Assembly (NCBI RefSeq): GCF_024171765.1 | Contig: NZ_JAMTCI010000001.1 | Location: 372,001 to 436,000 of the forward strand | From: Williamsia deligens | GTDB taxonomy: Bacteria; Actinomycetota; Actinomycetes; Mycobacteriales; Mycobacteriaceae | DNA: 64,000 bases | Direction of reading: 5' to 3' | Shown here: positions 1 through 64,000 of the stretch, piece by piece | How positions within the stretch are numbered: the stretch's first letter is position 1 | How the letters are laid out: each line of letters begins with the position of its first letter | Made by a program: the position numbers and the translations under genes | Notes under the pieces: model-generated | What the model was told of the DNA's origin: nothing | Seen by the model: only the letters and a program-made list of their open reading frames with translations | Databases searched by the model: none

Positions 1-2
1 TC

Positions 3-50
3 GTGGCCGACACCCTCACCGCATGGGGGCTCGACCACCACCCGTGGTGA
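3..50 (+). CDS. C-terminal end of an upstream gene (partial)
   Basis: An open frame enters from the left edge and ends at TGA 48-50, giving a 15-residue tail (starts VADTLTAW). Its codons look GC-rich and actinobacterial. It is too short to assign a family. It lies 67 bp before the start of the lipoprotein gene on the same strand. It could also be chance. Confidence 0.35.
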   Translation: MADTLTAWGLDHHPW

Positions 51-117
51 GGACGGTTCCACGATGCGCCTCGCGCGGCGCCGCCACCGGCGGTGTCCCG
101 CGTCCTACTATTCGGCC

Positions 118-834
118 ATGACAGCCCCGTCGCCCGCCACCGTCGCGCCCCGTCGGACCCCATCCCCCGCAGCACGATGCGCGGGTGTCGTCGCCGTCGC
201 GCTGGCCGCGGTCACGCTCGTCGCCGGCTGCACCTCCGGCTCGGGGGGCACCGGGGCGGGGGCCTCCGAACGACCGAGCGTCTCCGTACCGGTCTCGGCG
301 GTGGTCACCCCACCGGCCGGCCCCGTCGACCGCACCGCACCGGGCGCCGCCCTGACCTTCGGACAGAGCGCGTACCTGCCCGCGAACGCGTTCCGGCCCG
401 GTGGCCAGATCGCGATGGTCACGGTCACCGGCATCGAGCCCGGTGTCGCCGGGGACGTACCCGGATCGCTCACCGACGGCGGGTCACCGTTCTACGTCCA
501 CGTCACCTACACCTCGCTCGTCGACCGGGTCCTCGATGCGCCGTCGATCGTCGGCCTCGCCGGCAGCGCCGACGGGCGCACCGCGGCCCGCACCGTCGAG
601 CCGCCGGACAACCTGCGGCAATGCGTCGCCACCGAGACACCGAAGCAACTGACGCGCGGGACGTCGTGGGCGACCTGCTTCATCGCGGTGGCCGACCCGG
701 GAGTCGACCTCACCCGCGTCATCTACTGGGCGCAGACGACCACCGATCCGGGCGACGACTACAAGGCGTCGCCGGTCGTGTGGGCCCCGGCGGGTGCCGC
801 GGCTCCGACTGCGAGCGCGACGCCGACCAGCTGA
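118..834 (+). CDS. Secreted lipoprotein of unknown function
   Basis: A 238-residue protein with a type II (lipoprotein) signal peptide: a basic N-terminus, a hydrophobic stretch and the lipobox LVAGC, with the lipidated Cys near residue 38. After a low-complexity Ser/Gly/Pro linker comes a compact domain of about 150 residues containing two later Cys (around the segments RQCVATE and WATCFIAV), which could form a disulfide on the outer face of the membrane. The ATG at 118 is preferred over the upstream in-frame ATG at 64, because the latter would put a long Arg-rich leader before the signal. The domain resembles Ig-like DUF4352-type lipoprotein domains in general pattern only; the function is unknown. 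Confidence 0.7.
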   Translation: MTAPSPATVAPRRTPSPAARCAGVVAVALAAVTLVAGCTSGSGGTGAGASERPSVSVPVSAVVTPPAGPVDRTAPGAALTFGQSAYLPANAFRPGGQIAMVTVTGIEPGVAGDVPGSLTDGGSPFYVHVTYTSLVDRVLDAPSIVGLAGSADGRTAARTVEPPDNLRQCVATETPKQLTRGTSWATCFIAVADPGVDLTRVIYWAQTTTDPGDDYKASPVVWAPAGAAAPTASATPTS

Positions 835-838
835 TCGT

Positions 839-1981
839 TCACCACGCCTGACCACCCTGGTGGTGGTGGACGCGGGTACGCACGGTGTTGCCGCCCGCCC
901 GCTTCGCCTCGTACATCGCCGCGTCGGCGAGTTCGGTGTACAGCGACGTCGCCATCAGCCGGTGCGTGCCGGCCATGTCGCCGGTCATGTGGACGACCCC
1001 GACGCTCGCGGTCACGACGGGATCGGTGACCGCGGAGATGGTGTGCAGGACATGGGTGGCCAGCCGGGTCGGGTCGGTCCACCGCAGGCTGTCGGCGATG
1101 ACGAACTCGTCGCCGCCGATCCGCGCGACGACACCGCTGGTGCCGACGGCCTCCCGCAACCGGACCGCGATCTGCGCCAGGACGCTGTCCCCGTGGCGGT
1201 GCCCGTAGCGGTCGTTGATCTCCTTGAAGTTGTCGAGATCGGCGACGATGACCGCCACGCCGCGGTCGTTCATCGCGGTCATGCGCTCCAGTGCGCGGTC
1301 TAGTCCGCGCCGGTTGAGGACACCGGTCAGGGTGTCGACCTCGGAGGCGGCCGCCTCCGACGAGAGCGTCTCGAGCAGGAACTGCGTCACCACGGGCACC
1401 ATGACCGCGACGAGAACCGTCTGCACCACCGCGATCGTGGCCAGGACGGTCCCCGAACTGCCGGCCTCGACGAGCCGCCAGGCCAGGGCGACGGAGAAGA
1501 CGACCGTGAACACGAGGTGCGCGGACAGCATCCGGGCGCCGTGGAAGATCGCGATGTAGCCCGAGATGACCGCGAACACGGCGCACCCGTAGATGCCGCC
1601 CAGTGCCTCCGACTGCGCCAGGCACCCGATGGCCGTCCCGATGTCGCACACCGCCACCCAGAGGCGTGACCGCGTCGCCGAGGGCCATGGGAGCACCAGC
1701 CACATCGCCGCACCGAGGACGCCGACCACCGCGCTGGCGGTTCCCAGACCGGTCCAGATTCCGGTGGTGTCGCCGCCGGCGACGTAGACGATCGGTACCA
1801 GCGAGATCATGGCGGTGACGACCGCCATGATCAGCCGCGCGGGCTCGATCAGCTGTCGGTCGGCGAGGTAGGCGCTCACCCAGGGGAACTGGTCCGCACG
1901 ACGCCACCAGTGCAGCAGCACCCACCCGAGTTGCTCGAGTGCCACGGGAAGACGGATCACGACATCCCGCCCATAGCCCAT
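839..1981 (-). CDS. Membrane-anchored GGDEF diguanylate cyclase
   Basis: A 380-residue protein with about six predicted membrane helices in residues 48-205, followed by a cytoplasmic GGDEF domain (about residues 213-375). The intact signature GGDEF is at residues 289-293, preceded by the metal/nucleotide segment VADLDNFKEIND. It should therefore make cyclic di-GMP from two GTP. No RxxD inhibitory site is evident just upstream of GGDEF, and no EAL domain is fused, so it looks like a dedicated, non-feedback-inhibited cyclase. It is convergent with the lipoprotein gene, with the two stops only 4 bp apart. The input signal sensed by the membrane part cannot be told from sequence. Confidence 0.88.
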   Translation of the reverse strand: MGYGRDVVIRLPVALEQLGWVLLHWWRRADQFPWVSAYLADRQLIEPARLIMAVVTAMISLVPIVYVAGGDTTGIWTGLGTASAVVGVLGAAMWLVLPWPSATRSRLWVAVCDIGTAIGCLAQSEALGGIYGCAVFAVISGYIAIFHGARMLSAHLVFTVVFSVALAWRLVEAGSSGTVLATIAVVQTVLVAVMVPVVTQFLLETLSSEAAASEVDTLTGVLNRRGLDRALERMTAMNDRGVAVIVADLDNFKEINDRYGHRHGDSVLAQIAVRLREAVGTSGVVARIGGDEFVIADSLRWTDPTRLATHVLHTISAVTDPVVTASVGVVHMTGDMAGTHRLMATSLYTELADAAMYEAKRAGGNTVRTRVHHHQGGQAW

Positions 1982-2061
1982 CCCCCAGACGGTGCGATCT
2001 CTCGTCTCACCGGCCCTGCATCGTGACCCCGCACCACCTGCGGGTCAGCGATGATGCTAGC

Positions 2062-2802
2062 TCACACCATCCGCCGGGTGATGGCTCCTGGCAGGTGACT
2101 CAACGCCAGGTCGACGGCGGCCCAGGGCCACCGCGGCACGGCCTCACGCAGCGGCTCGCGTTCGACAGCGGCGACGAGCGCGGCGACACCCTTGTCACGG
2201 TCGACCATCATCGAGCTCTTCACGCCCGCGTTGATGTCGGTGGAGATGTAGCCGGGCAGCAGGATGCTCACCCGGATCGGGGACGACCGGAGCTCGGCCT
2301 GCAGTCCCTCACCGATGGCGGTGAGCCCCGCCTTCGACGCCGAATAGGCGGTCTGCGCCTTCGGCAGCCCCCGCACGGCACTCACCGAACTGATGAGCAC
2401 GAGATGCCCGCGGCCCTGCGCCCGGAAGATTGTCATGGCCGCCTCGACCTGCGCGAGCGCACCCACGAGGTTGGTCTGGACCGTCTCGATGTTCGCGTCC
2501 GCGCGACCGGTCCCCAGCGGGGCGCCCTTGCCGAGACCGGCGTTGACGATGATGCGGTCGAGACCGCCGAGCCGCCCGGCGAGATCGTCGAACACGACCG
2601 GGACCCGGTCGGTGTCGGTCACGTCGAGCGCCGCCACCTCCACCGCGGCAGCCTCGCCGGACACCTCGCTCGCGAGCGCCTCCAGACGGTCGAGTCGGCG
2701 GGCGGCGAGCGCGAGGGACCGGCCCTTGGCGGCGAAGGCGCGGGCCATGCCCTCTCCGAGTCCCGAACTCGCACCGGTGATGAGGATCGACTGTCGTTGC
2801 AC
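2062..2802 (-). CDS. SDR-family oxidoreductase
   Basis: A classical short-chain dehydrogenase of 246 residues. It has the Rossmann motif TGASSGLG at residues 9-16, the NAG motif near residue 87, and the catalytic Tyr153/Lys157 in YSASK. The GTG at 2802 is chosen because it puts the glycine motif at the usual distance from the N-terminus; the open frame upstream overlaps the glycosylase gene and is not SDR-like. The start lies 10 bp downstream of the DNA glycosylase stop on the same strand, so the two are probably co-transcribed. Substrate unknown. Confidence 0.85.
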   Translation of the reverse strand: MQRQSILITGASSGLGEGMARAFAAKGRSLALAARRLDRLEALASEVSGEAAAVEVAALDVTDTDRVPVVFDDLAGRLGGLDRIIVNAGLGKGAPLGTGRADANIETVQTNLVGALAQVEAAMTIFRAQGRGHLVLISSVSAVRGLPKAQTAYSASKAGLTAIGEGLQAELRSSPIRVSILLPGYISTDINAGVKSSMMVDRDKGVAALVAAVEREPLREAVPRWPWAAVDLALSHLPGAITRRMV

Positions 2803-2812
2803 GCCGGGCAAT

Positions 2813-3700
2813 CTACTTGAGCAGCCGGGACATCCGGCGGTCGGCGAGCACCTTGCCCCCGGTCTGGCACGTCGGGCAGTACTGGAACGACCGATCGGAG
2901 AACGACACCTCACGCACCGTGTCCCCACACACCGGGCACGGCATCCCGGTGCGCGCGTGCACCCGCAGGCCGGAACGCTTCTCCGACTTCATCGTCGCGA
3001 CCTCCTGCCCCTCGAGGCGCACGATCGCGTCGGAGAGGACCGCGTGCATCGTCACCCACAGCTTCTCGACGGCCGCGGCGTCCAGGGAGCGTGCGGTGGC
3101 GAACGGCGAGAGCTGTGCGGTGTGCAGGATCTCGTCGCTGTAGGCGTTGCCGATGCCGCTGATGATGCGCTGATCGGTCAACAACGTCTTGATCCGCGCA
3201 CCCGTGCCCGCCAGGATCGCCGCGAACTCCTCACGCGTCACCGCCAGCGCATCGGGCCCGAGCGAGGCGATGCGGTCGACGTCGGCCACGGACCGGACGA
3301 TCCACACCGCCAGCCGCTTCTGCGTGCCGGCCTCGGTCACGTCGAATCCCTCACCCGGGAGTCCGCAGTGCACGCGGATCGCGATGGGACCCTTCCCACC
3401 GGGGCGCGGCGGTGTCTGCGACAACGCGCCCGACCATCGCAGCCACCCTGCCCGGGACAGGTGGATCACCAGGTGGATGGGGTCGGGGTCAGGACCCGGC
3501 TCCGGTGGTTCGGTGCTGATCACCAGGTACTTCCCGATGCGTCCCACGCGCGAGACGACTCGACCGGTCAGGGCGGTGTACGGCGGGTCGGCGGTCTTGA
3601 GGACCGCGAGCGACGCGACGTCGACCCGGCGGATCGGCAGGCCCGCCGCGCGACCGTCGACGTGGTCGGCGATGGCCTGGACCTCGGGCAACTCAGGCAT
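2813..3700 (-). CDS. Fpg/Nei-family DNA glycosylase
   Basis: A 295-residue base-excision repair enzyme. It begins MPELPEV, which after Met removal exposes the catalytic Pro1 and Glu2 of the Fpg/Nei family. The helix-two-turn-helix region is around residues 145-235 (includes the segment SGIGNAYSDEIL). A C-terminal zinc finger has two CxxC pairs, with the family Arg in the loop before the second pair (segment FSDRSFQYC). It is expected to remove oxidised purines or pyrimidines and nick the DNA by beta/delta-elimination. Whether it is MutM- or Nei-like in substrate choice cannot be settled here. The ATG at 3700 is fixed by the catalytic N-terminus. It diverges from the cysQ-like gene with an 18-bp gap. 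Confidence 0.9.
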   Translation of the reverse strand: MPELPEVQAIADHVDGRAAGLPIRRVDVASLAVLKTADPPYTALTGRVVSRVGRIGKYLVISTEPPEPGPDPDPIHLVIHLSRAGWLRWSGALSQTPPRPGGKGPIAIRVHCGLPGEGFDVTEAGTQKRLAVWIVRSVADVDRIASLGPDALAVTREEFAAILAGTGARIKTLLTDQRIISGIGNAYSDEILHTAQLSPFATARSLDAAAVEKLWVTMHAVLSDAIVRLEGQEVATMKSEKRSGLRVHARTGMPCPVCGDTVREVSFSDRSFQYCPTCQTGGKVLADRRMSRLLK

Positions 3701-3718
3701 GGCCTCTAGTCTGCACTG

Positions 3719-4495
3719 ATGGGCAGGACTCCGGGGGTGAACGTCGGGGGGGACGGCATCGGGCGGGCGCACGACGACGCGTCCCTGGCGCGGGCGATCG
3801 CCGTCGGCGCAGGGAAGCTGCTGGTGGCGGCACGTCACGACAGCCTGCTGGAGGGGCGACTCCTCGGCGACATGGGCGACGCCCTGGCGCAGGCCTGGAT
3901 CGCCGCCGTGTTGCGGCGTCACCGCCCGGCCGACGCAGTGCTGTCGGAGGAGGCGCGCGACACCGGTGAGCGTCTCGGCGCCGAACGCGTCTGGATCATC
4001 GATCCCCTCGACGGCACCCGCGAGTACGCGGCCGGCCGCGACGACTGGGCGGTCCACATCGCGCTGACCGTCGACGGCGTGCCCACCGACTGCGCCGTCT
4101 CGCTCCCCGCGATCGACGAGGTCTTCTCCACCGAGGACGCCGCGATCCCCGACGAGGCGTCGGGCCGGATGGTGGTGTCGCGGCACGGCCTCACCTACGA
4201 GACGGGGTGGGTCGCCGACCGGTTGTCGTTGCGGCCGTACTCACTCGGCTCCGCGGGCGCCAAGGCGATGGCCGTGGTCCGAGGGGACGCCGACGCCTAC
4301 GTCCACGGGATGGGTCAGTACGAGTGGGACAACTGCGCACCCGTGGGGGTCGCGACCGCCGCGGGCCTGCACTGCAGCCGCTTCGACGGGACACCGCTGC
4401 GCTACAACCACTCCCGGCCGTATGTGCGTGACTTCGTCATCTGTCGCCCGGAGATCGCCGACCGCGTCCTCGGTGCCCTCGACGAGATCTACTGA
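3719..4495 (+). CDS. cysQ: CysQ-like inositol monophosphatase-family phosphatase
   Basis: A 258-residue member of the Mg-dependent IMPase superfamily. Metal ligands are visible as the Glu pair in SEEA (residues 76-79), the signature IDPLDGT at 94-100 and the distal Asp204 in the segment EWDNCAP. The segment REYAAGRDDWAVHIAL after the signature matches the mycobacterial CysQ type, which dephosphorylates 3'-phosphoadenosine 5'-phosphate (and often inositol-1-phosphate or fructose-1,6-bisphosphate in vitro). The PAP activity is inferred from family resemblance; a general inositol phosphatase is the alternative. It is transcribed divergently from the glycosylase gene. Confidence 0.82.
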   Translation: MGRTPGVNVGGDGIGRAHDDASLARAIAVGAGKLLVAARHDSLLEGRLLGDMGDALAQAWIAAVLRRHRPADAVLSEEARDTGERLGAERVWIIDPLDGTREYAAGRDDWAVHIALTVDGVPTDCAVSLPAIDEVFSTEDAAIPDEASGRMVVSRHGLTYETGWVADRLSLRPYSLGSAGAKAMAVVRGDADAYVHGMGQYEWDNCAPVGVATAAGLHCSRFDGTPLRYNHSRPYVRDFVICRPEIADRVLGALDEIY

Positions 4496-4508
4496 CGAGG
4501 TCCGGTGA

Positions 4509-5267
4509 TCAGGGCGTGCGGAGGAGGTAGATGTCCATGATCCAGCCGTGCCGCTCGCGGGCCGCTGCCCGTGTGGTGCGGATCGTCTCACCGACCTCGG
4601 CGACGGTGCCCGCCACGGTGATCTCGTCCGGCGTGCCGAGGTAGGCGCCCCAGAAGATGTGGTCGTCGGGGGCCGCGGTGCGCAGGAACGCGCAGTCGGC
4701 GTCGAGCATGACGAACTGGTTCGTGTCCGCACCCGCCGGCGTCGACGCCAGCCGCCGCCCGGTGGTGATGTGGATGGGCTCGCCGATCCGGTTGGCGAGG
4801 ATCCGATGGGCCGCGGTGAGCGCCGACGCGCTCGTCACCCCGGCGACGACCTCGACCGACAGGTCCACGCGGCCACGCGCGGCGATCGCGTCGGTGATGC
4901 GCAGGGTGGAGTCGTACAGACCGGGATCGCCCCAGACCAGGATCGCGCCGACGCCCCCGTCGGGCAGCTCGGCCAGCAGCGCGTCCTCGATCGCCGCCGA
5001 CCGCGCGTCATGCCACCGACGCACCTCGGCGTCGTAGTCGTCGGGGTCCCGATCGCGCGGAGGGTCGGCGATCTCGACGAACCGGTAGTTCCCGGGACCT
5101 ATGTGCTCGTCGCACATCTGACGACGGACGTCCCGCAACGGCGCCGACGCGGCACCTTTGTCCAGCACGAAGAAGGCGTCGACACCCTGCATGGCGTCGA
5201 CCGCCTCGAGGGTGACCTGCCGGATGCCGCCGGGCCCGATCCCGATGACCCGCAGGGTCCGGGTCAC
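4509..5267 (-). CDS. cobF: Precorrin-6A synthase (deacetylating)
   Basis: A 252-residue tetrapyrrole (precorrin) methylase-family protein. It shows the N-terminal glycine-rich motif GIGPGG, the middle WGDPGLYDSTLRI segment that contacts SAM and substrate, and a C-terminal part typical of CobF. CobF transfers the C-1 methyl group from SAM to precorrin-5 and releases acetate in the aerobic cobalamin pathway. No other cob genes are in the window, so this is an isolated pathway member, as is common in Mycobacteriales. Its 5' end overlaps the 3' end of the upstream SDR gene by 4 bp, indicating translational coupling. Confidence 0.88.
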   Translation of the reverse strand: MTRTLRVIGIGPGGIRQVTLEAVDAMQGVDAFFVLDKGAASAPLRDVRRQMCDEHIGPGNYRFVEIADPPRDRDPDDYDAEVRRWHDARSAAIEDALLAELPDGGVGAILVWGDPGLYDSTLRITDAIAARGRVDLSVEVVAGVTSASALTAAHRILANRIGEPIHITTGRRLASTPAGADTNQFVMLDADCAFLRTAAPDDHIFWGAYLGTPDEITVAGTVAEVGETIRTTRAAARERHGWIMDIYLLRTP

Positions 5268-6115
5268 GGTCGGGCGCGCGGCAGCCCGTGGAACCGCGCC
5301 ATCACGTCGAGCATCGCCTGCGTCGGGAGGATCCGCTTCAGTGCGAACACCACCGAGGCGTTGTTGCCCAACGCGTACAACGGTTTCGGGTTCGCCGCGA
5401 GGGCGGCCTCGACGATGACCTTCGCCATCGGCTCGACGGCGAGGCCCTTGTCCTCGTTGCGGCGGGTGGCCGCGGCGACGACGTCGTAGTCCGCCCGGTA
5501 GGCGGAGTCGTCGTCGATGTCGTAGACACGGCGGTCGCCGATGCCCGTGGCGATGGTGCCCGGTTCGACGGTGGTGATGGCGATGCCGAACGGCGCGAGT
5601 TCGCGGCGCATCGCGTCGGAGAACGCCTTGATCGCGCTCTTCGTCGCGCCGTAGACCGACCGGAACGGCAGCGGGAAGCTGCCCAGCATCGACCCGACCA
5701 TGACGATGGTCCCCGACCGCCGCGCCCGCATCCCCGGCAGAAATGCCTTGGTCAGGGCGATCGGACCGAACACGTTGGTCGCGAAGACGTTCTCGAGCGA
5801 CTTCATGGGTACATCCTCGAGCGGTCCCATGTGGCTGACGCCGGCGTTGTTGATCAGGACGTCGATGTCACCGGCCTCGGCGACGCAGGCCGTGATGCTC
5901 GCCGGCTCCGTCTGATCGAGCGCGATGTAGCGGACGCCGGGGACCCGGTCGGCCTCGGCGATGGCGTCGGGTCGTCGGCTGGTCCCGATCACCTCGTGGC
6001 CCCGGGAGACGAGGTCTCGGGCGACGGCGGCACCGATCCCGCTCGACACACCGGTGACGAGGATCGTGCGCGGGCCTGTTGTTCGACGCTGCGATGCGGG
6101 GGACACGGCGATCAC
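5264..6115 (-). CDS. SDR-family oxidoreductase
   Basis: A classical SDR of 283 residues with the cofactor motif TGVSSGIG (residues 21-28), NNAG near 89-92 and catalytic Tyr155/Lys159 in YGATK. A C-terminal extension of about 60 residues contains a hydrophobic segment, as in SDRs acting on lipid or steroid-like substrates. It starts with GTG at 6115 and its stop overlaps the cobF start by 4 bp, so the two are probably one transcript although they have no obvious shared pathway. Substrate not predictable. Confidence 0.83.
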   Translation of the reverse strand: MIAVSPASQRRTTGPRTILVTGVSSGIGAAVARDLVSRGHEVIGTSRRPDAIAEADRVPGVRYIALDQTEPASITACVAEAGDIDVLINNAGVSHMGPLEDVPMKSLENVFATNVFGPIALTKAFLPGMRARRSGTIVMVGSMLGSFPLPFRSVYGATKSAIKAFSDAMRRELAPFGIAITTVEPGTIATGIGDRRVYDIDDDSAYRADYDVVAAATRRNEDKGLAVEPMAKVIVEAALAANPKPLYALGNNASVVFALKRILPTQAMLDVMARFHGLPRARP

Positions 6116-6302
6116 TCTAGGTGCGCCGGGCGGACACGGGAAAAGGAGTGGCGCGGGCAGGGAATCTCAGGTGATTCTCAGACGTTCGTACCTGCGGAGC
6201 GGCTCGTCGTGCGTCATCGTCGCCGTCGACCGAGCGCCCAGGGGTGCTCACGCAGTCGGATGCGCCCCTGCCGGGTAGGGGTGGTGGAGAGAAGGTCCCA
6301 GG

Positions 6303-7250
6303 GTGTTGGTCGGAATCGTCCTGGCGGTGCTCGCGGCGGTCGGCTACGGCCTGTCGTCGGTGATGCAGGCGCTCGGCGCCCGCCAGGCGACAGCCGCGTC
6401 CGGCGGCGTCGGGATGACCACCGAGTCCGGCAGTCCCACCCTCCGGTCGACCGTCGCCGCGGCCATGACCGGCGTCTTCGTCCTGGGCGCGCTGATGGAC
6501 GTCCTGGGCTTCGCGGCCGGCGCGGGCGCCGCGCGGATGCTGCCGCTGTTCCTGTCGCAGACCATCGTCGCCGGGAACCTCATGATCACCGCAATCCTCG
6601 GTGCGACGTTCCTCGGCATCCGCCTGCACGCGCGCGACTGGACGGCGATGGTCCTCGTCCTCGTCGCGTTGTGCCTGCTGGGCACGGCCTCCCACGGTCA
6701 CGGCGCCACCCACGCCGACCTGCCCTTCAAACTCGCACTCCTGATCGCCACCGTCGCGATCATCGTCATCTCGCTGCTGGTGGTCCGTCGGCTGGGCCAC
6801 ACCGGTTCGGTGGTGGCCGGCATGTCGGCGGGCCTGCTCTTCGGTGCCATCGCCATCGCCGTGCGTGTGCTCGACGGGTTCGCCCCGTTCTCGCCGGCGA
6901 CGATCCTCACCGACCCGGCCGCCTGGACCATCGCCATCGCGGGGGCGTTCGGCTTCTACCTGCACACGGTGGCGTTGCAGCTCGGTGCGGTCAACGGGTC
7001 GACTGCGGCGATGGTCGTCGGCGAGACCGCCGTCCCCGGACTCGTCGGTGTCTGGCTCCTCGGGGACTCGACCGTCCCCGGCCTCGGGTGGATGGGCGCA
7101 CTCGGATTCCTCCTCGCCGTCCTCGGCGCGGTGTTGGTCGCGCTCTTCGGCTCGTCGGAGGCGCATCGCTCGACCGTCGCCAACGAGATGCACCCGGCTC
7201 TCGACCCCCGCAGGTCGCAATCCGCGACGTGCACTGCTACGAACGGATGA
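6303..7250 (+). CDS. DMT/EamA-like multi-pass membrane protein
   Basis: A 315-residue protein with about nine hydrophobic helices and no large soluble domain. The arrangement (short helices, Gly/Ala-rich, a second half that resembles the first) is that of drug/metabolite transporter-fold proteins. The GTG at 6303 follows a GAGAGAAGG-like ribosome site. The hydrophilic C-terminal tail of about 25 residues is cytoplasmic if nine or ten helices are present. The gene stops 1 bp before the glutathione peroxidase ATG, so the two are likely one operon. The transported compound is unknown. Confidence 0.75.
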   Translation: MLVGIVLAVLAAVGYGLSSVMQALGARQATAASGGVGMTTESGSPTLRSTVAAAMTGVFVLGALMDVLGFAAGAGAARMLPLFLSQTIVAGNLMITAILGATFLGIRLHARDWTAMVLVLVALCLLGTASHGHGATHADLPFKLALLIATVAIIVISLLVVRRLGHTGSVVAGMSAGLLFGAIAIAVRVLDGFAPFSPATILTDPAAWTIAIAGAFGFYLHTVALQLGAVNGSTAAMVVGETAVPGLVGVWLLGDSTVPGLGWMGALGFLLAVLGAVLVALFGSSEAHRSTVANEMHPALDPRRSQSATCTATNG

Positions 7251-7251
7251 C

Positions 7252-7728
7252 ATGACCACTGCTTACGACTTCACCGCGACGACCATCGACGGCGAGGAGG
7301 TCAGCCTCGACCAGTACCGGGGCAAGCCCCTGCTCATCGTCAACACCGCCTCACAGTGCGGGTTCACCCCGCAGTACGAGGGCCTGGAGAAGCTGAACAA
7401 GCAGTACGGCGACCGCGGTCTGGTCGTGTTGGGGTTCCCGTGCAACCAGTTCGGTCACCAGGAGCCGGGCGACGCCGAGGAGATCAAGAACTTCTGCAAC
7501 CTGCGCTACGACGTCTCTTTCCCGATGTTCGACAAGATCGACGTCAACGGCAAGGGTGCGCATCCGCTGTACGACTGGCTCAAGTCCGAGAAGGGCTCGG
7601 TCCTCGGCAGCCGGATCAAGTGGAACTTCACCAAGTTCCTGGTGAACCGCGACGGCGAGGTGGTGGACCGCTTCTCCCCCACCACGAAGCCGGAGTCGAT
7701 GACGGGCGCCATCGAGAAGGTGCTCTGA
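7252..7728 (+). CDS. Glutathione peroxidase-family (thiol) peroxidase
   Basis: A 158-residue GPx-fold peroxidase. The peroxidatic residue is Cys36 (segment ASQCGFT) rather than selenocysteine. The active-site partners are Gln66 (FPCNQFG) and Trp124-Asn125 (WNFTKF). A second Cys near position 82 (segment KNFCNLRY) fits the resolving Cys of thioredoxin-dependent GPx enzymes. Because Mycobacteriales lack glutathione, thioredoxin or mycothiol-linked donors are the likely reductants. It sits directly after the membrane protein gene. Confidence 0.9.
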   Translation: MTTAYDFTATTIDGEEVSLDQYRGKPLLIVNTASQCGFTPQYEGLEKLNKQYGDRGLVVLGFPCNQFGHQEPGDAEEIKNFCNLRYDVSFPMFDKIDVNGKGAHPLYDWLKSEKGSVLGSRIKWNFTKFLVNRDGEVVDRFSPTTKPESMTGAIEKVL

Positions 7729-7765
7729 GTCCCGGGGGCTCGTCACATCCCGGGGGCTGTCACAT
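7729..7765. repeat. Short tandem direct repeat after the GPx gene
   Basis: Two adjacent near-identical copies of a 17-18 bp unit that begins TCCCGGGGGCT and ends GTCACA lie between the GPx stop and the next start. They differ by one inserted base. They may be a replication-slippage product; no clear hairpin with a T-run follows. Confidence 0.6.
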
Positions 7766-7786
7766 CCCGCGCCTAGCCTGAGCGGC

Positions 7787-8095
7787 ATGCCCGATCGCTT
7801 CCCTGACGACTGCCCCACCATCGCCCGCGACGGGCAGACCATCGGGTTCAGTCCATCGCCCGACGGGATGCGGCTGTTCGCCTGGTGGCGCGACACCACC
7901 GACGCACACACCGACAGCGAGATCTTCGGTGCCTTCGGCAGCTACCGCGAGGCCGTCGAGGCGTCATTGCGTGCGTTCGCCGCGTCTGACATCGAGACGG
8001 CCGGGCTCGACCCTGATCCCGACGAGGTCACCGTCGAGGCCGCCGACCTCGAACGTCGGTTCACCGCGACGGACTGGATGGGCCTCGGGTTCTGA
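7787..8095 (+). CDS. Hypothetical protein (102 aa)
   Basis: A small acidic protein with no signal peptide or membrane segment. It is rich in Asp and aromatic residues, with a WWRDTTDAHTDSE segment in the middle. I do not recognise the family. The ATG at 7787 and the high third-position GC support real coding. It is on the same strand as the GPx gene, 58 bp downstream. Confidence 0.55.
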   Translation: MPDRFPDDCPTIARDGQTIGFSPSPDGMRLFAWWRDTTDAHTDSEIFGAFGSYREAVEASLRAFAASDIETAGLDPDPDEVTVEAADLERRFTATDWMGLGF

Positions 8096-8104
8096 CCCGC
8101 GTCG

Positions 8105-9757
8105 TCACTCGACCTCGGCGGTCGTCCGGGTCGCGCTCTCCGCAGGCGAGGACGTCGTCGACGACGAGGTCGTGCCGGGGACAGTCGTTGTCGTGGTGCT
8201 CGCGGTGGTCGTCGTCGGTGACGTCGAGGCCGACTGCGGCGCAGCGTCATCCGACGCCGGGGTCGAGGTGGTGGGCGACGAGGTGGTCGTGGTCGTCGGC
8301 GTCGTGGCGGTGGTCGAGGGCGCAGTCGACGGAGGCTCTGTCGTCGTGGCCTTGGTGGTCGAGAGCTCCGTGGTCGACGGGACGCTCGTCGACGGCCGCG
8401 GCTGCGTGGTGGTCGACGACGTGGTCGCGTCGACCTCGGTCGCAGGGACCGGTGCGGCGACGAGAGACCGCGCGGCCACCGTCGTCGGCGCCGCGACGCG
8501 CGGCACGAACACCGCGGTGATCGCCGCAACGATCGCGCGGACCGTGTTCTGGACGACCGCGGTGACGGTCGCCGCGATCTGGGAGAAGAACCGCTGCACC
8601 GCCTGGGTGACGACGGTGAGCAGGTTCGGACCGGGTGTGTACTGCGGGTGCGCGGCGATGAAGTCGGCGATGACCTGCGCGGCGGGCTTCGGGGTGCCGT
8701 CGGCGCGGTAGAGACCGAACGAGTCCTCCAGCGAACCGGTGTACTGCGGCTTGTCCTGCATCGTGTAGATGAACATCGGCCCGGCGAACGACTGCGCACT
8801 CCACGCGGCGACGAAGTCCCTGATGTAGGCCGCCTGGTGGTCCTCGGTGACCGCCTGATCGGCGGGCTTGATCGGCGCGATGGTCGCCAAGCCGTACTCG
8901 GTCGCCCAGATCAGTTTGCCGCCATCGCCTTTCGCGACCATGAGTGCCCGCATGGCGTTGACCTCGTTGAGCGGCGACCCTGTCAGGTCGAGACCCTGCG
9001 AGTACGGCGTCGTGAACTGGTACGGGTGGAACGCGATCGCGTCGAAGTACCCGTGCGCACCCGCGTCGTACATCTGCTGGAGGAACGTCGGCGAGTCGAT
9101 CGACTCCCCGGGACGGGTCGGCACCGCACCCAGGATGCCGCCGATGACGGTCACCGACGGGTCCGCCGCCTTGATCTTCGCGTATGCGTCCTTCAACAAC
9201 ACGGTGTAGCGCGCGGCATCCGGGGTCGGCGTGAAGGCGACCGCCCCGTTCGGCTCGTTCCACACCTCGTAGGCGGCGATCTTCCCGGTGAACCGCCGCG
9301 CGACGAGGCCGGCGAAGTCGCCGAAGACCGCCGGGTCGGCGGGCGGGCTGGTGACCGGGGTGTCGCCGGGACGCACGGCCCAGTACGGCGAGTGTGTGAT
9401 GGTGGCGAGCACGCCGATCCCGCGCTTGTCGGCGGCCGCGACGACGCGATCGATGTTGTCCCACTTGTAGACGCCCTCGTCGGGTTCGACGTCGTACCAG
9501 GGGATCAGGACGCGGACGTTGCGGACGCCCAACGCCTGCATGCGGTCCAGCGACGCGTCGATCTCGGCCTGGGTCTTGGAGTACAGATCGCTGTCGGCGA
9601 TGCCGAGGGTGTCGGCCTTCTCGATGATGTCGGCGACCGGCACCACCGCGACGGTCGACACCGGACGGGCGGTGGACGAACCGCCCGGGAGCAACGCCTG
9701 GCCGGCGGCGGCCCCGAGCAGGACGAAGGCGGCCATCGCGACCAGGGTCCGGGCCAT
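8105..9757 (-). CDS. Secreted glycoside hydrolase (clan GH-A, GH5/GH39-like) with Thr/Ser-rich tail
   Basis: A 550-residue exported protein. Residues 1-25 form a signal peptide or signal anchor. Residues 45-375 form a TIM-barrel glycosidase, with acid/base Glu168 in the motif WNEPN and probable nucleophile Glu287 in the segment WATEYGL, as in GH39/GH5-type retaining enzymes such as the biofilm hydrolase PslG. Residues 376-430 are hydrophobic and helical, and residues 445-550 are a low-complexity Thr/Ser/Pro tail likely to be O-mannosylated or to span the cell wall. The ATG at 9757 is chosen because it opens on the signal sequence. An in-frame upstream start (9880) adds a non-hydrophobic leader. 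The polysaccharide target is unknown. Confidence 0.8.
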   Translation of the reverse strand: MARTLVAMAAFVLLGAAAGQALLPGGSSTARPVSTVAVVPVADIIEKADTLGIADSDLYSKTQAEIDASLDRMQALGVRNVRVLIPWYDVEPDEGVYKWDNIDRVVAAADKRGIGVLATITHSPYWAVRPGDTPVTSPPADPAVFGDFAGLVARRFTGKIAAYEVWNEPNGAVAFTPTPDAARYTVLLKDAYAKIKAADPSVTVIGGILGAVPTRPGESIDSPTFLQQMYDAGAHGYFDAIAFHPYQFTTPYSQGLDLTGSPLNEVNAMRALMVAKGDGGKLIWATEYGLATIAPIKPADQAVTEDHQAAYIRDFVAAWSAQSFAGPMFIYTMQDKPQYTGSLEDSFGLYRADGTPKPAAQVIADFIAAHPQYTPGPNLLTVVTQAVQRFFSQIAATVTAVVQNTVRAIVAAITAVFVPRVAAPTTVAARSLVAAPVPATEVDATTSSTTTQPRPSTSVPSTTELSTTKATTTEPPSTAPSTTATTPTTTTTSSPTTSTPASDDAAPQSASTSPTTTTASTTTTTVPGTTSSSTTSSPAESATRTTAEVE

Positions 9758-9943
9758 CGGGCGTGACCCCCGGGCAGAGAGCGACAACGGATACTCCAGA
9801 GGTCTGTCGCGGACGCCAGGGATGCCGCGGATCAGACAATTAGTACACCAGCGGCCCGACCGCCGCGTCGCCGAGTTCATGGCGCCCTACCAGGGGGCAG
9901 TCGAGGTGACAGGTCCTCCGGCGACTTGCCGGCGAGGACGCTG
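9758..9943. other. Upstream region of glycosidase with hairpin; native flank of tRNA-Arg 3' side
   Basis: No gene is seen here. A hairpin at about 9913-9939 (arms GTCCT/AGGAC and CCGGC/GCCGG with a 2-nt bulge) lies just outside the left attachment core. Before integration it would have followed the tRNA-Arg gene directly and may have been its transcription terminator. The start region of the glycosidase must also carry its promoter. Confidence 0.45.
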
Positions 9944-9990
9944 TTGGTGCCCTCGGCAGGATTCGAACCTGCGACCTACCCTTTAGGAGA
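9944..9990 (-). other. Attachment site, distal (partial tRNA-Arg copy)
   Basis: This 47-bp segment is identical to 21725-21771 and corresponds to the anticodon loop through the CCA end of tRNA-Arg(CCU). The identity breaks at 9991 and 9943. It lacks the 5' half of the tRNA and so is the truncated copy left by site-specific integration. Confidence 0.9.
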
Positions 9991-10325
9991 AGTGAGGTCG
10001 CGGCGTTCTCCGAGAGACGCCACCAGCGGCGATTGAGCGCGCCATTCGCGATTCGCGCAGGTCAAGGCCACTGACTGCACACCTGCGGCGCAGCGGCGGT
10101 TACCGGCTGCGCACCCCCGACAGTGCGCCGGTGGGTAGCACGGGGGTAGCACGGCACACACCGCCCACCGGTTGCCGCGCGCCCTGGTGCCCGGTCCGAC
10201 CCGGCCCGTAGCGTTGCAGCGGTAGCGCGCCGCTGTGCAGCGCCACGGCAGTACGCCCCTCGCGATGGAGTCGCGGGTCAGCCCCCGATTGGTAATCGGC
10301 ACCCGCCCGATCCATCGGAGAAACC
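9991..10325. promoter_or_regulatory. Element left end: integrase arm-like repeats, no gene seen
   Basis: This 335-bp stretch has no convincing coding region. It holds GCACCCCCGACA (10111-10122) and two tandem copies of GGGTAGCACG (10133-10142 and 10144-10153). The same motifs recur near the right end (21618-21670), as expected for arm-type binding sites of a lambda-type integrase. The ribosome site for the capsid-like gene (GGAGA, about 10317) is at its right edge. Confidence 0.5.
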
Positions 10326-11540
10326 ATGACCACCACACGCCCCGCCGACACTCGCCCTTCCTCCACCCGCCCGCTCGGCAGCGGTCCCGCTCGATCGGTG
10401 GCCGACGACGTGGCCTCGCTGTTCGCCTTCGGCGCCGACGCGCGCGGCTACAGCACCGAGGGCGATGTCCTCGTCAACCAGACCGCCGACGGCGTCGACC
10501 TGAACACGATCTGGGCTGAGGCGCAGACCGCGATGGGTCTGTGGAACCAGAAGCGCAGCGCCTTGGCTTCGCTCATCAGCTACCAGACGGTCAACAGCGG
10601 CGACGCCATCCCGCAGGTGATCGGCGGCGACCACTTCGAGAAGGCCAGCGAGTTCGGCGAGCCCACTGGCCTGCGCAGCGCGCCGGATGCGCTGCTACTT
10701 GGCTACGACTTCGACGACTTCGACCTGGCCAGCCGCATGAGCTGGAAGTTCCTGCGGTCGGCGTCGGCCGAGCAGGTGTACGCCATTATCAGCCGCGCGA
10801 TGGAGGCCGACAACCGGCTGGTGACTGGCACCATCCTCCGCCGCCTGTTCGACCCGGCCCAGGGCATCAACGAGTACGGCCAACCGGTCTACGGGCTGTA
10901 CAACGGCAGCGATGGCATGGTGCCCCCGCCCCACGCGGGGCAGGAGTTCCCCAGCAGCACGAGCCACTACCTGGTCAGCGGCAACACCGCCCTGGACCCC
11001 GGCGACCTGACAGATGCCATTACCCAGGTGCAGAGCAAGGGCTTCGGCACGACGCAGAACTCGCGACTGCTCGTGCTCGCACACCCGCACGAGGCGGAGG
11101 TGGCAGCGAGTTTCAGGGCCGGCGAGATCACCAACGGCGTCGAGAGCCGCTACGACTTCATCCCGTCAAGCTCGGCACCCGCCTACCTGACGCCGGACAA
11201 CGTTGTCGGTCAGGTGGCGCCGGGTGAGTTCGCCGGCCTGGAGGTGCTGGGGTCGTTCGGCCCGGCGTGGATCTGCCCCTCGTTCTACCTGCCGCAGGGG
11301 TACATCGCTGTCGTGGCAACCGGCGGACCCAACAGCAGCAACAACCCGGTGGCGGCGCGCCAGCACCCCAACCCGGCCTACCAGGGCCTGCGACAGATCC
11401 CCGGCAACGGTCCATATCCCCTCACCTCAAGTTTCTTCCAGCGATCCTTCGGAACCGGAGTTCGGTACCGGGGTGCGGCGTGCATCGTCCAGGTGAAGGC
11501 CAGCGGCCCGTACACCGCGCCGACATGGGCGTGGACGTGA
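10326..11540 (+). CDS. Phage major capsid-like protein
   Basis: A 404-residue protein with no signal peptide. It has a disordered N-terminus (first 25 residues), a helical region at 55-190 and a beta-rich C-terminal half. The C-terminal segments (GFGPAW-like turn, FYLPQGYIAVVATGG, SFFQRSFGTGVRYRGAA) match what I remember of capsid proteins annotated in actinobacterial phages and prophages, so I call it a probable HK97-fold major capsid. No prohead protease or portal is next to it. The ATG at 10326 follows a GGAGA site. It overlaps the next small gene by 4 bp. The alternative is another abundant virion protein. Confidence 0.62.
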   Translation: MTTTRPADTRPSSTRPLGSGPARSVADDVASLFAFGADARGYSTEGDVLVNQTADGVDLNTIWAEAQTAMGLWNQKRSALASLISYQTVNSGDAIPQVIGGDHFEKASEFGEPTGLRSAPDALLLGYDFDDFDLASRMSWKFLRSASAEQVYAIISRAMEADNRLVTGTILRRLFDPAQGINEYGQPVYGLYNGSDGMVPPPHAGQEFPSSTSHYLVSGNTALDPGDLTDAITQVQSKGFGTTQNSRLLVLAHPHEAEVAASFRAGEITNGVESRYDFIPSSSAPAYLTPDNVVGQVAPGEFAGLEVLGSFGPAWICPSFYLPQGYIAVVATGGPNSSNNPVAARQHPNPAYQGLRQIPGNGPYPLTSSFFQRSFGTGVRYRGAACIVQVKASGPYTAPTWAWT

Positions 11541-11731
11541 CCGCCCCCGATTACGGTCCGCAGGCCGGCGAGTTCAGCTGGGGACCGGGGAACGTGCCGC
11601 CGGGGTGTGAGGACGCGCCGATACGAGGGGGCGGCGCGTACCGAGGCACCACACCACCGGCGGCGCCGACGCCGGACCTGAGCGCCCTGGCCCGCGAGCT
11701 GGCCGACCGCCACACCGCCCGGGACGGCTGA
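11537..11731 (+). CDS. Small phage-type protein downstream of capsid gene
   Basis: A protein of 64 residues starting at GTG 11537, which overlaps the capsid stop (GTGA). An ATG at 11525 in the same frame would add four residues. It is rich in Gly, Pro and Ala, ends in an amphipathic helix (segment LSALARELADRH), and has no recognised domain. It is tightly packed between the capsid-like gene and the next small gene, so it is part of a structural cassette. Function unknown. Confidence 0.5.
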   Translation: MTAPDYGPQAGEFSWGPGNVPPGCEDAPIRGGGAYRGTTPPAAPTPDLSALARELADRHTARDG

Positions 11732-11732
11732 C

Positions 11733-12056
11733 GTGGCCCGCGCGTACCGCCGCGACGCCCGAGGTCGGTTCGCCGCCGCCGGGACGAAGATCAGCAACAG
11801 CTACGTCAGCGGCAGCTTCACCCGCAACCTGGCGGTGGGCCGGGGCGGTGCCTACAAGGGCGTGAAGGTCGGCGCCGAGTTCCGCACGCCCGCGGGCCGG
11901 GGCGCGGTGGTGAAGGGCATCGTCGGGTATCACGGCAAGCCCGATCGCCGCCTGGACATCACTCCCGGCCTAGACAAGTCCGCCAAGAAGGTGACGGTGT
12001 CAGCCCGCCCGAACCCATCGCGCCGCGCAGCCGCAGGACGGAAGCTCCGCAAGTAG
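11733..12056 (+). CDS. Small basic phage structural-like protein
   Basis: A 107-residue, strongly basic protein starting at GTG 11733, 1 bp after the previous stop. Its opening (MARAYRRDARGRFAAAG) is a pattern common in small virion-region proteins of actinophages. The Lys/Arg-rich C-terminal part (KKVTVSARPNPSRRAAAGRK) could bind DNA. No enzyme motif is seen. It is the last gene of the three-gene cassette and is followed by a strong hairpin. Confidence 0.55.
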   Translation: MARAYRRDARGRFAAAGTKISNSYVSGSFTRNLAVGRGGAYKGVKVGAEFRTPAGRGAVVKGIVGYHGKPDRRLDITPGLDKSAKKVTVSARPNPSRRAAAGRKLRK

Positions 12057-12135
12057 CCGACCGCAGACCTGTCGGCACTGCCCGCCCCAAGATCGCCGAG
12101 CCGCCGTACGCCACGAGACGACCGGCCCGGCAAAC

Positions 12136-12176
12136 CCAGAACCCCACCAGCGCCACCGACGCCGGTGGGGTTCTGG
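12136..12176. terminator. Hairpin between convergent structural cassette and repressor
   Basis: A perfect 13-bp stem (arms at 12136-12148 and 12164-12176) with a 15-nt loop sits between the end of the structural cassette and the end of the oppositely oriented repressor gene. There is no T-run on either side, but its position between convergent stops supports a bidirectional terminator. Confidence 0.65.
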
Positions 12177-12178
12177 CG

Positions 12179-12421
12179 CTATAGATCGATGCCGTCGAGT
12201 AGCGCCCCTGGCGTGGTCTGCAAACCAGCCGCGATCTTCAGTACGTTCTCAATACGAGAGCTGCGCTGCCCCCGTTCCACCTGGCCTAAGTGCGTCCAGT
12301 GCAGGCCAATCCGTTCCGCCGCCTGCTCCTGACTGAGATTGAGCTCGTGGCGACGAGCCCTCACCCTTGCGCCGAACACCGCCACGGCGCTGGTGGCTGC
12401 GGAGGCGGGCTGATCAGGCAT
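12179..12421 (-). CDS. XRE/Cro-CI-type HTH regulator
   Basis: An 80-residue protein that is almost entirely one helix-turn-helix domain: FGARVRARRHELNLSQEQ, then recognition-helix region IGLHWTHLGQVERGQ, ending with the helix PGALLDGIDL. It lacks the cleavable C-terminal domain of CI-type repressors, so induction would have to go through an antirepressor or a helper-phage protein. It is divergent from the lipoprotein gene across 121 bp and is the only obvious repressor of the element. Confidence 0.82.
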   Translation of the reverse strand: MPDQPASAATSAVAVFGARVRARRHELNLSQEQAAERIGLHWTHLGQVERGQRSSRIENVLKIAAGLQTTPGALLDGIDL

Positions 12422-12542
12422 GGCCCGCCTAGCACAATCGCCTCAACCGCAATCATCCAGAGCGGAAACGTCGTATTGCCACGCGGGCGCATTCGCACAT
12501 GGTTACGATTCGCCCGATTCGTCCGTTCGAAAGGAAGCCATC

Positions 12543-13058
12543 ATGCGTCGCGCGACCATCACCCCGCTCCTGCTCCTCTCCTTCACCCTTGTGGCGGGAT
12601 GCGGCAGCAGCGACGGTTCACCGAGTGCAGCAACCTCTACAGTCACGGTTTCCGCCGACGCCGGTTCTGCAGACCGCACCTCTGGCTCGACGTTTGACGT
12701 CAACACGGGCATCAGCGGAATCCGTAATCCTCCGTTTACGGGCGCTGACTGCGCCTACTACGACGGAACGTTGAGAAACGGCGACCCCGTAATCATTCGT
12801 GGTTCGGATGGGAGTGTGCTCGCGAAGACTGAGCTCATCAGCATGCCAGAAAACACCGGAGAGGCTGCCGGGCCGTACTGTGGTTTCCGCTTTTCGGCAA
12901 GCAATGTCAAGGCCGACGAACCCGCATACTCGCTGACCGTCGGCGGTTTTGCACCAGTGGTCGTCACGCAGGCCGAGCTCGTGTCCAGAGAATTCTTTAG
13001 CGCGCGTTCTCCGATAGATGTATTGGCCGAGAACGGGAAGGTGCCGCTTTCCAAGTAG
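12543..13058 (+). CDS. Element-encoded lipoprotein
   Basis: A 171-residue protein with signal peptide and lipobox LVAGC (Cys near residue 21), a Ser/Thr linker, then about 120 residues with two Cys (segments GADCAYYDG and GPYCGFRF) likely disulfide-bonded outside the cell. AAAGGAAG is placed correctly before the ATG, and a TACGAT (-10-like) hexamer lies at 12504-12509. Base composition is lower in GC than the flanking host genes. A lipoprotein next to the repressor is a common arrangement for superinfection exclusion in temperate phages. That role is inference; the fold is unrecognised. Confidence 0.75.
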   Translation: MRRATITPLLLLSFTLVAGCGSSDGSPSAATSTVTVSADAGSADRTSGSTFDVNTGISGIRNPPFTGADCAYYDGTLRNGDPVIIRGSDGSVLAKTELISMPENTGEAAGPYCGFRFSASNVKADEPAYSLTVGGFAPVVVTQAELVSREFFSARSPIDVLAENGKVPLSK

Positions 13059-13372
13059 GCCTTAAACGCACCCTGCTCACCCACGCACTTCGCTAACGAC
13101 CCGCGGGGATCAGATTGCATTTCGTTCGAAACCGCACTAAAGGCACTACTGCTGGCCCTGGTGTACCGTTGTTTACGCACGGGCTGCTTACCTGCAGCTC
13201 GAGACAAGTCCCGGGGCTTCGGTCACGGGCACTGTGAGTATCGGCCGAGCGACGCAGTGCATCGCGGGGTCGGCGTAGGGCTTATCGCGGTGCGATGGCG
13301 ACTCGCAGAGTTGTGGCAGTGAATGGTGCCGCGTTGAAGTTTGGCGCGGGCACCTAGCGGCGGAGCATCGCT
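13059..13372. other. Gene-poor stretch of the element
   Basis: No convincing coding region is seen in these 314 bp on either strand. The sequence is less GC-rich than its surroundings, with some AT-rich hexamers suitable for promoters (around 13165-13185). It presumably carries the promoter for the downstream xis-like gene or an untranslated leader. Confidence 0.4.
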
Positions 13373-13447
13373 AGCTGGCGCACAACGCACATACCCGAGA
13401 GGGTGCGTGCGTCGTGACGCCAGCTTTTTTGCGTTTCGGCGAACGCA
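13373..13447 (+). terminator. Strong intrinsic terminator/attenuator with tandem hairpin
   Basis: A long stem-loop has outer arms AGCTGGCG/CGCCAGCT (13373-13380 / 13418-13425) and middle arms 13381-13390 / 13407-13416 with one mismatch. An inner ACCC/GGGT pair closes it, and a T6 run follows at 13425-13430. A second hairpin, TGCGTT/AACGCA (13430-13447), comes right after. It lies about 30 bp before the xis-like gene on the same strand, which suggests attenuation of that gene or protection from read-through. Confidence 0.7.
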
Positions 13448-13473
13448 CCTCGACCACACCGAGGAGCAACACC

Positions 13474-13752
13474 GTGAGTACCGCACCCACCCGACCGCCG
13501 GTTGCCCGACCTGTGCCCGGGCCGACCCAGCTGAACGACCTGCCCACCGTCAAGGGCCGCGACGGCGCCGTCGAGTTTCTGAACCGCACCCTCGGCGTAC
13601 CCATCACCCCGACGCGCATGCGAGCAGCGATCGAACGCCGCGAGCTGCCCGTCTACAAGATCAGTGGCAACAACTACCTGACCGAGCGGGACCTCTACCT
13701 GTGGGTGAAGAGCCTGGCTCGGCCCGTCGCCACCCAGGGCGGTGCCGCGTGA
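13474..13752 (+). CDS. AlpA/excisionase-like HTH protein
   Basis: A 92-residue protein. Residues 30-80 have the MerR/Xis-like winged-helix pattern: a short helix, TPTRMRAAIERRELPVYKIS and a beta turn, then YLTERDLYLWVKSL. This family includes phage excisionases and P4 AlpA-type activators of excision. The GTG at 13474 follows GAGGAG and is preferred over an earlier in-frame ATG at 13414, because the latter lies within the terminator hairpin. Its stop overlaps the next start (GTGA), so the two are coupled. Confidence 0.68.
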   Translation: MSTAPTRPPVARPVPGPTQLNDLPTVKGRDGAVEFLNRTLGVPITPTRMRAAIERRELPVYKISGNNYLTERDLYLWVKSLARPVATQGGAA

Positions 13753-14474
13753 CCACCATGGACCCCAACGGCCTCATCATCGAGGCTGACGACGCACTGA
13801 CGTCCATCCACACCCGCTCGGTCATCAGAGGCCTTAAGCGCGCCGACGCCTACGGTTCGCCGGCGGTCGCCACCTCCGACGAGCTACGGCAGGCGGTCCG
13901 GACCGCCGCCGACCGAGCTCGCGCGGCCGAGCCGCTCCGATGCGTGAAACGTGTAGACGACGTGGTTCGCTTCCTCCTCGAACACCACGGCTTCGACGTC
14001 GCCTGGTTGACGCGGAAGGCTCCGCCGCCGGGCCTGACGATCTGCCACGTCGCACATCCCGGTGCTGAGTGGCTGACGTGGGTACTGCCAGACGGCACCG
14101 ACAACGTCGGTGCGATCTGCTTCGAACTGCTCGGCGTCGTTGCGCGTCACCACGAGATGGTCGAACGACGGACGCCACCGCCTGAGGCCACGGAGGAGTT
14201 CGAGGCCGGGCAGTTCGGCTACCAACACTGCGACTGGTGCCACCAGGACGTGTCGGCCACTCACTCGGTTTGGGACATGCGGGTGCTGCTGATGAGTCAA
14301 GGCAACCGGCTGTTCGCATGGATCTGCTGCGCCGACTGCTCGACGAGGTTGGAGGGGTCGCATCCCGGCGGTCTGCGCTGGATGCCTCAACCGCCTGCAC
14401 CCCGGCGCGCCGTGTTGGGCGTTCCCGGACGCCTGACGCGCCCACTGCGGGCTGTGCACCCCTGCCGCCGGTAA
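13749..14474 (+). CDS. Zinc-ribbon protein of unknown function
   Basis: A 241-residue protein starting at GTG 13749, overlapping the xis-like stop by 4 bp. Residues 1-130 are helical, with no recognised fold. Residues 155-205 hold a probable Cys4 zinc ribbon (CDWC ... CCADC). The C-terminal 40 residues are Pro/Arg-rich. Located between the regulatory gene and the replication gene, it may be a DNA- or RNA-binding accessory factor. I do not recognise the family. Confidence 0.55.
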   Translation: MTTMDPNGLIIEADDALTSIHTRSVIRGLKRADAYGSPAVATSDELRQAVRTAADRARAAEPLRCVKRVDDVVRFLLEHHGFDVAWLTRKAPPPGLTICHVAHPGAEWLTWVLPDGTDNVGAICFELLGVVARHHEMVERRTPPPEATEEFEAGQFGYQHCDWCHQDVSATHSVWDMRVLLMSQGNRLFAWICCADCSTRLEGSHPGGLRWMPQPPAPRRAVLGVPGRLTRPLRAVHPCRR

Positions 14475-14577
14475 CTGCGGCGGGGGTGCGCGGGTCAACC
14501 CGCCTGCGGGGCGCCGGTGGCGCCTCGCCTGAGCTTCATCCCCGCTGTGGTGCGGCGGTGACCCGACCAAAAAAGAA

Positions 14578-14613
14578 CGCCGGTCCATCAGTCACCAACT
14601 GAATGAACCGGCG
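14578..14613 (-). terminator. Inverted repeat upstream of the primase gene
   Basis: Imperfect arms (14578-14592 / 14598-14613; seven outer pairs perfect) form a hairpin. On the minus strand it is followed by a T-rich run (complement of the A6 at 14569-14574), which is the form of an intrinsic terminator for leftward transcripts. Nothing is annotated leftward here, so it could instead be an operator or an antisense block. Confidence 0.45.
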
Positions 14614-14644
14614 CTCCCCACGTTCAGCCAAGGAGTCTGGCCGC

Positions 14645-16983
14645 ATGGCCCAGGATACACCACCACTACATCCAACGATGTTGCAGCCGAACGATTCTCG
14701 AATAGATTCCGGGGTTCCGACGTCGATCCCCGACGTGGCCGGTCTGTCCCTCCGCGAAGCGGCCTTGGCCTACGCCGAGGCCGGATGGTTCGTGTTCCCG
14801 CTCATCCCGGGCGCGAAGGGGCAGCCGGTGGTGAAGTTCTCAACGGAGTCCACTCGCGATCCTGCGCAGATCGCACGGTGGTGGGACGAGGACCCCGACC
14901 GCGGTATCGGCGGACACGTAGGTCGAAGCGGCGCCGTGGCGTTCGACTTGGACAACGCCCGCCTTGACGAGCTCCCCGCCGCCATCGCCCAGGGTCTGCG
15001 CAGCGGTCGTGTGCAGCTGAGCCGGCGAGACAACCCCGACCGAGGGCACTACGTGTTCGCGGCCGAGCCCGGTGCGTTCGGTAACGGGGCGGGTGCGTTC
15101 CGGCCGTTCGGGGAGGTTCGCGGCAAGAACGGATTCATCGTTCTCGCGCCGACCCCGCATGTGAAGGACGACGGCGAATATCGGTGGGTGCAGCCGGGGC
15201 CGCTGCCGCCCCTACCGGAGGCTCTACGGGCGTGCCTTTCAACGGTGACGGCGGAAGAAGTTGAGCCGCTTACCAACGAGCAGTTCGACGCGTTCGTGGC
15301 CAACCCGGACCACCAGCGGTCGGAACGCACCGGGGCGTTGGACGGGATCCTTGCGAAATTCGAGAAGGACGTTCGAAGCGGTGTCAGTAGCCATGAGGCG
15401 CTGATTGACGCGTTGCCCTGGGCGTTCCGCGAGGTCCGGGTCGGCCTATATCCCGCCGAGGAGGCCGTGCGACGAATCCAATCGGCGTTCCTTGATTCGT
15501 TCACGTGGGAGGGTCGCAACCCCGACGGCCGGACACGGCCGACAGGCGACGAGTTCTACCGTGCCGCCACCTGGGCGGCGGCGCGGGCCATGCAGGCGGA
15601 CCCCGCCGAGATCCTCGAACGGGTGAACCGGAACGGCGCCGCTGCGGTGGCGGTCGACGAAGAGGCGTTCTGGACGGCACGCCCCGAGCTGGAGCAGCTA
15701 AGGGTGTTCGCGCGGTCTCGGCGAGTGGGGCCGTGGGCCATGTTCGGCGTGGTTTTGGCGCGGGCGCTGGCGACGGTGCCGCCGTCGGTTGTGCTGCCGC
15801 CGCTGCGCGGAGGACACGGCAGCCTGAACTTCTTCGCGGCGATCGTCGCGCCGTCGGGCAAAGGCAAGGGCACCGCCGAGGCCGCCGCCGAGGAGGCGCT
15901 GATCACAACCCTGAGGTGTACGCGGCCACCTTGGGTAGCGGTGAGGGCATACCGAAGGAGTTCGCCTACAAGAAGCGCGCCGAGCAAATCGACGTGCGCA
16001 ATTCGGTGCTGTACTCCGCGCCCGAGATCGACTCGATAGCGGCGTTGAAAGGCCGCAGCGGATCAACGCTCCTACCGGAGACGCGAAAGGCGTTCTCGGG
16101 TGAGCGACTAGGTTTCGGGTACGCGGCCGACGACAAGAAGTTCGCCATTCACAAGCACCGCTACCGCATGACGATGACGGTCGGCGTGCAACCGGGGCGA
16201 TCGGTCACGCTGTTCGAGGACGCCGACGGTGGCACCCCGCAGCGGTTCGCGTTCTTCCCGACGACGGACTCCGACGCCCCCAAGCGAGCCCCCGCCGAGC
16301 CCGAACCGGTGAAGCTGCCACGATGGCCGACCGGGCTGCTGGTGACCGACGGGCGAACGCTCATTGGCGAACGCGACGCCGACGGCGAAGCGACCATCGC
16401 GATAGAGCCAGGTGATCTCCGTCTGTCCGTGCCTGCACAGCACGACGATTTCCACGTCTTGGGCGTGCCGCAGTCGGTCCGTGACGAGGTGGACGCGGAG
16501 GCGCTGAGCAATCTGCGAGGCGACCACGGCCACACCCTGGACAGCCACGGCCTGTTCCTGCGGATGAAGATCGCCGCCGGACTGATGTGGCTGAACGGCC
16601 GGACCGACGCCATCACCGAGGAGGACTGGCACCTGGCGGGGATAGTGATCGCTGTAAGCGATCGCACGCGCACCGAGACCGTGCAGGTGCTCCGTCAGCA
16701 GGCGTCTGCAGTGAGCCAGTCGCGCGGCCGGGCCGAGGGCGAACGCGAGATCGCCAAGGCAGAGGTGGTCGAGGATCGTCGGCTAAAGCGGGCGATAGAC
16801 AACGTGCGCAGACACGTCGAGGATGCGGGCCGACTGACCCGGAAAGAGCTGCGCAGCAGGCTGAAGAACGATCTGCGCGAGCATCTGGACGAGGCCGTCG
16901 ACAGGCTGGTGGCGGCGGGTGTGGTGGGCCGCGAGGACGGCGACCAGGGCGGGTACGCGGTCGTGTTCAAGGCCGTGCGATGA
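14645..16983 (+). pseudogene. Prim-pol/helicase replication protein, broken by one frameshift
   Basis: Two overlapping frames form one gene of about 780 codons. The N-terminal part (from ATG 14645, AAGGAG at 14629) is a bifunctional primase-polymerase domain, with AALAYAEAGWFVFPL, the acidic FDLDN motif and a downstream His (segment PDRGHYVF). Near 15855 comes a Walker-A-like APSGKGKG that starts a DUF3987/helicase-type ATPase. The frame breaks at 15905-15907; restoring one C there joins LIT to NPEVYAATLGSGEG and reads on to 16983. The C-terminal part ends in a helical, winged-helix-like segment. No slippery heptamer is seen, so this is a mutation or a sequencing error rather than obvious programmed frameshifting. 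It would initiate replication of the element. Confidence 0.75.
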
Positions 16984-17108
16984 CCGCCGACAATGCCACC
17001 CGCAGGGGGAGTACAGGGGGTACGCGTACTCCCCCTCGCCCGCAAAAGCGGGCGCCGCCGCGCTGTGAAACACCAGGTAGAAGAGGAAATTACCAATCGC
17101 GGGTATAG
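16980..17108 (+). CDS. Possible tiny ORF across the repeat region
   Basis: A 42-codon frame begins with ATGA overlapping the primase-gene stop and runs through the first palindrome. It is Arg/Pro-rich, and its composition is imposed by the repeats, so it may well not be translated. It is listed because of the exact ATGA overlap. Confidence 0.2.
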   Translation: MTADNATRRGSTGGTRTPPRPQKRAPPRCETPGRRGNYQSRV

Positions 17109-17154
17109 GGCAAATCGCGGCGGGGGGAGTACACGTACCCCCCGTACTCCCCCC
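17004..17154. repeat. GTAC-C5 palindrome cluster, candidate replication origin
   Basis: Two 33-bp units have the same design. Each has an 11-bp perfect inverted repeat (AGGGGGAGTAC/GTACTCCCCCT at 17004-17014 and 17026-17036; GGGGGGAGTAC/GTACTCCCCCC at 17122-17132 and 17144-17154) with an 11-bp spacer. The spacer carries a third GTAC-C5 copy, pointing left in the first unit and right in the second. Between the units lie a 7-bp hairpin with an AAAA loop (17037-17054) and a less GC-rich stretch (about 17065-17110). Repeats directly behind a primase/helicase gene fit iterons. Confidence 0.65.
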
Positions 17155-17177
17155 TCCCGCTCAAGCAGGAGATCACC

Positions 17178-17912
17178 ATGAACGACCCCACCCAATCGCA
17201 AGCACCCGCCCCGGCGGAGGAGGTTCTGTTCCCGATCGACCGCCCTGAGTTCGACACCGCCGCGCCGGACCCATCGAAGGAGGTGGAGAAGGAAGCCGAG
17301 TTCGACATGCGTTGGCAGGACGGGCGACAACCGCCCCGGCAGTGCAGCGCGCACCGCACCAACGGCGAACCGTGCAGGCGGGCGGCGATTAACGGCGGCA
17401 ACGTGTGCGGCACCCACGGTGGACGCAGCCCACAGGTAAAGGCCAAGGCGCGTGTGCGCCTGGAGATGGCCGCCGACCGAGTGGCGAAAGAGCTGCTGCA
17501 TATCGCTACCGACGACGCCTCGCCTCCGGCGGTGAAGTTGGCGGCGATCAAGGATGCGCTGGACCGCGCAGGCGTGAGCGCCAAGACCACCGTGGAAGTG
17601 GAACCGGGCGCGCGATTCCAGGAGGTGCTGGACGTGGTGCTCGCTGGCGGACCGCGAGGCGCCGCCGGCAAGGCCGGCGATCCCGACCGCGAGTGGATTG
17701 CGCAGGAGCTGAACATCATCAACGCCGAGGTGGTGGACGACGGACCCGCCCACCCAGCGCCACCGCGCCCCGAGGCCGCACAGCTCGAGGCCCCGGCCCC
17801 ACCGCCAAATGGATCGGGTCTGCTGTCGATGGAGGACGCCCTGGAGCAGTTGCACGCCACCAACCCACCGCCCGCGCCGCCCGCAGCCCGCCGCCGCAGG
17901 GGCCGTTCGTAG
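17178..17912 (+). CDS. Terminase-small-like zinc-knuckle phage protein
   Basis: A 244-residue protein. Residues 55-85 contain a CxA..CxxxA..CxxHGG cluster (Cys at the segments RQCSAHR, EPCRR, NVCGTHGG). This pattern is found in proteins placed in the small-terminase position of actinophages. It is followed by a helical stretch (KAKARVRLEMAADRVAKEL) and a Pro/Ala-rich C-terminal tail. The Cys3-His set probably binds zinc and DNA. CAGGAG precedes the ATG. If it is a small terminase it could redirect a helper phage's packaging to this element, the classic satellite strategy. That role is inferred. Confidence 0.55.
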   Translation: MNDPTQSQAPAPAEEVLFPIDRPEFDTAAPDPSKEVEKEAEFDMRWQDGRQPPRQCSAHRTNGEPCRRAAINGGNVCGTHGGRSPQVKAKARVRLEMAADRVAKELLHIATDDASPPAVKLAAIKDALDRAGVSAKTTVEVEPGARFQEVLDVVLAGGPRGAAGKAGDPDREWIAQELNIINAEVVDDGPAHPAPPRPEAAQLEAPAPPPNGSGLLSMEDALEQLHATNPPPAPPAARRRRGRS

Positions 17913-18131
17913 GCCCCTGGTGGGCACACACGCGGCCCCGCACCCGGCCGGGCGCACCCGCACACCCGGCGGGCAGCTCAACGCCACGCAGATGCTCAAA
18001 GCGGTTGCGAGAGAACAGCTATCGAGTAGTGACGTGCATCACACCGCCGTAGGGTGGTGCTTGGTTTACATACACGGCTGCACCGCAGGTGGCACGAGTT
18101 CGGCGGTCAGCGACGACACAAGGAGTGGGCA
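17913..18131. promoter_or_regulatory. Leader region of the recombinase genes
   Basis: These 219 bp separate the terminase-small-like gene from the serine recombinase. Nothing coding is supported. The right part (18000-18120) is less GC-rich and holds the ribosome site AAGGAG at about 18120, so a promoter for the recombinase operon is likely here. No clear operator is seen. Confidence 0.35.
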
Positions 18132-18833
18132 GTGAAACTAGCTGCATACCTGCGCTGCTCAAGCGCACGACAGCAAGAAGCGTTCGGCCCCGAGGTACAA
18201 CGGCAGGCAATTCGACAGTGGGCCAGAGCGAACGGCCACCGCATCGTCAGTTGGCACGAGGACACCATCTCCGGTACGAGCGAGCTGAAAGACAGGGCCG
18301 GGTGGATGCAGGCCGAGGCAGCTGTGAAGTCCGGCGCCGCGCAGGGCATCGTCGTGCCCCGGCTGGACAGACTTGCTCGCGACGTCATGATTCAGGAGCT
18401 CCTGCTCCGCAAGACACCCGGCGTGGTGCTCTCCGCGCGCGACAGCGAGAACGAACTACTCACCGGCACCACCAACGACCCCAGCCGCAAGCTGATCCGC
18501 ACGATCCTGGGGGCCATCGCCGAATACGACCGCGAGATGATCACCGACCGCCTGGTCGCCTCGCGGCACGCCAAGGCAGCCGCAGGCGGGTACGCACACG
18601 GCGGTCTGCCCTACGGGTTCGCCAGCAAGAACGGCAACCTAGTTCCGGTCGCGGCCGAGCAGCGCGCGCTCGCCCTGATACGCAGTCTCTCGGCTCAGGG
18701 TGTCGGCACCCGTGAGATCGCGCGGGTACTTACCGCCGAAGGCCACCCCACCAAGCGCGGCGGTGAATGGTGCAGCAGCACCGTGGCTCGAATCCTCAAG
18801 CGGGATCAGACGCGCGCGAGCGAGGCAGCCTGA
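18132..18833 (+). CDS. Serine recombinase (resolvase/invertase type)
   Basis: A 233-residue small serine recombinase. The N-terminal catalytic domain starts LAAYLRCSS (catalytic Ser in the RCSS segment) and has DRLARD near residues 80-85, plus a helix E region around AEYDREMITDRL. The C-terminal domain (about 160-230) is a resolvase HTH ending in WCSSTVARILKRD. GTG 18132 is chosen because AAGGAG lies 7 bp upstream. It lacks the large C-terminal domain of phage serine integrases, so it is more likely a resolvase or invertase than the integrase. Its stop overlaps the tyrosine integrase start (TGATG). Confidence 0.85.
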   Translation: MKLAAYLRCSSARQQEAFGPEVQRQAIRQWARANGHRIVSWHEDTISGTSELKDRAGWMQAEAAVKSGAAQGIVVPRLDRLARDVMIQELLLRKTPGVVLSARDSENELLTGTTNDPSRKLIRTILGAIAEYDREMITDRLVASRHAKAAAGGYAHGGLPYGFASKNGNLVPVAAEQRALALIRSLSAQGVGTREIARVLTAEGHPTKRGGEWCSSTVARILKRDQTRASEAA

Positions 18834-20281
18834 TGGCCTGGATCAAGGCATACGAAACCGCCGCTCGCCAGCGCGGTAAGCCGGTGAAGACCTACAAGGT
18901 GATCTGGAAGGAGGTGGAGCGCGACGCCTACGGCCTGCCCCTGCCTGCCGACCCCGCGAAACCCGAGGGGCGCAAGCGCACCCGCAACCGACAGGAGAGC
19001 TTCCCCACCCGCGAGGCAGCCGAGGCCCGGCGCGACGAGCTGAACGCCGCCCGCCATACCGGCACTACCGCCGCCCTGGCCGACCAGCGGAAGGCCGGCG
19101 ATCTCCCGTTCGGCTACCACGCGCGCGAGCTGTTCTCCGCGATGCACGGCACGGTTAAGCCCCGCACGGTGGAGAAGGCCGAGGGCGTGTACCGCCGCTA
19201 CTTGGCTGACGCTTTCGGCGAGCGCGCTATCGCCACCATCACCGCTGCCGACGTAAGGCACTTCCGCAGCGCGATGCTGGCACCCCGGCCACGCCGCAGC
19301 TACGACACTCGCTCCGACAGCGCCGCGCAACCGACCAACCCCGACGGCACGCCGCAAACCGTTGTGTTGAAACACGGCACCGTGAAAGAGGCCTACGACG
19401 TACTGCGGCGCATCTTCGATGTGGCCGTGGTGGACGGCGCCATCAAGGCCAACCCGGTGCATTCGGTGCCGCTCCCCCGGCAGTCGGCCACGGCGCGCAC
19501 CTCGGGGCAGGAAGCAGCGGCCGACTTCGCCCCGCAACCCCTCAGCGGGCCGCAGGTAGCGGGCGTGGCGCACCACATCGGCACAGTTCAGCTCCAGCCG
19601 GCGTATGCCCTGGCGGTTACGTTCAGCGCGTACACGGGCCTGCGGGCAGGAGAGCTACGTGGCCTGGAGATCGGGGATGTCACGCTGCCCCGCACACCCG
19701 GCGCGATGGGCATGGTGGCGGTGTCTCGCACCAAGACTCGGCGGGGCGGGCAGTGGGCGGTGGGCACGCCTAAGTCGGTGCGCAGCACCCGCGTGGTGCC
19801 AATAGACGCGTGGCTGGCCGACGACCTGCGCGCGTACTTGGCTCGGCATCCACTGCGGCTGAACCCTTCGGCGCCGCTCTTCCCGGGCCGCATGACCCGC
19901 GCCGAGGCCAAAGCGGCGGGCGTACGGCAGAGCGATCTGGCGGCGGGCCTGAATGGCGAGGCCATCGCGAACACCTACAAGTGGACCGAGCCGATGGATA
20001 CCAGCAACGTGGCGCGGAACTACTACGCCCCGGCCATGGCCGCGTGTGGCCTGCCGCCCGCCCGCTGGCATGACCTGCGGCATACGTTCGCCGTACTGTC
20101 CCTCTCGGCCGGCGAGCACTACATGCAGGTGAGCAAGTGGCTGGGCCACGCCAGCTACGTCACCACGCTCACCGTCTACGCCGACTACATCTCCGAAGCC
20201 GAGGGCGGAAAAGCCGCGCCACTCAGTCGTCCGTTGGCGACGGTTGGTGGTCCGGCTCGGCAGGTGACGGCACTTCTGTAG
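18833..20281 (+). CDS. int: Tyrosine recombinase (integrase)
   Basis: A 482-residue phage-type integrase. The N-terminal arm-binding/AP2-like region is at 1-75, the SAM-like core-binding domain at 85-190 and the catalytic domain at about 250-470. The catalytic set is visible: Arg in YTGLRAGELRGLE, Lys in SRTKTRRG, HxxR in HDLRHTFAVL, His in WLGHASYVTT and the nucleophile Tyr in VYADYISE. It most likely catalyses integration at tRNA-Arg(CCU), whose 3' half is the core site; the gene lies about 1.4 kb from that site. Its 3' end overlaps the opposing cargo gene by 59 bp. Confidence 0.93.
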   Translation: MAWIKAYETAARQRGKPVKTYKVIWKEVERDAYGLPLPADPAKPEGRKRTRNRQESFPTREAAEARRDELNAARHTGTTAALADQRKAGDLPFGYHARELFSAMHGTVKPRTVEKAEGVYRRYLADAFGERAIATITAADVRHFRSAMLAPRPRRSYDTRSDSAAQPTNPDGTPQTVVLKHGTVKEAYDVLRRIFDVAVVDGAIKANPVHSVPLPRQSATARTSGQEAAADFAPQPLSGPQVAGVAHHIGTVQLQPAYALAVTFSAYTGLRAGELRGLEIGDVTLPRTPGAMGMVAVSRTKTRRGGQWAVGTPKSVRSTRVVPIDAWLADDLRAYLARHPLRLNPSAPLFPGRMTRAEAKAAGVRQSDLAAGLNGEAIANTYKWTEPMDTSNVARNYYAPAMAACGLPPARWHDLRHTFAVLSLSAGEHYMQVSKWLGHASYVTTLTVYADYISEAEGGKAAPLSRPLATVGGPARQVTALL

Positions 20282-21110
20282 CTGTTTCGTCTACTGCCCG
20301 GTCTTCTGGTCGCTGGAATAAGCTGTCGGCCCATTCGCGAGTGCGACGCGACTCTTCGGCCCGCTCGCGTGCCTCCGCTTGTCTATGGTCGCGTTCTTTG
20401 TCAGCGTCGGCTAGATATACCCACACGCCATTGTGCTCGCTACGAGAAAAGGCCTGAACAGTTGTTGCGATCTTTGCGATTTGATCCGCCGTCGAATCCA
20501 GTCGACGGTCCAAGATCTTTGCAACGTCGTGGATGGTCTTCTGGTCTACTCTGCGCGTGTCTTTCAGCATGTTGAAGTTCAGGTCCACAGGCGACGAATA
20601 CCGGTCGTAGTCGCGAGAAAATGGCTTGTACCAGTGCTGGCGCTTTTTGCGATCACCCCGGTAGCTGATGTGCCCCACGTGCCTACTACGAATGTTTTCA
20701 AGACCGAGACGACTCGGCGCGTGATCCCAGAGTGCTCGCCATTCCTGAAACGGTGCGAGTATTGGGACTACCTGCGGGATAGCTACCGTCGTAATGTCGG
20801 CACCTTCGTAATCCGGGCTCACCTCCGGCGGCGTGTCTAGATGAACCTCAATGTCGTAGGCGGGCGTCTGACCGAAGTTTTTGATAACTAGCTCTAGAAA
20901 TTGCCAATCTGCGGCCATCGGCTCGGAGTACATGACTACAGTCGGCTGCGCCTGCTCATCACGAGTGAGCCTAGCCTCGCGAACTTGCCGAAGCGCGAAC
21001 GCTGCCGCGACGACCGCGACGCCGACGGCTGCCCACGTTCCGATAGCCGACCAGTTGTCAGACGTGAGTGACCACATACCGTTCCATGCGTCGCGAATTA
21101 GAGCCATCAC
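20223..21110 (-). CDS. Membrane-anchored cargo protein of unknown function
   Basis: A 295-residue protein with one N-terminal transmembrane helix (about 22-42, segment TWAAVGVAVVAAAFAL) and a short basic linker. A beta-sandwich-like domain follows (VVMYSEP ... FLELVIKNFGQTPAYDIEVHL), with a charged helical C-terminus (residues 235-280). The layout resembles a widespread but uncharacterised family in actinobacterial genomic islands. It starts inside the stop of the upstream partner gene (ATGA overlap) and reads toward the integrase. Its composition is less GC-rich than host genes. Lying beside the integrase, it is in the usual place for cargo such as phage-defence or exclusion genes, but no defence motif is seen. 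Confidence 0.65.
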   Translation of the reverse strand: MMALIRDAWNGMWSLTSDNWSAIGTWAAVGVAVVAAAFALRQVREARLTRDEQAQPTVVMYSEPMAADWQFLELVIKNFGQTPAYDIEVHLDTPPEVSPDYEGADITTVAIPQVVPILAPFQEWRALWDHAPSRLGLENIRSRHVGHISYRGDRKKRQHWYKPFSRDYDRYSSPVDLNFNMLKDTRRVDQKTIHDVAKILDRRLDSTADQIAKIATTVQAFSRSEHNGVWVYLADADKERDHRQAEARERAEESRRTREWADSLFQRPEDRAVDETATEVPSPAEPDHQPSPTDD

Positions 21111-21601
21111 GACCGCCCGAGCGTCCAGCCGGTAACCGCCTGGATCTTGACGCGAAGGAAGTCGAAGTGAACGGGCGCAGGTGAGTAGCAGGTCACGTCC
21201 GACAGGTGGATGAAACCTGGCATACCCGATCCATTGAGATCAGTAGTTTCCTCGTTCTCGCCACCGTCACTCCGGCGTTGCGATTCTTCACGGCGCTTCT
21301 TCATCTGTTCACGCCATTTCTCGAACCACTGAGAATGCGCTGTAGCAAGAGCCCGAGCGCCATCCTCGAGGTCATCCGGAATCATGCCCTGAGCGGTCGA
21401 AAATCCCCACTCGAAGTATGACTCCGCGGAATTGATTAGCCCCGATGCACGGCCCCACGGCATGAAAAGAGTCACTGCGAAGCCGATGCCGAAGTCGTTG
21501 GCGCTATCGGCCATAATTTGCAGCGACCAGTCCGGGGCTGCGAACCAGTCAGACGTATTGGTAAGGGCCGGTAGCGGCGCAGGCTGTGTTGGCTCGGTCA
21601 C
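21107..21601 (-). CDS. Partner cargo protein of unknown function
   Basis: A 164-residue protein with no signal peptide. A hydrophobic patch at about 35-50 (segment DFGIGFAVTLFMPWG) is too short and interrupted for a sure membrane helix. A strongly charged region is at 95-120, and a C-terminal beta-rich part ends RVKIQAVTGWTLGRS. It is the first gene of a two-gene operon with the membrane-anchored protein (4-bp overlap). Family unrecognised. Its promoter must lie in the 120 bp next to the tRNA, where the integrase arm-like repeats also sit. Confidence 0.6.
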   Translation of the reverse strand: MTEPTQPAPLPALTNTSDWFAAPDWSLQIMADSANDFGIGFAVTLFMPWGRASGLINSAESYFEWGFSTAQGMIPDDLEDGARALATAHSQWFEKWREQMKKRREESQRRSDGGENEETTDLNGSGMPGFIHLSDVTCYSPAPVHFDFLRVKIQAVTGWTLGRS

Positions 21602-21617
21602 TCGTAGATAGTCTCAT

Positions 21618-21670
21618 GCACCCCCGACACGAACCGGTTGCGCGTGTTGGGTAGCACGGGGGTTGCATGG
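21618..21670. promoter_or_regulatory. Element right end: arm-like repeats
   Basis: GCACCCCCGACA (21618-21629), GGGTAGCACG (21649-21658) and a degenerate second copy GGGTTGCATG (21660-21669) repeat the motifs found at 10111-10153. Same orientation and same order at both element ends support integrase or Xis arm sites. They overlap the probable promoter of the cargo operon. Confidence 0.5.
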
Positions 21671-21724
21671 ACCACCGTCCGCCTTACTTCCGGAGGGCCG
21701 ATTTGCGCGTCTAGCTGGTCATTC

Positions 21725-21771
21725 TTGGTGCCCTCGGCAGGATTCGAACCTGCGACCTACCCTTTAGGAGA
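21725..21771 (-). other. Attachment site, tRNA-proximal
   Basis: A 47-bp core identical to 9944-9990. Here it is part of the complete tRNA-Arg(CCU), running from the anticodon loop through the CCA end plus one base. The element carries this copy so that the tRNA gene stays functional after integration. Confidence 0.9.
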
Positions 21772-21801
21772 GGGTTGCTCTATCCCCTGAGCTACGAAGG
21801 C
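21726..21801 (-). tRNA. tRNA-Arg (anticodon CCU)
   Basis: A 76-nt cloverleaf on the minus strand. The acceptor stem GCCUUCG pairs with CGAGGGC. The D arm is GCUC...GAGC, the anticodon arm ACCCU-CUCCUAA-AGGGU has anticodon CCU, the T arm contains GGUUCGAAUCC, and CCA is encoded. It reads the AGG codon and is the integration target. The upstream MFS gene on the same strand reads 45 nt into it. Confidence 0.95.
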
Positions 21802-23004
21802 TGACGTCGGGGAGTCTACGGCAGGGCGGTCCGGCGCAGCCGTGGACGGCAGGTCCGGCGCAGCCGTCGACGGCATCGTGCGTGCCACGCCGACCGCCGC
21901 CGCCGCGGCGAGGAGAAGGACGACCGCGGCCACCGAGAACGCGACGTCGTACGACGACCCGATCACCGGCGCGACTACCAGGGGCCCCAGCATCTGACCC
22001 ACGCCGTACACGGCGGTCAGGACGGCTGCGGTCCGCGCGACCGGGAGTGCCGCCCCGACGGACATGGTCACCGCGACGACACCGAGGAACGTCATGCCGA
22101 ACAGCGCCGCCGCCACGACCGCCACGGCCGCCGACGACGACACCGCCGGGAGCACCGCACCGACCGTCTGCACGAGCAGTGTCACCACCAGGACACGCTG
22201 TGCGCCGAAACGTGCTGCGGCTCTGGCCCAGATCGCGACCGACGGTGCCGCGGCGATTCCCACGACCAGCCAGACCAGCGGTCCGACCACCGACGTCCTC
22301 GACCCCGCACCGACGGCCGCGACGAGGAACGTGCCGATCACGATGTAGCCGACGCCCTCGAGGAAGTACGACGCGAGCAGGAACCGCCACGCCGGCCGAT
22401 GGGACGGGCGGCCCGCGGCGTCCGGGGCTGTCGCCGGCGCCGCGGACTCCGGTTCGATCCTCGTCGCGAGGACGGGGACGAGGAACAGTGCCGTCAGGGC
22501 CGCGGCGACCAGCCAGAGCGACCGCCAGTCGAGGCTCGACCCGACGAGGGCGATGATCGCGCCGCTCAGGGCGATACCGATGCCGACACCCGCGAACGTC
22601 ACCGCCGTCGACGCGCCGTGACGTCGCGCCGCGGTGACGGTGCTGATGCAGCCGACGAAGATGACCGCGCTGGCCACGCCCGCGAGGAGGCGCAGTGCCG
22701 AGAACGCCGCGATCCCCGATGCGACGGCCATCGCGGCCTCGGATGCGATCAGCACACCCGCCCAGAACCGCAGGTGCATCGAGGTGTTGATGCGGGGACG
22801 CACAGCGAGAGCGGCCGCGCCCACGAGATACCCCGCGTAGTTCGCGGTGGCGACCACGGCGCCCCCGGACGGGGTGACCGCGTCCGCCGACTCCATGAGT
22901 GGGAGCAGCGGCGTGAACGCGAACCGTCCGACGCCCATGGCCGCGACCAGCCCACCGGCGCCGGCCCAGGCGACGCGCTGATGACGGCCGAGGATGTCTC
23001 TCAC
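21757..23004 (-). CDS. MFS transporter (YbfB/YjiJ-like)
   Basis: A 415-residue protein with about twelve membrane helices in two six-helix halves. The opening (segment WAGAGGLVAAMGVGRFAFTPLLPLM) is typical of the YbfB/YjiJ MFS family. The GTG at 23004 is preferred; an in-frame ATG at 23055 would push the coding region to within 18 bp of the divergent LysR start. There is no stop before 21757, so the last 14 codons lie inside the tRNA-Arg gene. The true C-terminus may be formed from a processed transcript. The substrate is unknown; the divergent LysR gene is its probable regulator. Confidence 0.82.
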   Translation of the reverse strand: MRDILGRHQRVAWAGAGGLVAAMGVGRFAFTPLLPLMESADAVTPSGGAVVATANYAGYLVGAAALAVRPRINTSMHLRFWAGVLIASEAAMAVASGIAAFSALRLLAGVASAVIFVGCISTVTAARRHGASTAVTFAGVGIGIALSGAIIALVGSSLDWRSLWLVAAALTALFLVPVLATRIEPESAAPATAPDAAGRPSHRPAWRFLLASYFLEGVGYIVIGTFLVAAVGAGSRTSVVGPLVWLVVGIAAAPSVAIWARAAARFGAQRVLVVTLLVQTVGAVLPAVSSSAAVAVVAAALFGMTFLGVVAVTMSVGAALPVARTAAVLTAVYGVGQMLGPLVVAPVIGSSYDVAFSVAAVVLLLAAAAAVGVARTMPSTAAPDLPSTAAPDRPAVDSPTSAFVAQGIEQPSPKG

Positions 23005-23073
23005 CCCGACGACGCTAGACACCGGATCCAATGGAGAGAAATGCCGGTTGAGCATCGGGTATAACCTGCACGC

Positions 23074-23952
23074 ATGGAACCGGAGGTGCGGCATCTCCGC
23101 GCGATCGTCGCCCTGGCGGATCACGGCACCTTCACGGCGGCGGCGGCAGCACTCACCGTCAGCCAGCCGGCCCTGACCCGGACCGTCCAGCACCTCGAGC
23201 GGGTGGTGGGGTGCGACCTGGTCGCGCGGACGTCGCGGTCGTCGAGCCTCACCGCAGCGGGCGCGGAGTTCGTCGAGGGGGCCCGTCGCATCCTCGGCGA
23301 CCTCGACGGGCTGACGGCTCGGATGCGCGCGGGATCGCGCGTGCGGGTCGGGTTCGCCTGGCTCCTGCCCCACTGGTTCGGCGACGCCACACGTCGCCAC
23401 GAGCTCGGCGGCGGCATCGTCGACGTCCGCCGACTCGACGACCCGCTCGCGGCGGTCCTCGGCGCCGAGGTCGACGTGGCGATCAGCCGGGTCGGCGTGG
23501 ATCCCGATGCCGGTCTGACCTCCCGCGTGCTGGCCACGGAGCAGCGTGTGGTCGCCCTGTGCGCGACGTCCGACCTCGTGACCCGGCCCGACCTGCACTG
23601 GGATGATCTCGCCGCCGAACCCGTCATCGTCAACGACGCCTCGGGGACGACCCGTCCGGAGTCGTGGGACCGCGTCGACCCCGATCGCGTCGTCGTGCAC
23701 TGCAACAACTTCGACGAGTGGATCGAACTCACCGCGGCGGGGCGCGGGATCAGCGCCGTCCCGGACCTGATCTGCTCGCGGGTCTCCCACCCCGGTGTCG
23801 TGTTCCGTCGCATCCCGGGCATCCCGGCGACGCCGATCCTCGCGGCATGGCGGCCGTCGGGTGGCTCCCTCGGGGCGGTGGAGGGATTCGTCGAGCTCCT
23901 CGCGGGCGCCGCTGCTGACGCGCACCCTGCGCACGACGCCACCGGTCGCTAG
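23074..23952 (+). CDS. LysR-family transcriptional regulator
   Basis: A 292-residue protein. The N-terminal winged HTH (residues 1-60, segment [24 protein letters not shown]) is followed by a periplasmic-binding-type effector domain (90-280). It is divergent from the MFS gene across about 70 bp, the usual arrangement in which the LysR protein controls its neighbour. A TATAAC hexamer near 23058 could be its -10. Effector unknown. Confidence 0.9.
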
Positions 23953-23995
23953 GCTTGCGAAGCACTCACTCCCCCGGTACGCGCTGACCGGCCGT

Positions 23996-24022
23996 GTTTC
24001 CTGGGCGTCACACGACGGAAAC
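23996..24022. promoter_or_regulatory. GlnR-like double box upstream of glnN
   Basis: A symmetric site: GAAAC on the right (24018-24022) is 6 bp from GTCAC (24007-24011), and the complement of GTTTC (23996-24000) is 6 bp from the same centre. This gives the actinobacterial GlnR pattern GTnAC-n6-GAAAC on both strands. It lies about 91 bp before the glutamine synthetase start, so nitrogen control by GlnR is inferred. Confidence 0.6.
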
Positions 24023-24112
24023 GCCTCGGCGATCTGCCAGACCTACCGTCGCCTGAGGTTTCGAGACCAGCATCGGCGCCATCGGCGCGGATCGGACATC
24101 AGGGGTGAACAG

Positions 24113-26287
24113 ATGAGTGGCAGCATTTCCCGCCGTGAGGCGATCAAGGCGGTAACCGCCCACAGCACGCCGGAGTGCGCCACGGCGGGGGCGCCGCTCG
24201 CCGAGCTCTTCGGCGTCAACGTCTTCGACAAGTCGGCCATGAAGGACCGGCTCCCCAAGAGCGTGTTCAAGAAGGTCTCCGCCACCATCGACGAGGGTGT
24301 CGCCCTCGATCCCACCATCGCCGACGTCGTCGCCAACGCGATGAAGGACTGGGCCATCGAGAAGGGCGCGTCGCACTACGCGCACGTCTTCTACCCGCTC
24401 ACCGGTTTCACCGCCGAGAAGCACGACTCGTTCCTCGAGCCCGACTCCTCGGGTGCATCGCTCGCGGAGTTCCAGGGCAAGACCCTGCTGCAGGGTGAAC
24501 CCGACGCGTCGAGCTTCCCCAACGGTGGCCTGCGCGGCACGTTCGAGGCCCGTGGCTACACCGGCTGGGATGTCACCAGCCCCGCCTACATCCTCGAGAA
24601 CCCGGCCGGCAACACGCTGTGCATCCCGACGGTGTTCATCTCGTGGACCGGCGAGGCCCTGGACAAGAAGACCCCGCTGCTGCGCAGCCAGCAGGCGATG
24701 AGCAAGCAGGCCATGCGACTGCTGAAGCTGTTCGGGCACAACGACGTCGACACCGTGGTGTCGTACGCGGGCGCCGAGCAGGAGTACTTCCTCATCGACG
24801 AGCACTTCTACTACGCACGTCCCGACATCATGACCACGTCGCGAACCCTGTTCGGCGCCAAGCCGTCCAAGGGCCAGGAGTTCGACGACCACTACTTCGG
24901 TGCCATCCCGGATCGCGTGCTGGGCTTCATGATCGACCTCGACCGCGAGCTGTTCAAGCACGGCATCCCGTCGAAGACCCGCCACAACGAGGTCGCCCCC
25001 GGTCAGTTCGAGCTCGCGCCGGTCTTCGAGCGCTCGGTGCTCGCCCACGATCACCAGCAGCTGATGATGACGATCATGAAGAAGGTCGCCGAGAACCACG
25101 GCATGACCTGTCTGCTGCACGAGAAGCCGTTCGCCGGCGTCAACGGTTCGGGCAAGCACGTCAACTTCTCGCTCGGCAACAGCAACCAGGGCAACCTGCT
25201 CAACCCCGGTGACACCCCGCACGAGAACGTGCAGTTCCTCGTGTTCTGCGCGGCCATCATCCGCGGTGTCCACAAGTACGGCGGGCTCCTGCGCGCATCG
25301 GTCGCGTCGGCCAGCAACGACCATCGCCTCGGCGCGAACGAGGCTCCGCCCGCGATCATCTCGATCTTCCTCGGTGACCAGCTCATGGATGTCTTCGACC
25401 AGATCGCCAAGGGTGGCGCGACGGAGTCGAAGGAGTCGGGCGTGCTCGAGCTCGGCGTCGACAGCCTGCCCCCGCTCAAGGCCGACCCGGGCGACCGCAA
25501 CCGCACCAGCCCGTTTGCGTTCACCGGCAACCGGTTCGAGTTCCGCGCACCGGGATCCAACCAGTCGATCTCGGATCCCATGGTCGCCATCAACACGATC
25601 CTCGCCGACTCGATCGACTACCTGGCCACCGAGATCGAGAAGCTGACCACCGACGGCACCGAGTTCAACGCGGCCGTGCAGTCGGTCCTCCAGCAGATCA
25701 TCACCGATCACGGCGCGGTCATCTTCAACGGCGACGGATACGCCGACGCGTGGCAGGAGGAGGCGGCCGCCCGCGGCCTGAAGAACCTGCGCACCACCGT
25801 CGACGCCGTCCCGTTCATGGCCGAGGCGGAGAACGAGGAGCTGTTCGAGCGCTACGGCGTCCTGTCCGCACGGGAGCTCGAGGCCCGCAAGGACGTCATC
25901 CTCGAGCAGTACGCGCTCACCATCCTGGTCGAGGCCAAGGAGACCGCCGAGATCGCCAAGACCATGATCCTGCCGACCGCCCTGCGGTACCAGGGTGAGC
26001 TGGCGGGCGTCGCGGTCAACGTCAAGGCCGCCGGTCTCGACGCGACCAACCCGCTGCTGTCCGACATCACCACGGCGATCGGCGAGTTGAGCACCTCGCT
26101 GGCCACCCTCGAGGAGGGCATCGGGGCGTTCCACGGCGAATCGGAGCTCGAGGAGTCGACGTATGCGCTCGAGACGCTCATCCCCGCGATGGCCGCGGTG
26201 CGCGTCGCCGCGGACACCCTCGAGACCCTCGTCGCCGACGACCTGTGGCCGCTGCCGACCTACAACGAGATGCTGACGATCCTGTAA
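24113..26287 (+). CDS. glnN: Glutamine synthetase type III
   Basis: A 724-residue enzyme, the length expected of GSIII (about 700-730) and far longer than GSI. The N-terminal part has the GSIII opening [19 protein letters not shown]. The catalytic core shows the ATP/glutamate motifs (segments [51 protein letters not shown]). The C-terminal extension (about 560-724) is helical. It makes glutamine from glutamate, ammonia and ATP. GSIII lacks the adenylylation site of GSI, so control is likely transcriptional, in line with the GlnR-like site upstream. ATG 24113 is supported by the family N-terminus. The ribosome site is weak (GGTGAA). Confidence 0.92.
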
Positions 26288-26330
26288 CGCGTCGCACGAT
26301 CCGGGTCCGCCCGGTCGGGAGCGCTCCCTG

Positions 26331-28010
26331 TCACCGTGTGGGGAAACCGCTTCCGGCCGGGCGGTATTCGTCTGTCCGGGCCGTCCGCGACCCGACGGCG
26401 TCCGCCGTCCCGACGGCGGCGACGACCCGCCGGAGCACGTCGGTGTCGGACCGTTCGGTCCGCCCGCCCGGTGACGCCACCTGTCCGACCCGGACCATCC
26501 GCTCGCCCGGACGGAACGGGTTGGCCACGAAATGGTTCGCGGTCCCCGACGGGTCGCGCGACCAGCCGTGCGCCAGTTGGACGCCCGCCACGTACAGGTC
26601 ACCGGTGGTGCCCGGCGGAACCAGGCGCAGATGGGCGTCCAGGACGTAGGCCTCCACGTTCCAGCCCGGACGTCGGTCCTCACCGGTTCGGAAAGCAGCT
26701 CCGCCCGCCTCGGCGACGGCACCGGTGCCGGCGAGCGGTCTGTCGTACCCGTGGCCGACCGTGACGTGTGCGGTCGCCCCGAGCACCAGGGTCCAGATGA
26801 TGTCGCAGACGTCGCGGAGCTTGTGTGCGTGCACGGGGACGACCACCTGCATGTCGTCGGCGTCGCGATCGCCCGCCCACGCGCTCAGCGTCCACGCGAG
26901 CCGGTTCGCCAACGCGCCGTGCGACGTCGACAACGCCGCCAGCTCGTCGCCGCGACGGTGGATGACCACCTCGGCGACCGCGTGCAGATGACCGCGGCCG
27001 GCGCCGTCGTCGACGGTGACCGGCTCGTCGGGGTGGTACACGAGCTCCTCGTCGTCGATGGAGACGATCTCCACCCACGGCGGGACGACGGCTGCGGCGG
27101 CGATGTCGGTGACGACGCGGGTGGCACGCGCTTCGGCGATGCGCACGATGGTCTCCGGGGCGGTGCTGCGGGTCGAGAGCACCAGCACGCTCCCGCCGGC
27201 ACGCAGGACGGCCAGGGTGGCGACCATCGCCGCGGGTGTCGACTCGCACAGGACACCCACCACCGAGCCCGGGCTCACCCCGGTGGCCAGGAGGGCACGG
27301 GCGACGCGGTTGGCGTAGCAGTCGAGGTCGCCATGGGAGATGACGCCGTCGGTCGTGACGACGGCGGCGCGATCGGGATCGCGCGACATGCCCATCTCCA
27401 GCAGGTCGACGAGGGTGGCCGGCGCCGTCAGCTCTGCGGTCGCGTTCCACTCGTCGAGGATGTGGACGCGCTCGGCCTCGGAGACGACCTGCAGCGACCC
27501 GACCGGTGCGCGACCGGCGACGACGAAGCGGCCGAGGAACTCGACGAAGCGGCCCAGGTGGTCACCATGGTCCTCGCCACCGACCGTCGACAGTTCGAGG
27601 GTCACCTCCCCGGAACGGCCGACTGTGCACCAGACGACGACGGGGACGGCGGCGAGAGCTGCGGTCACGTCCTCGGTGCCGCCCGCCGCGACCGCCACAT
27701 CGCGCGGGGCCACCGTCGGGTCGGGATCGACGGGTGCGTCCACGCAGGCGCCCACGCGGACGATCAGGCCCGACACGGTGTGGCGCGCGCTGACCGGCAG
27801 GTCGACGGGAGCGATCCGTGCGCCACCGGACACTGCGACCCCGACACGCGGGGCGGTGGTCGCCGGACCGGGGCCGCGGTACGCGACGAGGCCCGCGGCG
27901 ACGACGATCTCCGGGTCGATGCGGTGGTCGTCGGCCACGGCGAGAAGGGCTCGCGACGACGTCGTCGACAGTGTTCGGCGATGAACGGTGGTGGTACCCG
28001 GATTCGCCAT
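26331..28010 (-). CDS. Degenerate NRPS-like condensation-tail/adenylation protein
   Basis: A 559-residue protein. Residues 1-190 resemble the C-terminal part of a condensation domain, and 195-520 resemble an adenylation domain (segments ERVHILDEWNATAEL, NRVARALLATGVSPGSVVGVL, GDLYVAGVQLAHGWSRDPSGTANHFVANPFRPG). The ATP-binding TSGSTGxPKG loop is missing, and the YRTGD motif has become VRVGQ, losing the Asp that binds the adenylate ribose. There is no carrier-protein domain and no other NRPS gene nearby. The gene is open over its whole length, so it is not an ordinary pseudogene. It may be an inactive relative with a structural or regulatory job. Confidence 0.7.
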   Translation of the reverse strand: MANPGTTTVHRRTLSTTSSRALLAVADDHRIDPEIVVAAGLVAYRGPGPATTAPRVGVAVSGGARIAPVDLPVSARHTVSGLIVRVGACVDAPVDPDPTVAPRDVAVAAGGTEDVTAALAAVPVVVWCTVGRSGEVTLELSTVGGEDHGDHLGRFVEFLGRFVVAGRAPVGSLQVVSEAERVHILDEWNATAELTAPATLVDLLEMGMSRDPDRAAVVTTDGVISHGDLDCYANRVARALLATGVSPGSVVGVLCESTPAAMVATLAVLRAGGSVLVLSTRSTAPETIVRIAEARATRVVTDIAAAAVVPPWVEIVSIDDEELVYHPDEPVTVDDGAGRGHLHAVAEVVIHRRGDELAALSTSHGALANRLAWTLSAWAGDRDADDMQVVVPVHAHKLRDVCDIIWTLVLGATAHVTVGHGYDRPLAGTGAVAEAGGAAFRTGEDRRPGWNVEAYVLDAHLRLVPPGTTGDLYVAGVQLAHGWSRDPSGTANHFVANPFRPGERMVRVGQVASPGGRTERSDTDVLRRVVAAVGTADAVGSRTARTDEYRPAGSGFPTR

Positions 28011-28163
28011 TGTCGGTCTCCTCGTCGTGCTCTGCGAGTTGCCTCGTCAGTCGCGCAACGGCCCCACCCCGTTACATGCAACGGGCGTCGCACACGAGGT
28101 TCGGTGCGTGGGGTGGCGTGGATGGGTCGGGGCGGCCGGTTTTTTCGAACACGCGGGACGGCG

Positions 28164-29819
28164 TCAGCGACCGGCGGCGGTCACCCGCGCGGCAACCGCG
28201 TTGACCAGGACGTTCGCGATGTCCCCGGGTTCCCGGGCGACGTAGCTCGTGCCGCCCGGGGACAGCGCCGAGATCTGCTTCAACGCCTGCGTGTCGACGT
28301 CGTCAGAGATGCCGATGGTGACGATCTCGACGGGGCGGGCCGGGTCGGCCAGTTGCCGGATCCGGCGCGTCAGCTCGTCGAGGGAGATGCTGTCGGGATC
28401 GTCGTTGCGACCGTCGGTGAGGACGATGATGCTGTTCGAGTAGCTGGGGTCGTAGGAGTCGAGGACCTTCCGGTACGCCGCCAGGGTGGTGTCGTACAGA
28501 CCGGTCCCCCCGCCGATGTACTGCTCGTAGTCCTCGGCGCGGCTGTCGAGGTACTCGCGCTGCGTGCGCCCGTCGGGTCGCCGGGCGTCCTCCCGCTCGA
28601 TCGGGGCGATCTCCGTCCAGTCCTGCCCGGGCCCACCCTTGTCGGTGGAGAAGAACCACAGACCGATCTCGGTGTTGTTGGGGAACAGCTTGTTCCCCGC
28701 CAGCGCGGCCTGCACGAGGAGGTCGGCGCGGGTGGTGTCGCCGACGCTCTCGGACATCGATCCCGAGACGTCGAGGGCGACGAGGGTGCGGATCGGTTCG
28801 GCGACGACGGCCCACTGCCGCAGCGTCTTCTCCCGGGCCGCGGTGTCCGTGACGACCACGGCGGGCACCCGCCCGACGCCCGCACCGGGCAACGGCTCGG
28901 CCGACGACGGCCGGAAACCGGCGTCCCGCAGCGCGGCGAGACCCTCGGGTGAGGACATGGCGGCCGCGAGTCGACGCCCGCCGTCGCGGGCCGTGTCGCG
29001 CTCGCCGACACCGGCTGTCACGAGCATCGGGTGGTCGAGGAAGACGGTCCCGTCGGTGGGGACGGCTGCGGTGAGCGCGGTACCGGGGTGCGCACGTCGG
29101 TAGTCGACGAACTGCTGCTCACTGGTGACGGTGGGGCTCCCCGCGGAGTCGGCGAGCGCGAGACGGTTCTCCTCGCTGTCGTCCTCGGCGCGGATGTTGC
29201 CCTGCTGGATGGCGAGGACGGTCATCGCGTCGGTGAGCTGCTTGGACGTCAGCGTGCCCTTCTCGACGGCTGCGACGGCGCCGGCGATGGGGGCATTGCC
29301 GGTGCTGGTCGTGATGGGGCTCCCGATGCGCAGCCCGGGCAGTCGCATCACGTCGACCCAGGACCGCAGGGTCGACAGGTTCCGACCGACCACGACAGCA
29401 GGTGACGAGGCCAGGGACCCCACCGGATCGACGGGGAGGCGCACCTGCCCGAGGACGGTCGCGGCGCGCTCCGAGGAGTCGGCGACCCACAGGTCGGGCG
29501 CCGTGGACCCTCGACCGAGCTGCCCAGCCACCGCGGCCCCGGCGACCGCCGTGACGGTGTAGTCGTAGCAGGACGCGGCGGACACCGACGGCGTCACAGC
29601 TTTCAGCGGTGTCGTCATGGACGGATCGGCCGCAACGGTGACCGTCGTCCGCGACGAGCAGTCGGCACCGTCCTGTGACAGCACCCGCCACGTGACCCCC
29701 GCTGCCACCAGGCACGCGACGATCAGGACCAGCGGGATCCAGAGGCGACGTCGACGACGGACCGGCGCGGACGCGCGCCGACCCGGCTGCGGAGCAGCAC
29801 CCACCGCATGGCGCCCCAT
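28164..29819 (-). CDS. Membrane-anchored substrate-binding-like protein with vWA domain
   Basis: A 551-residue protein with an Arg-rich N-terminus, one membrane helix (about 27-46) and an extracellular part. Residues 55-330 look like an ABC-type solute-binding fold. Residues 345-545 are a von Willebrand A domain with the MIDAS motif DVSGSMS and the later Thr and Asp ligands (segments GGTGLYDTTL, VLTDGRNDD). vWA domains bind protein partners through a divalent metal. The combination recurs in Actinobacteria, but its function is not known to me. It is the last gene of the minus-strand block that begins at 33666. Confidence 0.82.
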   Translation of the reverse strand: MGRHAVGAAPQPGRRASAPVRRRRRLWIPLVLIVACLVAAGVTWRVLSQDGADCSSRTTVTVAADPSMTTPLKAVTPSVSAASCYDYTVTAVAGAAVAGQLGRGSTAPDLWVADSSERAATVLGQVRLPVDPVGSLASSPAVVVGRNLSTLRSWVDVMRLPGLRIGSPITTSTGNAPIAGAVAAVEKGTLTSKQLTDAMTVLAIQQGNIRAEDDSEENRLALADSAGSPTVTSEQQFVDYRRAHPGTALTAAVPTDGTVFLDHPMLVTAGVGERDTARDGGRRLAAAMSSPEGLAALRDAGFRPSSAEPLPGAGVGRVPAVVVTDTAAREKTLRQWAVVAEPIRTLVALDVSGSMSESVGDTTRADLLVQAALAGNKLFPNNTEIGLWFFSTDKGGPGQDWTEIAPIEREDARRPDGRTQREYLDSRAEDYEQYIGGGTGLYDTTLAAYRKVLDSYDPSYSNSIIVLTDGRNDDPDSISLDELTRRIRQLADPARPVEIVTIGISDDVDTQALKQISALSPGGTSYVAREPGDIANVLVNAVAARVTAAGR

Positions 29820-29885
29820 CGATCCCCCGTCCCCCGACGAACCTGTCGAATCGGACGGAATATAGCCGAGCGCCGGCTGCGGCGC

Positions 29886-30326
29886 CTACCCGGCGAAGGT
29901 GGCCGTGAACTTCGCGAGCGACTCGCGCAGGTCGGACGAGACGAGCTTGGCCGCGGCCTTGCCCGCGGGGCCCATCATCGGCAGGCCGCCCAGGTCGAGG
30001 TCGATGGTGACGGTCGAACCGTCGCCGTCGGGTGCCACCGACAACGCCAGCTTCACCTTGACGCCGCCCTTGCCGTTGCCCTTCAGCCCGACCTTCGTCG
30101 GCGGGTCGAAGGTGTCGACGGTCCAGTCGAACCGCACGCGCGTGCCCTTGACGGCGACGACGCTGGACACCTTGGTGCCCTTGCTCATCTGGTCGGGGGT
30201 GGGGAGGTCGCTGCGCCACCCGTCGTGGATGGTGAGCCACTCGTCGAAACGGGACAGGTCCTGCACGTGACCCCAGGCGACGTCGGGAGTCAGTGGGACG
30301 GAGACGGTTTCCTTCACGGATGCCAT
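29886..30326 (-). CDS. SRPBCC-family protein, Rv0910-like toxin
   Basis: A 146-residue START/Bet v1-fold protein. Its segments AWGHVQDLSRFDEWLTIHDGW, KGNGKGGVKVKL and SDLRESLAKFTATFAG line up well with the M. tuberculosis Rv0910 toxin as I remember it. Rv0910 is paired with the small antitoxin Rv0909. Here the matching antitoxin-like gene lies about 1.3 kb upstream on the same strand, separated by a lipase gene. Toxicity is inferred from family only; many SRPBCC proteins simply bind lipids. ATG 30326 is set by the fold start. Confidence 0.75.
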   Translation of the reverse strand: MASVKETVSVPLTPDVAWGHVQDLSRFDEWLTIHDGWRSDLPTPDQMSKGTKVSSVVAVKGTRVRFDWTVDTFDPPTKVGLKGNGKGGVKVKLALSVAPDGDGSTVTIDLDLGGLPMMGPAGKAAAKLVSSDLRESLAKFTATFAG

Positions 30327-30364
30327 GGCGATCAGGATAGGGGTCGCATCGGTGACGCCGGGCG

Positions 30365-31633
30365 TCAACAGGACGACGGAGCCGCCCGGCCCGCGAACCG
30401 GTCGCCGATCCATGTGACCGCCTCCGGTCCGGATTGCAGATCGGTGTGACCGCGACCCGCCTCGACGGTGACGTCGACGGTGTCGCCCATCACGCAGGCC
30501 CGCCGCACCGCACCTGCGGTCCATGCCGGTGTGACGAGCTGGTCGCGACTGCCGTAGGCGACGAACAAGGGGCCGGCCGCTCGCCGTCGCGGCAACGAGG
30601 ACCGGGCCAGCATGTCGTGCAGGGCGCGTAACGCCTCTGGGGAGGCGACGGTCGCGTCACCCGGACGGACCTGGGTGAGCGCCGAGTACTTCTGGAACTC
30701 GCTGCCCTCGCCGCACGCCGCCAACGCGGCGCCTCCTGCGGCGAGGCCACCCCGGATGTACTGCGACTCGTCGAGTCCGGGGTCGACGGTTTTCAGGCCG
30801 TCGAGCACGAGCGGGATCAACCCGAGTTGCAGGGTGGTGAAGGTCGGCGCGCGGAAGGGTGTGCGGTCGTAACCGTCGGCGATCGGCGCGACGTCGGCGG
30901 CGGGGGCCAGTGCAGCCGCCCCCACGAACCGCAGCCCGCTGCCGTAGTCGGTACCCGCCCACTCCGCGGCGGCCCAGGCGGCCTGTCCGCCCTGGGAACT
31001 GCCGAGGGCGGCCCACCGGTCCGAGGTGTCGGGGACGACGCGGCGCGCGGCGCGGACGGCGTCGATCATCGAGTAGGCCGCGCTGCGGGCGATCAGGTAG
31101 GGGTGCGGGGTCCCGGGTTCACCGAGGCCCACATAGTCCGTCGCCGTCACGACGGACCCGGCACGGACGAGTCGGGCGATCTGTGTCGCGTATCCGAGCA
31201 GGTCCGGATGCAGGGACGGCGCGCAGTTCTCGTCGGTGCCGGTGGTGCCGTGACCGACCGCCACCACCGGCCACCCGCCCGCGGGGGGCGCGCCGTCGGG
31301 TGTGACGACGATGCCCGAGACCCGGACGCCGAAGTCGCCGTCGGGGTCGCCCGGGGCATACCCCGCATTGGACCGGTAGACGATGCGGGTGACGTCGTAC
31401 CCGGCCAGAGGACCGTCCGCGTCGACCCGCATCGGCGCCTGCGACACGACACTGCCGCGGTCGGCGACCGCGACGGGCGCCGGAAGCGACGACGACACCT
31501 CCGACGACGCCGAGTTCGACGACGATCGCGCGCCGTCCGCGCCGTCGGGGGGTGTCCCCGGAGAACACGCGGCCGCGACCACCACCAGGGTGATCGCGGC
31601 CGTCGTCACGCGGGCGACCCGCGAGAGCTGCAC
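30365..31633 (-). CDS. Secretory lipase-family lipoprotein
   Basis: A 422-residue alpha/beta hydrolase with a lipoprotein signal (VVVAAAC, Cys23), a Ser-rich linker of about 30 residues and the nucleophile Ser213 in GSSQGG. The likely acid and His are in the segments AYGSRDQLVTP and GRGHTDLQ. The overall pattern is the secretory lipase (LIP) family, which hydrolyses triacylglycerols or other esters at the cell surface. GTG 31633 shares one base with the stop of the antitoxin-like gene, so they are translationally coupled. It sits between the two halves of a toxin-antitoxin-like pair. Confidence 0.82.
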   Translation of the reverse strand: MQLSRVARVTTAAITLVVVAAACSPGTPPDGADGARSSSNSASSEVSSSLPAPVAVADRGSVVSQAPMRVDADGPLAGYDVTRIVYRSNAGYAPGDPDGDFGVRVSGIVVTPDGAPPAGGWPVVAVGHGTTGTDENCAPSLHPDLLGYATQIARLVRAGSVVTATDYVGLGEPGTPHPYLIARSAAYSMIDAVRAARRVVPDTSDRWAALGSSQGGQAAWAAAEWAGTDYGSGLRFVGAAALAPAADVAPIADGYDRTPFRAPTFTTLQLGLIPLVLDGLKTVDPGLDESQYIRGGLAAGGAALAACGEGSEFQKYSALTQVRPGDATVASPEALRALHDMLARSSLPRRRAAGPLFVAYGSRDQLVTPAWTAGAVRRACVMGDTVDVTVEAGRGHTDLQSGPEAVTWIGDRFAGRAAPSSC

Positions 31634-31797
31634 TAGCGCTGCTGGCCGAACTTCTTCGCGGCGTCGCGGCCCTTGTCGACCTGGCTGGAGTACTTGCCCT
31701 TGGTCGCCTTGTTCACCGCGTCGGCGCCCTTGTCGATGTACTGCGGGTTCTTCTGCACGACGGCCTTGGCCTTGTCGGCGAGCTGCTTGAAGTTCAC
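31633..31797 (-). CDS. Rv0909/MT0933-like antitoxin
   Basis: A 54-residue highly charged helical protein (segments IDKGADAVNKATKGKYSSQVD and KGRDAAKKF). The repeated DKG-D/DA pattern with a central KGKYS is that of the MT0933-like antitoxin family (Rv0909 in M. tuberculosis), whose partner Rv0910 is an SRPBCC toxin. The start is GTG 31797. It is coupled to the lipase gene by a 1-bp overlap rather than to the toxin-like gene. Small basic helical proteins can also be nucleoid-associated, so the antitoxin role is an inference. Confidence 0.68.
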   Translation of the reverse strand: MNFKQLADKAKAVVQKNPQYIDKGADAVNKATKGKYSSQVDKGRDAAKKFGQQR

Positions 31798-31873
31798 TCT
31801 GGTCACCTCGTCGGTCGGGTACGGGTTGTCGTGGGTGCAACGCATCGCGGCGCGGCGGAGTTCCCGAAACGGA

Positions 31874-33013
31874 CTATTCCGCGACCGACCGCCACCACGA
31901 CGCCGAGTCGATGCCGGGACCCGTCCGTGTCGACACGTCGATCCGCGCACCCGGGGCGGGGGTCGCGGTGACGACGCCGTTCTCGGACGCGGCGGCGAGC
32001 ATCCGCGCCACCGGTTCGGCCCAGGGGTGCAGCGCCAGGTTGAACGTCGCCCAGTGGATCGGGACCATCAGCGAGTTCGCGCGTTCGTCCCCCGCGAGCA
32101 TCGTGTGCAGCGCGACACCCTCCTCGGGGTTCACGTGGATGTCGGGCCAGCTGCGGTCGTAGGCGCCGATGGGGACGAGCGTGAGCTCGTACGGCCCGGT
32201 CGTGCGGCCGGCGTCGGCGTAGCTCTCGGTGAAGCCGGTGTCGCCGGTGAAGAACGCCGATCGCGTCGGGCCGTGGATGCCCCAGCTCGCCCACTGCGTC
32301 AGGTTGCGGACCACGCCACGACCCGAGAAATGCCGCGCGGGGACGCAGTCGAACGTGAGGTCACCCACGGAGATCTGCTCGCCCCAGTCGCCCTCGTCGA
32401 TGCGGTCGGGAGCGATCCCCCACGACTCGAGGTGCGCCCCGACACCGACCGGCGCGACGAACCGTGCCGTCGGCTGGGCGTCCGCGATCTCGACGACGGT
32501 CGCCATGTCGAGGTGGTCGTAGTGGTCGTGGCTGATGAGCACCACGTCGATCGGCGGCAGGCCTGCGACGGTCACCGGCACGTCGTGCATGCGGGCCGGC
32601 CCCACGAGCTGCGACGGCGAACAGCGACGGGAGAACACCGGGTCGGTGAGGACACGGCGGCCGTCGATCTCCACCACCGCGCTGGCGTGACCCAGCCAGG
32701 TGACGGCCAGCGACGCGGCCTCCCCGGAGAGATCCGGTGTCACGACCCGGATCGGACGCTGCGGTTCTCCGCGACGACGCTGTCGGATCATGTCCACCGC
32801 GGTGCCGCGGTCGGGTGCGGCGATCGACGACGGCTCCCGGTTGGCGAAGAAGCCGTCGACCTGATGCGGACTGCGGGCGATGTGGGGGGCGATCTGCTCC
32901 GGCGACGCTCCGAACGCGCGTCCCGTCGACGAGCCCACCGCCGCCAGTCCGGACGTGACCGCCCCGACGGTCCCGACGCCCGCGGTGGCGACAAGCCTGC
33001 GCAGCGGTGTCAT
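31874..33013 (-). CDS. Metallo-beta-lactamase-fold hydrolase (NAPE-PLD-like)
   Basis: A 379-residue protein. Residues 1-35 have a hydrophobic, signal-like character. The MBL domain has HxHxDH (segment SHDHYDHLD), the later metal ligands His in PARHFSGR, Asp in FFTGDTGF and His in MVPIHWATF, and the WLGHAS opening typical of N-acylphosphatidylethanolamine-hydrolysing phospholipase D relatives. A lipid phosphodiester or lactone substrate is plausible. Its start overlaps the stop of the upstream NAD(P)-binding gene by 4 bp (ATGA). Confidence 0.85.
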   Translation of the reverse strand: MTPLRRLVATAGVGTVGAVTSGLAAVGSSTGRAFGASPEQIAPHIARSPHQVDGFFANREPSSIAAPDRGTAVDMIRQRRRGEPQRPIRVVTPDLSGEAASLAVTWLGHASAVVEIDGRRVLTDPVFSRRCSPSQLVGPARMHDVPVTVAGLPPIDVVLISHDHYDHLDMATVVEIADAQPTARFVAPVGVGAHLESWGIAPDRIDEGDWGEQISVGDLTFDCVPARHFSGRGVVRNLTQWASWGIHGPTRSAFFTGDTGFTESYADAGRTTGPYELTLVPIGAYDRSWPDIHVNPEEGVALHTMLAGDERANSLMVPIHWATFNLALHPWAEPVARMLAAASENGVVTATPAPGARIDVSTRTGPGIDSASWWRSVAE

Positions 33014-33666
33014 CCGCGGGCCAGTGCGTCGGCGATCGGGGTGTCCCCGCCGGTGAACTCGATCATGCGGCCGACGGTGTCCGGGGTGTCGATGACGGCG
33101 GCGATGACCGCGGCGACGTCGGCGCGGGCCACCTTCGTGCCCTGCTCCGCCCCCTGCTCGCGGGTGGTGATGGTGCCGGTGGCGTCGCCGTCGGCGAGGC
33201 TGCTCGGCGCCACGATGGTCCACTGCAGGTCGCTGGCGCGCAGGTACTGGTCGGCGTCGCCCTTGGCCTCGGCGTACGCGTAGAAGGAGTCGTCGGGGTC
33301 GACGCCGTGATCGGTCGAGGCCCCGAAGTAGGAGACGAGGACGAAGCGCGACACCGAGGCGGCCGATGCCGCGTCGATGGACCGCATGGCCGCGTCGCGG
33401 TCGACCGCATAGGTCCGCTCCGGGTTGCCGCCGCCGGCGCCGGCCGAGAACACGATCGCGTCGTGCTCACCGAGAGCCTCGACGATGTCCTCGGTGGACG
33501 CCTTCTCGATGTCGAGGACGATCGGGGTGGCGCCGCGTGCCGTGATGTCGTCGGACTGGTCCGGGTTGCGGATCACCGACGACACCTGGTGCCCGGCGTC
33601 GGTGAGCAACTGCGCGGCCTGCAGCGCGATCTTGCCGTGTCCTCCGATGATGGCGATGCGTGACAT
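33010..33666 (-). CDS. NAD(P)-binding atypical SDR (NmrA/YwnB-like)
   Basis: A 218-residue Rossmann protein opening IAIIGGHGKIALQAAQLL, the GxxGxxG-type motif of atypical SDRs. It has a YAEAKGDAD segment (Tyr and Lys in YxxxK) and a C-terminus typical of the NAD(P)H-binding family. Members act as redox sensors or reductases. It is the first gene of a coupled pair with the MBL gene and begins a long minus-strand block. Confidence 0.83.
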   Translation of the reverse strand: MSRIAIIGGHGKIALQAAQLLTDAGHQVSSVIRNPDQSDDITARGATPIVLDIEKASTEDIVEALGEHDAIVFSAGAGGGNPERTYAVDRDAAMRSIDAASAASVSRFVLVSYFGASTDHGVDPDDSFYAYAEAKGDADQYLRASDLQWTIVAPSSLADGDATGTITTREQGAEQGTKVARADVAAVIAAVIDTPDTVGRMIEFTGGDTPIADALARG

Positions 33667-34031
33667 GGCTGTCCTCCTCTGTTCCCCGCCACCTCGGCGG
33701 CGGGGAGTCTGCGACCGTGCGATGCGCGGTCTGCGTGGTGGTGTTCGTCCGTGGACGAGCACCGGCGGCCGGGTCCCGACCTTCTCAGGTCTCCCAACGC
33801 GCGATCGCCGCCGTGCATTTCGCCTGCGTGAGCGCAATCCTCTGACCAGTCGGTCCGGGATGGTCGTCGCGGACCCCGGTACCTGCCGTTTCCCGGTGAG
33901 CTGTCCGGCCTCGCGGTGATGACGTGTCACAGTCACCTCCCGTAGTACCCCCACGTTTCGATCGTGGACACCACAGTGGTGCACGATGCATCGGCTGCCA
34001 TCCGTGGTGGCCGAGGTGACAAGGGGGACGG
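33667..34031. promoter_or_regulatory. Divergent promoter region with a palindrome
   Basis: No gene is seen in this 365-bp gap between divergent genes. A palindrome at 33961-33987 (ATCGTG/CACGAT outer and CACCAC/GTGGTG inner arms, 2-nt bulge on the left, 1-nt centre) lies about 45 bp before the GDSL hydrolase start and looks like an operator for a dimeric regulator. Confidence 0.45.
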
Positions 34032-34919
34032 GTGAACGCAGGAGTTCTGCGCGGAGTACGTGGTCGCGTCGTCATGGCGGCCATGATCGGGGCCATCGTG
34101 GCGCCGTTGATGGCCATGAGTGCGCCGGCCGCCGCGGACACCGCGCCCGTTCGCTACGTCGCGCTCGGCGACTCCCGCGCGGCAGCCCCGTCGTTGACGT
34201 CCTTCTTCGAGGGCAGCGGCTGCGCGCGGTCTCATCAGGGCTACCCGTACCGGGTCAGGGCGGCGCTCCATCCCGCGTCGTTCACCGACGCGACGTGCAT
34301 CGCGGCGACGACCGACGACGTCGTCTCCCACGGCCAGCAGACGCTGCTGCCGGTGCCGAAGACGCAGCGACCGCAGATCGACGCGCTCCGCCCGGACACC
34401 ACGCTGGTGACGCTGTCGATCGGCGGCAACGACATCGCCTGGGCGTCCCTGCTCCAGCCGTGTTTCGGTCTCACGAACCTCCGTGACAGCGGGTGTCGAC
34501 GTGAGGCGGGTCTGCGCACACGCCAGAACGTGGCCTTGACCGACCTGCTGCCGAAGGTGGAGCGGGTCCTCGACGCGATCCGTCAACGGTCCCCGCGGGC
34601 ACGCGTCGTCGTCGTCGGACACGGCGGTTACTTCGGCCGCACGGGCTGCTCCCCCACCGCGACCGTCGGTACCGCCGACATGGCGTTCATCGCCGACTTC
34701 TTCCGTCGCTTCGACGGGACCCTCGCCGAGGCCGCTCGCTCCCGCGCTGCGACCTACGTCGACATCGCGGGTCCGGCGGTCGGCCACGATTCCTGCGCGC
34801 CGATCGGCACCCGTTGGTTCGCGGGCCAGTTCCCGTCGGGTCTCACCCCGCCGAACCACCCCACGCCGCTGGGCAGTGCGTCGATGGGCGATCTCGTCCT
34901 GGCGGCCCTGCGCCACTGA
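34032..34919 (+). CDS. Secreted SGNH/GDSL-family hydrolase
   Basis: A 295-residue exported esterase/lipase with signal peptide 1-36 (cleavage after APAAA). It has block I GDSR with Ser48, block III GGND (segment SIGGNDIAW) and block V with the catalytic His in the segment NHPTPLG. Five or more Cys suggest disulfides. The family resembles the Streptomyces and mycobacterial secreted lipases of the SGNH type. GTG 34032 is chosen because it precedes the signal peptide. Confidence 0.88.
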   Translation: MNAGVLRGVRGRVVMAAMIGAIVAPLMAMSAPAAADTAPVRYVALGDSRAAAPSLTSFFEGSGCARSHQGYPYRVRAALHPASFTDATCIAATTDDVVSHGQQTLLPVPKTQRPQIDALRPDTTLVTLSIGGNDIAWASLLQPCFGLTNLRDSGCRREAGLRTRQNVALTDLLPKVERVLDAIRQRSPRARVVVVGHGGYFGRTGCSPTATVGTADMAFIADFFRRFDGTLAEAARSRAATYVDIAGPAVGHDSCAPIGTRWFAGQFPSGLTPPNHPTPLGSASMGDLVLAALRH

Positions 34920-34968
34920 CCCGCCCCTGACCGCTTGCAGGGTTCCCGCTTTGGAGAGTTCGTACGGT

Positions 34969-37212
34969 TCAGATACGCACACGTGTCAGGGCGGCGGCGT
35001 GGTCGAGACGGTCGAGAGCGCGCACGGCGATCCGCGTTGCGGTCGGCAGCTGCTCCGGATCGCGCTCGACGAGCGCGGTGACCGGAGTCTGCGTCAGGGC
35101 ATGCGCCCCGGAGCCCGACGGACTCCCGGCGACGTCACCTCCCCCGGCCTCACGCACCACCGATCGCAGAGCGGCGACCGACGCCCGCACGTCGTCGGCC
35201 CCGGACCGCAGGGCCTCGACGATCTCCGGTGACGGCGCGGTGGCGGGATCCGCACCGGCCGCGACGATCCCGGCGCGCGTCAACGCGTGTGCGGCACGGT
35301 CACACGCCTCGAGCACCCGCACCAGCCGGGCTGTCGAGCGGCGGGCTCGGCTCGCCGGCGCCACCCGCAGGGCCCGCCGGTCGGACGTGCCGACCTGCAG
35401 CGGACGCGCGGCCGTCTGCAGGTCCTGCAGTGCGACGTCGAGACGCCGCGCGGCCGGGACCAGGTCGACGCCACGGCCCGGTTCGACGACCGAGTCGACG
35501 CTCTGGACGATGAGGTCGTCGAGGGCCTCGAGGTAGTCGTCGACCTTCTGCCGCACTGTCTCCCGCGTGCGGGTCGGCAGGATGAAGTAGGCCGCGGCGA
35601 TCCCGACGCTCGCGCCCACGCAGGTCTCGACGATCCGCAGTTCCAGCACCGCCACGCTGAAGGTGCCCAGGAGTCCGTAGAGCATCGCGAGCAGCACGGT
35701 GATGAAGAAGACGAGGAACCCGTTCGCGACGGCCACGAGGTAGAACGCGAAGAAGACACACACGACGATCAGGGCCAGCTGCAGCGGTGGCCTGTGCCCG
35801 ACGACCGCGGCGAGCAGCACACCGGCCAGCACCCCGATGACGGTCCCGACGATGCGATGCCCTGCGCGCGTGAGGATCTCACCCCGCGTCGTCGTCCCGG
35901 TGAAGACGACGAACGCCGAGAGCACCGCCCAGTACCAGCGGGCCGGCGAGACGAGCTCACCGAGCACCGTCGCGATCGACGTGGCCACGGCCACCTGGAT
36001 CGCCGTGCGCGTCGTCGGCTCGAGCCGCGCCAGCCACGACCGCGACGGCGTCGCAGCGTCCTCGCTGTCCGTAGCGAGCGGCGGGGGCGTCGCCGGCGCA
36101 CTCGACCTGTCCCCCGCGGCCTCCCGCTCGATGGCGTGGGCGGTCACGCGGTGGACCGCGATGTGCGCCCGGACCGCTCGTGCCGCCGAACGGATGACGA
36201 TGGACTCCTGATCGCTCCCGGTGGCGCCGGCCTCGAGGCGCGTCACGATGCGTCGCGCGGACCGCAACTCGTCGTCGGTCGGGGTGTTGTGCAGCGTGAC
36301 CCGCAGCGCGGCCAGCACACGGTGCACCGCGGTCGACAGGTGTGCCGGATCGGTCCCCCGCATCGCGAACGCCACCTGCTCGGTGGCCTGTTGGGCGTCG
36401 AAGATGCGCCGTGACATGTCGTTCCCCGTCACCGACAGGTGCGCGGCGGCGACGTTGCGGTCGAGCCAATCCTCGATCATCAGCGCGGTGTTCGCGAGTC
36501 GTTCGAGGCGTTCGGTCACCGTCCGGCGGACCGTCGCGTCGTGGCGTCCGGGGATCGACGGCGAGTATCCCTCGGCGCCGGCCGGGTCGATGGTGTCGAC
36601 GACGTCGAGCGCTGCCGCGCGCAGCGCGCGGGTCAGTCGCGTCAGTTCCGCGCCGGCCCATTCGCGTTGGAACAGGTACCGCACCGTCAGCGCCGACCCG
36701 ACACCGATGACGACAGCCATCAGCAGGTACGGCAGCTGTGCGGTGGTCGCCCGCAGGAACAGCGCGAAGAAGTAGGAGATGAACGCGCCCATCCCGAGCG
36801 CGAACCCGCGCGGGCCGAACCTGCGGACGTAGACCGCGGTGAACAGGACGAGGATGAAGCCGACGTCGGCGAACACCCGCATCGACCCCAGCAGTGTCGA
36901 CACCGTGACCGCGATCGACGCGGGGACCGCGATCAGTGCCGTCGTGAGCAGTCGACCCCGCGCGGTGCGGTCCCGGACGACGAACGCCGAGAACATCGCG
37001 ACGACCGACCCGAGCATCGCGACCGTGATCGGCTGGTGCAGCGCGCGAGTCGTGACGACGAGGACGGCCAGCGCCACCACCAACGTCGACGTGGTCTGGC
37101 TCGCGCTCCGCAGCCGCAGTTGCCCCGGATCGGACACCACCAGGAACCGGGCGAGGCGCACCAGCGCGTCCCCGGGCCGGCGCGGCGACGACACCCACGA
37201 CGACCGGCCCAT
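34969..37212 (-). CDS. FUSC-family membrane protein (aromatic acid exporter-like)
   Basis: A 747-residue protein with two blocks of about six membrane helices (about 30-190 and 410-560). Each is followed by a helical cytoplasmic domain, the layout of FUSC/AaeB/YccS-type proteins. These export aromatic acids or act as efflux parts; the substrate here is unknown. It is convergent with the SGNH hydrolase gene (49-bp gap) and follows the phosphatase gene on the same strand, 41 bp away. Confidence 0.83.
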   Translation of the reverse strand: MGRSSWVSSPRRPGDALVRLARFLVVSDPGQLRLRSASQTTSTLVVALAVLVVTTRALHQPITVAMLGSVVAMFSAFVVRDRTARGRLLTTALIAVPASIAVTVSTLLGSMRVFADVGFILVLFTAVYVRRFGPRGFALGMGAFISYFFALFLRATTAQLPYLLMAVVIGVGSALTVRYLFQREWAGAELTRLTRALRAAALDVVDTIDPAGAEGYSPSIPGRHDATVRRTVTERLERLANTALMIEDWLDRNVAAAHLSVTGNDMSRRIFDAQQATEQVAFAMRGTDPAHLSTAVHRVLAALRVTLHNTPTDDELRSARRIVTRLEAGATGSDQESIVIRSAARAVRAHIAVHRVTAHAIEREAAGDRSSAPATPPPLATDSEDAATPSRSWLARLEPTTRTAIQVAVATSIATVLGELVSPARWYWAVLSAFVVFTGTTTRGEILTRAGHRIVGTVIGVLAGVLLAAVVGHRPPLQLALIVVCVFFAFYLVAVANGFLVFFITVLLAMLYGLLGTFSVAVLELRIVETCVGASVGIAAAYFILPTRTRETVRQKVDDYLEALDDLIVQSVDSVVEPGRGVDLVPAARRLDVALQDLQTAARPLQVGTSDRRALRVAPASRARRSTARLVRVLEACDRAAHALTRAGIVAAGADPATAPSPEIVEALRSGADDVRASVAALRSVVREAGGGDVAGSPSGSGAHALTQTPVTALVERDPEQLPTATRIAVRALDRLDHAAALTRVRI

Positions 37213-37253
37213 GGCGTCAGCCTACGGCGCGAGAGCGCACCGGCAGGACCGTG

Positions 37254-38990
37254 TCAGGAACCGAACGAGACCCCCAGCGGGACCCTGCGGGTGAAGGTCA
37301 GGCGGTCGAACTCGCGGCCGTACTCGTCGACGGCGGAGATGTCCATGCGCGAGTCGGTCAACCCGGGCAGACCCGGTGTGACGTCGATGCTGATGAACGA
37401 GTAGTTGCGGAACCGCACCCGCGACCACTCGACGCTCTCGGCCTTCTTCGACCCGTCGGCGTTCCAGACGTAGCTGTTCGGGACGGTGTCGTCGGAGACG
37501 ACCTTGCCGCGGTAGCTCTCCGACTCCCCGGGCTGGAACTCGTAGCGGGGCCGCCCACCGCCGCCGACGGTGTAGTAGACGGTGCCGTCGGTCTTGGCCG
37601 AGACCGTCGACCGGTCGGGTGCGGCCTTGCGCGGCTGCCCGTTCCGGATCGGGTCGGTGCGCTCGAAGATGTGGTTGTGGGCCTGGAAGACGGCGTCCAC
37701 CTGGTACTGGTCGAACAACTTCGTCCACGCCGCCCGCACGCCGCCGTCGCTGGCGTGCTGCGCGGTGGTCGAGTACGCGCAGTGGTGGAAGAAGCAGACG
37801 ATGAAGTCGATGTTCGGGTCGTTGCGGAACCGGGCGAGGGTCGAGGCGACCCAGGACGTCTGGGCGCCGCCGCTGTAGCCCGTGTTCGCGGTGATCTCGA
37901 ACGAGACGTCGTTGGCGTCGAGCGACAGCACCGCGACGTTGCCGTAGGTGATCGAGTAGACCGACGGGCACCCCGCGGGGCCGTTCGTCGGCATGTCGAG
38001 ACGCGCGGCGTGGCCGCCGTAGCCGTGCGGGGAGTAGAGCGCCTCCATGTCGTGGTTGCCGGTCGCGAACATCCACGGGGCGCGCGACGCGCTCTTCTCG
38101 ATGGCAGCGAGGTAGCCGTCCCAGACATACGGGTTGTACTTGTCGAATCCCGACGCCGCCTTGCCGCCGCTGGGCACGTACTGCAGCTGCTTGCCGCCGC
38201 CCGACGGGTCCGCGTAGGCGATGTCGCCGGCCAGGATGTGGAACGCGGGGTTGCGTGCGGCGATGGCGTTGACGATGTTCGCCGCGTGCGGGACGGTCGG
38301 GTCGTTGTCGGCCTTGTAGTACTGGTCGTCGTAGTCGCCGGCCTTGAGGCCGGGGGGCTGCGTCGGCGTCGTCTCGGTGCCCTGGTCGCCCATCATGGTG
38401 AACCGGAACGGCAGGCTCCGGCCGGGTCGCAGGCCGGTCGAGGCGCTGCGCACGTCGGTGGCGCGGCCGTCGGCGGTGCGCCAGCGGTAGAAGTGCGGCA
38501 GGTGGGCGGGCAGACCGTTCACGGCGGCGTGGACGTAGAACTGCTCCGCGCCGAGGATCCCACCGGTGCTGACCGGCACCTGGCTCACGAGGTTGCGGAC
38601 CTCGGCGACCGTCGTCGCCCCGAGCGCCGGGGTCGGGCCGTGGTCGAGGAACACCTTCGCCGTGCCCGGGTTGCGGGACAGCTGGGCGGAGAACCGGAGC
38701 TGGCTGGCGGCGTCGTTGCCGAAGGCGACGTGGCGACCGCCGACGGCCAGCGGCGCGTCGGCGGCGTAGGCGATGCCCGACCACGCCATGTTGCCCAGAC
38801 CCGCCGCCGCGGCGACCGCGGCCGACCCGGTGAGGAAGTTGCGGCGGCTGACGCTGTGGCGCTTGAGGTTCCAGCGATGCCAGTCGTGCTGTTCCGCGGT
38901 GGACATCGACGCGGCGACCTCTCGGGGGACGCCGGTGTCGACCGTCTCACCGAGGGGGTTCACGCGGGTGCTGGACACAATGTCGGCCAT
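37254..38990 (-). CDS. Tat-exported purple acid phosphatase-like metallophosphoesterase
   Basis: A 578-residue secreted enzyme with a twin-arginine signal (SRRNFLTG, Arg49-Arg50, then Ala-rich core). An N-terminal fibronectin-like/PAP domain (95-210) is followed by the calcineurin-type metallophosphoesterase domain with GDQG, GDIAYAD, GNHD, the HHCAYS His and the QAHNH His. It probably releases phosphate from organic esters outside the cell, after cofactor loading in the cytoplasm. The ATG at 38990 is preferred over 39023, which adds 11 residues. No pho-box could be confirmed. Confidence 0.88.
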   Translation of the reverse strand: MADIVSSTRVNPLGETVDTGVPREVAASMSTAEQHDWHRWNLKRHSVSRRNFLTGSAAVAAAAGLGNMAWSGIAYAADAPLAVGGRHVAFGNDAASQLRFSAQLSRNPGTAKVFLDHGPTPALGATTVAEVRNLVSQVPVSTGGILGAEQFYVHAAVNGLPAHLPHFYRWRTADGRATDVRSASTGLRPGRSLPFRFTMMGDQGTETTPTQPPGLKAGDYDDQYYKADNDPTVPHAANIVNAIAARNPAFHILAGDIAYADPSGGGKQLQYVPSGGKAASGFDKYNPYVWDGYLAAIEKSASRAPWMFATGNHDMEALYSPHGYGGHAARLDMPTNGPAGCPSVYSITYGNVAVLSLDANDVSFEITANTGYSGGAQTSWVASTLARFRNDPNIDFIVCFFHHCAYSTTAQHASDGGVRAAWTKLFDQYQVDAVFQAHNHIFERTDPIRNGQPRKAAPDRSTVSAKTDGTVYYTVGGGGRPRYEFQPGESESYRGKVVSDDTVPNSYVWNADGSKKAESVEWSRVRFRNYSFISIDVTPGLPGLTDSRMDISAVDEYGREFDRLTFTRRVPLGVSFGS

Positions 38991-39116
38991 GCATGTGAGA
39001 CCACCGTCCCGGCCCGGCACCACGGTGTCGGGTGGGCGGCGCGGAGGTGAACGCCGGGTGAAGGTAGTGAACTGCCGCTATTCGGACACCTCAGCCGGGT
39101 GTCACGCCGACCGCCG

Positions 39117-39908
39117 TCACGCCTTCTTCGGCGGGAGCGGGATGAAGTAGCTGGTCCGGTCCTGGTACTCGCGGTAGCCCGGGCGCTGCGCCATGTGCTG
39201 CTCGAGCAGTCGCGCCCCGGTGGCGAACACGAGGAAGTACGTCATGGCGATCGGCGACAGGATCGTGGCGATCGTGGGCCAGAACGTCAGGCAGACCAGG
39301 AACGTCCCCCACCACACGCAGGCGTCACCGAAGTAGTTGGGGTGACGCGTGTATCGCCACAGACCCTTGTCCATGACGGTGCCCTTGTTCCCGGGGTCGG
39401 CCTTGAACCGGTCCATCTGCAGATCGCCGACGGTCTCGAACGTCACGCCGAGCACCCACACGGCGACGCCGACGACGGCGAGATACCAGAGCGTGCCGTG
39501 CGCGACCGACGAGACCTGCAGCGGCAGCGAGACGAACCACAGCGCCGGTCCCTGCGTCGCGTAGATCTTGGTGATCGCGGTGAGCGCGCGGTTGCCGCCG
39601 GCGTCGTCGAGGAGCTTCTCGTAGCGCGGGTCCTCACCCTTGCCCCGCGATCGTCGGTACATCGACGACGCCAGCCGCAGACCCCACACACCGATGAGGA
39701 CGAGCACCAGCAACCGACGCCACAGGTCGCCGTTGCCGAGCACCGCGGTGATCAGGGCGATCACGACGAACCCGAGACCCCATGTCACGTCGACGACGTT
39801 GTGGCGTCCGATCGAGAACCCGATCGCGGCGGTGATCGCGAGCAGGATGATCACCCCGGCCAGGCTCGCGCCGGTGACGATGCCGAACTGGCCCCAGTCG
39901 AAGGTCAT
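39117..39908 (-). CDS. DUF1295 membrane protein (steroid-reductase-like)
   Basis: A 263-residue integral membrane protein with six to seven helices. Its C-terminal motif (segments LWRYTRHPNYFGD and GYREYQDRTSYFIPL) is that of DUF1295 / steroid 5-alpha-reductase C-terminal-domain proteins, which share a fold with isoprenylcysteine methyltransferases. It is the third gene of an operon with a cyclopropane synthase-like methyltransferase and a hydrolase, so a role in lipid modification is likely. Confidence 0.87.
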   Translation of the reverse strand: MTFDWGQFGIVTGASLAGVIILLAITAAIGFSIGRHNVVDVTWGLGFVVIALITAVLGNGDLWRRLLVLVLIGVWGLRLASSMYRRSRGKGEDPRYEKLLDDAGGNRALTAITKIYATQGPALWFVSLPLQVSSVAHGTLWYLAVVGVAVWVLGVTFETVGDLQMDRFKADPGNKGTVMDKGLWRYTRHPNYFGDACVWWGTFLVCLTFWPTIATILSPIAMTYFLVFATGARLLEQHMAQRPGYREYQDRTSYFIPLPPKKA

Positions 39909-39919
39909 CGCGCTACCTC

Positions 39920-41227
39920 TCAGAAGTCGCGGACCGGAGGCATGGAGGAGCGTCCGCGCGCGTCGGGTCGGACCGACAGGATCTGGTCGACACCCATCCG
40001 ACCGTCGCGGAAGGCCATCCCGCCGCCGACGAGGTAGAGCCGCCACACCCGCGCGACCTCCTCGCCGACCATGGCGACGACGTCGTCCCAGCGGTTCTCG
40101 AACGTCTCGTACCAGACGTCGACGGTGCGGACGTAGTGCTCGCGCATGGCGTGCACGTCGCGGACCTCGAGCCCGGACTCCTCGATCATGGCGACGGTCT
40201 CGCCGACGGGACGCATGAACATGTCCGGCGCGATGTAGGACTCGATGAACGGCCCGCCACCGGGGTTGTCCCCGTGCTTGCGCGACATCTGCTGGATGAG
40301 CACCCGACCGCCCTCGATCACGTTGTCGTGCAACGCCTTCGTGTAGGTCGGGTAGTTCTCCTGGCCGACGTGCTCGCCCATCTCGATCGACGCGACCGCG
40401 TCGAACGGGCCGTCGGGGATCTGGCGGTAGTCCTGGATGCGGATCTCGACGCGATCACCCAGCCCGCGCTCGGCGATGCGCGCGTCGATGAACGCCTTCT
40501 GTTCCTTCGAGATGGTCACGCCGACCACCTGCGCGCCGTAGGTCTGCGCGGCGTAGAGGCTCAGCGAGCCCCAGCCGCACCCGACGTCGAGGAACCGCAT
40601 GCCCGGGCGCGCGTCGAGACCGATCTTGCGACAGACCATGTCGAGCTTGTCCCGCTGGGCGTCGGCGAGTGTGTAGTCGGCCGCGTCCGACGTCCAGTAG
40701 CCGCTGGAGTAGGCCATGTGCGGGTCGAGCACGAGGGCGTAGAAGTCGTTGGAGAGGTCGTAGTGGTGGCTGATCGCCGCCCGGTCACGGGCCAGGGTGT
40801 GCAGCTTGCCCTTCACGACGGCCTGGCTCGCCGGCGCGGGCAGCGGACGGCCGATCGCGCCCAGCTTCGACGCCGACCGCACCAACCGGGCAATGCGCGA
40901 CGGGGTGATCGAGATGCGCGACAGCTTGCGCTCGGCGATCACCGACCACACATGGGTCAGCGCGGCGTTCAGGTCGCCCTCGACGTCGAGCTCACCGGTC
41001 ACATAGGCCTGCGCCGCACCCAGTTCACCCGGGCTCCACAGCAGTCGACGCAGCGCGTCGGGGCTGCGCAGCGTCACCAGCGGCGCGTCGGCCGGACCGG
41101 CCTCCGCGCCGTCCCAGGTGCGCAGCCGGACGGGCAGTTCGCCGCCGACGAGGGGTTCGAGCAGGTCCGCGATCGTGTGCGCGGCACCGGTGCCGGTGGG
41201 GGTCGGCGCCATGCGGGTGGTGGTCAA
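39920..41227 (-). CDS. Cyclopropane-fatty-acyl-phospholipid synthase-family methyltransferase
   Basis: A 435-residue SAM-dependent lipid methyltransferase. The N-terminal about 140 residues bind lipid/membrane. The SAM site RFLDVGCGWG is at 211-220, with the downstream family segments GVTISKEQKAF, IEMGEHVG and QQMSRKHGD. It would methylate or cyclopropanate unsaturated acyl chains (UfaA1/CFA-type). The TTG at 41227 is chosen because AGGAG lies 8 bp upstream and the codon overlaps the preceding stop (TTGA). The ATG at 41212 is the alternative. Operon: hydrolase, this gene, DUF1295. Confidence 0.9.
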   Translation of the reverse strand: MTTTRMAPTPTGTGAAHTIADLLEPLVGGELPVRLRTWDGAEAGPADAPLVTLRSPDALRRLLWSPGELGAAQAYVTGELDVEGDLNAALTHVWSVIAERKLSRISITPSRIARLVRSASKLGAIGRPLPAPASQAVVKGKLHTLARDRAAISHHYDLSNDFYALVLDPHMAYSSGYWTSDAADYTLADAQRDKLDMVCRKIGLDARPGMRFLDVGCGWGSLSLYAAQTYGAQVVGVTISKEQKAFIDARIAERGLGDRVEIRIQDYRQIPDGPFDAVASIEMGEHVGQENYPTYTKALHDNVIEGGRVLIQQMSRKHGDNPGGGPFIESYIAPDMFMRPVGETVAMIEESGLEVRDVHAMREHYVRTVDVWYETFENRWDDVVAMVGEEVARVWRLYLVGGGMAFRDGRMGVDQILSVRPDARGRSSMPPVRDF

Positions 41228-41925
41228 CGGAGGTTCTCCTGTCGGATGGGGTGATCGTCGATCGGGTGGGCGTCGGCGATGCGGGCTGCGGCCGCGCCGA
41301 CGGCGGCGACGACCCGGCGGGTCCACACCCACGGGCGCATCAGCATGAAATGTCCGGCCATCCCCATGGACAGCCACCGCGCGTCGACGCCGCGCTCGGC
41401 CGCGCGCTGCGTCGCCAGCAACGACAGGCGCGGGCTGGTCCAGCGGTCGAGCCGTCCGTGCAGCACCTGCAGGTGCTGGCCCGGTCGCAGGGTGTCGGCC
41501 TCGGTGCCCTCGGGCCACCACGGCGCGAGGGCGACGATGGTGTCGACGGACGGATCGTCGGCGACGGCGGCCGCGGTCCGGCCCCCCATCGAGTGGCCGA
41601 CCAGGACGACCGGGACGTCGCCGTAGCGGTCGCGGATCCGGTCGAGGGCCCACCGGGCGTCGGCGACAGGACTGCGGTCGGCGCCGTTCCACCCGCGGAA
41701 GCGGTACTGCAGCATCAGCACGGTCGCGTCGGGCATGCGTCGGGCGATCGCGCGGGCGAACGGCCGCATCCGCGCCGCGGACAGATGGCCCGTCTGGGCG
41801 GGCTCGGTGCTGCGGACCCTGCCTCCGTGCAGCACCAGCACCACCATCGACGGGGCCGCGACATGGCGGATGCGGTGCAGGACCGGCGGGTGCGGTCCCG
41901 GCGTCGGTGACGTCATGACTGCCAT
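41224..41925 (-). CDS. Alpha/beta hydrolase
   Basis: A 233-residue alpha/beta hydrolase with the oxyanion-hole segment LVLHGG, nucleophile Ser112 in GHSMGG, a probable acid in the segment LHGRLDRWT and His in GMAGHFMLM. It is the first gene of the lipid-modification operon and its stop overlaps the methyltransferase start. It may be a lipase or thioesterase acting on the same acyl substrates; this is inferred from context. Confidence 0.82.
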   Translation of the reverse strand: MAVMTSPTPGPHPPVLHRIRHVAAPSMVVLVLHGGRVRSTEPAQTGHLSAARMRPFARAIARRMPDATVLMLQYRFRGWNGADRSPVADARWALDRIRDRYGDVPVVLVGHSMGGRTAAAVADDPSVDTIVALAPWWPEGTEADTLRPGQHLQVLHGRLDRWTSPRLSLLATQRAAERGVDARWLSMGMAGHFMLMRPWVWTRRVVAAVGAAAARIADAHPIDDHPIRQENLR

Positions 41926-42030
41926 TCGGCGCGGGCGCCGTCGCGGATCATCGCTCGTCGCGTGGGCGCGGTCACCTGCTGGTCCATCCTTCGACGGTAC
42001 CGACGCCGCCCACGCCGCCGCAGGCGTGCC

Positions 42031-45000
42031 CTACTGGGTGGGGCGGACGAACGGGAAGGTCAGCGTGGGCCGGATCGTGACACCGGTCAGCATCATCACC
42101 AACCGGTCGACGCCGAGCCCCAGACCGCCGGTCGGCGGCATGGCGTACCCCAGCGCGTGGAGGAAGTCCTCGTCGAGGCTCATGGCCTCGGGGTCACCGC
42201 CGGCGGCCTGCATCGACTGCCGGGTGAGGCGGTCGCGCTGGTCGACGGGGTCGGTGAGCTCGGAGTACGCGGTGCCCAGCTCGGCGCCGAAGCCGACGAG
42301 GTCCCACTGCTCGGTGAGACGCGGGTCGGACCGGTGCTGCCGGGCCAGCGGCGAGACCTCCTTCGGGAAGTCGCAGTAGAAGGTCGGGAACCGGGTCTGC
42401 TTCTCCACGAGCGCCTCGTAGAGCTCCATCACCATCCGGCCGGCCGACATGTCCGACGGGACCTCGACGCCGTGGGCGGCGCACACCGCACCCACCTCGG
42501 CCGACGAGCTCGTCGACGTCACCGAGGTCCCACAGGCCCGCGACACCGCCTCGTGCACCGTGATGATCGGCCAGGTGCCGTCGAGACGGACCTCCTGGCG
42601 CACACCGTTCTCGTCGGGCTGGTAGGCGACCGGCGCCCCGTTGATCGCGACCGCCATGGCCAGGATCAGCTCGCGGGTGAGCACGCGCATCGAGTTGTAG
42701 TCGCCGTAGGCCTGATAGGCCTCGAGCGAGGTGAACTCGGGGTTGTGGGTGGCGTCGGCGCCCTCGTTGCGAAAGTTGCGGTTCAGCTCGAAGATCGCGC
42801 CCATCCCGCTGACGCAGAGTCGCTTGAGGAACAGCTCAGGGGCGATCCGCAGGAAGAGCTGCTGGTCGTAGGCGTTGATGTGGGTCTTGAACGGACGCGC
42901 CGACGCGCCGCCGTGCACGGTCTGCAACATCGGGGTCTCGACCTCGTCGAAACCACTGTCCTGCAGCGTCTGTCGTAGGGCGCGCACACCCCGCGACCGC
43001 TTCTGCAGCAGGTCGACGGCGTCGGGGTTGGTCAGCAGGTCCAGCGGCCGGTCCCGCACGCGTACGTCGTCGCCGATCTCCGCACCGAGCGCGGGCATCG
43101 GGTTGAGGCACTTGCCGGCCATCCGCCACGACGACATCGCGATGGACAACTCGCCCGATCGCGACCCCGCGACCTCGCCGGTCACGCTGATCAGGTCGCC
43201 GGTGTCGACGCGTCGACGGAAGGCGTCATGCGCTGCGCGGCCCGCGACAGCCGGGTCGGAGACGATCTGGATGCGAGCGCGATCGTCCTCGAGCACGACG
43301 AACTCCACACCGCCGAGGTCCCGGATGGCCCGCACGCGTCCCGACACCGACACGGTCACGCCGGTCCGTTCGCTCGCGCCGACGCCGGCGTGGGCCTCGA
43401 CGATCTCGGCGACGCGGTGTGTCCGCGGCACCGACACCGGGTAGGCCTCGTCGCCCTCGGCGCGGATGCGCTCCAGCTTCGACATCCTCGCGCGCTGCTG
43501 GTCGTTGAGGCGTGGCGCCGGCGCGCGGGCGACCAGGAACCGGTCGTCGAGTTCGGCGACGCGGGCGAGGAACGCGGGGTCGGTGCGACGCGGCTGTTCC
43601 TCGGGGGTCTTGTCCCCCACCAGGAACTTCGGGCCGAGGTGCGGCAGGAACCCCTCGGCGACACCGACCGCCACCGCCGCCCGCATGACGGTCAGTGAGG
43701 GGTGGTAGCAGAGCAGTCGCGGGACCCACACGGGGTGGTACTTCTGGTTCGAGCGGTACAGCGACTCCAGCTGGTAGAACCGCGACGCGAACCCCAGGAC
43801 ACCGTCCACGGCACGGGTCACCGGACCGGCACCCTCGCGTTCCGCGCTGGAGAACACCGAGCGGAACACCGCGAAGTTCAAGGAGATCCGACGCACCCCG
43901 AGGTCGTGCGATGCCTCGATGAGCCGCGCGACGAGGTACTCGTTCACCCCGTTCTCCGCTGCCCGGTCGCGACGCATCAGATCCAGAGACACCCCGCGCA
44001 GACCCCACGGGACGAACGACAGGAACGCGCGGATCCGCCCCTCGGAGTCGTGGGCGCAGATGATCAGGCACCGCCCGTCGACGGGATCCCCGACGCGGTT
44101 GAGCGCCATCGAGAAACCACGCTCGGTCTCCTCGCCGCGCCACTCGTCGGCGAGACGCTCCACCTCGGCGAGCTGCTCGGGGGTGAGGTCGGAGTGGCGA
44201 CGGATGGTGGTGGTGTACCCGGCGGCCGTCACGCGGTTCACGGCCTGACGCACCGGCTTCATCGACTGGCCGCGCAGGCTGAAGTCGTCGACGTCGATGA
44301 TCGCCTCGTCGCCGATGGCGAGGGTCTTCAGACCCGCCTCGCGGTAGACCCGCCCGCCCGCCTCGCTCGCCGCGAGGACGGCCGCGTGCAGGGAGTGGAT
44401 GCGGCAGTTGCGCAACCACTCCTGCGCCGCCGCGGGCCACGCGTCACGGTCGCCGATCGGATCCGCGCTGGCGACGCTGGTGCTGCCGACGACGCGAAAG
44501 GTGACCGCCGCGCGACCGTCGGGGGAGAACACGACCGACTTGTCGCGGCGCGTCGCGAAGTACCCCAGCGAGTCCTCCTCGCCGAAGCGCAGCAACAACT
44601 CCCGGACACCGAGTTCCTGCTCGGCGTCGACGAAGCTGTTGTCGCGGTTGGACCGGTAGAGCGTGACCAACGCGAGCACGAGGGCGATCGCCGACATCCA
44701 CCCGGCGCAGGCGTACACCCAGTGGTGCCCGTCGTGGCCCTGCAGGACCGCGTCGCCGAGATCGGCGCGGTCGCCGAACGTCGAGCGCAGCGCCCAGACG
44801 GCCTTCTCGTCCATCCCCCGCAACCGGTGCGGGAACAGGACGGTGAGGACGAAGGTCACCGCGAACGACGTCGCGAACCCGCCGACCAACACCGCGAGCG
44901 CGGTCCGCACCGATCCGGGTGCGAGCTCCGCGGTGTAGGCACGCCGGGAGTACGCCACCGCGATGAGCACGACGACCCCGACGACGAGCACCACCGACGC

Positions 45001-45459
45001 GGTCACCGTCGACGTGCGGAACTGTCCGTAGGCGTCCTCGACGGTCACGTCGTCGGTGTAGAAGGTGATCAGCGCCAGCAGGTCGTCGAGCACCGACAGC
45101 GCCATCACGAGCATCAGCGCGGTGTGCGCGCCCTTGAACCGACGGCGCACCGCACCCGCGAGCGCGAACACGAGGCAGACGACGAAGATGCTCGGCTCGG
45201 CGGGCAGGTTGAGCGCGCCGAGGATGTCGGTGACGACATCGGTGACGCGCAGGTGCCGCAGCGGGATGGACAGCAGCGACACGATCGCCGCGAGGGTCAG
45301 CAACCGGCCCGACCACAGCGCGATCTGCTCGGCGATGTGTTCCCGACGCCGGGACCGATCCGGTCGGACGCGACGGCTCGGCGCGCTCGCCGACGGCGGT
45401 CGCGCGTCGGGGCCCTCGGGGCGGTCGAGTGTCGGTGCGGCGGACATGAAAACCGACAT
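42031..45459 (-). CDS. lysX: Bifunctional lysylphosphatidylglycerol synthase / lysyl-tRNA synthetase
   Basis: A 1142-residue fusion protein. Residues 40-275 contain about seven membrane helices. Residues 280-600 are a GNAT-like DUF2156 domain as in MprF, which transfers lysine from Lys-tRNA to phosphatidylglycerol. Residues 640-1140 form a class II lysyl-tRNA synthetase, with an OB-fold (segment VSVSGRVRAIRDLGGVEF), motif 2 (FRNEGADATHNPEF) and motif 3 (GLGVDRLVMML). This is the LysX organisation of Mycobacteriales, giving resistance to cationic peptides. An in-frame ATG at 45447 is an alternative start; neither has a good ribosome site. Confidence 0.95.
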   Translation of the reverse strand: MSVFMSAAPTLDRPEGPDARPPSASAPSRRVRPDRSRRREHIAEQIALWSGRLLTLAAIVSLLSIPLRHLRVTDVVTDILGALNLPAEPSIFVVCLVFALAGAVRRRFKGAHTALMLVMALSVLDDLLALITFYTDDVTVEDAYGQFRTSTVTASVVLVVGVVVLIAVAYSRRAYTAELAPGSVRTALAVLVGGFATSFAVTFVLTVLFPHRLRGMDEKAVWALRSTFGDRADLGDAVLQGHDGHHWVYACAGWMSAIALVLALVTLYRSNRDNSFVDAEQELGVRELLLRFGEEDSLGYFATRRDKSVVFSPDGRAAVTFRVVGSTSVASADPIGDRDAWPAAAQEWLRNCRIHSLHAAVLAASEAGGRVYREAGLKTLAIGDEAIIDVDDFSLRGQSMKPVRQAVNRVTAAGYTTTIRRHSDLTPEQLAEVERLADEWRGEETERGFSMALNRVGDPVDGRCLIICAHDSEGRIRAFLSFVPWGLRGVSLDLMRRDRAAENGVNEYLVARLIEASHDLGVRRISLNFAVFRSVFSSAEREGAGPVTRAVDGVLGFASRFYQLESLYRSNQKYHPVWVPRLLCYHPSLTVMRAAVAVGVAEGFLPHLGPKFLVGDKTPEEQPRRTDPAFLARVAELDDRFLVARAPAPRLNDQQRARMSKLERIRAEGDEAYPVSVPRTHRVAEIVEAHAGVGASERTGVTVSVSGRVRAIRDLGGVEFVVLEDDRARIQIVSDPAVAGRAAHDAFRRRVDTGDLISVTGEVAGSRSGELSIAMSSWRMAGKCLNPMPALGAEIGDDVRVRDRPLDLLTNPDAVDLLQKRSRGVRALRQTLQDSGFDEVETPMLQTVHGGASARPFKTHINAYDQQLFLRIAPELFLKRLCVSGMGAIFELNRNFRNEGADATHNPEFTSLEAYQAYGDYNSMRVLTRELILAMAVAINGAPVAYQPDENGVRQEVRLDGTWPIITVHEAVSRACGTSVTSTSSSAEVGAVCAAHGVEVPSDMSAGRMVMELYEALVEKQTRFPTFYCDFPKEVSPLARQHRSDPRLTEQWDLVGFGAELGTAYSELTDPVDQRDRLTRQSMQAAGGDPEAMSLDEDFLHALGYAMPPTGGLGLGVDRLVMMLTGVTIRPTLTFPFVRPTQ

Positions 45460-45643
45460 TAGCAGCGAGAAGTCGGCGTTTTCCGACCTTCACGACAGGC
45501 GTGCCGTATCGGTCGTCGACGGGCGTGAGCCGGATATGTCCGGACCTGTCGAATCCTCTGTCCACCACCCGCACGCAGGCCCTGCGCGCTGCGTATCGTC
45601 TCGCCGGGTGGGCGTGGGACACGCCCCGGGTCGAGAGGTCGTC
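45460..45643. promoter_or_regulatory. Divergent promoter region lysX / APC permease
   Basis: A 184-bp gap between divergent genes. A partial inverted repeat around 45470-45490 (AAGTCGG and CCGACCTT flanking a T-rich centre) is the only structure noticed. No gene is supported. Confidence 0.35.
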
Positions 45644-48052
45644 ATGTCGCAGGAACCCGCGCCGCGGTCACGTCGCGCCGTCGACGTCACGCTCAGCCGC
45701 GACGTGCCCGAATCGCTGGGGTACGGGTTCAAACGCCTGGTGCTCGGCAAGCCGATGATCACCGATCAGCTGCGCGACGAGCGGCTCACCAACCCGGTCG
45801 CGCTCGGCGTCCTCGCCCCCGACGCGATCTCCTCGACCGCCTACGGCAGCGAGCTCATCCTCGTCGAACTGCTCCCCTACGCCGGCCTGGCGGCGTTCAC
45901 ACTCCTGCTGCCGATCACCGGGGTCATCCTCGCGATCCTCGTCCTGGTGGCCGCGTCGTACCGCCAGGTGGTGATGGCCTACACCCGGGCCGGTGGGTCG
46001 TATGTCGTCGCGCGCGAGAACTTCGGGCCCCGCGTCGCCCAGGTCGCGGCGGCGGCGCTGCTGATCGACTACGTCGTCACCGTCGCGGTGCAGGCGGCCG
46101 CCGGCACCGTCGCGGTGGTGTCGGCGTTGAAGGTACTCGGTCCCTACAGCCTCGAGATCACCATCGGCGTCGTGCTCGTGATGTGTCTGGTGAACCTGCG
46201 CGGGCTGCGTGAGGCCGGGCGACCGTTCGCGGTGCCGACCTACTTCTTCACCGGCATGGTGCTGCTGCTGATCGTGGTCGGACTGGTGCGTGACGCCACC
46301 ACGGGCCTGACGCGCTACGTCCCCGCCGATCTCCCCGGAACCGTCGAGGTGCACCAGGGTGGCGGACTCATCGCGGGCGCCACGATCCTGGTGTTGTTGC
46401 GCGCCTTCGCCAACGGCGGCTCGTCGCTGACCGGCGTCGAGGCGATCAGCAACACCGTCGGGTCGTTCCGCAAGCCCGAGGGCGCCAACGCCCGTCGTGT
46501 GCTGACGGTCATGGCGACCATCCTGTTCGTCCTGCTCAGCGGCGTCGCCTGGTTGGCCCACGAGACCCACGCGACACCCTACGTCGACGGCTACCCGTCG
46601 GTGCTGAGCGAGATCGCGCGGGCGGTGTTCGGGTCCGGGACCATCGGCACCACCCTCTACGTGCTGCTGCAGATCGCCACCGCCGCGATCCTGTTCACCG
46701 GCGCCAACACCAGCTTCAACGGGTTCCCCGCTCTCGCGAACTTCGTCGCCGCCGACCGGTTCCTGCCCCGACAGCTCGGCAAGCGTGGCCACCGACTGGT
46801 GTTCTCCAACGGGATCATCGTGCTCACCGTGCTGGCCGTCGTGCTGCTGCTGGCGACCGGCGGCTCGGTCAACGCGCTGATCCCGTTCTACGCGATCGGT
46901 GTCTTCACCGGCTTCGCGATGGCCGGGTTCGGCATGACCAAACACCATCTGACGCACAAGGAGTCGGGCTGGCGGCACCGTCTGGCCATCAACTTCGGCG
47001 CCGGACTGCTGTCGCTGATCGTGGTCGGCATCTTCGCCGTCGCCAAGTTCACCGAGGGCGCGTGGTTGGTCGTCGTCGTCTTCCCGCTGCTGGTGTTCGG
47101 GTTGATCCGACTCAACCGTGAGTACCGCGCCGAGGCCGCGATCCTGGAGGAGTTCCGCAGCAACCGGCCCGAGCAGGTCAACTACGCGCGGCACACGGCG
47201 TTCGTCCTGGTGAACTCCGTCGACCTCGCCGTCCTCGAGGCCCTGCGATACGGCCACGGTCTGCGTGCCGACGACCTGACCGCCGTGCACCTCGTCGTCG
47301 ACGCCGCGCAGGCCCGCAAGCTGCGGGAGCGGTGGGAACACCTCGACCTGCGCACACCGCTGAAGATCATCGACTGCCCCGACCGCCGGATCACCCGCGG
47401 AGTGCAGCGACTGGTGGTCGAGGCGCTGTCGGCCGCTCCGCGCACCCACGTCACGGTGTTGCTGCCACGGCGCACCTACGCGCCACTGCTGGGTCGGCTC
47501 CTGCACGACCGCAGTGCGGACAAGATCTCCCGCGCCGTCAGCGAGATCCCGCACGCCGCGGCGACGATCATCCCGTTCGACGTGCAGGCCGAGATCCGCA
47601 AGGCCTTCCCCGATCTCATCGAGGAGCGGTTGGCGCGACGCGTCGAGTCACTGCAGGCACGTCTGGCGGAGGAGTCCGACGAGGTCCGCGCCGACCACGA
47701 CGCACCGGAGACCTCGTCGTCGGTGCTGGCCATCGGCGGGCTGATGCCCGGGCACCGCGGCACGGTGGAGGGGCGCGTGCGCGACACCTTCGACCGCACC
47801 ATCGACGACGACGAGGTCCACATCGTCGAGGTCGCCGACGACAGCGGGCTGATGCGGCTGCGGTTCACCGGCCGTGACGGCAAGACCGGCGGTGACCTCG
47901 TCCCCGGTCAGCTGGTGCGGGCGGGCGGCAAGGCCCGCCAGGGCCGCAAGGGTGTCGTGATGATCGACCCGACCTACACGATCATCGGCGAGAACGACGG
48001 CGATGACAGCAGCGACGACAGCAGCGCTGACGACTCCTCGACCGTGCAGTAG
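45644..48052 (+). CDS. APC-superfamily permease (KimA/Rv2690c-like) with C-terminal OB-like domain
   Basis: An 802-residue protein. The N-terminal lead (GKPMITDQLRDERL, NPVALGVLAPDAISSTAYG) is characteristic of the APC subgroup containing Rv2690c and the potassium importer KimA. About twelve helices span 65-480. A soluble region (490-690) follows, as in KimA. Unusually, the last about 90 residues (segment GTVEGRVRDTFDRTIDDDEV on to MIDPTYTIIGE) look like an OB-fold, before an Asp/Ser tail. Potassium or amino acid uptake is inferred. ATG 45644 lies 184 bp from the divergent lysX start. Confidence 0.82.
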   Translation: MSQEPAPRSRRAVDVTLSRDVPESLGYGFKRLVLGKPMITDQLRDERLTNPVALGVLAPDAISSTAYGSELILVELLPYAGLAAFTLLLPITGVILAILVLVAASYRQVVMAYTRAGGSYVVARENFGPRVAQVAAAALLIDYVVTVAVQAAAGTVAVVSALKVLGPYSLEITIGVVLVMCLVNLRGLREAGRPFAVPTYFFTGMVLLLIVVGLVRDATTGLTRYVPADLPGTVEVHQGGGLIAGATILVLLRAFANGGSSLTGVEAISNTVGSFRKPEGANARRVLTVMATILFVLLSGVAWLAHETHATPYVDGYPSVLSEIARAVFGSGTIGTTLYVLLQIATAAILFTGANTSFNGFPALANFVAADRFLPRQLGKRGHRLVFSNGIIVLTVLAVVLLLATGGSVNALIPFYAIGVFTGFAMAGFGMTKHHLTHKESGWRHRLAINFGAGLLSLIVVGIFAVAKFTEGAWLVVVVFPLLVFGLIRLNREYRAEAAILEEFRSNRPEQVNYARHTAFVLVNSVDLAVLEALRYGHGLRADDLTAVHLVVDAAQARKLRERWEHLDLRTPLKIIDCPDRRITRGVQRLVVEALSAAPRTHVTVLLPRRTYAPLLGRLLHDRSADKISRAVSEIPHAAATIIPFDVQAEIRKAFPDLIEERLARRVESLQARLAEESDEVRADHDAPETSSSVLAIGGLMPGHRGTVEGRVRDTFDRTIDDDEVHIVEVADDSGLMRLRFTGRDGKTGGDLVPGQLVRAGGKARQGRKGVVMIDPTYTIIGENDGDDSSDDSSADDSSTVQ

Positions 48053-48180
48053 ATCCCGCCGAGTGTGCCGAAACCACCCGCCGAGCGTGCACTAGATTCC
48101 GCCGAGCGTGCCGAAACCACCCGCCGAGCGTGCAGAAGATCCCGCCGAGCGGGCCGAAACCACCCGCCGAGCGGGCCGAT
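48052..48180. repeat. Three tandem copies of a 43-bp repeat
   Basis: Copies at 48052-48094, 48095-48137 and 48138-48180 each contain two CGCCGAGYGKGC sub-units. The first copy starts at the last base of the permease stop codon, and the last stops just before the ndh stop. The unit differs between copies at a few bases (GTG/GGG, CTA/GAA). The array fills the whole gap between two convergent genes. No hairpin is obvious. Confidence 0.85.
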
Positions 48181-48183
48181 CCG

Positions 48184-49494
48184 TCAGGCGTAGGGGCGTC
48201 GCGCGGTGTCGGGGTCGCCGTAGGTGATGGCGCGTTCCCCGCGGCTGCCGCCGATGATCGTCGTCGCCCAGCTCGCCAGGGTCCACGCGCGGTTACGCGT
48301 GCCGGCGAGGAACGTGATGTGGATGCCACCCCAGCCGAGCCAGCCGAGGAACCCCGACAGCCGGATCGGACCCGACTCGAGCAGCGCGTGATAGCGCGCG
48401 ATGTAGGCGGCGGTGCCCAGATCCCGGTACTTGAACGGCGTCCGCGGGTCCGACTTCCCCTCGACGGTGCGCGCGATGTTCCCGGCCGCGTGAAACCCCG
48501 ACTGCATCGCGACCTCGGCGACGCCGGCCAGGTCGTCGAGGCTCATGATGTCGCCGACGACGTAGATGTTCGGATGCCCGTCGACGGTCAGGTCCGGGTT
48601 CACCGGGATGGTGCCGCCGCGGGCCTGCTGGACACCGGTCGCCGACGCGAGCGCCTCCGCGAACGGCACGGCCTCGACACCGGCGGTCCACAGAACGGTG
48701 TGGGTGTCGATCTGTTCGGTCGACTTCGTCTTCTTGTCGGTCGTGACCGCGTAGTCGCTGCAGACGTCGGTGACGTGGCGGCCCAGGAGGGTGCGGACGC
48801 CGATCTTGTCCAGGATCTTCTGCGCCTTGCCCGACAGGCGCGGGTGGAACGACTCGAGGACCCGCTCACCACCGTGGACCAGGATGACGTCGGCCTCGGT
48901 CGGGTCGATGGTGTCGAACTCCTGGGACAGCGACCGGGTCGCCATCTCCCGGATCTGACCGGCCAACTCGACGCCGGTGGGCCCGCCGCCGCTGACCACG
49001 AACGTCAGCCACGGCTTGCGCAGGTCCGCGGTCGGCAGGGTCTCGGCGATCTCGAACGACGAGATGATCTTGCGACGGATGGCCAGCGCGTCGTCGACGG
49101 TCTTCATCCCCGGCGCGTACATCGCGAACTGCTCGTTGCCGTGATACGACTGCCGCATCCCGGCCCCGACGATGAGGTGGTCGAAGTCGACCTCGAAGGT
49201 GGTCCCGTTGAACCGGGTCGCCGTGACGACCTTCTTCTCGACGTCGATGTTCGACGCCTCCCCCAGCAGGACCTGCAAATTCTTGTTGCGTCGCAACAGA
49301 TGTCGCAAGGGGCTCGCGATCTCACCCTCGGACAGCAGACCGGTCGCGCACTGGTAGAGCAGCGGCTGGAATACGTGTGACGTCCCGCGGTCCAGCAGGG
49401 TGACGCGGACGTCGGCCCGCTTCAGACGCCGCGCGGCGTACACCCCGGCGAATCCGCCGCCGATGATCAGGACATGGGGTCGGTCGTCGGCCAT
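48184..49494 (-). CDS. ndh: Type II NADH dehydrogenase
   Basis: A 436-residue flavoprotein. The FAD-binding motif is VLIIGGGFAGVYAARRL near the N-terminus, the NADH-binding motif VVSGGGPTGVELAGQI is around 170-185, the quinone/FAD C-terminal motif is IYVVGDI, and an amphipathic C-terminal region with WLGWGGIHI binds the membrane. It passes electrons from NADH to menaquinone without pumping protons. ATG 49494 starts just before the FAD motif. Confidence 0.92.
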   Translation of the reverse strand: MADDRPHVLIIGGGFAGVYAARRLKRADVRVTLLDRGTSHVFQPLLYQCATGLLSEGEIASPLRHLLRRNKNLQVLLGEASNIDVEKKVVTATRFNGTTFEVDFDHLIVGAGMRQSYHGNEQFAMYAPGMKTVDDALAIRRKIISSFEIAETLPTADLRKPWLTFVVSGGGPTGVELAGQIREMATRSLSQEFDTIDPTEADVILVHGGERVLESFHPRLSGKAQKILDKIGVRTLLGRHVTDVCSDYAVTTDKKTKSTEQIDTHTVLWTAGVEAVPFAEALASATGVQQARGGTIPVNPDLTVDGHPNIYVVGDIMSLDDLAGVAEVAMQSGFHAAGNIARTVEGKSDPRTPFKYRDLGTAAYIARYHALLESGPIRLSGFLGWLGWGGIHITFLAGTRNRAWTLASWATTIIGGSRGERAITYGDPDTARRPYA

Positions 49495-49543
49495 GTCCCG
49501 ATTGTGCCCCACGGCGGGGTACCCCGAACCCACCGGCGTCGTC

Positions 49544-49981
49544 TCAGCTGGTCGCAGCGAAGAACATCTCGTCGACGGTCGCGGTCGCGTCCTCGGCGGA
49601 ACTCATCGCCAGCACACGCTGGGCGGCTCCGACAGGAGCGTCCGGTGGGATGACCATGAGCGTGATCGAGTCGGTGTCCCCGACGGCACGGACCTTGAGC
49701 ATGTGCGGGGGCCAGAATCGGTAGCCGTCGAGACGGATGACGTTGTAGCGGTGGATGATCCGGTTTCGAGCGATGTCCCAGTCCTCGGCGTTCACGACGA
49801 TGCGACCCGCGGGTGTGGCGCGCGGCGCGAGAGCGTCGAGCAATCCGCCGATCTCGGCGTTGAGGTCGCGCGACGCCGGCCACCACGCACCGTCCACGTG
49901 ATCGCCGGGAGTGGGGTGGGCTTTGGTGGCGAGTCGGATCTGGTCGACGGCGGACGAGGCCACGGGCGAGGACGGCGTCAT
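49544..49981 (-). CDS. DUF5994-family protein
   Basis: A 145-residue protein. The segments GDHVDGAWWPASRDLNAEI and EDWDIARNRI are typical of the actinobacterial DUF5994 family, whose function is unknown. There is no signal peptide or membrane helix. ATG 49981 is preferred; an upstream in-frame start (50035) adds a Pro/Arg-rich leader. It lies 49 bp upstream of ndh on the same strand, so the two may be co-transcribed. Confidence 0.72.
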   Translation of the reverse strand: MTPSSPVASSAVDQIRLATKAHPTPGDHVDGAWWPASRDLNAEIGGLLDALAPRATPAGRIVVNAEDWDIARNRIIHRYNVIRLDGYRFWPPHMLKVRAVGDTDSITLMVIPPDAPVGAAQRVLAMSSAEDATATVDEMFFAATS

Positions 49982-50114
49982 CGGACGCTCCGATCTACCC
50001 GGCGGACGGCCGGGCTGTGACGCACCGAGGATCACAGGACACCAGCCGGTGCCTCGCGCGTCGATACCTCTTCACGCTACGCCTCACCAGCGCCGACGCC
50101 CGATGCGGCGGCGG

Positions 50115-51065
50115 TCAGGAATGGCCGAGTGTGTCGACGGGGTCCTCCCCGACGAGCCGCAGTGCGGTCGCCCGGAGGTCGGTGGCTGTCCATCCCGGAT
50201 AGCCCTGCAGCATCGAGGTCCATCGCTCCGGCAGCCCCGCGGTCCCAGCGCACGCACCGGCGAGGGCCCCGGCGATGGCGGCGGTGGTGTCGGTGTCGCC
50301 ACCGGCCCGCACGCAGTTCTCGACCGTCCCGACGACGTCACCGCCTGCAGTACAGATCGCCCACCACGCCGTCTGCAGCGCGTGCACCACCCACCCGTTG
50401 TTCGAGAAGTCCGCGGGTCCGCCGGTCTCCGCCTGGTCCAGCAGCGGCTCCCAGAACTCTCGGACACCCGCGTCACGCTCGGCGACGTACTCCCGCAGCG
50501 ACGACCGGTCGCCGGTGCGGATGCCGCGCGCGATCGCCGCCGACCACAGCTCGCAGGCCTCTCGCGCCCGCGGGTCGGCGTGGGTCAGGTCGCTGATGGC
50601 GCCGGCCGCGGCTGCGCACTGTGCGTCGTCGTGGCGGACGAACGCGACGCCCACCGGTCCGGTGCGCATCAGGGAGCCGTTGCCGCCGGTGAGCCCGGGA
50701 ACCCCGCTCGCGCGGGCGGTCATCGCGGCCGCCGTCACGTCGCGGTGGGTCAGCACCGACCGGGTCTGGTTGCCGATGTCGGCCGGACGGGTGTCGTACC
50801 AGGCGACGAACGCCGCCGCGACAGCGTCGAGATCGACATGTCCCGGTGACAGTCCCGCGGCGACGCAGGTGGCCATCGACGTGTCGTCGGTCCACTCCCC
50901 CGGCGCCCAGTCGAACGGGCCGCCACCGATCATGTCGACGACGACGTCCTGCGGCGGATGGGTGAACTCGTAGCCCGCCCCCACGGCGTCGCCGAGGGCA
51001 CTCCCGACCAGCGCGCCGACAGCCCGGTCACGCTGTTCCTCGCTCAGTTGCATGGATCCGATCAT
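50115..51065 (-). CDS. ADP-ribosylglycohydrolase-family protein
   Basis: A 316-residue protein with the DraG-type fold. It has GALVGSALGDAVGAGYE at the N-terminus, the first metal cluster EWTDDTSMA, and the C-terminal cluster VRAGGDTDTTAAIAGALAGA. The conserved Asp and Thr ligate two Mg ions that help remove ADP-ribose from proteins or nucleic acids. The target is unknown. The ATG at 51053 is an alternative start. It is divergent from an amino acid permease across a 78-bp region that holds a palindrome. Confidence 0.88.
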   Translation of the reverse strand: MIGSMQLSEEQRDRAVGALVGSALGDAVGAGYEFTHPPQDVVVDMIGGGPFDWAPGEWTDDTSMATCVAAGLSPGHVDLDAVAAAFVAWYDTRPADIGNQTRSVLTHRDVTAAAMTARASGVPGLTGGNGSLMRTGPVGVAFVRHDDAQCAAAAGAISDLTHADPRAREACELWSAAIARGIRTGDRSSLREYVAERDAGVREFWEPLLDQAETGGPADFSNNGWVVHALQTAWWAICTAGGDVVGTVENCVRAGGDTDTTAAIAGALAGACAGTAGLPERWTSMLQGYPGWTATDLRATALRLVGEDPVDTLGHS

Positions 51066-51110
51066 GCCCGTCGAGTCGGACATTTTCGCCCGGATGCGGC
51101 GGTACACGAT

Positions 51111-51129
51111 TGCGCACCTGTGGTGCGCA
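51111..51129. promoter_or_regulatory. Palindromic operator candidate
   Basis: TGCGCACC and GGTGCGCA (8-bp perfect arms) flank a TGT centre, 15 bp before the permease GTG and 46 bp before the ADP-ribosylglycohydrolase start. The size fits a dimeric repressor or FadR/TetR-like site. Regulator unknown. Confidence 0.45.
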
Positions 51130-51143
51130 GTAGCGTCAGGTCG

Positions 51144-52634
51144 GTGGGCATATTGCGGACCAAGAGTGTCGAGGCGATCAACCGCGACGTGGCGGGCGGC
51201 GACGGCGACGGTGAGAGCCGGGGACTGAAGAAGACACTGACGACGCGCGACCTCGTCGGGTTCGGCGTCGGCATCGTGATCGGCACGGGCATCTTCACCC
51301 TGACCGGCATCCAGGCGAAGGAGAACGCGGGCCCCGCGGTGGTCATCTCGTTCCTCGTCGCCGGACTGGTGAGCATGCTCGCCGCGGTCTGCTACGCCGA
51401 ACTCGCGTCGTCGGTCCCCACGGCGGGCAGCGCCTACACATACGCCTACGCGACGCTCGGTGAGGTGTTCGCCTGGATCATCGGCTGGGACCTGGTGTTG
51501 GAGTTCGCGCTCGGCGCCGCGGTCGTGGCGCGCAGCTGGTCGGGATATCTCGCCGACCTCTTCGAGCTGCCGAAATCGCTGTTCACGGAGGACGCGTCGG
51601 TGAACATCGGTGCCGTCGCCCTCGTGCTGGTCCTCGGCATCATCGCCGCGGTCGGCGTGAAGGAGTCGGCACGCGTCACCAACACCCTCGTGCTCGTCAA
51701 GGTCGCCATCTCGGTGTTCATCATCGTGGTGGGCGCATTCTTCGTCACCAAGGCCAATCTCGTTCCCTTCGTGCCGAAGTCGACTCCATCCGACGAGAAG
51801 GTGTCGACACTGAGCCAACCGTTGCTGCAGTGGATCGGCGGTTTCGAACCGGCATCGTTCGGCGTCGCCGGGATCTTCACCGCCGCCGCGGTCGTCTTCT
51901 TCGCCTACACCGGCTTCGAGGCCGTCGCGAACCTCAGCGAGGAGACCCGCAACCCGGCCCGCGACATCCCGCGCGCGCTGCTGATCGTCCTCGGGTTGTG
52001 CACGACTCTTTACGTCCTCGTCGCGTTCGTGGTCACCGGCATGCAGAAGTACACCGACCTCGACGTCAGCGCACCGATCGCGAAGGCGTTCGACGCCAAC
52101 GACGCGAGCTGGGCGGGCACGTTGATCGCCATCGCCGCGGTCGCCGGCCTCACGTCGGTGACACTCGTCGACATCATCGCCATGAGCCGCATCGGATTCG
52201 CCCTCGGACGCGACGGACTGCTGCCGCAGGCGGTCGCCAAGTCGCACCCGAGGTTCGGGACACCGTTCCGCTTCACCATCGGGACGACGATCTTCGTCGC
52301 GATCCTCGCGGGCCTGGTGCCGCTCTCGGACCTGTCGGAGATGGTCAGCATCGGGACGTTGTTCGCGTTCCTGGTGGTGTCGATCGCCGTCCCGGTCCTG
52401 CGACGCACGAAGCCCGACCTGAAACGACCGTTCCGCGTGCCGTTGTCACCGGTCGTCCCGATCATCTCCGCACTCGCGTGCATCTACCTGATGACCAATC
52501 TGGTCGTCGAGACGTGGCTGCGGTTCCTGGTGTGGCTGGTCCTCGGTCTGATCATCTACCTCGTCTACGGTCGCCGTCATGCGCGGCTCGCGGGCGGCGA
52601 CAAGGGCGCGGAGGCAGGCGCGATCACTAGCTGA
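51144..52634 (+). CDS. APC-family amino acid permease
   Basis: A 496-residue protein with twelve predicted helices. The APC opening (segment VGFGVGIVIGTGIFTLTG) is followed by the second-helix SFLVAGLVSMLAAVCYAELAS. It is most like the cationic amino acid transporter (CAT/YfnA) branch. GTG 51144 gives the usual cytoplasmic N-terminus. Its 3' end overlaps the convergent DUF222-HNH gene by 8 bp. Confidence 0.88.
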   Translation: MGILRTKSVEAINRDVAGGDGDGESRGLKKTLTTRDLVGFGVGIVIGTGIFTLTGIQAKENAGPAVVISFLVAGLVSMLAAVCYAELASSVPTAGSAYTYAYATLGEVFAWIIGWDLVLEFALGAAVVARSWSGYLADLFELPKSLFTEDASVNIGAVALVLVLGIIAAVGVKESARVTNTLVLVKVAISVFIIVVGAFFVTKANLVPFVPKSTPSDEKVSTLSQPLLQWIGGFEPASFGVAGIFTAAAVVFFAYTGFEAVANLSEETRNPARDIPRALLIVLGLCTTLYVLVAFVVTGMQKYTDLDVSAPIAKAFDANDASWAGTLIAIAAVAGLTSVTLVDIIAMSRIGFALGRDGLLPQAVAKSHPRFGTPFRFTIGTTIFVAILAGLVPLSDLSEMVSIGTLFAFLVVSIAVPVLRRTKPDLKRPFRVPLSPVVPIISALACIYLMTNLVVETWLRFLVWLVLGLIIYLVYGRRHARLAGGDKGAEAGAITS

Positions 52635-54138
52635 TCTGCATCGGCCATTTCCACGAGCCGCTGAGCCCATGCGGCGACTCCGGCGGTGGGATGCGTTCCC
52701 GCACGATCAGTCTCAGCTCGCGTTCCACGGTCGACTCGGTGTCCGTCGGTGGTGCGTGGTCGGCGAGGATCTGGTCCGGTCGGTGCAGGTGGTTGGTTCG
52801 GGGTGGGTCGGTGGTGCCGTTGGCGGTCCATCCGTATTTTCCGCGGTCGGGGCCGGATCGGATTTTCTGCGTTTGCCAGCCGCCGGGTTTGTCGTGGACG
52901 GCCCGGTTGTGGGGTCCGCAGGCGGGGGCGAGGTCGGTGATGTCGGTCGATCCGCCTTGGGCCCAGTCCTGTTCGGCGTGGTGGGCCTCGGTGTGGCTGA
53001 AGGGTGCCGGGCAGCCGGGCATCGAGCAGCCGCCGTACTGGGCGAACGTCACGGACCGTTGCGCCTCGGAGGCCAGGCGGCGTGACCGTCCGTAGAACAG
53101 GGCTTCGCCGGTGATGTCGTCGAACACCGCCAGATGCATCTGCGCTCGAGCGGCCAAGCTGATGATGTCACTCATCGGCAGATCGGTGCCGGTAGCGGTG
53201 TGCCCGACCCCCGCCCGCTCGCGCAGCTGTGTCTCGGTGATGGAGATGATCAGGTGCGGCGGCAGTCCACGATGCGACTTCCCGAGCAGCCCGCCGTCGG
53301 CAGCGGCCCGCAGCAGCGCGTTCAGCGCATCATGGTTGCGTTGCTGCTGCGACCGCGAATCCCGTTCCGCGGCCGCGGTCAGCGCATCGGTGTCGATGCC
53401 GTCGTCGTCCACCCCACCGCGGGGTGAGGCCTCATCGTCAGGATTGTTCATCCCCGGCTTGGCCCACTTCGCCAACACCACCTCGAACAGGGCTCGGGTG
53501 ACGGGGTCCAGATTCCCGCGCAGCCTCGACATGAGTTGCGGGTCCTGGTTGCCCAATGACAGGGATCGCTGCCGGGCACGATCACGATCCGACGGTTCCT
53601 CGCCGTCCGGGTCGAGGTGGGCGAGCAGCCGCGCCCCCGCGCGGTGAATGTCCTTCGGCGAGTGGTGTCGGGCGATGTCGGCGAGTTGTTCTTCGGCCTT
53701 CTCCCGAACCTCCGGCGGTGTCGCGGCCGGGACCTTGTCCATCACCGCGAGCACCGCATCCGCGTGCTCGTGGGTGAGGTCGCCATCGGCCATGGCCGCC
53801 GCGGTCTCCGGGCACTTCGCCGGCAACTTCTCGCCGGTCACCGAGAACATCTCCGACAGCGCGAGCACCTGCTTCAACCGCCGCTTGGGATTCGGCACGC
53901 GTAAGCGTTCAGCTACGAACTGCGTCAGCGTCGAGCACTGCACCGACGTGTGGGCATCACGATCACTGACGTCGAGAATGCGTCGCAGCCCGATCGACCC
54001 CATCGTGCGAACCGCCCGCTCATGCGTGATCGCCAACTCCGCGACCTCACGCTCCGAACACGCATCCGACGACGCCTCGGCGATCTCACCCAGAAGGCGA
54101 TGCAGCGCGACGTATTTCGTGACGAGACCGTCGTCCAC
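52627..54138 (-). CDS. DUF222/HNH endonuclease-like protein (13E12 type)
   Basis: A 503-residue protein. A long helical DUF222 domain is at about 10-340, followed by an HNH nuclease domain (CSMPGCPAPFSHTEAHH, then DLAPACGPHNRAVHD), with the zinc Cys pairs and the HH dyad present. This is the repeated 13E12 family of mycobacteria, which exists in many copies and is thought to behave as mobile or selfish DNA. Substrate unknown. It overlaps the permease gene tail-to-tail. Confidence 0.88.
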   Translation of the reverse strand: MDDGLVTKYVALHRLLGEIAEASSDACSEREVAELAITHERAVRTMGSIGLRRILDVSDRDAHTSVQCSTLTQFVAERLRVPNPKRRLKQVLALSEMFSVTGEKLPAKCPETAAAMADGDLTHEHADAVLAVMDKVPAATPPEVREKAEEQLADIARHHSPKDIHRAGARLLAHLDPDGEEPSDRDRARQRSLSLGNQDPQLMSRLRGNLDPVTRALFEVVLAKWAKPGMNNPDDEASPRGGVDDDGIDTDALTAAAERDSRSQQQRNHDALNALLRAAADGGLLGKSHRGLPPHLIISITETQLRERAGVGHTATGTDLPMSDIISLAARAQMHLAVFDDITGEALFYGRSRRLASEAQRSVTFAQYGGCSMPGCPAPFSHTEAHHAEQDWAQGGSTDITDLAPACGPHNRAVHDKPGGWQTQKIRSGPDRGKYGWTANGTTDPPRTNHLHRPDQILADHAPPTDTESTVERELRLIVRERIPPPESPHGLSGSWKWPMQIS

Positions 54139-54214
54139 GATGCACCTCCCCCCAGCTACAGCGACGCCTCCATCATAGAACAGGCGTACGACATTCGCCA
54201 GGGTGTTCGATGCC

Positions 54215-55684
54215 TCAGTTCGTCCGGATGTGCATCAGGTCAACGTTGTACGACGTGTACGTGGTGGCCGTGAAGTAGAGGTCCTTTCCGGTCGACCACG
54301 GGTGCATGAAGCCGCCGTAGAGCTGTGGGTGCTGCGCCGACGACATGAGCAGCGTGGGTTCGGACCACAGACCCTGCGGTGACTTGGACTGCCGCAGAAC
54401 GATTCCCCCGCGAACCTCGTCCAGGTAGGTCGCCTGCCACAGCTGCGAGTCCGCGTCGTAGCGCACCGACAGCTCGCCGGTTGGCCCGCCGAACAGCGAG
54501 GTCGCCTGGTCGCCGTTGGAGGTCGGGCGCCATGTCCCGTTGACCCAGTACTGGTAGGCGGTCTTGTTCAGGACGTCCGACGCGGGAACCCGTGCGAGTG
54601 CGGTGGTTCCGAGGCGACCGTTCGGGGTGCCGAACATATAGACGTAGCCGCCCGCCGGGACCATCGAGGAGACCTGGAACTTCGACTGCCCGAAGACGTT
54701 GTCCCACCGTGCGTATTGCGAGTTGGTCCACGTCGATCCGCCGTCATCGGACCATGCGAGGCCGCCGTAGTTGGTGAACCACTGGCCGGGCACGGTGAAG
54801 TCCTTCACCGACATGTAGCTCATGTACTGCCGCTTGCCCAGCGCGAAGCCCGACGTCGGGATGACCGTCTGCTCGACGAGGTTGATCTTGCGGCTGGCGA
54901 TCACCTCGGCGGCGTGACACCGACTGTCCTGGACCATCGAATCGATGCGCAGGCCGCGGTTCAGGTCGCGGTTGCCGGAGAAGCCGAGGGTGTTCGAGCG
55001 CCAGTCGCCGCCGTTCGCGCCGGGCGGACGGAATCCCTTGCCGAAGGTGTCACCGAACGCGACGGCCACCTTGTCCGGTGCCGCCTCCCACATGATCCCG
55101 AGGTCGGTGCCGTTGACCTGGAAGCGCTTGTCGGTGCGGCTCGTCGAGCCGTGGCCCGTCACCTGCCCGACGTACTGCAGACCACCCGCGCGGGGGTTGC
55201 CGAGCTTCGGGGTGACGGTCCCGCGATCGGCCGGCGGGGTCTGCGCCGGCGGGCGGGCCTGGCCGGGAGGCGGCGTGCCGCCGGGAACCGGCACCGGGAT
55301 GGTCGCGATCGGCCGCGGGGTGAACGTGATCTTGGGGACAGCGATGGGCCCGGATCCAGATCCCACCTGCGCAGCGGGCGGCGGTGGGTCGGTGATGTCC
55401 GGGCACGGGTCCTTGCACGGATCGGCCGGCGGAGCCGGCGACGGGATCCGTTTCCGCGAGTTCTGCGGGCCGAACTGTGGGACGGGTTTGAACTGCAGGT
55501 ACGGCAGTCCGAAGTCGATGCGCGGCGGCAACGGGCTGCCCGGCCGGGCCGGCTGGGGCAGGTCGTTGACGCAGCCCGAACTCGGCAGGGCGGCGGCTGC
55601 CGGTGCGGCTGCGGCAGGTGCCGCGACCGCGAACGGCGCGACAGCGCAACATGCCATTGCCACATACAGGGATCGGCGTATCAC
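54215..55684 (-). CDS. Secreted DUF4185-domain protein
   Basis: A 489-residue exported protein with a signal peptide at 1-27. A Pro-rich linker (45-160) with a short Cys cluster (CKDPCPD) follows, then a DUF4185 five-bladed-propeller-like domain (170-489; segments FGDTFGKGF, MSVKDFTVPGQWFTNYGGLAWS, GGFMHPWSTGKDLYFT). DUF4185 proteins are related to glycoside hydrolases acting on mycobacterial D-arabinan or other wall glycans, so cell-wall glycan processing is plausible. The assignment is by remembered motif. Confidence 0.78.
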   Translation of the reverse strand: MIRRSLYVAMACCAVAPFAVAAPAAAAPAAAALPSSGCVNDLPQPARPGSPLPPRIDFGLPYLQFKPVPQFGPQNSRKRIPSPAPPADPCKDPCPDITDPPPPAAQVGSGSGPIAVPKITFTPRPIATIPVPVPGGTPPPGQARPPAQTPPADRGTVTPKLGNPRAGGLQYVGQVTGHGSTSRTDKRFQVNGTDLGIMWEAAPDKVAVAFGDTFGKGFRPPGANGGDWRSNTLGFSGNRDLNRGLRIDSMVQDSRCHAAEVIASRKINLVEQTVIPTSGFALGKRQYMSYMSVKDFTVPGQWFTNYGGLAWSDDGGSTWTNSQYARWDNVFGQSKFQVSSMVPAGGYVYMFGTPNGRLGTTALARVPASDVLNKTAYQYWVNGTWRPTSNGDQATSLFGGPTGELSVRYDADSQLWQATYLDEVRGGIVLRQSKSPQGLWSEPTLLMSSAQHPQLYGGFMHPWSTGKDLYFTATTYTSYNVDLMHIRTN

Positions 55685-55804
55685 ACTATCGACCTCTTCA
55701 CATATCTCCGGTTCAGCGGCGTGAACCTAACACGGGTCGGGAGGGTGTACGAGGGGATGGAGATACGGGAGTGCACATAGCGGACAACCGTCCATACTCG
55801 GTGG

Positions 55805-56011
55805 ATGGACACATGGTTGATCGTCGTCATCGTGGTGTTGGTGGTGTCCGTGGCGGTGGGCGCGATCCGCCCGGCGATCCGATTCGCCCGCTCGACCCCT
55901 CCGCCGACGCCCGAGGGCTGGTACCCCGACCTCCACGACCCGTCGATCGAGCGGTTCCACGACGGACAGGGCTGGACGGAACAGACCCGGCCGAATCCCG
56001 AGGAGTCCTGA
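55805..56011 (+). CDS. Small membrane protein with DUF2510 motif
   Basis: A 68-residue protein with one N-terminal membrane helix (3-22). A DUF2510-type motif at 37-60 (segment EGWYPDLHDPSIERFHDGQGWT) has the GWYPDP..R..DG..WT spacing. DUF2510 is found at the ends of many actinobacterial membrane proteins; its function is unknown. It is a complete short gene here, divergent from the DUF4185 gene. Confidence 0.75.
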   Translation: MDTWLIVVIVVLVVSVAVGAIRPAIRFARSTPPPTPEGWYPDLHDPSIERFHDGQGWTEQTRPNPEES

Positions 56012-56044
56012 ACAACCACACCCCCGGCCGGCATTCGGTGGCCG

Positions 56045-57100
56045 TCAGGCGACGGCGCTGATCCGCGCCACGACGTCGAAGTCGAGTGCATCAGCCACGG
56101 CCACATAGACGTCCTGTGCGAGGTGGCGGCCGTCGAAGACGACATCGCCCCGGGGACTGCCGTACCGGAACCCGTCCGCGGCCGCGCGATTCATCGACGG
56201 CACGTCGAGCGACCCGGCCCGACGGGCCAGTTCGGCGAGGAGCTGCACCCCCTCGAAGCAGGATTCCCCCGGTGAGGTGAGTGGTGGCGCCGTCGTGCCG
56301 AATCGCCGCGCATACCGGCCTCCGAGGTCGAGACATGGTGCGGTCACGAGGCTCTCGTAGAACCCCGCCGTCGAATAGACCCCGCGGGTCGCGGCCGCTC
56401 CGGTCGCGAGCAGCATGTTCTCGTCCATCAGCGGACCCAGCCGCACACACCGATCGCTCAGCCCGCGCCGCGCGAACGCCCTGTTGAACAGCACCGCGTC
56501 GGACCCCAGCAGCATGACCACCACGCCGTCCACGTCGGCGCGCTCGATGCTGTCGAGGATGGGCGCGACGTCGCGGCATCCGAGCGGGGCGAAGGCCGTC
56601 GCCGCGATCTCGGTTCCCGGCATCTCCCGGACGGCCGCGGCGATGTGCCGCGCGGTCGTGCGCGGCCAGACGTAGTCGCTGCCGACGACCGCCCATCGCC
56701 GCACGCCGTGTTCCTCGCCCATCCAGCGCATGGCGGGGATGACGTGGCGGTCGGGCGTCTCCCCGGTCAGGAACACCGCGTCGTCGGCCTCGCCGCCCTC
56801 GTAGGTCGCGGTGTACACGTACGGCACCACCGGCGCCGCGGCAGCGACGAGCGCTCGACGGACAGCCGAGTTGTGCCACCCCACCACTGCGTCGACAGCC
56901 CCCTGCCGACGCAACCCCGCGACCGCGGTGGCGACGACGTCGGGGGCCGCGCCGCCGTCGATGGTGGTCACCTCGACCGGCTCACCGAGGATCCCGTCGC
57001 GGGCGTTGAGTTCGTCGACGGCGAGCTGGGTTCCGGCCGCGCACGACGGGCCGAAGATCCCCGACGGTCCGCTCCGCGGGATGACCACTCCGAGTCGCAT
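56045..57100 (-). CDS. amiC: AmiC-like amide-sensing substrate-binding protein
   Basis: A 351-residue type I periplasmic-binding fold without a signal peptide, so it is cytoplasmic like AmiC of Pseudomonas. It opens LGVVIPRSGPSGIFGPSCAAGTQLA, with the TYEGGE segment that in AmiC/UrtA proteins lies at the amide pocket. In the acetamidase systems, AmiC senses small amides and controls amidase expression. It is the third gene of the minus-strand operon amiB-marR-amiC, divergent from the amidase gene. Confidence 0.82.
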   Translation of the reverse strand: MRLGVVIPRSGPSGIFGPSCAAGTQLAVDELNARDGILGEPVEVTTIDGGAAPDVVATAVAGLRRQGAVDAVVGWHNSAVRRALVAAAAPVVPYVYTATYEGGEADDAVFLTGETPDRHVIPAMRWMGEEHGVRRWAVVGSDYVWPRTTARHIAAAVREMPGTEIAATAFAPLGCRDVAPILDSIERADVDGVVVMLLGSDAVLFNRAFARRGLSDRCVRLGPLMDENMLLATGAAATRGVYSTAGFYESLVTAPCLDLGGRYARRFGTTAPPLTSPGESCFEGVQLLAELARRAGSLDVPSMNRAAADGFRYGSPRGDVVFDGRHLAQDVYVAVADALDFDVVARISAVA

Positions 57101-57148
57101 CCGTCCACCACCGTCCCTCGCGTGTACGTCCAGCCTGGCAGGCGGCGA

Positions 57149-57589
57149 TTACCGCGACGTTTCGTCGACCCTGTCGCCGTCGACGAGGTGGGTCAGCCCG
57201 TCCCCGAGCGCGAGATACCGGCGTGCGCCGACCATCGTGGCCATCTCCCGCTCAGCGCTCGCGACATCCCGCAGGATCGGCGCGATGACCGCCACCCCAT
57301 GCGCGGAGAGGAAGACGACCACCCGACGACGATCCGTCGGGTCCACCCGCCGATAGACCATCGCGCGGTCGACGAGTGCGTCGATCGCGCGGGTCGCGCC
57401 GGCAGGGCTGAGTACCGACGCCCGGGCGAGGTCGCTCATCGTCATCCCGTCCGCGCTCTCCAGCACGACGAGCACCCGCCACTGGTCGAGGCTGAGCGCG
57501 GCATCGGCGAGGACCTCTGCCACCCGCGTCTCCACGGCACGCACGGCGCGGGCGAGAAGCAGGATCAGCGGTGTCGACCCGTCATCCAT
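57149..57589 (-). CDS. MarR-family regulator of the amidase cluster
   Basis: A 146-residue winged-HTH protein (segments LSLDQWRVLVVLESADGMTMSDLARASVLSPAGATRAIDALVDRAMVYRRVDPTDRR). It is MarR-like in size and layout, and comparable in position to AmiA of the M. smegmatis acetamidase cluster. Its start overlaps the amiB-like stop by 8 bp. The operator could be the palindrome in the amiE-amiB intergenic region. Confidence 0.82.
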   Translation of the reverse strand: MDDGSTPLILLLARAVRAVETRVAEVLADAALSLDQWRVLVVLESADGMTMSDLARASVLSPAGATRAIDALVDRAMVYRRVDPTDRRRVVVFLSAHGVAVIAPILRDVASAEREMATMVGARRYLALGDGLTHLVDGDRVDETSR

Positions 57590-58637
57590 TCGACGACACC
57601 GCGTCCGGGGCGACCACCGTGGGCGTCACACGGACGCCACCACCGTCGACGTCGACGAGCAGCTCGAGCGGGCCGTCGCTGTCGGCGATGGCCGCGGCGA
57701 TCGGGGCCACCAGGTGGACCCGCAACGCCCGTCGCAGTGCGCGTGCGCCGTACCGCGCATCGAACGCTCTGTCCAGCAGCAGTTCTCGTGCATCGCCCGT
57801 CACGACACATCCGGTCCCCCGACCCGCCAGCGAGGCGATCAGTCCGTCGATCTCCCGGTCGACGATGGCGCGCGCCGTCGTCGGGTCGACGGCGTCGAAC
57901 ACGATGACCTCGTCGAAACGGTTGAGCAGCTCCGGGTCGAAGAAGTCCCGCACCCGCTCGAGCACGATCTCGCGGTGGGACAGCCCGCGCACGGACCGCA
58001 TCACGCGACGCGCTGTCGCTGACGGAGATCGACGTCCGAGGTCGTGGACCTCACGCGAGCCGAGGTTCGAGGTGAGCAGGACGACAGCATTGCGGAAGTC
58101 GATGTCCGACGTGCCCGACGCCAGGCGCAGACGGCCGGTGTCGAGGATCTGCAGCAGAGCGCGCAGCACCGTCGGGTGCGCCTTCTCGACCTCGTCGAAC
58201 AGGACGACGCCCGGACGGTTCGGGGTGCCCTCCACGGTCTCGCGATCGAACAGGGAGAACTGCTCCTTCGACCCCGCGTACCCGGGCGGCGCCCCCGACA
58301 GCGACGCCGCGTAGTGCTCCTGGGCGAGGGAGTTCATGTCGATCCGGCACAGGTTGTCGACGTCGCCACGGACGTGCTGCGCCACCTGCCGCGCCAGCTC
58401 GGTCTTCCCCACGCCCGTCGGACCCACCAGCAGCAGGGAGGCGATCGGCCGATGCGGATCCCGCAACCCCACCGCGGCGATGGTCAGCGCTCGGACCACC
58501 GCCTCGACCGCCTCGTCCTGCCCGATGACGGCGCCGCGCAGGCCGTCTCGCAGCGCCGCCGGTGATCGGAGGTCGCCGAGACGGAAGCCACCGCCGAGGT
58601 CCTGGAACCGCTGGTGCGCGAAGCCCGACATCGGCAC
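57582..58637 (-). CDS. amiB: AmiB-like AAA+ chaperone ATPase
   Basis: A 351-residue protein that corresponds to a single ClpB/ClpX-type AAA+ module. It has Walker A GPTGVGKT (72-79), Walker B VVLFDE (144-149), the pore-loop region GAPPGYAG (116-123), sensor 1 segment LLTSNLGS and an arginine-finger/sensor 2 region ARYGARALRRAL. It lacks the ClpB N-domain and middle coiled coil. AmiB of the Pseudomonas ami operon has the same domain type and is thought to assist amidase folding or assembly. It is the first gene of the operon divergent from amiE. Confidence 0.83.
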   Translation of the reverse strand: MPMSGFAHQRFQDLGGGFRLGDLRSPAALRDGLRGAVIGQDEAVEAVVRALTIAAVGLRDPHRPIASLLLVGPTGVGKTELARQVAQHVRGDVDNLCRIDMNSLAQEHYAASLSGAPPGYAGSKEQFSLFDRETVEGTPNRPGVVLFDEVEKAHPTVLRALLQILDTGRLRLASGTSDIDFRNAVVLLTSNLGSREVHDLGRRSPSATARRVMRSVRGLSHREIVLERVRDFFDPELLNRFDEVIVFDAVDPTTARAIVDREIDGLIASLAGRGTGCVVTGDARELLLDRAFDARYGARALRRALRVHLVAPIAAAIADSDGPLELLVDVDGGGVRVTPTVVAPDAVSSNG

Positions 58638-58782
58638 CCCCTTTCTGTTCCAGGTGAAACTACCTGCCCTAAGGCCACGTCATCAGGTGTGCACGTGACC
58701 GCAACACGGTGGTCATGGTCGCCTCCGTACCGTCAGAACACCCCTTCCGGATGGAAGGACCACCCGACATCAGGAGTGCTCG
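58638..58782. promoter_or_regulatory. amiB-amiE divergent control region
   Basis: These 145 bp hold CAGGT-n6-ACCTG (58651-58666) just upstream of amiB, a MarR-type operator candidate, and CCTTCC-n4-GGAAGG (58743-58758) about 25 bp before amiE. AGGAG precedes the amiE ATG. No gene is present. Confidence 0.5.
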
Positions 58783-59820
58783 ATGCGCCACGGAGACATC
58801 TCGTCCAGCCCCGACACCGTCGGCGTCGCGGTCGTCAACTACAAGATGCCGCGGCTGCACACCCGCGACGAGGTGATCGCCAACGCGCACAAGATCGCCG
58901 AGATGGTGGTCGGCATGAAGAGCGGACTGCCCGGGATGGACCTCGTCGTGTTCCCCGAGTACTCGACGCAGGGGATCATGTACGACTCCGACGAGATGTA
59001 CGCGACCGCCTCGGTGATCCCCGGCGACGAGACCGACATCTTCTCCGCCGCGTGCCGGGAGGCCACGACGTGGGGCGTCTTCTCCATCACCGGTGAACGT
59101 CACGAAGACCATCCGAACAAGCCGCCGTACAACACCCTGGTGCTCATCGACGACCAGGGCGAGATCCGGCAGAAGTACCGGAAGATCTTGCCGTGGACGC
59201 CGATCGAGGGCTGGTACCCCGGTGGGCAGACGTATGTCTCCGACGGCCCGAAGGGCCTGAAGATCTCGCTCATCATCTGCGACGACGGCAACTACCCGGA
59301 GATCTGGCGCGACTGCGCCATGAAGGGCGCCGAGCTGATCGTGCGACCGCAGGGCTACATGTACCCGGCCAAGGAACAGCAGGTGCTGATGGCGAAAGCC
59401 ATGGCGTGGGCCAACAACTGCTACGTCGCGGTCGCCAACGCGACCGGCTGGGACGGCGTCTACTCGTACTTCGGACACAGCGCGATCATCGGGTTCGACG
59501 GCCGCACGCTCGGCGAGTGCGGCGAGGAGGAGTACGGCGTCCAGTACGCGCAACTGTCGCTGTCGACGATCCGCGACGCCCGCGCGAACGACCAGTCGCA
59601 GAACCACCTGTTCAAGCTGCTCCACCGCGGCTACACCGGTGTCCACGCCGGCGGTGACGGCGACAAGGGAGTCGCGGAGTGCCCCTTCGACTTCTATCGG
59701 AACTGGGTGAACGACGCCGAGGCGACGCAGCGCGCCGTGGAGAAGATCACCCGCGAGACCATCGGCGTCGCCGACTGCCCCGTCGGCGACCTTCCCACCG
59801 AGAAGGTGATGGAGGCCTGA
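58783..59820 (+). CDS. amiE: Aliphatic amidase
   Basis: A 345-residue nitrilase-superfamily amidase. The catalytic residues fall at exactly the classical positions: Glu59 (VVFPEYS), Lys134 (YRKILPW) and Cys166 (IICDDGN). It hydrolyses short aliphatic amides such as acetamide to the acid and ammonia, a nitrogen and carbon source. The long AmiE-type C-terminus (about 275-345, with [14 protein letters not shown]) is present. It is divergent from the amiB-marR-amiC operon, which supplies its control and folding. No amiS transporter gene is in the window. Confidence 0.95.
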
Positions 59821-59827
59821 GACGCGA

Positions 59828-59863
59828 CCGTGCCCGGCCGACCTCGTGGTCGACCGGGCACGG
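59828..59863. terminator. Bidirectional terminator amiE / hemophore-like gene
   Basis: A long hairpin with 10 perfect outer pairs (59828-59837 / 59854-59863) and an inner CGACC/GGTCG stem with a TCGT loop lies between the convergent stops. It lacks a T-run, as is usual in these genomes. Confidence 0.7.
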
Positions 59864-59881
59864 CGGCAGTCCCGCGTCAGC

Positions 59882-60241
59882 TCACTTGCGCTTCGGGTGG
59901 CACGCCTGGCGGTAGTCGCGGATCGGGGTACGCGCCTGGCGGAGCTCCGTGAACTCCTCGCGATGCGTCTTCCGGAACTCCTTCAGCTCCGCGCGACGCT
60001 CGTTCTTCGGCAGCGTTCGCACGTGCGCGAGCTCGGCAGCCAGGTCCGGGTGGCGCGCCAGGACGCCGGCGACCGCGGGTGCCGCCTGGGCGACGGCGGC
60101 CGCGCGGGCCTGCGGCGTGCACTGCGCCGGCGCGGCAGACGCTGTCGCTGCCGGGAGGGCGGCCAGGCCCAGTCCCACCGTCAGTGCGGCGGCGGCACCG
60201 ATCCGTCGGGTCCAGCGGGCGGGGTGTCGGGTGTCGGTCAT
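59882..60241 (-). CDS. Secreted hemophore-like protein
   Basis: A 119-residue exported protein with a signal peptide (about 1-37, cleavage after ASA). The mature part is all-helical with two Cys (segments APAQCTPQ and YRQACHP) and HPDLAAELAH plus a THREEFTELRQ helix. The spacing of Cys, HPDL and a final Cys matches mycobacterial hemophore (Rv0203-type haem-binding) family proteins. The C-terminal HPKRK is basic. Haem binding is inferred. It is convergent with amiE across a strong hairpin. Confidence 0.65.
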   Translation of the reverse strand: MTDTRHPARWTRRIGAAAALTVGLGLAALPAATASAAPAQCTPQARAAAVAQAAPAVAGVLARHPDLAAELAHVRTLPKNERRAELKEFRKTHREEFTELRQARTPIRDYRQACHPKRK

Positions 60242-60347
60242 GGTCTCTCCTCACGGGGTGCATCGGTCATGCGCCTGCGACTGTGGGCGCGCAATCTGAG
60301 CACCGCCTGAGATCAGCAGCACGGCAGCCGAACCCCTCAGCGGATCC

Positions 60348-61475
60348 TCAGCTCCTCCCCGACTGTTCGGACGAACCGGACTCCGACCCCGGGTTCTGGG
60401 CGAGCTGGGCCTGCAGTGCGCGCAGCACCGAGCCGCCCTGCGTCGCGAGCCCGGTGAGCAGGTCACCGACACCGTCGGACCCGTTGAGGACGGTCAGGTT
60501 GGCCTTGGCGAACCCACCGGCCAGTGCCTGCATCAGCTCGGGCAGCTGATCGATCAACTGCTGGTCGAGGGCGATCCGCCCGTTCGCCGCAGCAGCCTCC
60601 GACTGGATGCGCAGCGCGTCGGCCTCGGCCTCGGCGGCGATGCGCGTCGCCTTCGCCTGCGCCTCGGCGGGTTTCACGATCTCCGACAGCAGTTCCTTCT
60701 CACGCTGCGTCGCCAACGCCTCCGCGAGCGTCGCGCGCTGCAGCGCGATCGCCTGTTCGGTGGTCGCCGCCGCCAACGGACCCGCCTGTGCCGCCTCGGC
60801 ATTGGCCTTGTCGGTCTCGGCGCGGATCTGTGCCCGTGTGATGGAGGTGTCGCGCTCGAACTCGGCCTGCGCCCGCAACGACTGCTGCTGCGCCTCCGAC
60901 GACGCCTGGTCGGCGCGCGCCTGGGCGATCGCCGCCTCTCTCTGCACCCGGGCGACCTCGGGCTTGGCCAGCGCCTCGATGTACCCCGACTGCATGTCGT
61001 CGATCGACTGGATCTGGAACGAGTCGACGACGAGTCCGATGCGTCCCATCTCGGTCTTCGACGCATCGAGGACCTGCCGGGCGAGGGTGTCGCGCTCCCG
61101 GATGATCTGCTCGACGGTCATCGACCCGACGATCGACCGCAGGTGCCCGGCGAAGATCTGGCCGGTCAGCCGCGACATCTCCTGCTCCTGCTCGGAGACG
61201 AAGCGTTGCCCCGCAGCCACGATGGACGCGACGTCGCCACCCACCTTGTGGGCGATCACGGCCTTGACCTTCAGCTGGATGCCCTGCGTGGTCACGCACG
61301 TCTCCTCGACCTGCGCCTCGCACATCGCGAGCGACAGGTACGTGACCCGGCGGATCAGCGGGACGACCCACTTGCCATGTCCGACGACGACGGCGAACGG
61401 CTCGCCCTCGCCCTCACCGCGTTTCCCCGAGATGAGCATCGCCTCGTCGGGGTCGGGGACGTGGTAACCGAGCAT
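60348..61475 (-). CDS. SPFH/flotillin-like protein
   Basis: A 375-residue protein. Residues 1-150 form an SPFH/band-7 domain (segments GYHVPDPDEAMLISG, QEMSRLTGQIFAGHLRSIVGSMTVEQIIRERD). A coiled coil rich in Ala and Glu (165-300) and a C-terminal oligomerisation part follow. There is no N-terminal membrane helix, so it would attach to the membrane peripherally, as flotillins do. ATG 61475 is set by the family N-terminus; the longer frame upstream is not SPFH-like. It is divergent from the NfeD-like gene, its usual partner. Confidence 0.88.
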   Translation of the reverse strand: MLGYHVPDPDEAMLISGKRGEGEGEPFAVVVGHGKWVVPLIRRVTYLSLAMCEAQVEETCVTTQGIQLKVKAVIAHKVGGDVASIVAAGQRFVSEQEQEMSRLTGQIFAGHLRSIVGSMTVEQIIRERDTLARQVLDASKTEMGRIGLVVDSFQIQSIDDMQSGYIEALAKPEVARVQREAAIAQARADQASSEAQQQSLRAQAEFERDTSITRAQIRAETDKANAEAAQAGPLAAATTEQAIALQRATLAEALATQREKELLSEIVKPAEAQAKATRIAAEAEADALRIQSEAAAANGRIALDQQLIDQLPELMQALAGGFAKANLTVLNGSDGVGDLLTGLATQGGSVLRALQAQLAQNPGSESGSSEQSGRS

Positions 61476-61580
61476 GACTGTGTCCTCTCGCAGCTGTTCC
61501 GGACGCCCGTCCGGCGAGATGACGCTACTTCGCGCGACTATCGATCGCCACTGCTCGTCCCGGATGGGAGAGTCGTGGTC

Positions 61581-61796
61581 ATGGCCGGACTGGTGGGACG
61601 AATGGGCGTCGTGGTGCTGCCACCCGGACCGGACGGCATCGGTGAGGTGGAGATCCGGGTCGGGGGCACGCGGGAGACGTACGTCGCGACGGCGGAGGTG
61701 ACCATCGAGGTCGGTGCGACGGTGCTCGTCGTCGAGGACCTCGGAGGCCGGCAGGTCGCGGTGATCCCCTGGGCAGCTCCTCCCGAGGCCGTCTGA
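61581..61796 (+). CDS. NfeD-like small OB-fold protein
   Basis: A 71-residue protein consisting only of the C-terminal OB-fold found in NfeD proteins (segments LVGRMGVVVLPPGP, ETYVATAEV, VLVVEDLGGRQVAVIPW). Full NfeD proteins have membrane helices before this domain; here it stands alone. NfeD partners with flotillin in membrane microdomains, and the flotillin gene is divergent, 105 bp away. A GTG at 61575 would add two residues. Confidence 0.65.
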   Translation: MAGLVGRMGVVVLPPGPDGIGEVEIRVGGTRETYVATAEVTIEVGATVLVVEDLGGRQVAVIPWAAPPEAV

Positions 61797-61826
61797 ACCC
61801 GCGGGCTCCACGCCCCCGGACGACGA

Positions 61827-61858
61827 ACGCCCCGCGAACCCAGGGGCTCGCGGGGCGT
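61827..61858. terminator. Bidirectional terminator NfeD-like gene / katG
   Basis: An 11-bp perfect stem (ACGCCCCGCGA at 61827-61837, TCGCGGGGCGT at 61848-61858) with a 10-nt loop lies between convergent stops. The GC-rich stem without a long T-run is typical of actinobacterial terminators. Confidence 0.75.
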
Positions 61859-61890
61859 CCGGTGTGGGCTGTCAGTCAGCCGTCACGACC

Positions 61891-64000
<2,110 letters not shown>

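Follow-up and report, generated by a model that had tools for sequence, protein, structure and literature searches.

Gene content and boundaries of the island

The window, the whole stretch of 64,000 nucleotides of Williamsia deligens DNA that was analyzed, contains an 11.8-kb island bounded by identical 47-bp direct repeats (Table 1). Judged from its sequence, it is a tRNA-Arg/att island with an integrase, a second recombinase, a regulator, a prim-pol, its own capsid, and a TerS-like protein. The right repeat forms the 3' part of the tRNA-Arg(CCT) gene. In a congener (G062), the tRNA-Arg site is empty and matches the 47-bp core at 46 of 47 positions; both island flanks are likewise close together in G044, G107, and G120. 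The first-pass annotation had placed exact island ends at these repeats in tRNA-Arg and had proposed a check of empty sites, and no junction at odds with the 47-bp core was found.

Table 1. Features of the island, in window coordinates ("loci" are named genome loci where the total is 56)
Feature	Coordinates	Strand	Basis
attL, left 47-bp direct repeat	9944..9990	.	copy of 21725-21771 without mismatch; G062 empty site 46/47
28-bp repeat, island side of attL, candidate integrase arm site	10132..10159	.	86% copy at 21648-21675
Major capsid protein, HK97-type, Patience/Adjutor family	10326..11540	+	PHROG 3990, PDB 8saj/8giu
orfB, small conserved protein behind capsid	11525..11731	+	32/56 loci
orfC, small basic conserved protein	11733..12056	+	12/56 loci
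HTH regulator, repressor-like	12179..12421	-	HTH_3 5.3e-11
Possible lipoprotein, cargo	12543..13058	+	no confident family; judged from sequence alone
AlpA/Xis-like small protein	13474..13752	+	excisionase phrog_1840 E 0.087 (weak); family in 18/23 loci
orfG	13749..14474	+	relative in G079, 49%
Prim-pol, N-terminal part, first frame	14645..15902	+	Prim-Pol PF09250 6.2e-24; phrog_10729 1.9e-48
Prim-pol, C-terminal part, other frame	15910..16983	+	phrog_28894 3e-48; single frame in G161, G020, G138
Candidate replication origin, GTAC-centred inverted repeats	16984..17177	.	repeats, motif count, fold z
TerS-like protein (probable), CCCH/HGG motif	17178..17912	+	position upstream of TerL in viral loci; 44/56 loci
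Small serine recombinase	18132..18833	+	Resolvase 3.3e-24; 46/56 loci
Tyrosine integrase	18833..20281	+	Phage_integrase 2e-8; 42/56 loci
Cargo gene M	20223..21110	-	phrog_9607 1.8e-14; also G092, G112, G161
Cargo gene N	21107..21601	-	two relatives in G194 island
28-bp repeat, island side of attR, candidate integrase arm site	21648..21675	.	86% copy of 10132-10159
attR, right 47-bp repeat, within tRNA-Arg	21725..21771	.	identity to attL
tRNA-Arg(CCT), integration target left intact	21726..21801	-	tRNA call

Library searches recovered the capsid-like gene, the repressor, and the dual recombinases named in the first-pass annotation, and the serine recombinase and tyrosine integrase genes are adjacent. 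The AlpA/Xis-like and small terminase-like proteins have weak library matches and belong to conserved families. The prim-pol has a clear Prim-Pol domain, but in this copy the reading frame changes near 15,902-15,912, so that the gene lies in two frames; the gene is uninterrupted in G161, G020, and G138. This break was absent from the first-pass annotation. Because the frame is broken, the island copy may have lost self-replication, unless the assembly is wrong at this point.

The candidate origin contains six matches to the GTAC motif, with none elsewhere in the island, and its fold z is -6.7; the motif was derived from the window itself, after inspection. As a family-wide origin, these repeats were unsupported, being absent after the prim-pol in 44 of 50 loci. 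Comparison of orfB and orfC with phage genes near the capsid gave marginal matches only, and a link is not claimed. A PADLOC scan of cargo genes M and N gave nothing convincing.

The protein behind the candidate origin is probably TerS-like. All 10 matches of its model (E ≤ 0.01) in TerL-bearing viral loci lie at most 3.5 kb upstream of TerL, and two of these loci, L214 and L215, carry the same capsid. The gene was found in 16 of 201 genomes, with the capsid present in 15 of those 16, and its median dN/dS was 0.17 over four pairs, which are not independent. The assignment is given as probable because matches occur in only 10 of the 44 TerL-bearing loci, and 13 of 28 capsid-positive genomes have no match at E ≤ 1e-15, including the otherwise complete islands G040, G092, G161, and G200. 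In addition, none of the 25 phage records matching the window protein is annotated as a terminase or comes from a Gordonia or Mycobacterium phage, the homologue in Nicole72 is separated from TerL by about 6.6 kb with the record ends joined, and structural comparison with named TerS proteins yields weak matches (best E 0.046).

The capsid and its relatives

The capsid protein matches PHROG 3990, a major head protein (E 4.3e-98), and the PDB entries 8saj (2.6e-79) and 8giu (2.3e-72), which are also the two best in Foldseek; Pfam and NCBIfam gave no match to it. It is nearest to the capsids of Adjutor and Patience. The best identity to phage capsids is about 44.5%, and that to candidate helper capsids is about 38-45%. 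As far as their published description goes, Patience/Adjutor-type phages are complete, with T=7 and 64.5-70.5 kb (PMC10635136); they have the capsid family in common with the island but differ from it in the metal site, where His198 and His224 are replaced by Thr and Lys in the island capsid. His198 is retained in 27 of 61 satellite-side capsids compared with 64 of 72 phage capsids, and His224 in 28 of 61 compared with 65 of 72, so metal-site loss was dropped as a hallmark of the whole capsid lineage.

Models of the large terminase, portal, protease, scaffold, and tail detected none of these genes in the island, as the first-pass annotation had stated for all but the scaffold. It had also asked whether relatives of the island carry full portal-terminase-tail modules. 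Among capsid relatives in bacterial genomes, other phage structural genes were found in 0 of 56 named loci and in 0 of 29 loci of a second, overlapping set. In contrast, at least one phage structural gene besides the capsid is present in 78 of 80 viral contigs retrieved with an almost identical set of patterns. These contigs came from a capsid-alignment scan of IMG/VR, with 80 kept of 173; when the island capsid was the only query, IMG/VR gave no relative. This difference between genome loci and viral contigs supports the earlier reading of the island as a satellite and not a decayed prophage. A search of the host genome for a large terminase with PF03354 was uninformative, because contig C6 has a large terminase that this model missed.

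Using a repeat of at least 18 nt overlapping a tRNA as the definition of a bounded island, with loci outside this definition uncounted, we obtained 25 distinct islands (29 loci, four islands seen twice) of 6.1-16.0 kb, with a median of about 12.4 kb. The usual content is a capsid, prim-pol, AlpA-like protein, small serine recombinase, and tyrosine integrase, often with a TerS-like protein; the islands of G045, G171, and G177 retain few of these genes. Of 104 non-core proteins from 17 islands, 97 were scanned against PHROG; three from G067 and four spanning a joint were left out. The non-core set excludes six loci (G088, G089, G056, G171, G140, and that of the window). Many of the relatives are Mycobacterium loci.

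The capsid tree was built from 133 distinct full-length capsids, with fragments and identical copies excluded; genome loci together with L151 and L152 were labelled satellite, and the rest (72 sampled capsids) phage. Of the 61 genome-side capsids, 60 formed one group (SH-aLRT 100). L147, from an Intrasporangiaceae MAG, lay among the phages in the free tree; the tree holding all 61 together was 14.2 log units better, and a single clade of all 61 was not rejected (p-AU 0.657). The median capsid dN/dS of 0.18 over 53 pairs, which are not independent, indicates purifying selection, and the capsids of some relatives, such as G177 and G097, are fragmented. As in satellites generally, the virion gene set is incomplete and the island is integrated as a discrete unit with a lineage of its own; the marks of a decayed prophage, namely a capsid nested among those of complete phages or prophages and relaxed selection, were not found.

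Interpretation as a probable phage satellite

The island is likely to belong to a widespread family of actinobacterial phage satellites, as an integrated copy that depends on a helper. Integrase relatives without the capsid in 4 of 19 integrase-positive genomes, the broken prim-pol of this copy, the merely probable TerS assignment, and the poor fit of 12.4 kb to any smaller T number count against this reading. Its use of a helper may be pictured as follows. A Patience/Adjutor-type phage, probably mostly lytic, would infect the host, and the island would then excise and replicate via its own prim-pol. The TerS-like protein, where present, would direct the large terminase of the helper to satellite DNA. 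The satellite capsid protein would co-assemble with the helper scaffold, protease, and portal into full or mixed shells, as with SaPIbov5 Ccm, and the particle would be delivered by the helper's tail. The cargo end of the island presumably holds host-benefit genes, which in some relatives would be anti-phage defence.

For the origin of the family, we tentatively propose one ancient capture, after which a satellite lineage spread across many actinobacterial genera. Lytic phages of the Patience type would be the source of its shell protein and, in most members, of a small terminase. With the helper scaffold, protease, and portal, the lineage would then build a shell specific to the satellite, either entirely or in the pentamers only. 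In the phage capsid the metal site lies next to the split hexamers, and replacement of two of its residues in about half of the lineage, the island included, would fit a changed capsid geometry. Genome size points to no clear small T number: taking 64-70 kb as the content of a T=7 head, none of the smaller T numbers is a close match for 12.4 kb.

The capsid could instead be an interference weapon that poisons or mis-sizes helper heads, with the satellite DNA carried by normal helper particles, possibly as concatemers, the form that PICMIs package; we regard this as rather unlikely. In its favour, no scaffold, protease, or portal gene accompanies the capsid in the island, five units of 12.4 kb add up to 62 kb, close to the 64.5-70.5 kb described for Adjutor and Patience (PMC10635136), and PICMIs manage without capsid remodelling (PMC10803314). 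However, the capsid is conserved at full length (matched domain median 370 aa in satellites and 371 aa in phages), as expected of a subunit still able to assemble.

Decay of a temperate prophage at this site, in which the terminase, portal, and tail genes disappeared and the capsid gene survived by chance, is strongly disfavoured and very improbable. Homology to phage capsids, the broken prim-pol frame, and the fragmented capsids of some relatives would agree with such decay, but the bounded islands are alike in gene set and size apart from the three with few genes, the capsid lineage is separate from the sampled phage capsids and under purifying selection, and no named genome locus has a prophage module beside the capsid. 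An integrative element transferring without phages, its phage genes domesticated as cargo such as an encapsulin-like compartment, has next to no likelihood: encapsulins are among the weaker Foldseek matches of the capsid, but phage capsids are by far the best, 0 of 15 scanned island proteins match a Pfam relaxase or conjugation family, and linkage to a phage-type TerS-like gene is common.

Relation to known satellites

PICIs are about 8-15 kb long and carry an integrase and a replication gene of the primase type, with an AlpA/Stl-type regulator and a TerS or other packaging gene; P4-like satellites have the Sid/Psu/delta set and a P2-type helper. The satellite proposed here has an integrase and a primase-type gene within the PICI size range, the latter with a broken frame in this copy. 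Its AlpA-like and TerS-like proteins match libraries weakly and are both conserved; the latter has relatives positioned upstream of TerL and is missing from some islands.

Candidate PICIs that combine an integrase with a major capsid protein were described in Mycobacterium in 2023; some of them lie at tRNA genes, and some have helicase and terminase genes (PMC10654092). The island shares integrase and major capsid with these and with phiRv1/phiRv2, and their tyrosine-integrase forms also lie at tRNA genes. However, as far as that description extends, they are defined solely by integrase and capsid, the capsids are diverse, the genomes are from Mycobacterium, and a common core or helper type is not given. 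Because of this report, the earlier suggestion that the combination may be undescribed holds only in part, for the capsid lineage common to several genera and its link to Patience-type phages, neither of which was found in print in the open-licence literature consulted. The observation and the satellite interpretation of the first-pass annotation are otherwise retained. The present results make a definite lineage out of a loose category of integrase and capsid regions in mycobacteria and give it a group of candidate helpers. Capsid structures of this group have been solved, so satellite and helper capsids can be compared residue by residue. It also becomes possible to look for satellites that use lytic actinobacteriophages from laboratory collections.

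Capsid-forming PICIs resemble the island as integrated elements with their own capsid protein but, in the account available in PMC10690885, also encode a protease, a portal, connectors, and a large terminase. The island yielded none of these, the connectors being covered by one set of probes. The Streptomyces satellites MulchRoom and MiniFlayer are also actinobacterial, with their own capsid and virulent helpers; as described there, they encode a large terminase, a portal, and a scaffold and lack a recognised primase (PMC10690885), whereas the island has a prim-pol without those genes. In the SaPIbov5 work, as far as reported in PMC8569155, Ccm is a homologue of the helper capsid protein and the sole satellite protein found in small heads, the other head parts being the helper's. 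The island is comparable in logic, as known here from its genes, in that it would supply a homologue of the helper capsid protein. By that description, Ccm is set apart in being 24% identical to the helper protein and filling pentamers (PMC8569155), whereas the island capsid is about 38-45% identical to those of candidate helpers. If confirmed, the island would be a second, independent case beside Ccm of a capsid protein taken over without other head genes.

Insertion at tRNA-Arg(CCT)

The window covers bases 372,001-436,000 of contig 1, in a genome of 4.41 Mb assembled into nine contigs. The first-pass annotation had bounded the island by 47-bp direct repeats, and this was confirmed: the two copies are identical, and the right one forms the 3' part of tRNA-Arg(CCT), the only tRNA gene detected in the window. 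From left to right, the major capsid gene is followed by orfB and orfC, both small, an oppositely oriented repressor-like gene, genes for a possible lipoprotein and an AlpA-like protein, orfG, prim-pol (in two frames) and the TerS-like gene; next come the small serine recombinase and tyrosine integrase genes, and last two minus-strand cargo genes.

Positions of island features in the window
Feature	Position	Strand	Remark
Island	9944-21771		
Left 47-bp repeat	9944-9990		
Right 47-bp repeat	21725-21771		
tRNA-Arg(CCT)	21726-21801	-	
28-bp repeats inside both island ends	10132-10159 and 21648-21675		86% identity; candidate integrase arm sites
Prim-pol frame junction	near 15,902-15,912		
GTAC-centred inverted repeats	16984-17177		strong; between prim-pol and TerS-like gene
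TerS-like gene	17178-17912	+	

A query made of the two joined flanks was run against eight genomes from the genus, including that of the window. In one relative (G062) they align unbroken over 3,344 columns (79%) across a single tRNA-Arg(CCT), whose core agrees with the 47-bp repeat at 46/47 positions. In three others (G044, G107 and G120) the island is absent, and about 360-650 bases separate the two flanks around the tRNA; in G079, G018 and G094 the flanks were too diverged or found only in part, and G079 carries an island of its own at tRNA-Gly(CCC). An empty tRNA-Arg site, which the first-pass annotation proposed to seek in sister strains, exists in G062, with a junction that differs from the repeat at one position. 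The island is a real insertion.

Relatives and gene content

Among 201 genomes of the host family, the window's own counted, 28 have a capsid match, as do 9 of 394 sampled from the class. Identity of the window capsid is 43-76% to 21 aligned relatives and below 60% to each of 153 matching phage records (best ~44.5%). Genome loci were gathered in two overlapping sets of 56 and 29, several loci apparently being common to both. The hosts of the 56 include Gordonia, Tsukamurella, Williamsia, Rhodococcus, Nocardia, Dietzia, Aldersonia, Hoyosella, Lolliginicoccus and many Mycobacterium, and, more distantly, Micromonospora, Demequina, Quadrisphaera, Rathayibacter, Microbacterium and others. Counting four islands twice, 29 loci are bounded by repeats that overlap a tRNA gene, whether for Gly, Leu, Lys, Met, Cys or Arg; these make 25 distinct islands with a median of ~12.4 kb, from 6.1 kb (G171) to 16.0 kb (G053, which contains an internal duplication of 1.3 kb); those of G045, G171 and G177 retain few of the family genes.

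Among 23 loci selected for the capsid (hence 23/23), the serine recombinase occurs in 20, the tyrosine integrase in 19, prim-pol, of two types, in 19, the AlpA-like gene in 18 and the TerS-like gene in 14. The corresponding counts for the 56 loci are 46, 42, 45, 35 and 44, with orfB in 32 and orfC in 12, and integrase, serine recombinase, TerS-like gene and prim-pol co-occur in 24. The capsid module is found in both orientations, because the serine recombinase shares the capsid strand in 22 of 46 loci and opposes it in 24. Integrase relatives lacked the capsid in 4 of 19 genomes, and eight such loci on inspection contained neither capsid nor phage genes, some ending at a contig boundary.

Several layouts were observed in passing. 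Four loci without a capsid match (L248 in G170, L249 and L250 in G119, L252 in G187) carry integrase and serine recombinase, three of them with the TerS-like gene, and a tRNA-Arg(CCT) lies close to L248. In a second layout (L135, L137, L141, L144 and L148, from Demequina, Cryobacterium, Rathayibacter and Microbacterium), the TerS-like gene follows the capsid by 1.5-1.7 kb and the tyrosine integrase was not detected. The G020 locus (L054, L055), with three copies of a tRNA-Gly repeat and fragments of a second integrase, probably represents tandem elements, one decayed. Contig C289 of G187 holds two different family members with capsids ~86 kb apart.

The integrase end of the islands varies. It carries a type II restriction-modification pair in G200 (EcoRI-type methyltransferase and GmrSD/HNH endonuclease, L067:5283-7639), a PD-T7-4-like protein in G092, and DUF4062 proteins in G040 and G086, the latter just below the Pfam cut-off yet matched by PADLOC. 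Five of the 10 proteins searched with PADLOC gave a match at E<=0.001 (one weak) and five did not; family and PADLOC searches yielded no function for the two cargo genes of the window's island. The window prim-pol, split between two frames, is one frame in G161, G020 and G138 and also in two pieces in G200; the break is either a mutation or an assembly error, and the window element may be stranded at present.

The suggestion that the island may be undescribed holds in part. Mycobacterium candidate PICIs with integrase and capsid at tRNA genes appear alongside phiRv1 and phiRv2 in PMC10654092, while no paper on this capsid lineage or its phage link was found in the open-licence literature.

Satellite or decayed prophage

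Portal-terminase-tail modules in relatives had been named as the sign of a decayed prophage. Models were derived from phages Suzy, P3.1 and Kurnik, with one round of extension, for large terminase (TerL), portal, protease, scaffold, major tail protein and tape measure. They gave no match in the 56 loci or the overlapping 29-locus set, and matched 78 of 80 IMG/VR contigs retained from 173, all but L151 and L152. The scan is capable of detecting phages, because nearly identical peptide patterns were used on both collections. When 97 non-core proteins were compared with PHROG, there were no head, packaging or tail families among the matches listed (in the second part, 25 of 53 families); one protein, from G079, is an HNH endonuclease. 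A tree built from 133 capsids places 60 of 61 genome-side capsids, a count including viral-collection entries L151 and L152, in one group (SH-aLRT 100); L147 alone falls outside, on a long branch, and a single clade of all 61 was not rejected (p-AU 0.657). Median dN/dS, from non-independent pairs, was 0.18 for the capsid (maximum 0.31, 53 pairs), and values were 0.17 for the TerS-like gene (4), 0.19 for the integrase (52) and 0.12 for the serine recombinase (62). The island is very unlikely to be a decayed prophage. The capsids of L151 and of Mycobacterium scrofulaceum locus L108 are nearly identical, and no phage structural gene was seen in L151.

The TerS-like family carries a CCCH/HGG motif. 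All 10 matches in viral loci (E<=0.01) sit <=3.5 kb upstream of TerL, some adjoining it and others up to 3 kb off, and none elsewhere, in a set of 44 TerL-bearing loci of which 27 extend at least 0.9 kb upstream; L214 and L215 may be one phage, because they share a capsid. A reversed-sequence control gave nothing below E 0.66. Against the TerS assignment stand 25 matching phage records, none annotated as terminase or from Gordonia or Mycobacterium, and Nicole72, whose homologue lies ~6.6 kb from TerL with the record ends joined. Among named TerS proteins, the best structural match to the predicted model (pLDDT 70, pTM 0.37) had E 0.046. The gene occurs in 16 of 201 genomes, 15 also with the capsid, and was not found (E<=1e-15) in 13 of 28 capsid-positive genomes, including the otherwise complete islands of G040, G092, G161 and G200. 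The TerS assignment is therefore probable where the gene is present, and the gene is not universal in the family.

Capsid protein and proposed helper

By sequence, solved relatives were found only in two Mycobacterium phages: the capsids of Adjutor (8saj, E 2.6e-79) and of Patience (8giu, E 2.3e-72). These are also the best structural matches of the predicted model (mean pLDDT 71). Both phages are described in PMC10635136 with T=7 heads, genomes of 64.5 and 70.5 kb, split hexamers and a metal site. Unlike these, the window capsid has Thr for metal-site His198 and Lys for His224; His198 is kept in 27/61 genome-side versus 64/72 phage capsids, and His224 in 28/61 versus 65/72.

Site-specific insertion, a replication gene, a capsid gene and a TerS-like gene are present in the island, and other head or tail genes were undetected. 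In the mechanism we propose, phage infection would induce the island, which would excise and replicate from a nearby origin; TerS would direct packaging by the helper's motor, the capsid protein would assemble with scaffold, protease and portal from the helper, and the helper's tail would deliver the particle. The helper should be of Patience type, because a capsid protein encoded with no scaffold or protease gene beside it would be expected to depend on those of a close relative, and such helpers are probably mostly lytic, since no phage module was seen next to this capsid in the 56 loci. SaPIbov5 Ccm, a capsid-protein homologue that fills pentamers and yields a T=4 procapsid (PMC8569155), is a precedent that a satellite-supplied capsid protein can work; the island's protein may form pentamers or whole shells, or may only disturb the helper.

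The GTAC-centred repeats are a candidate replication origin. Such repeats also lie 3' of prim-pol in L112 and L118, and the motif is absent at the corresponding place in 44 of 50 relatives. A phage-like contig of 20.7 kb (C6, L244) in the window's own genome encodes both the small and the large terminase, a portal, a protease, a scaffold, a major tail protein and RecT, and its capsid is of a different type (PHROG 10) from that of the island.
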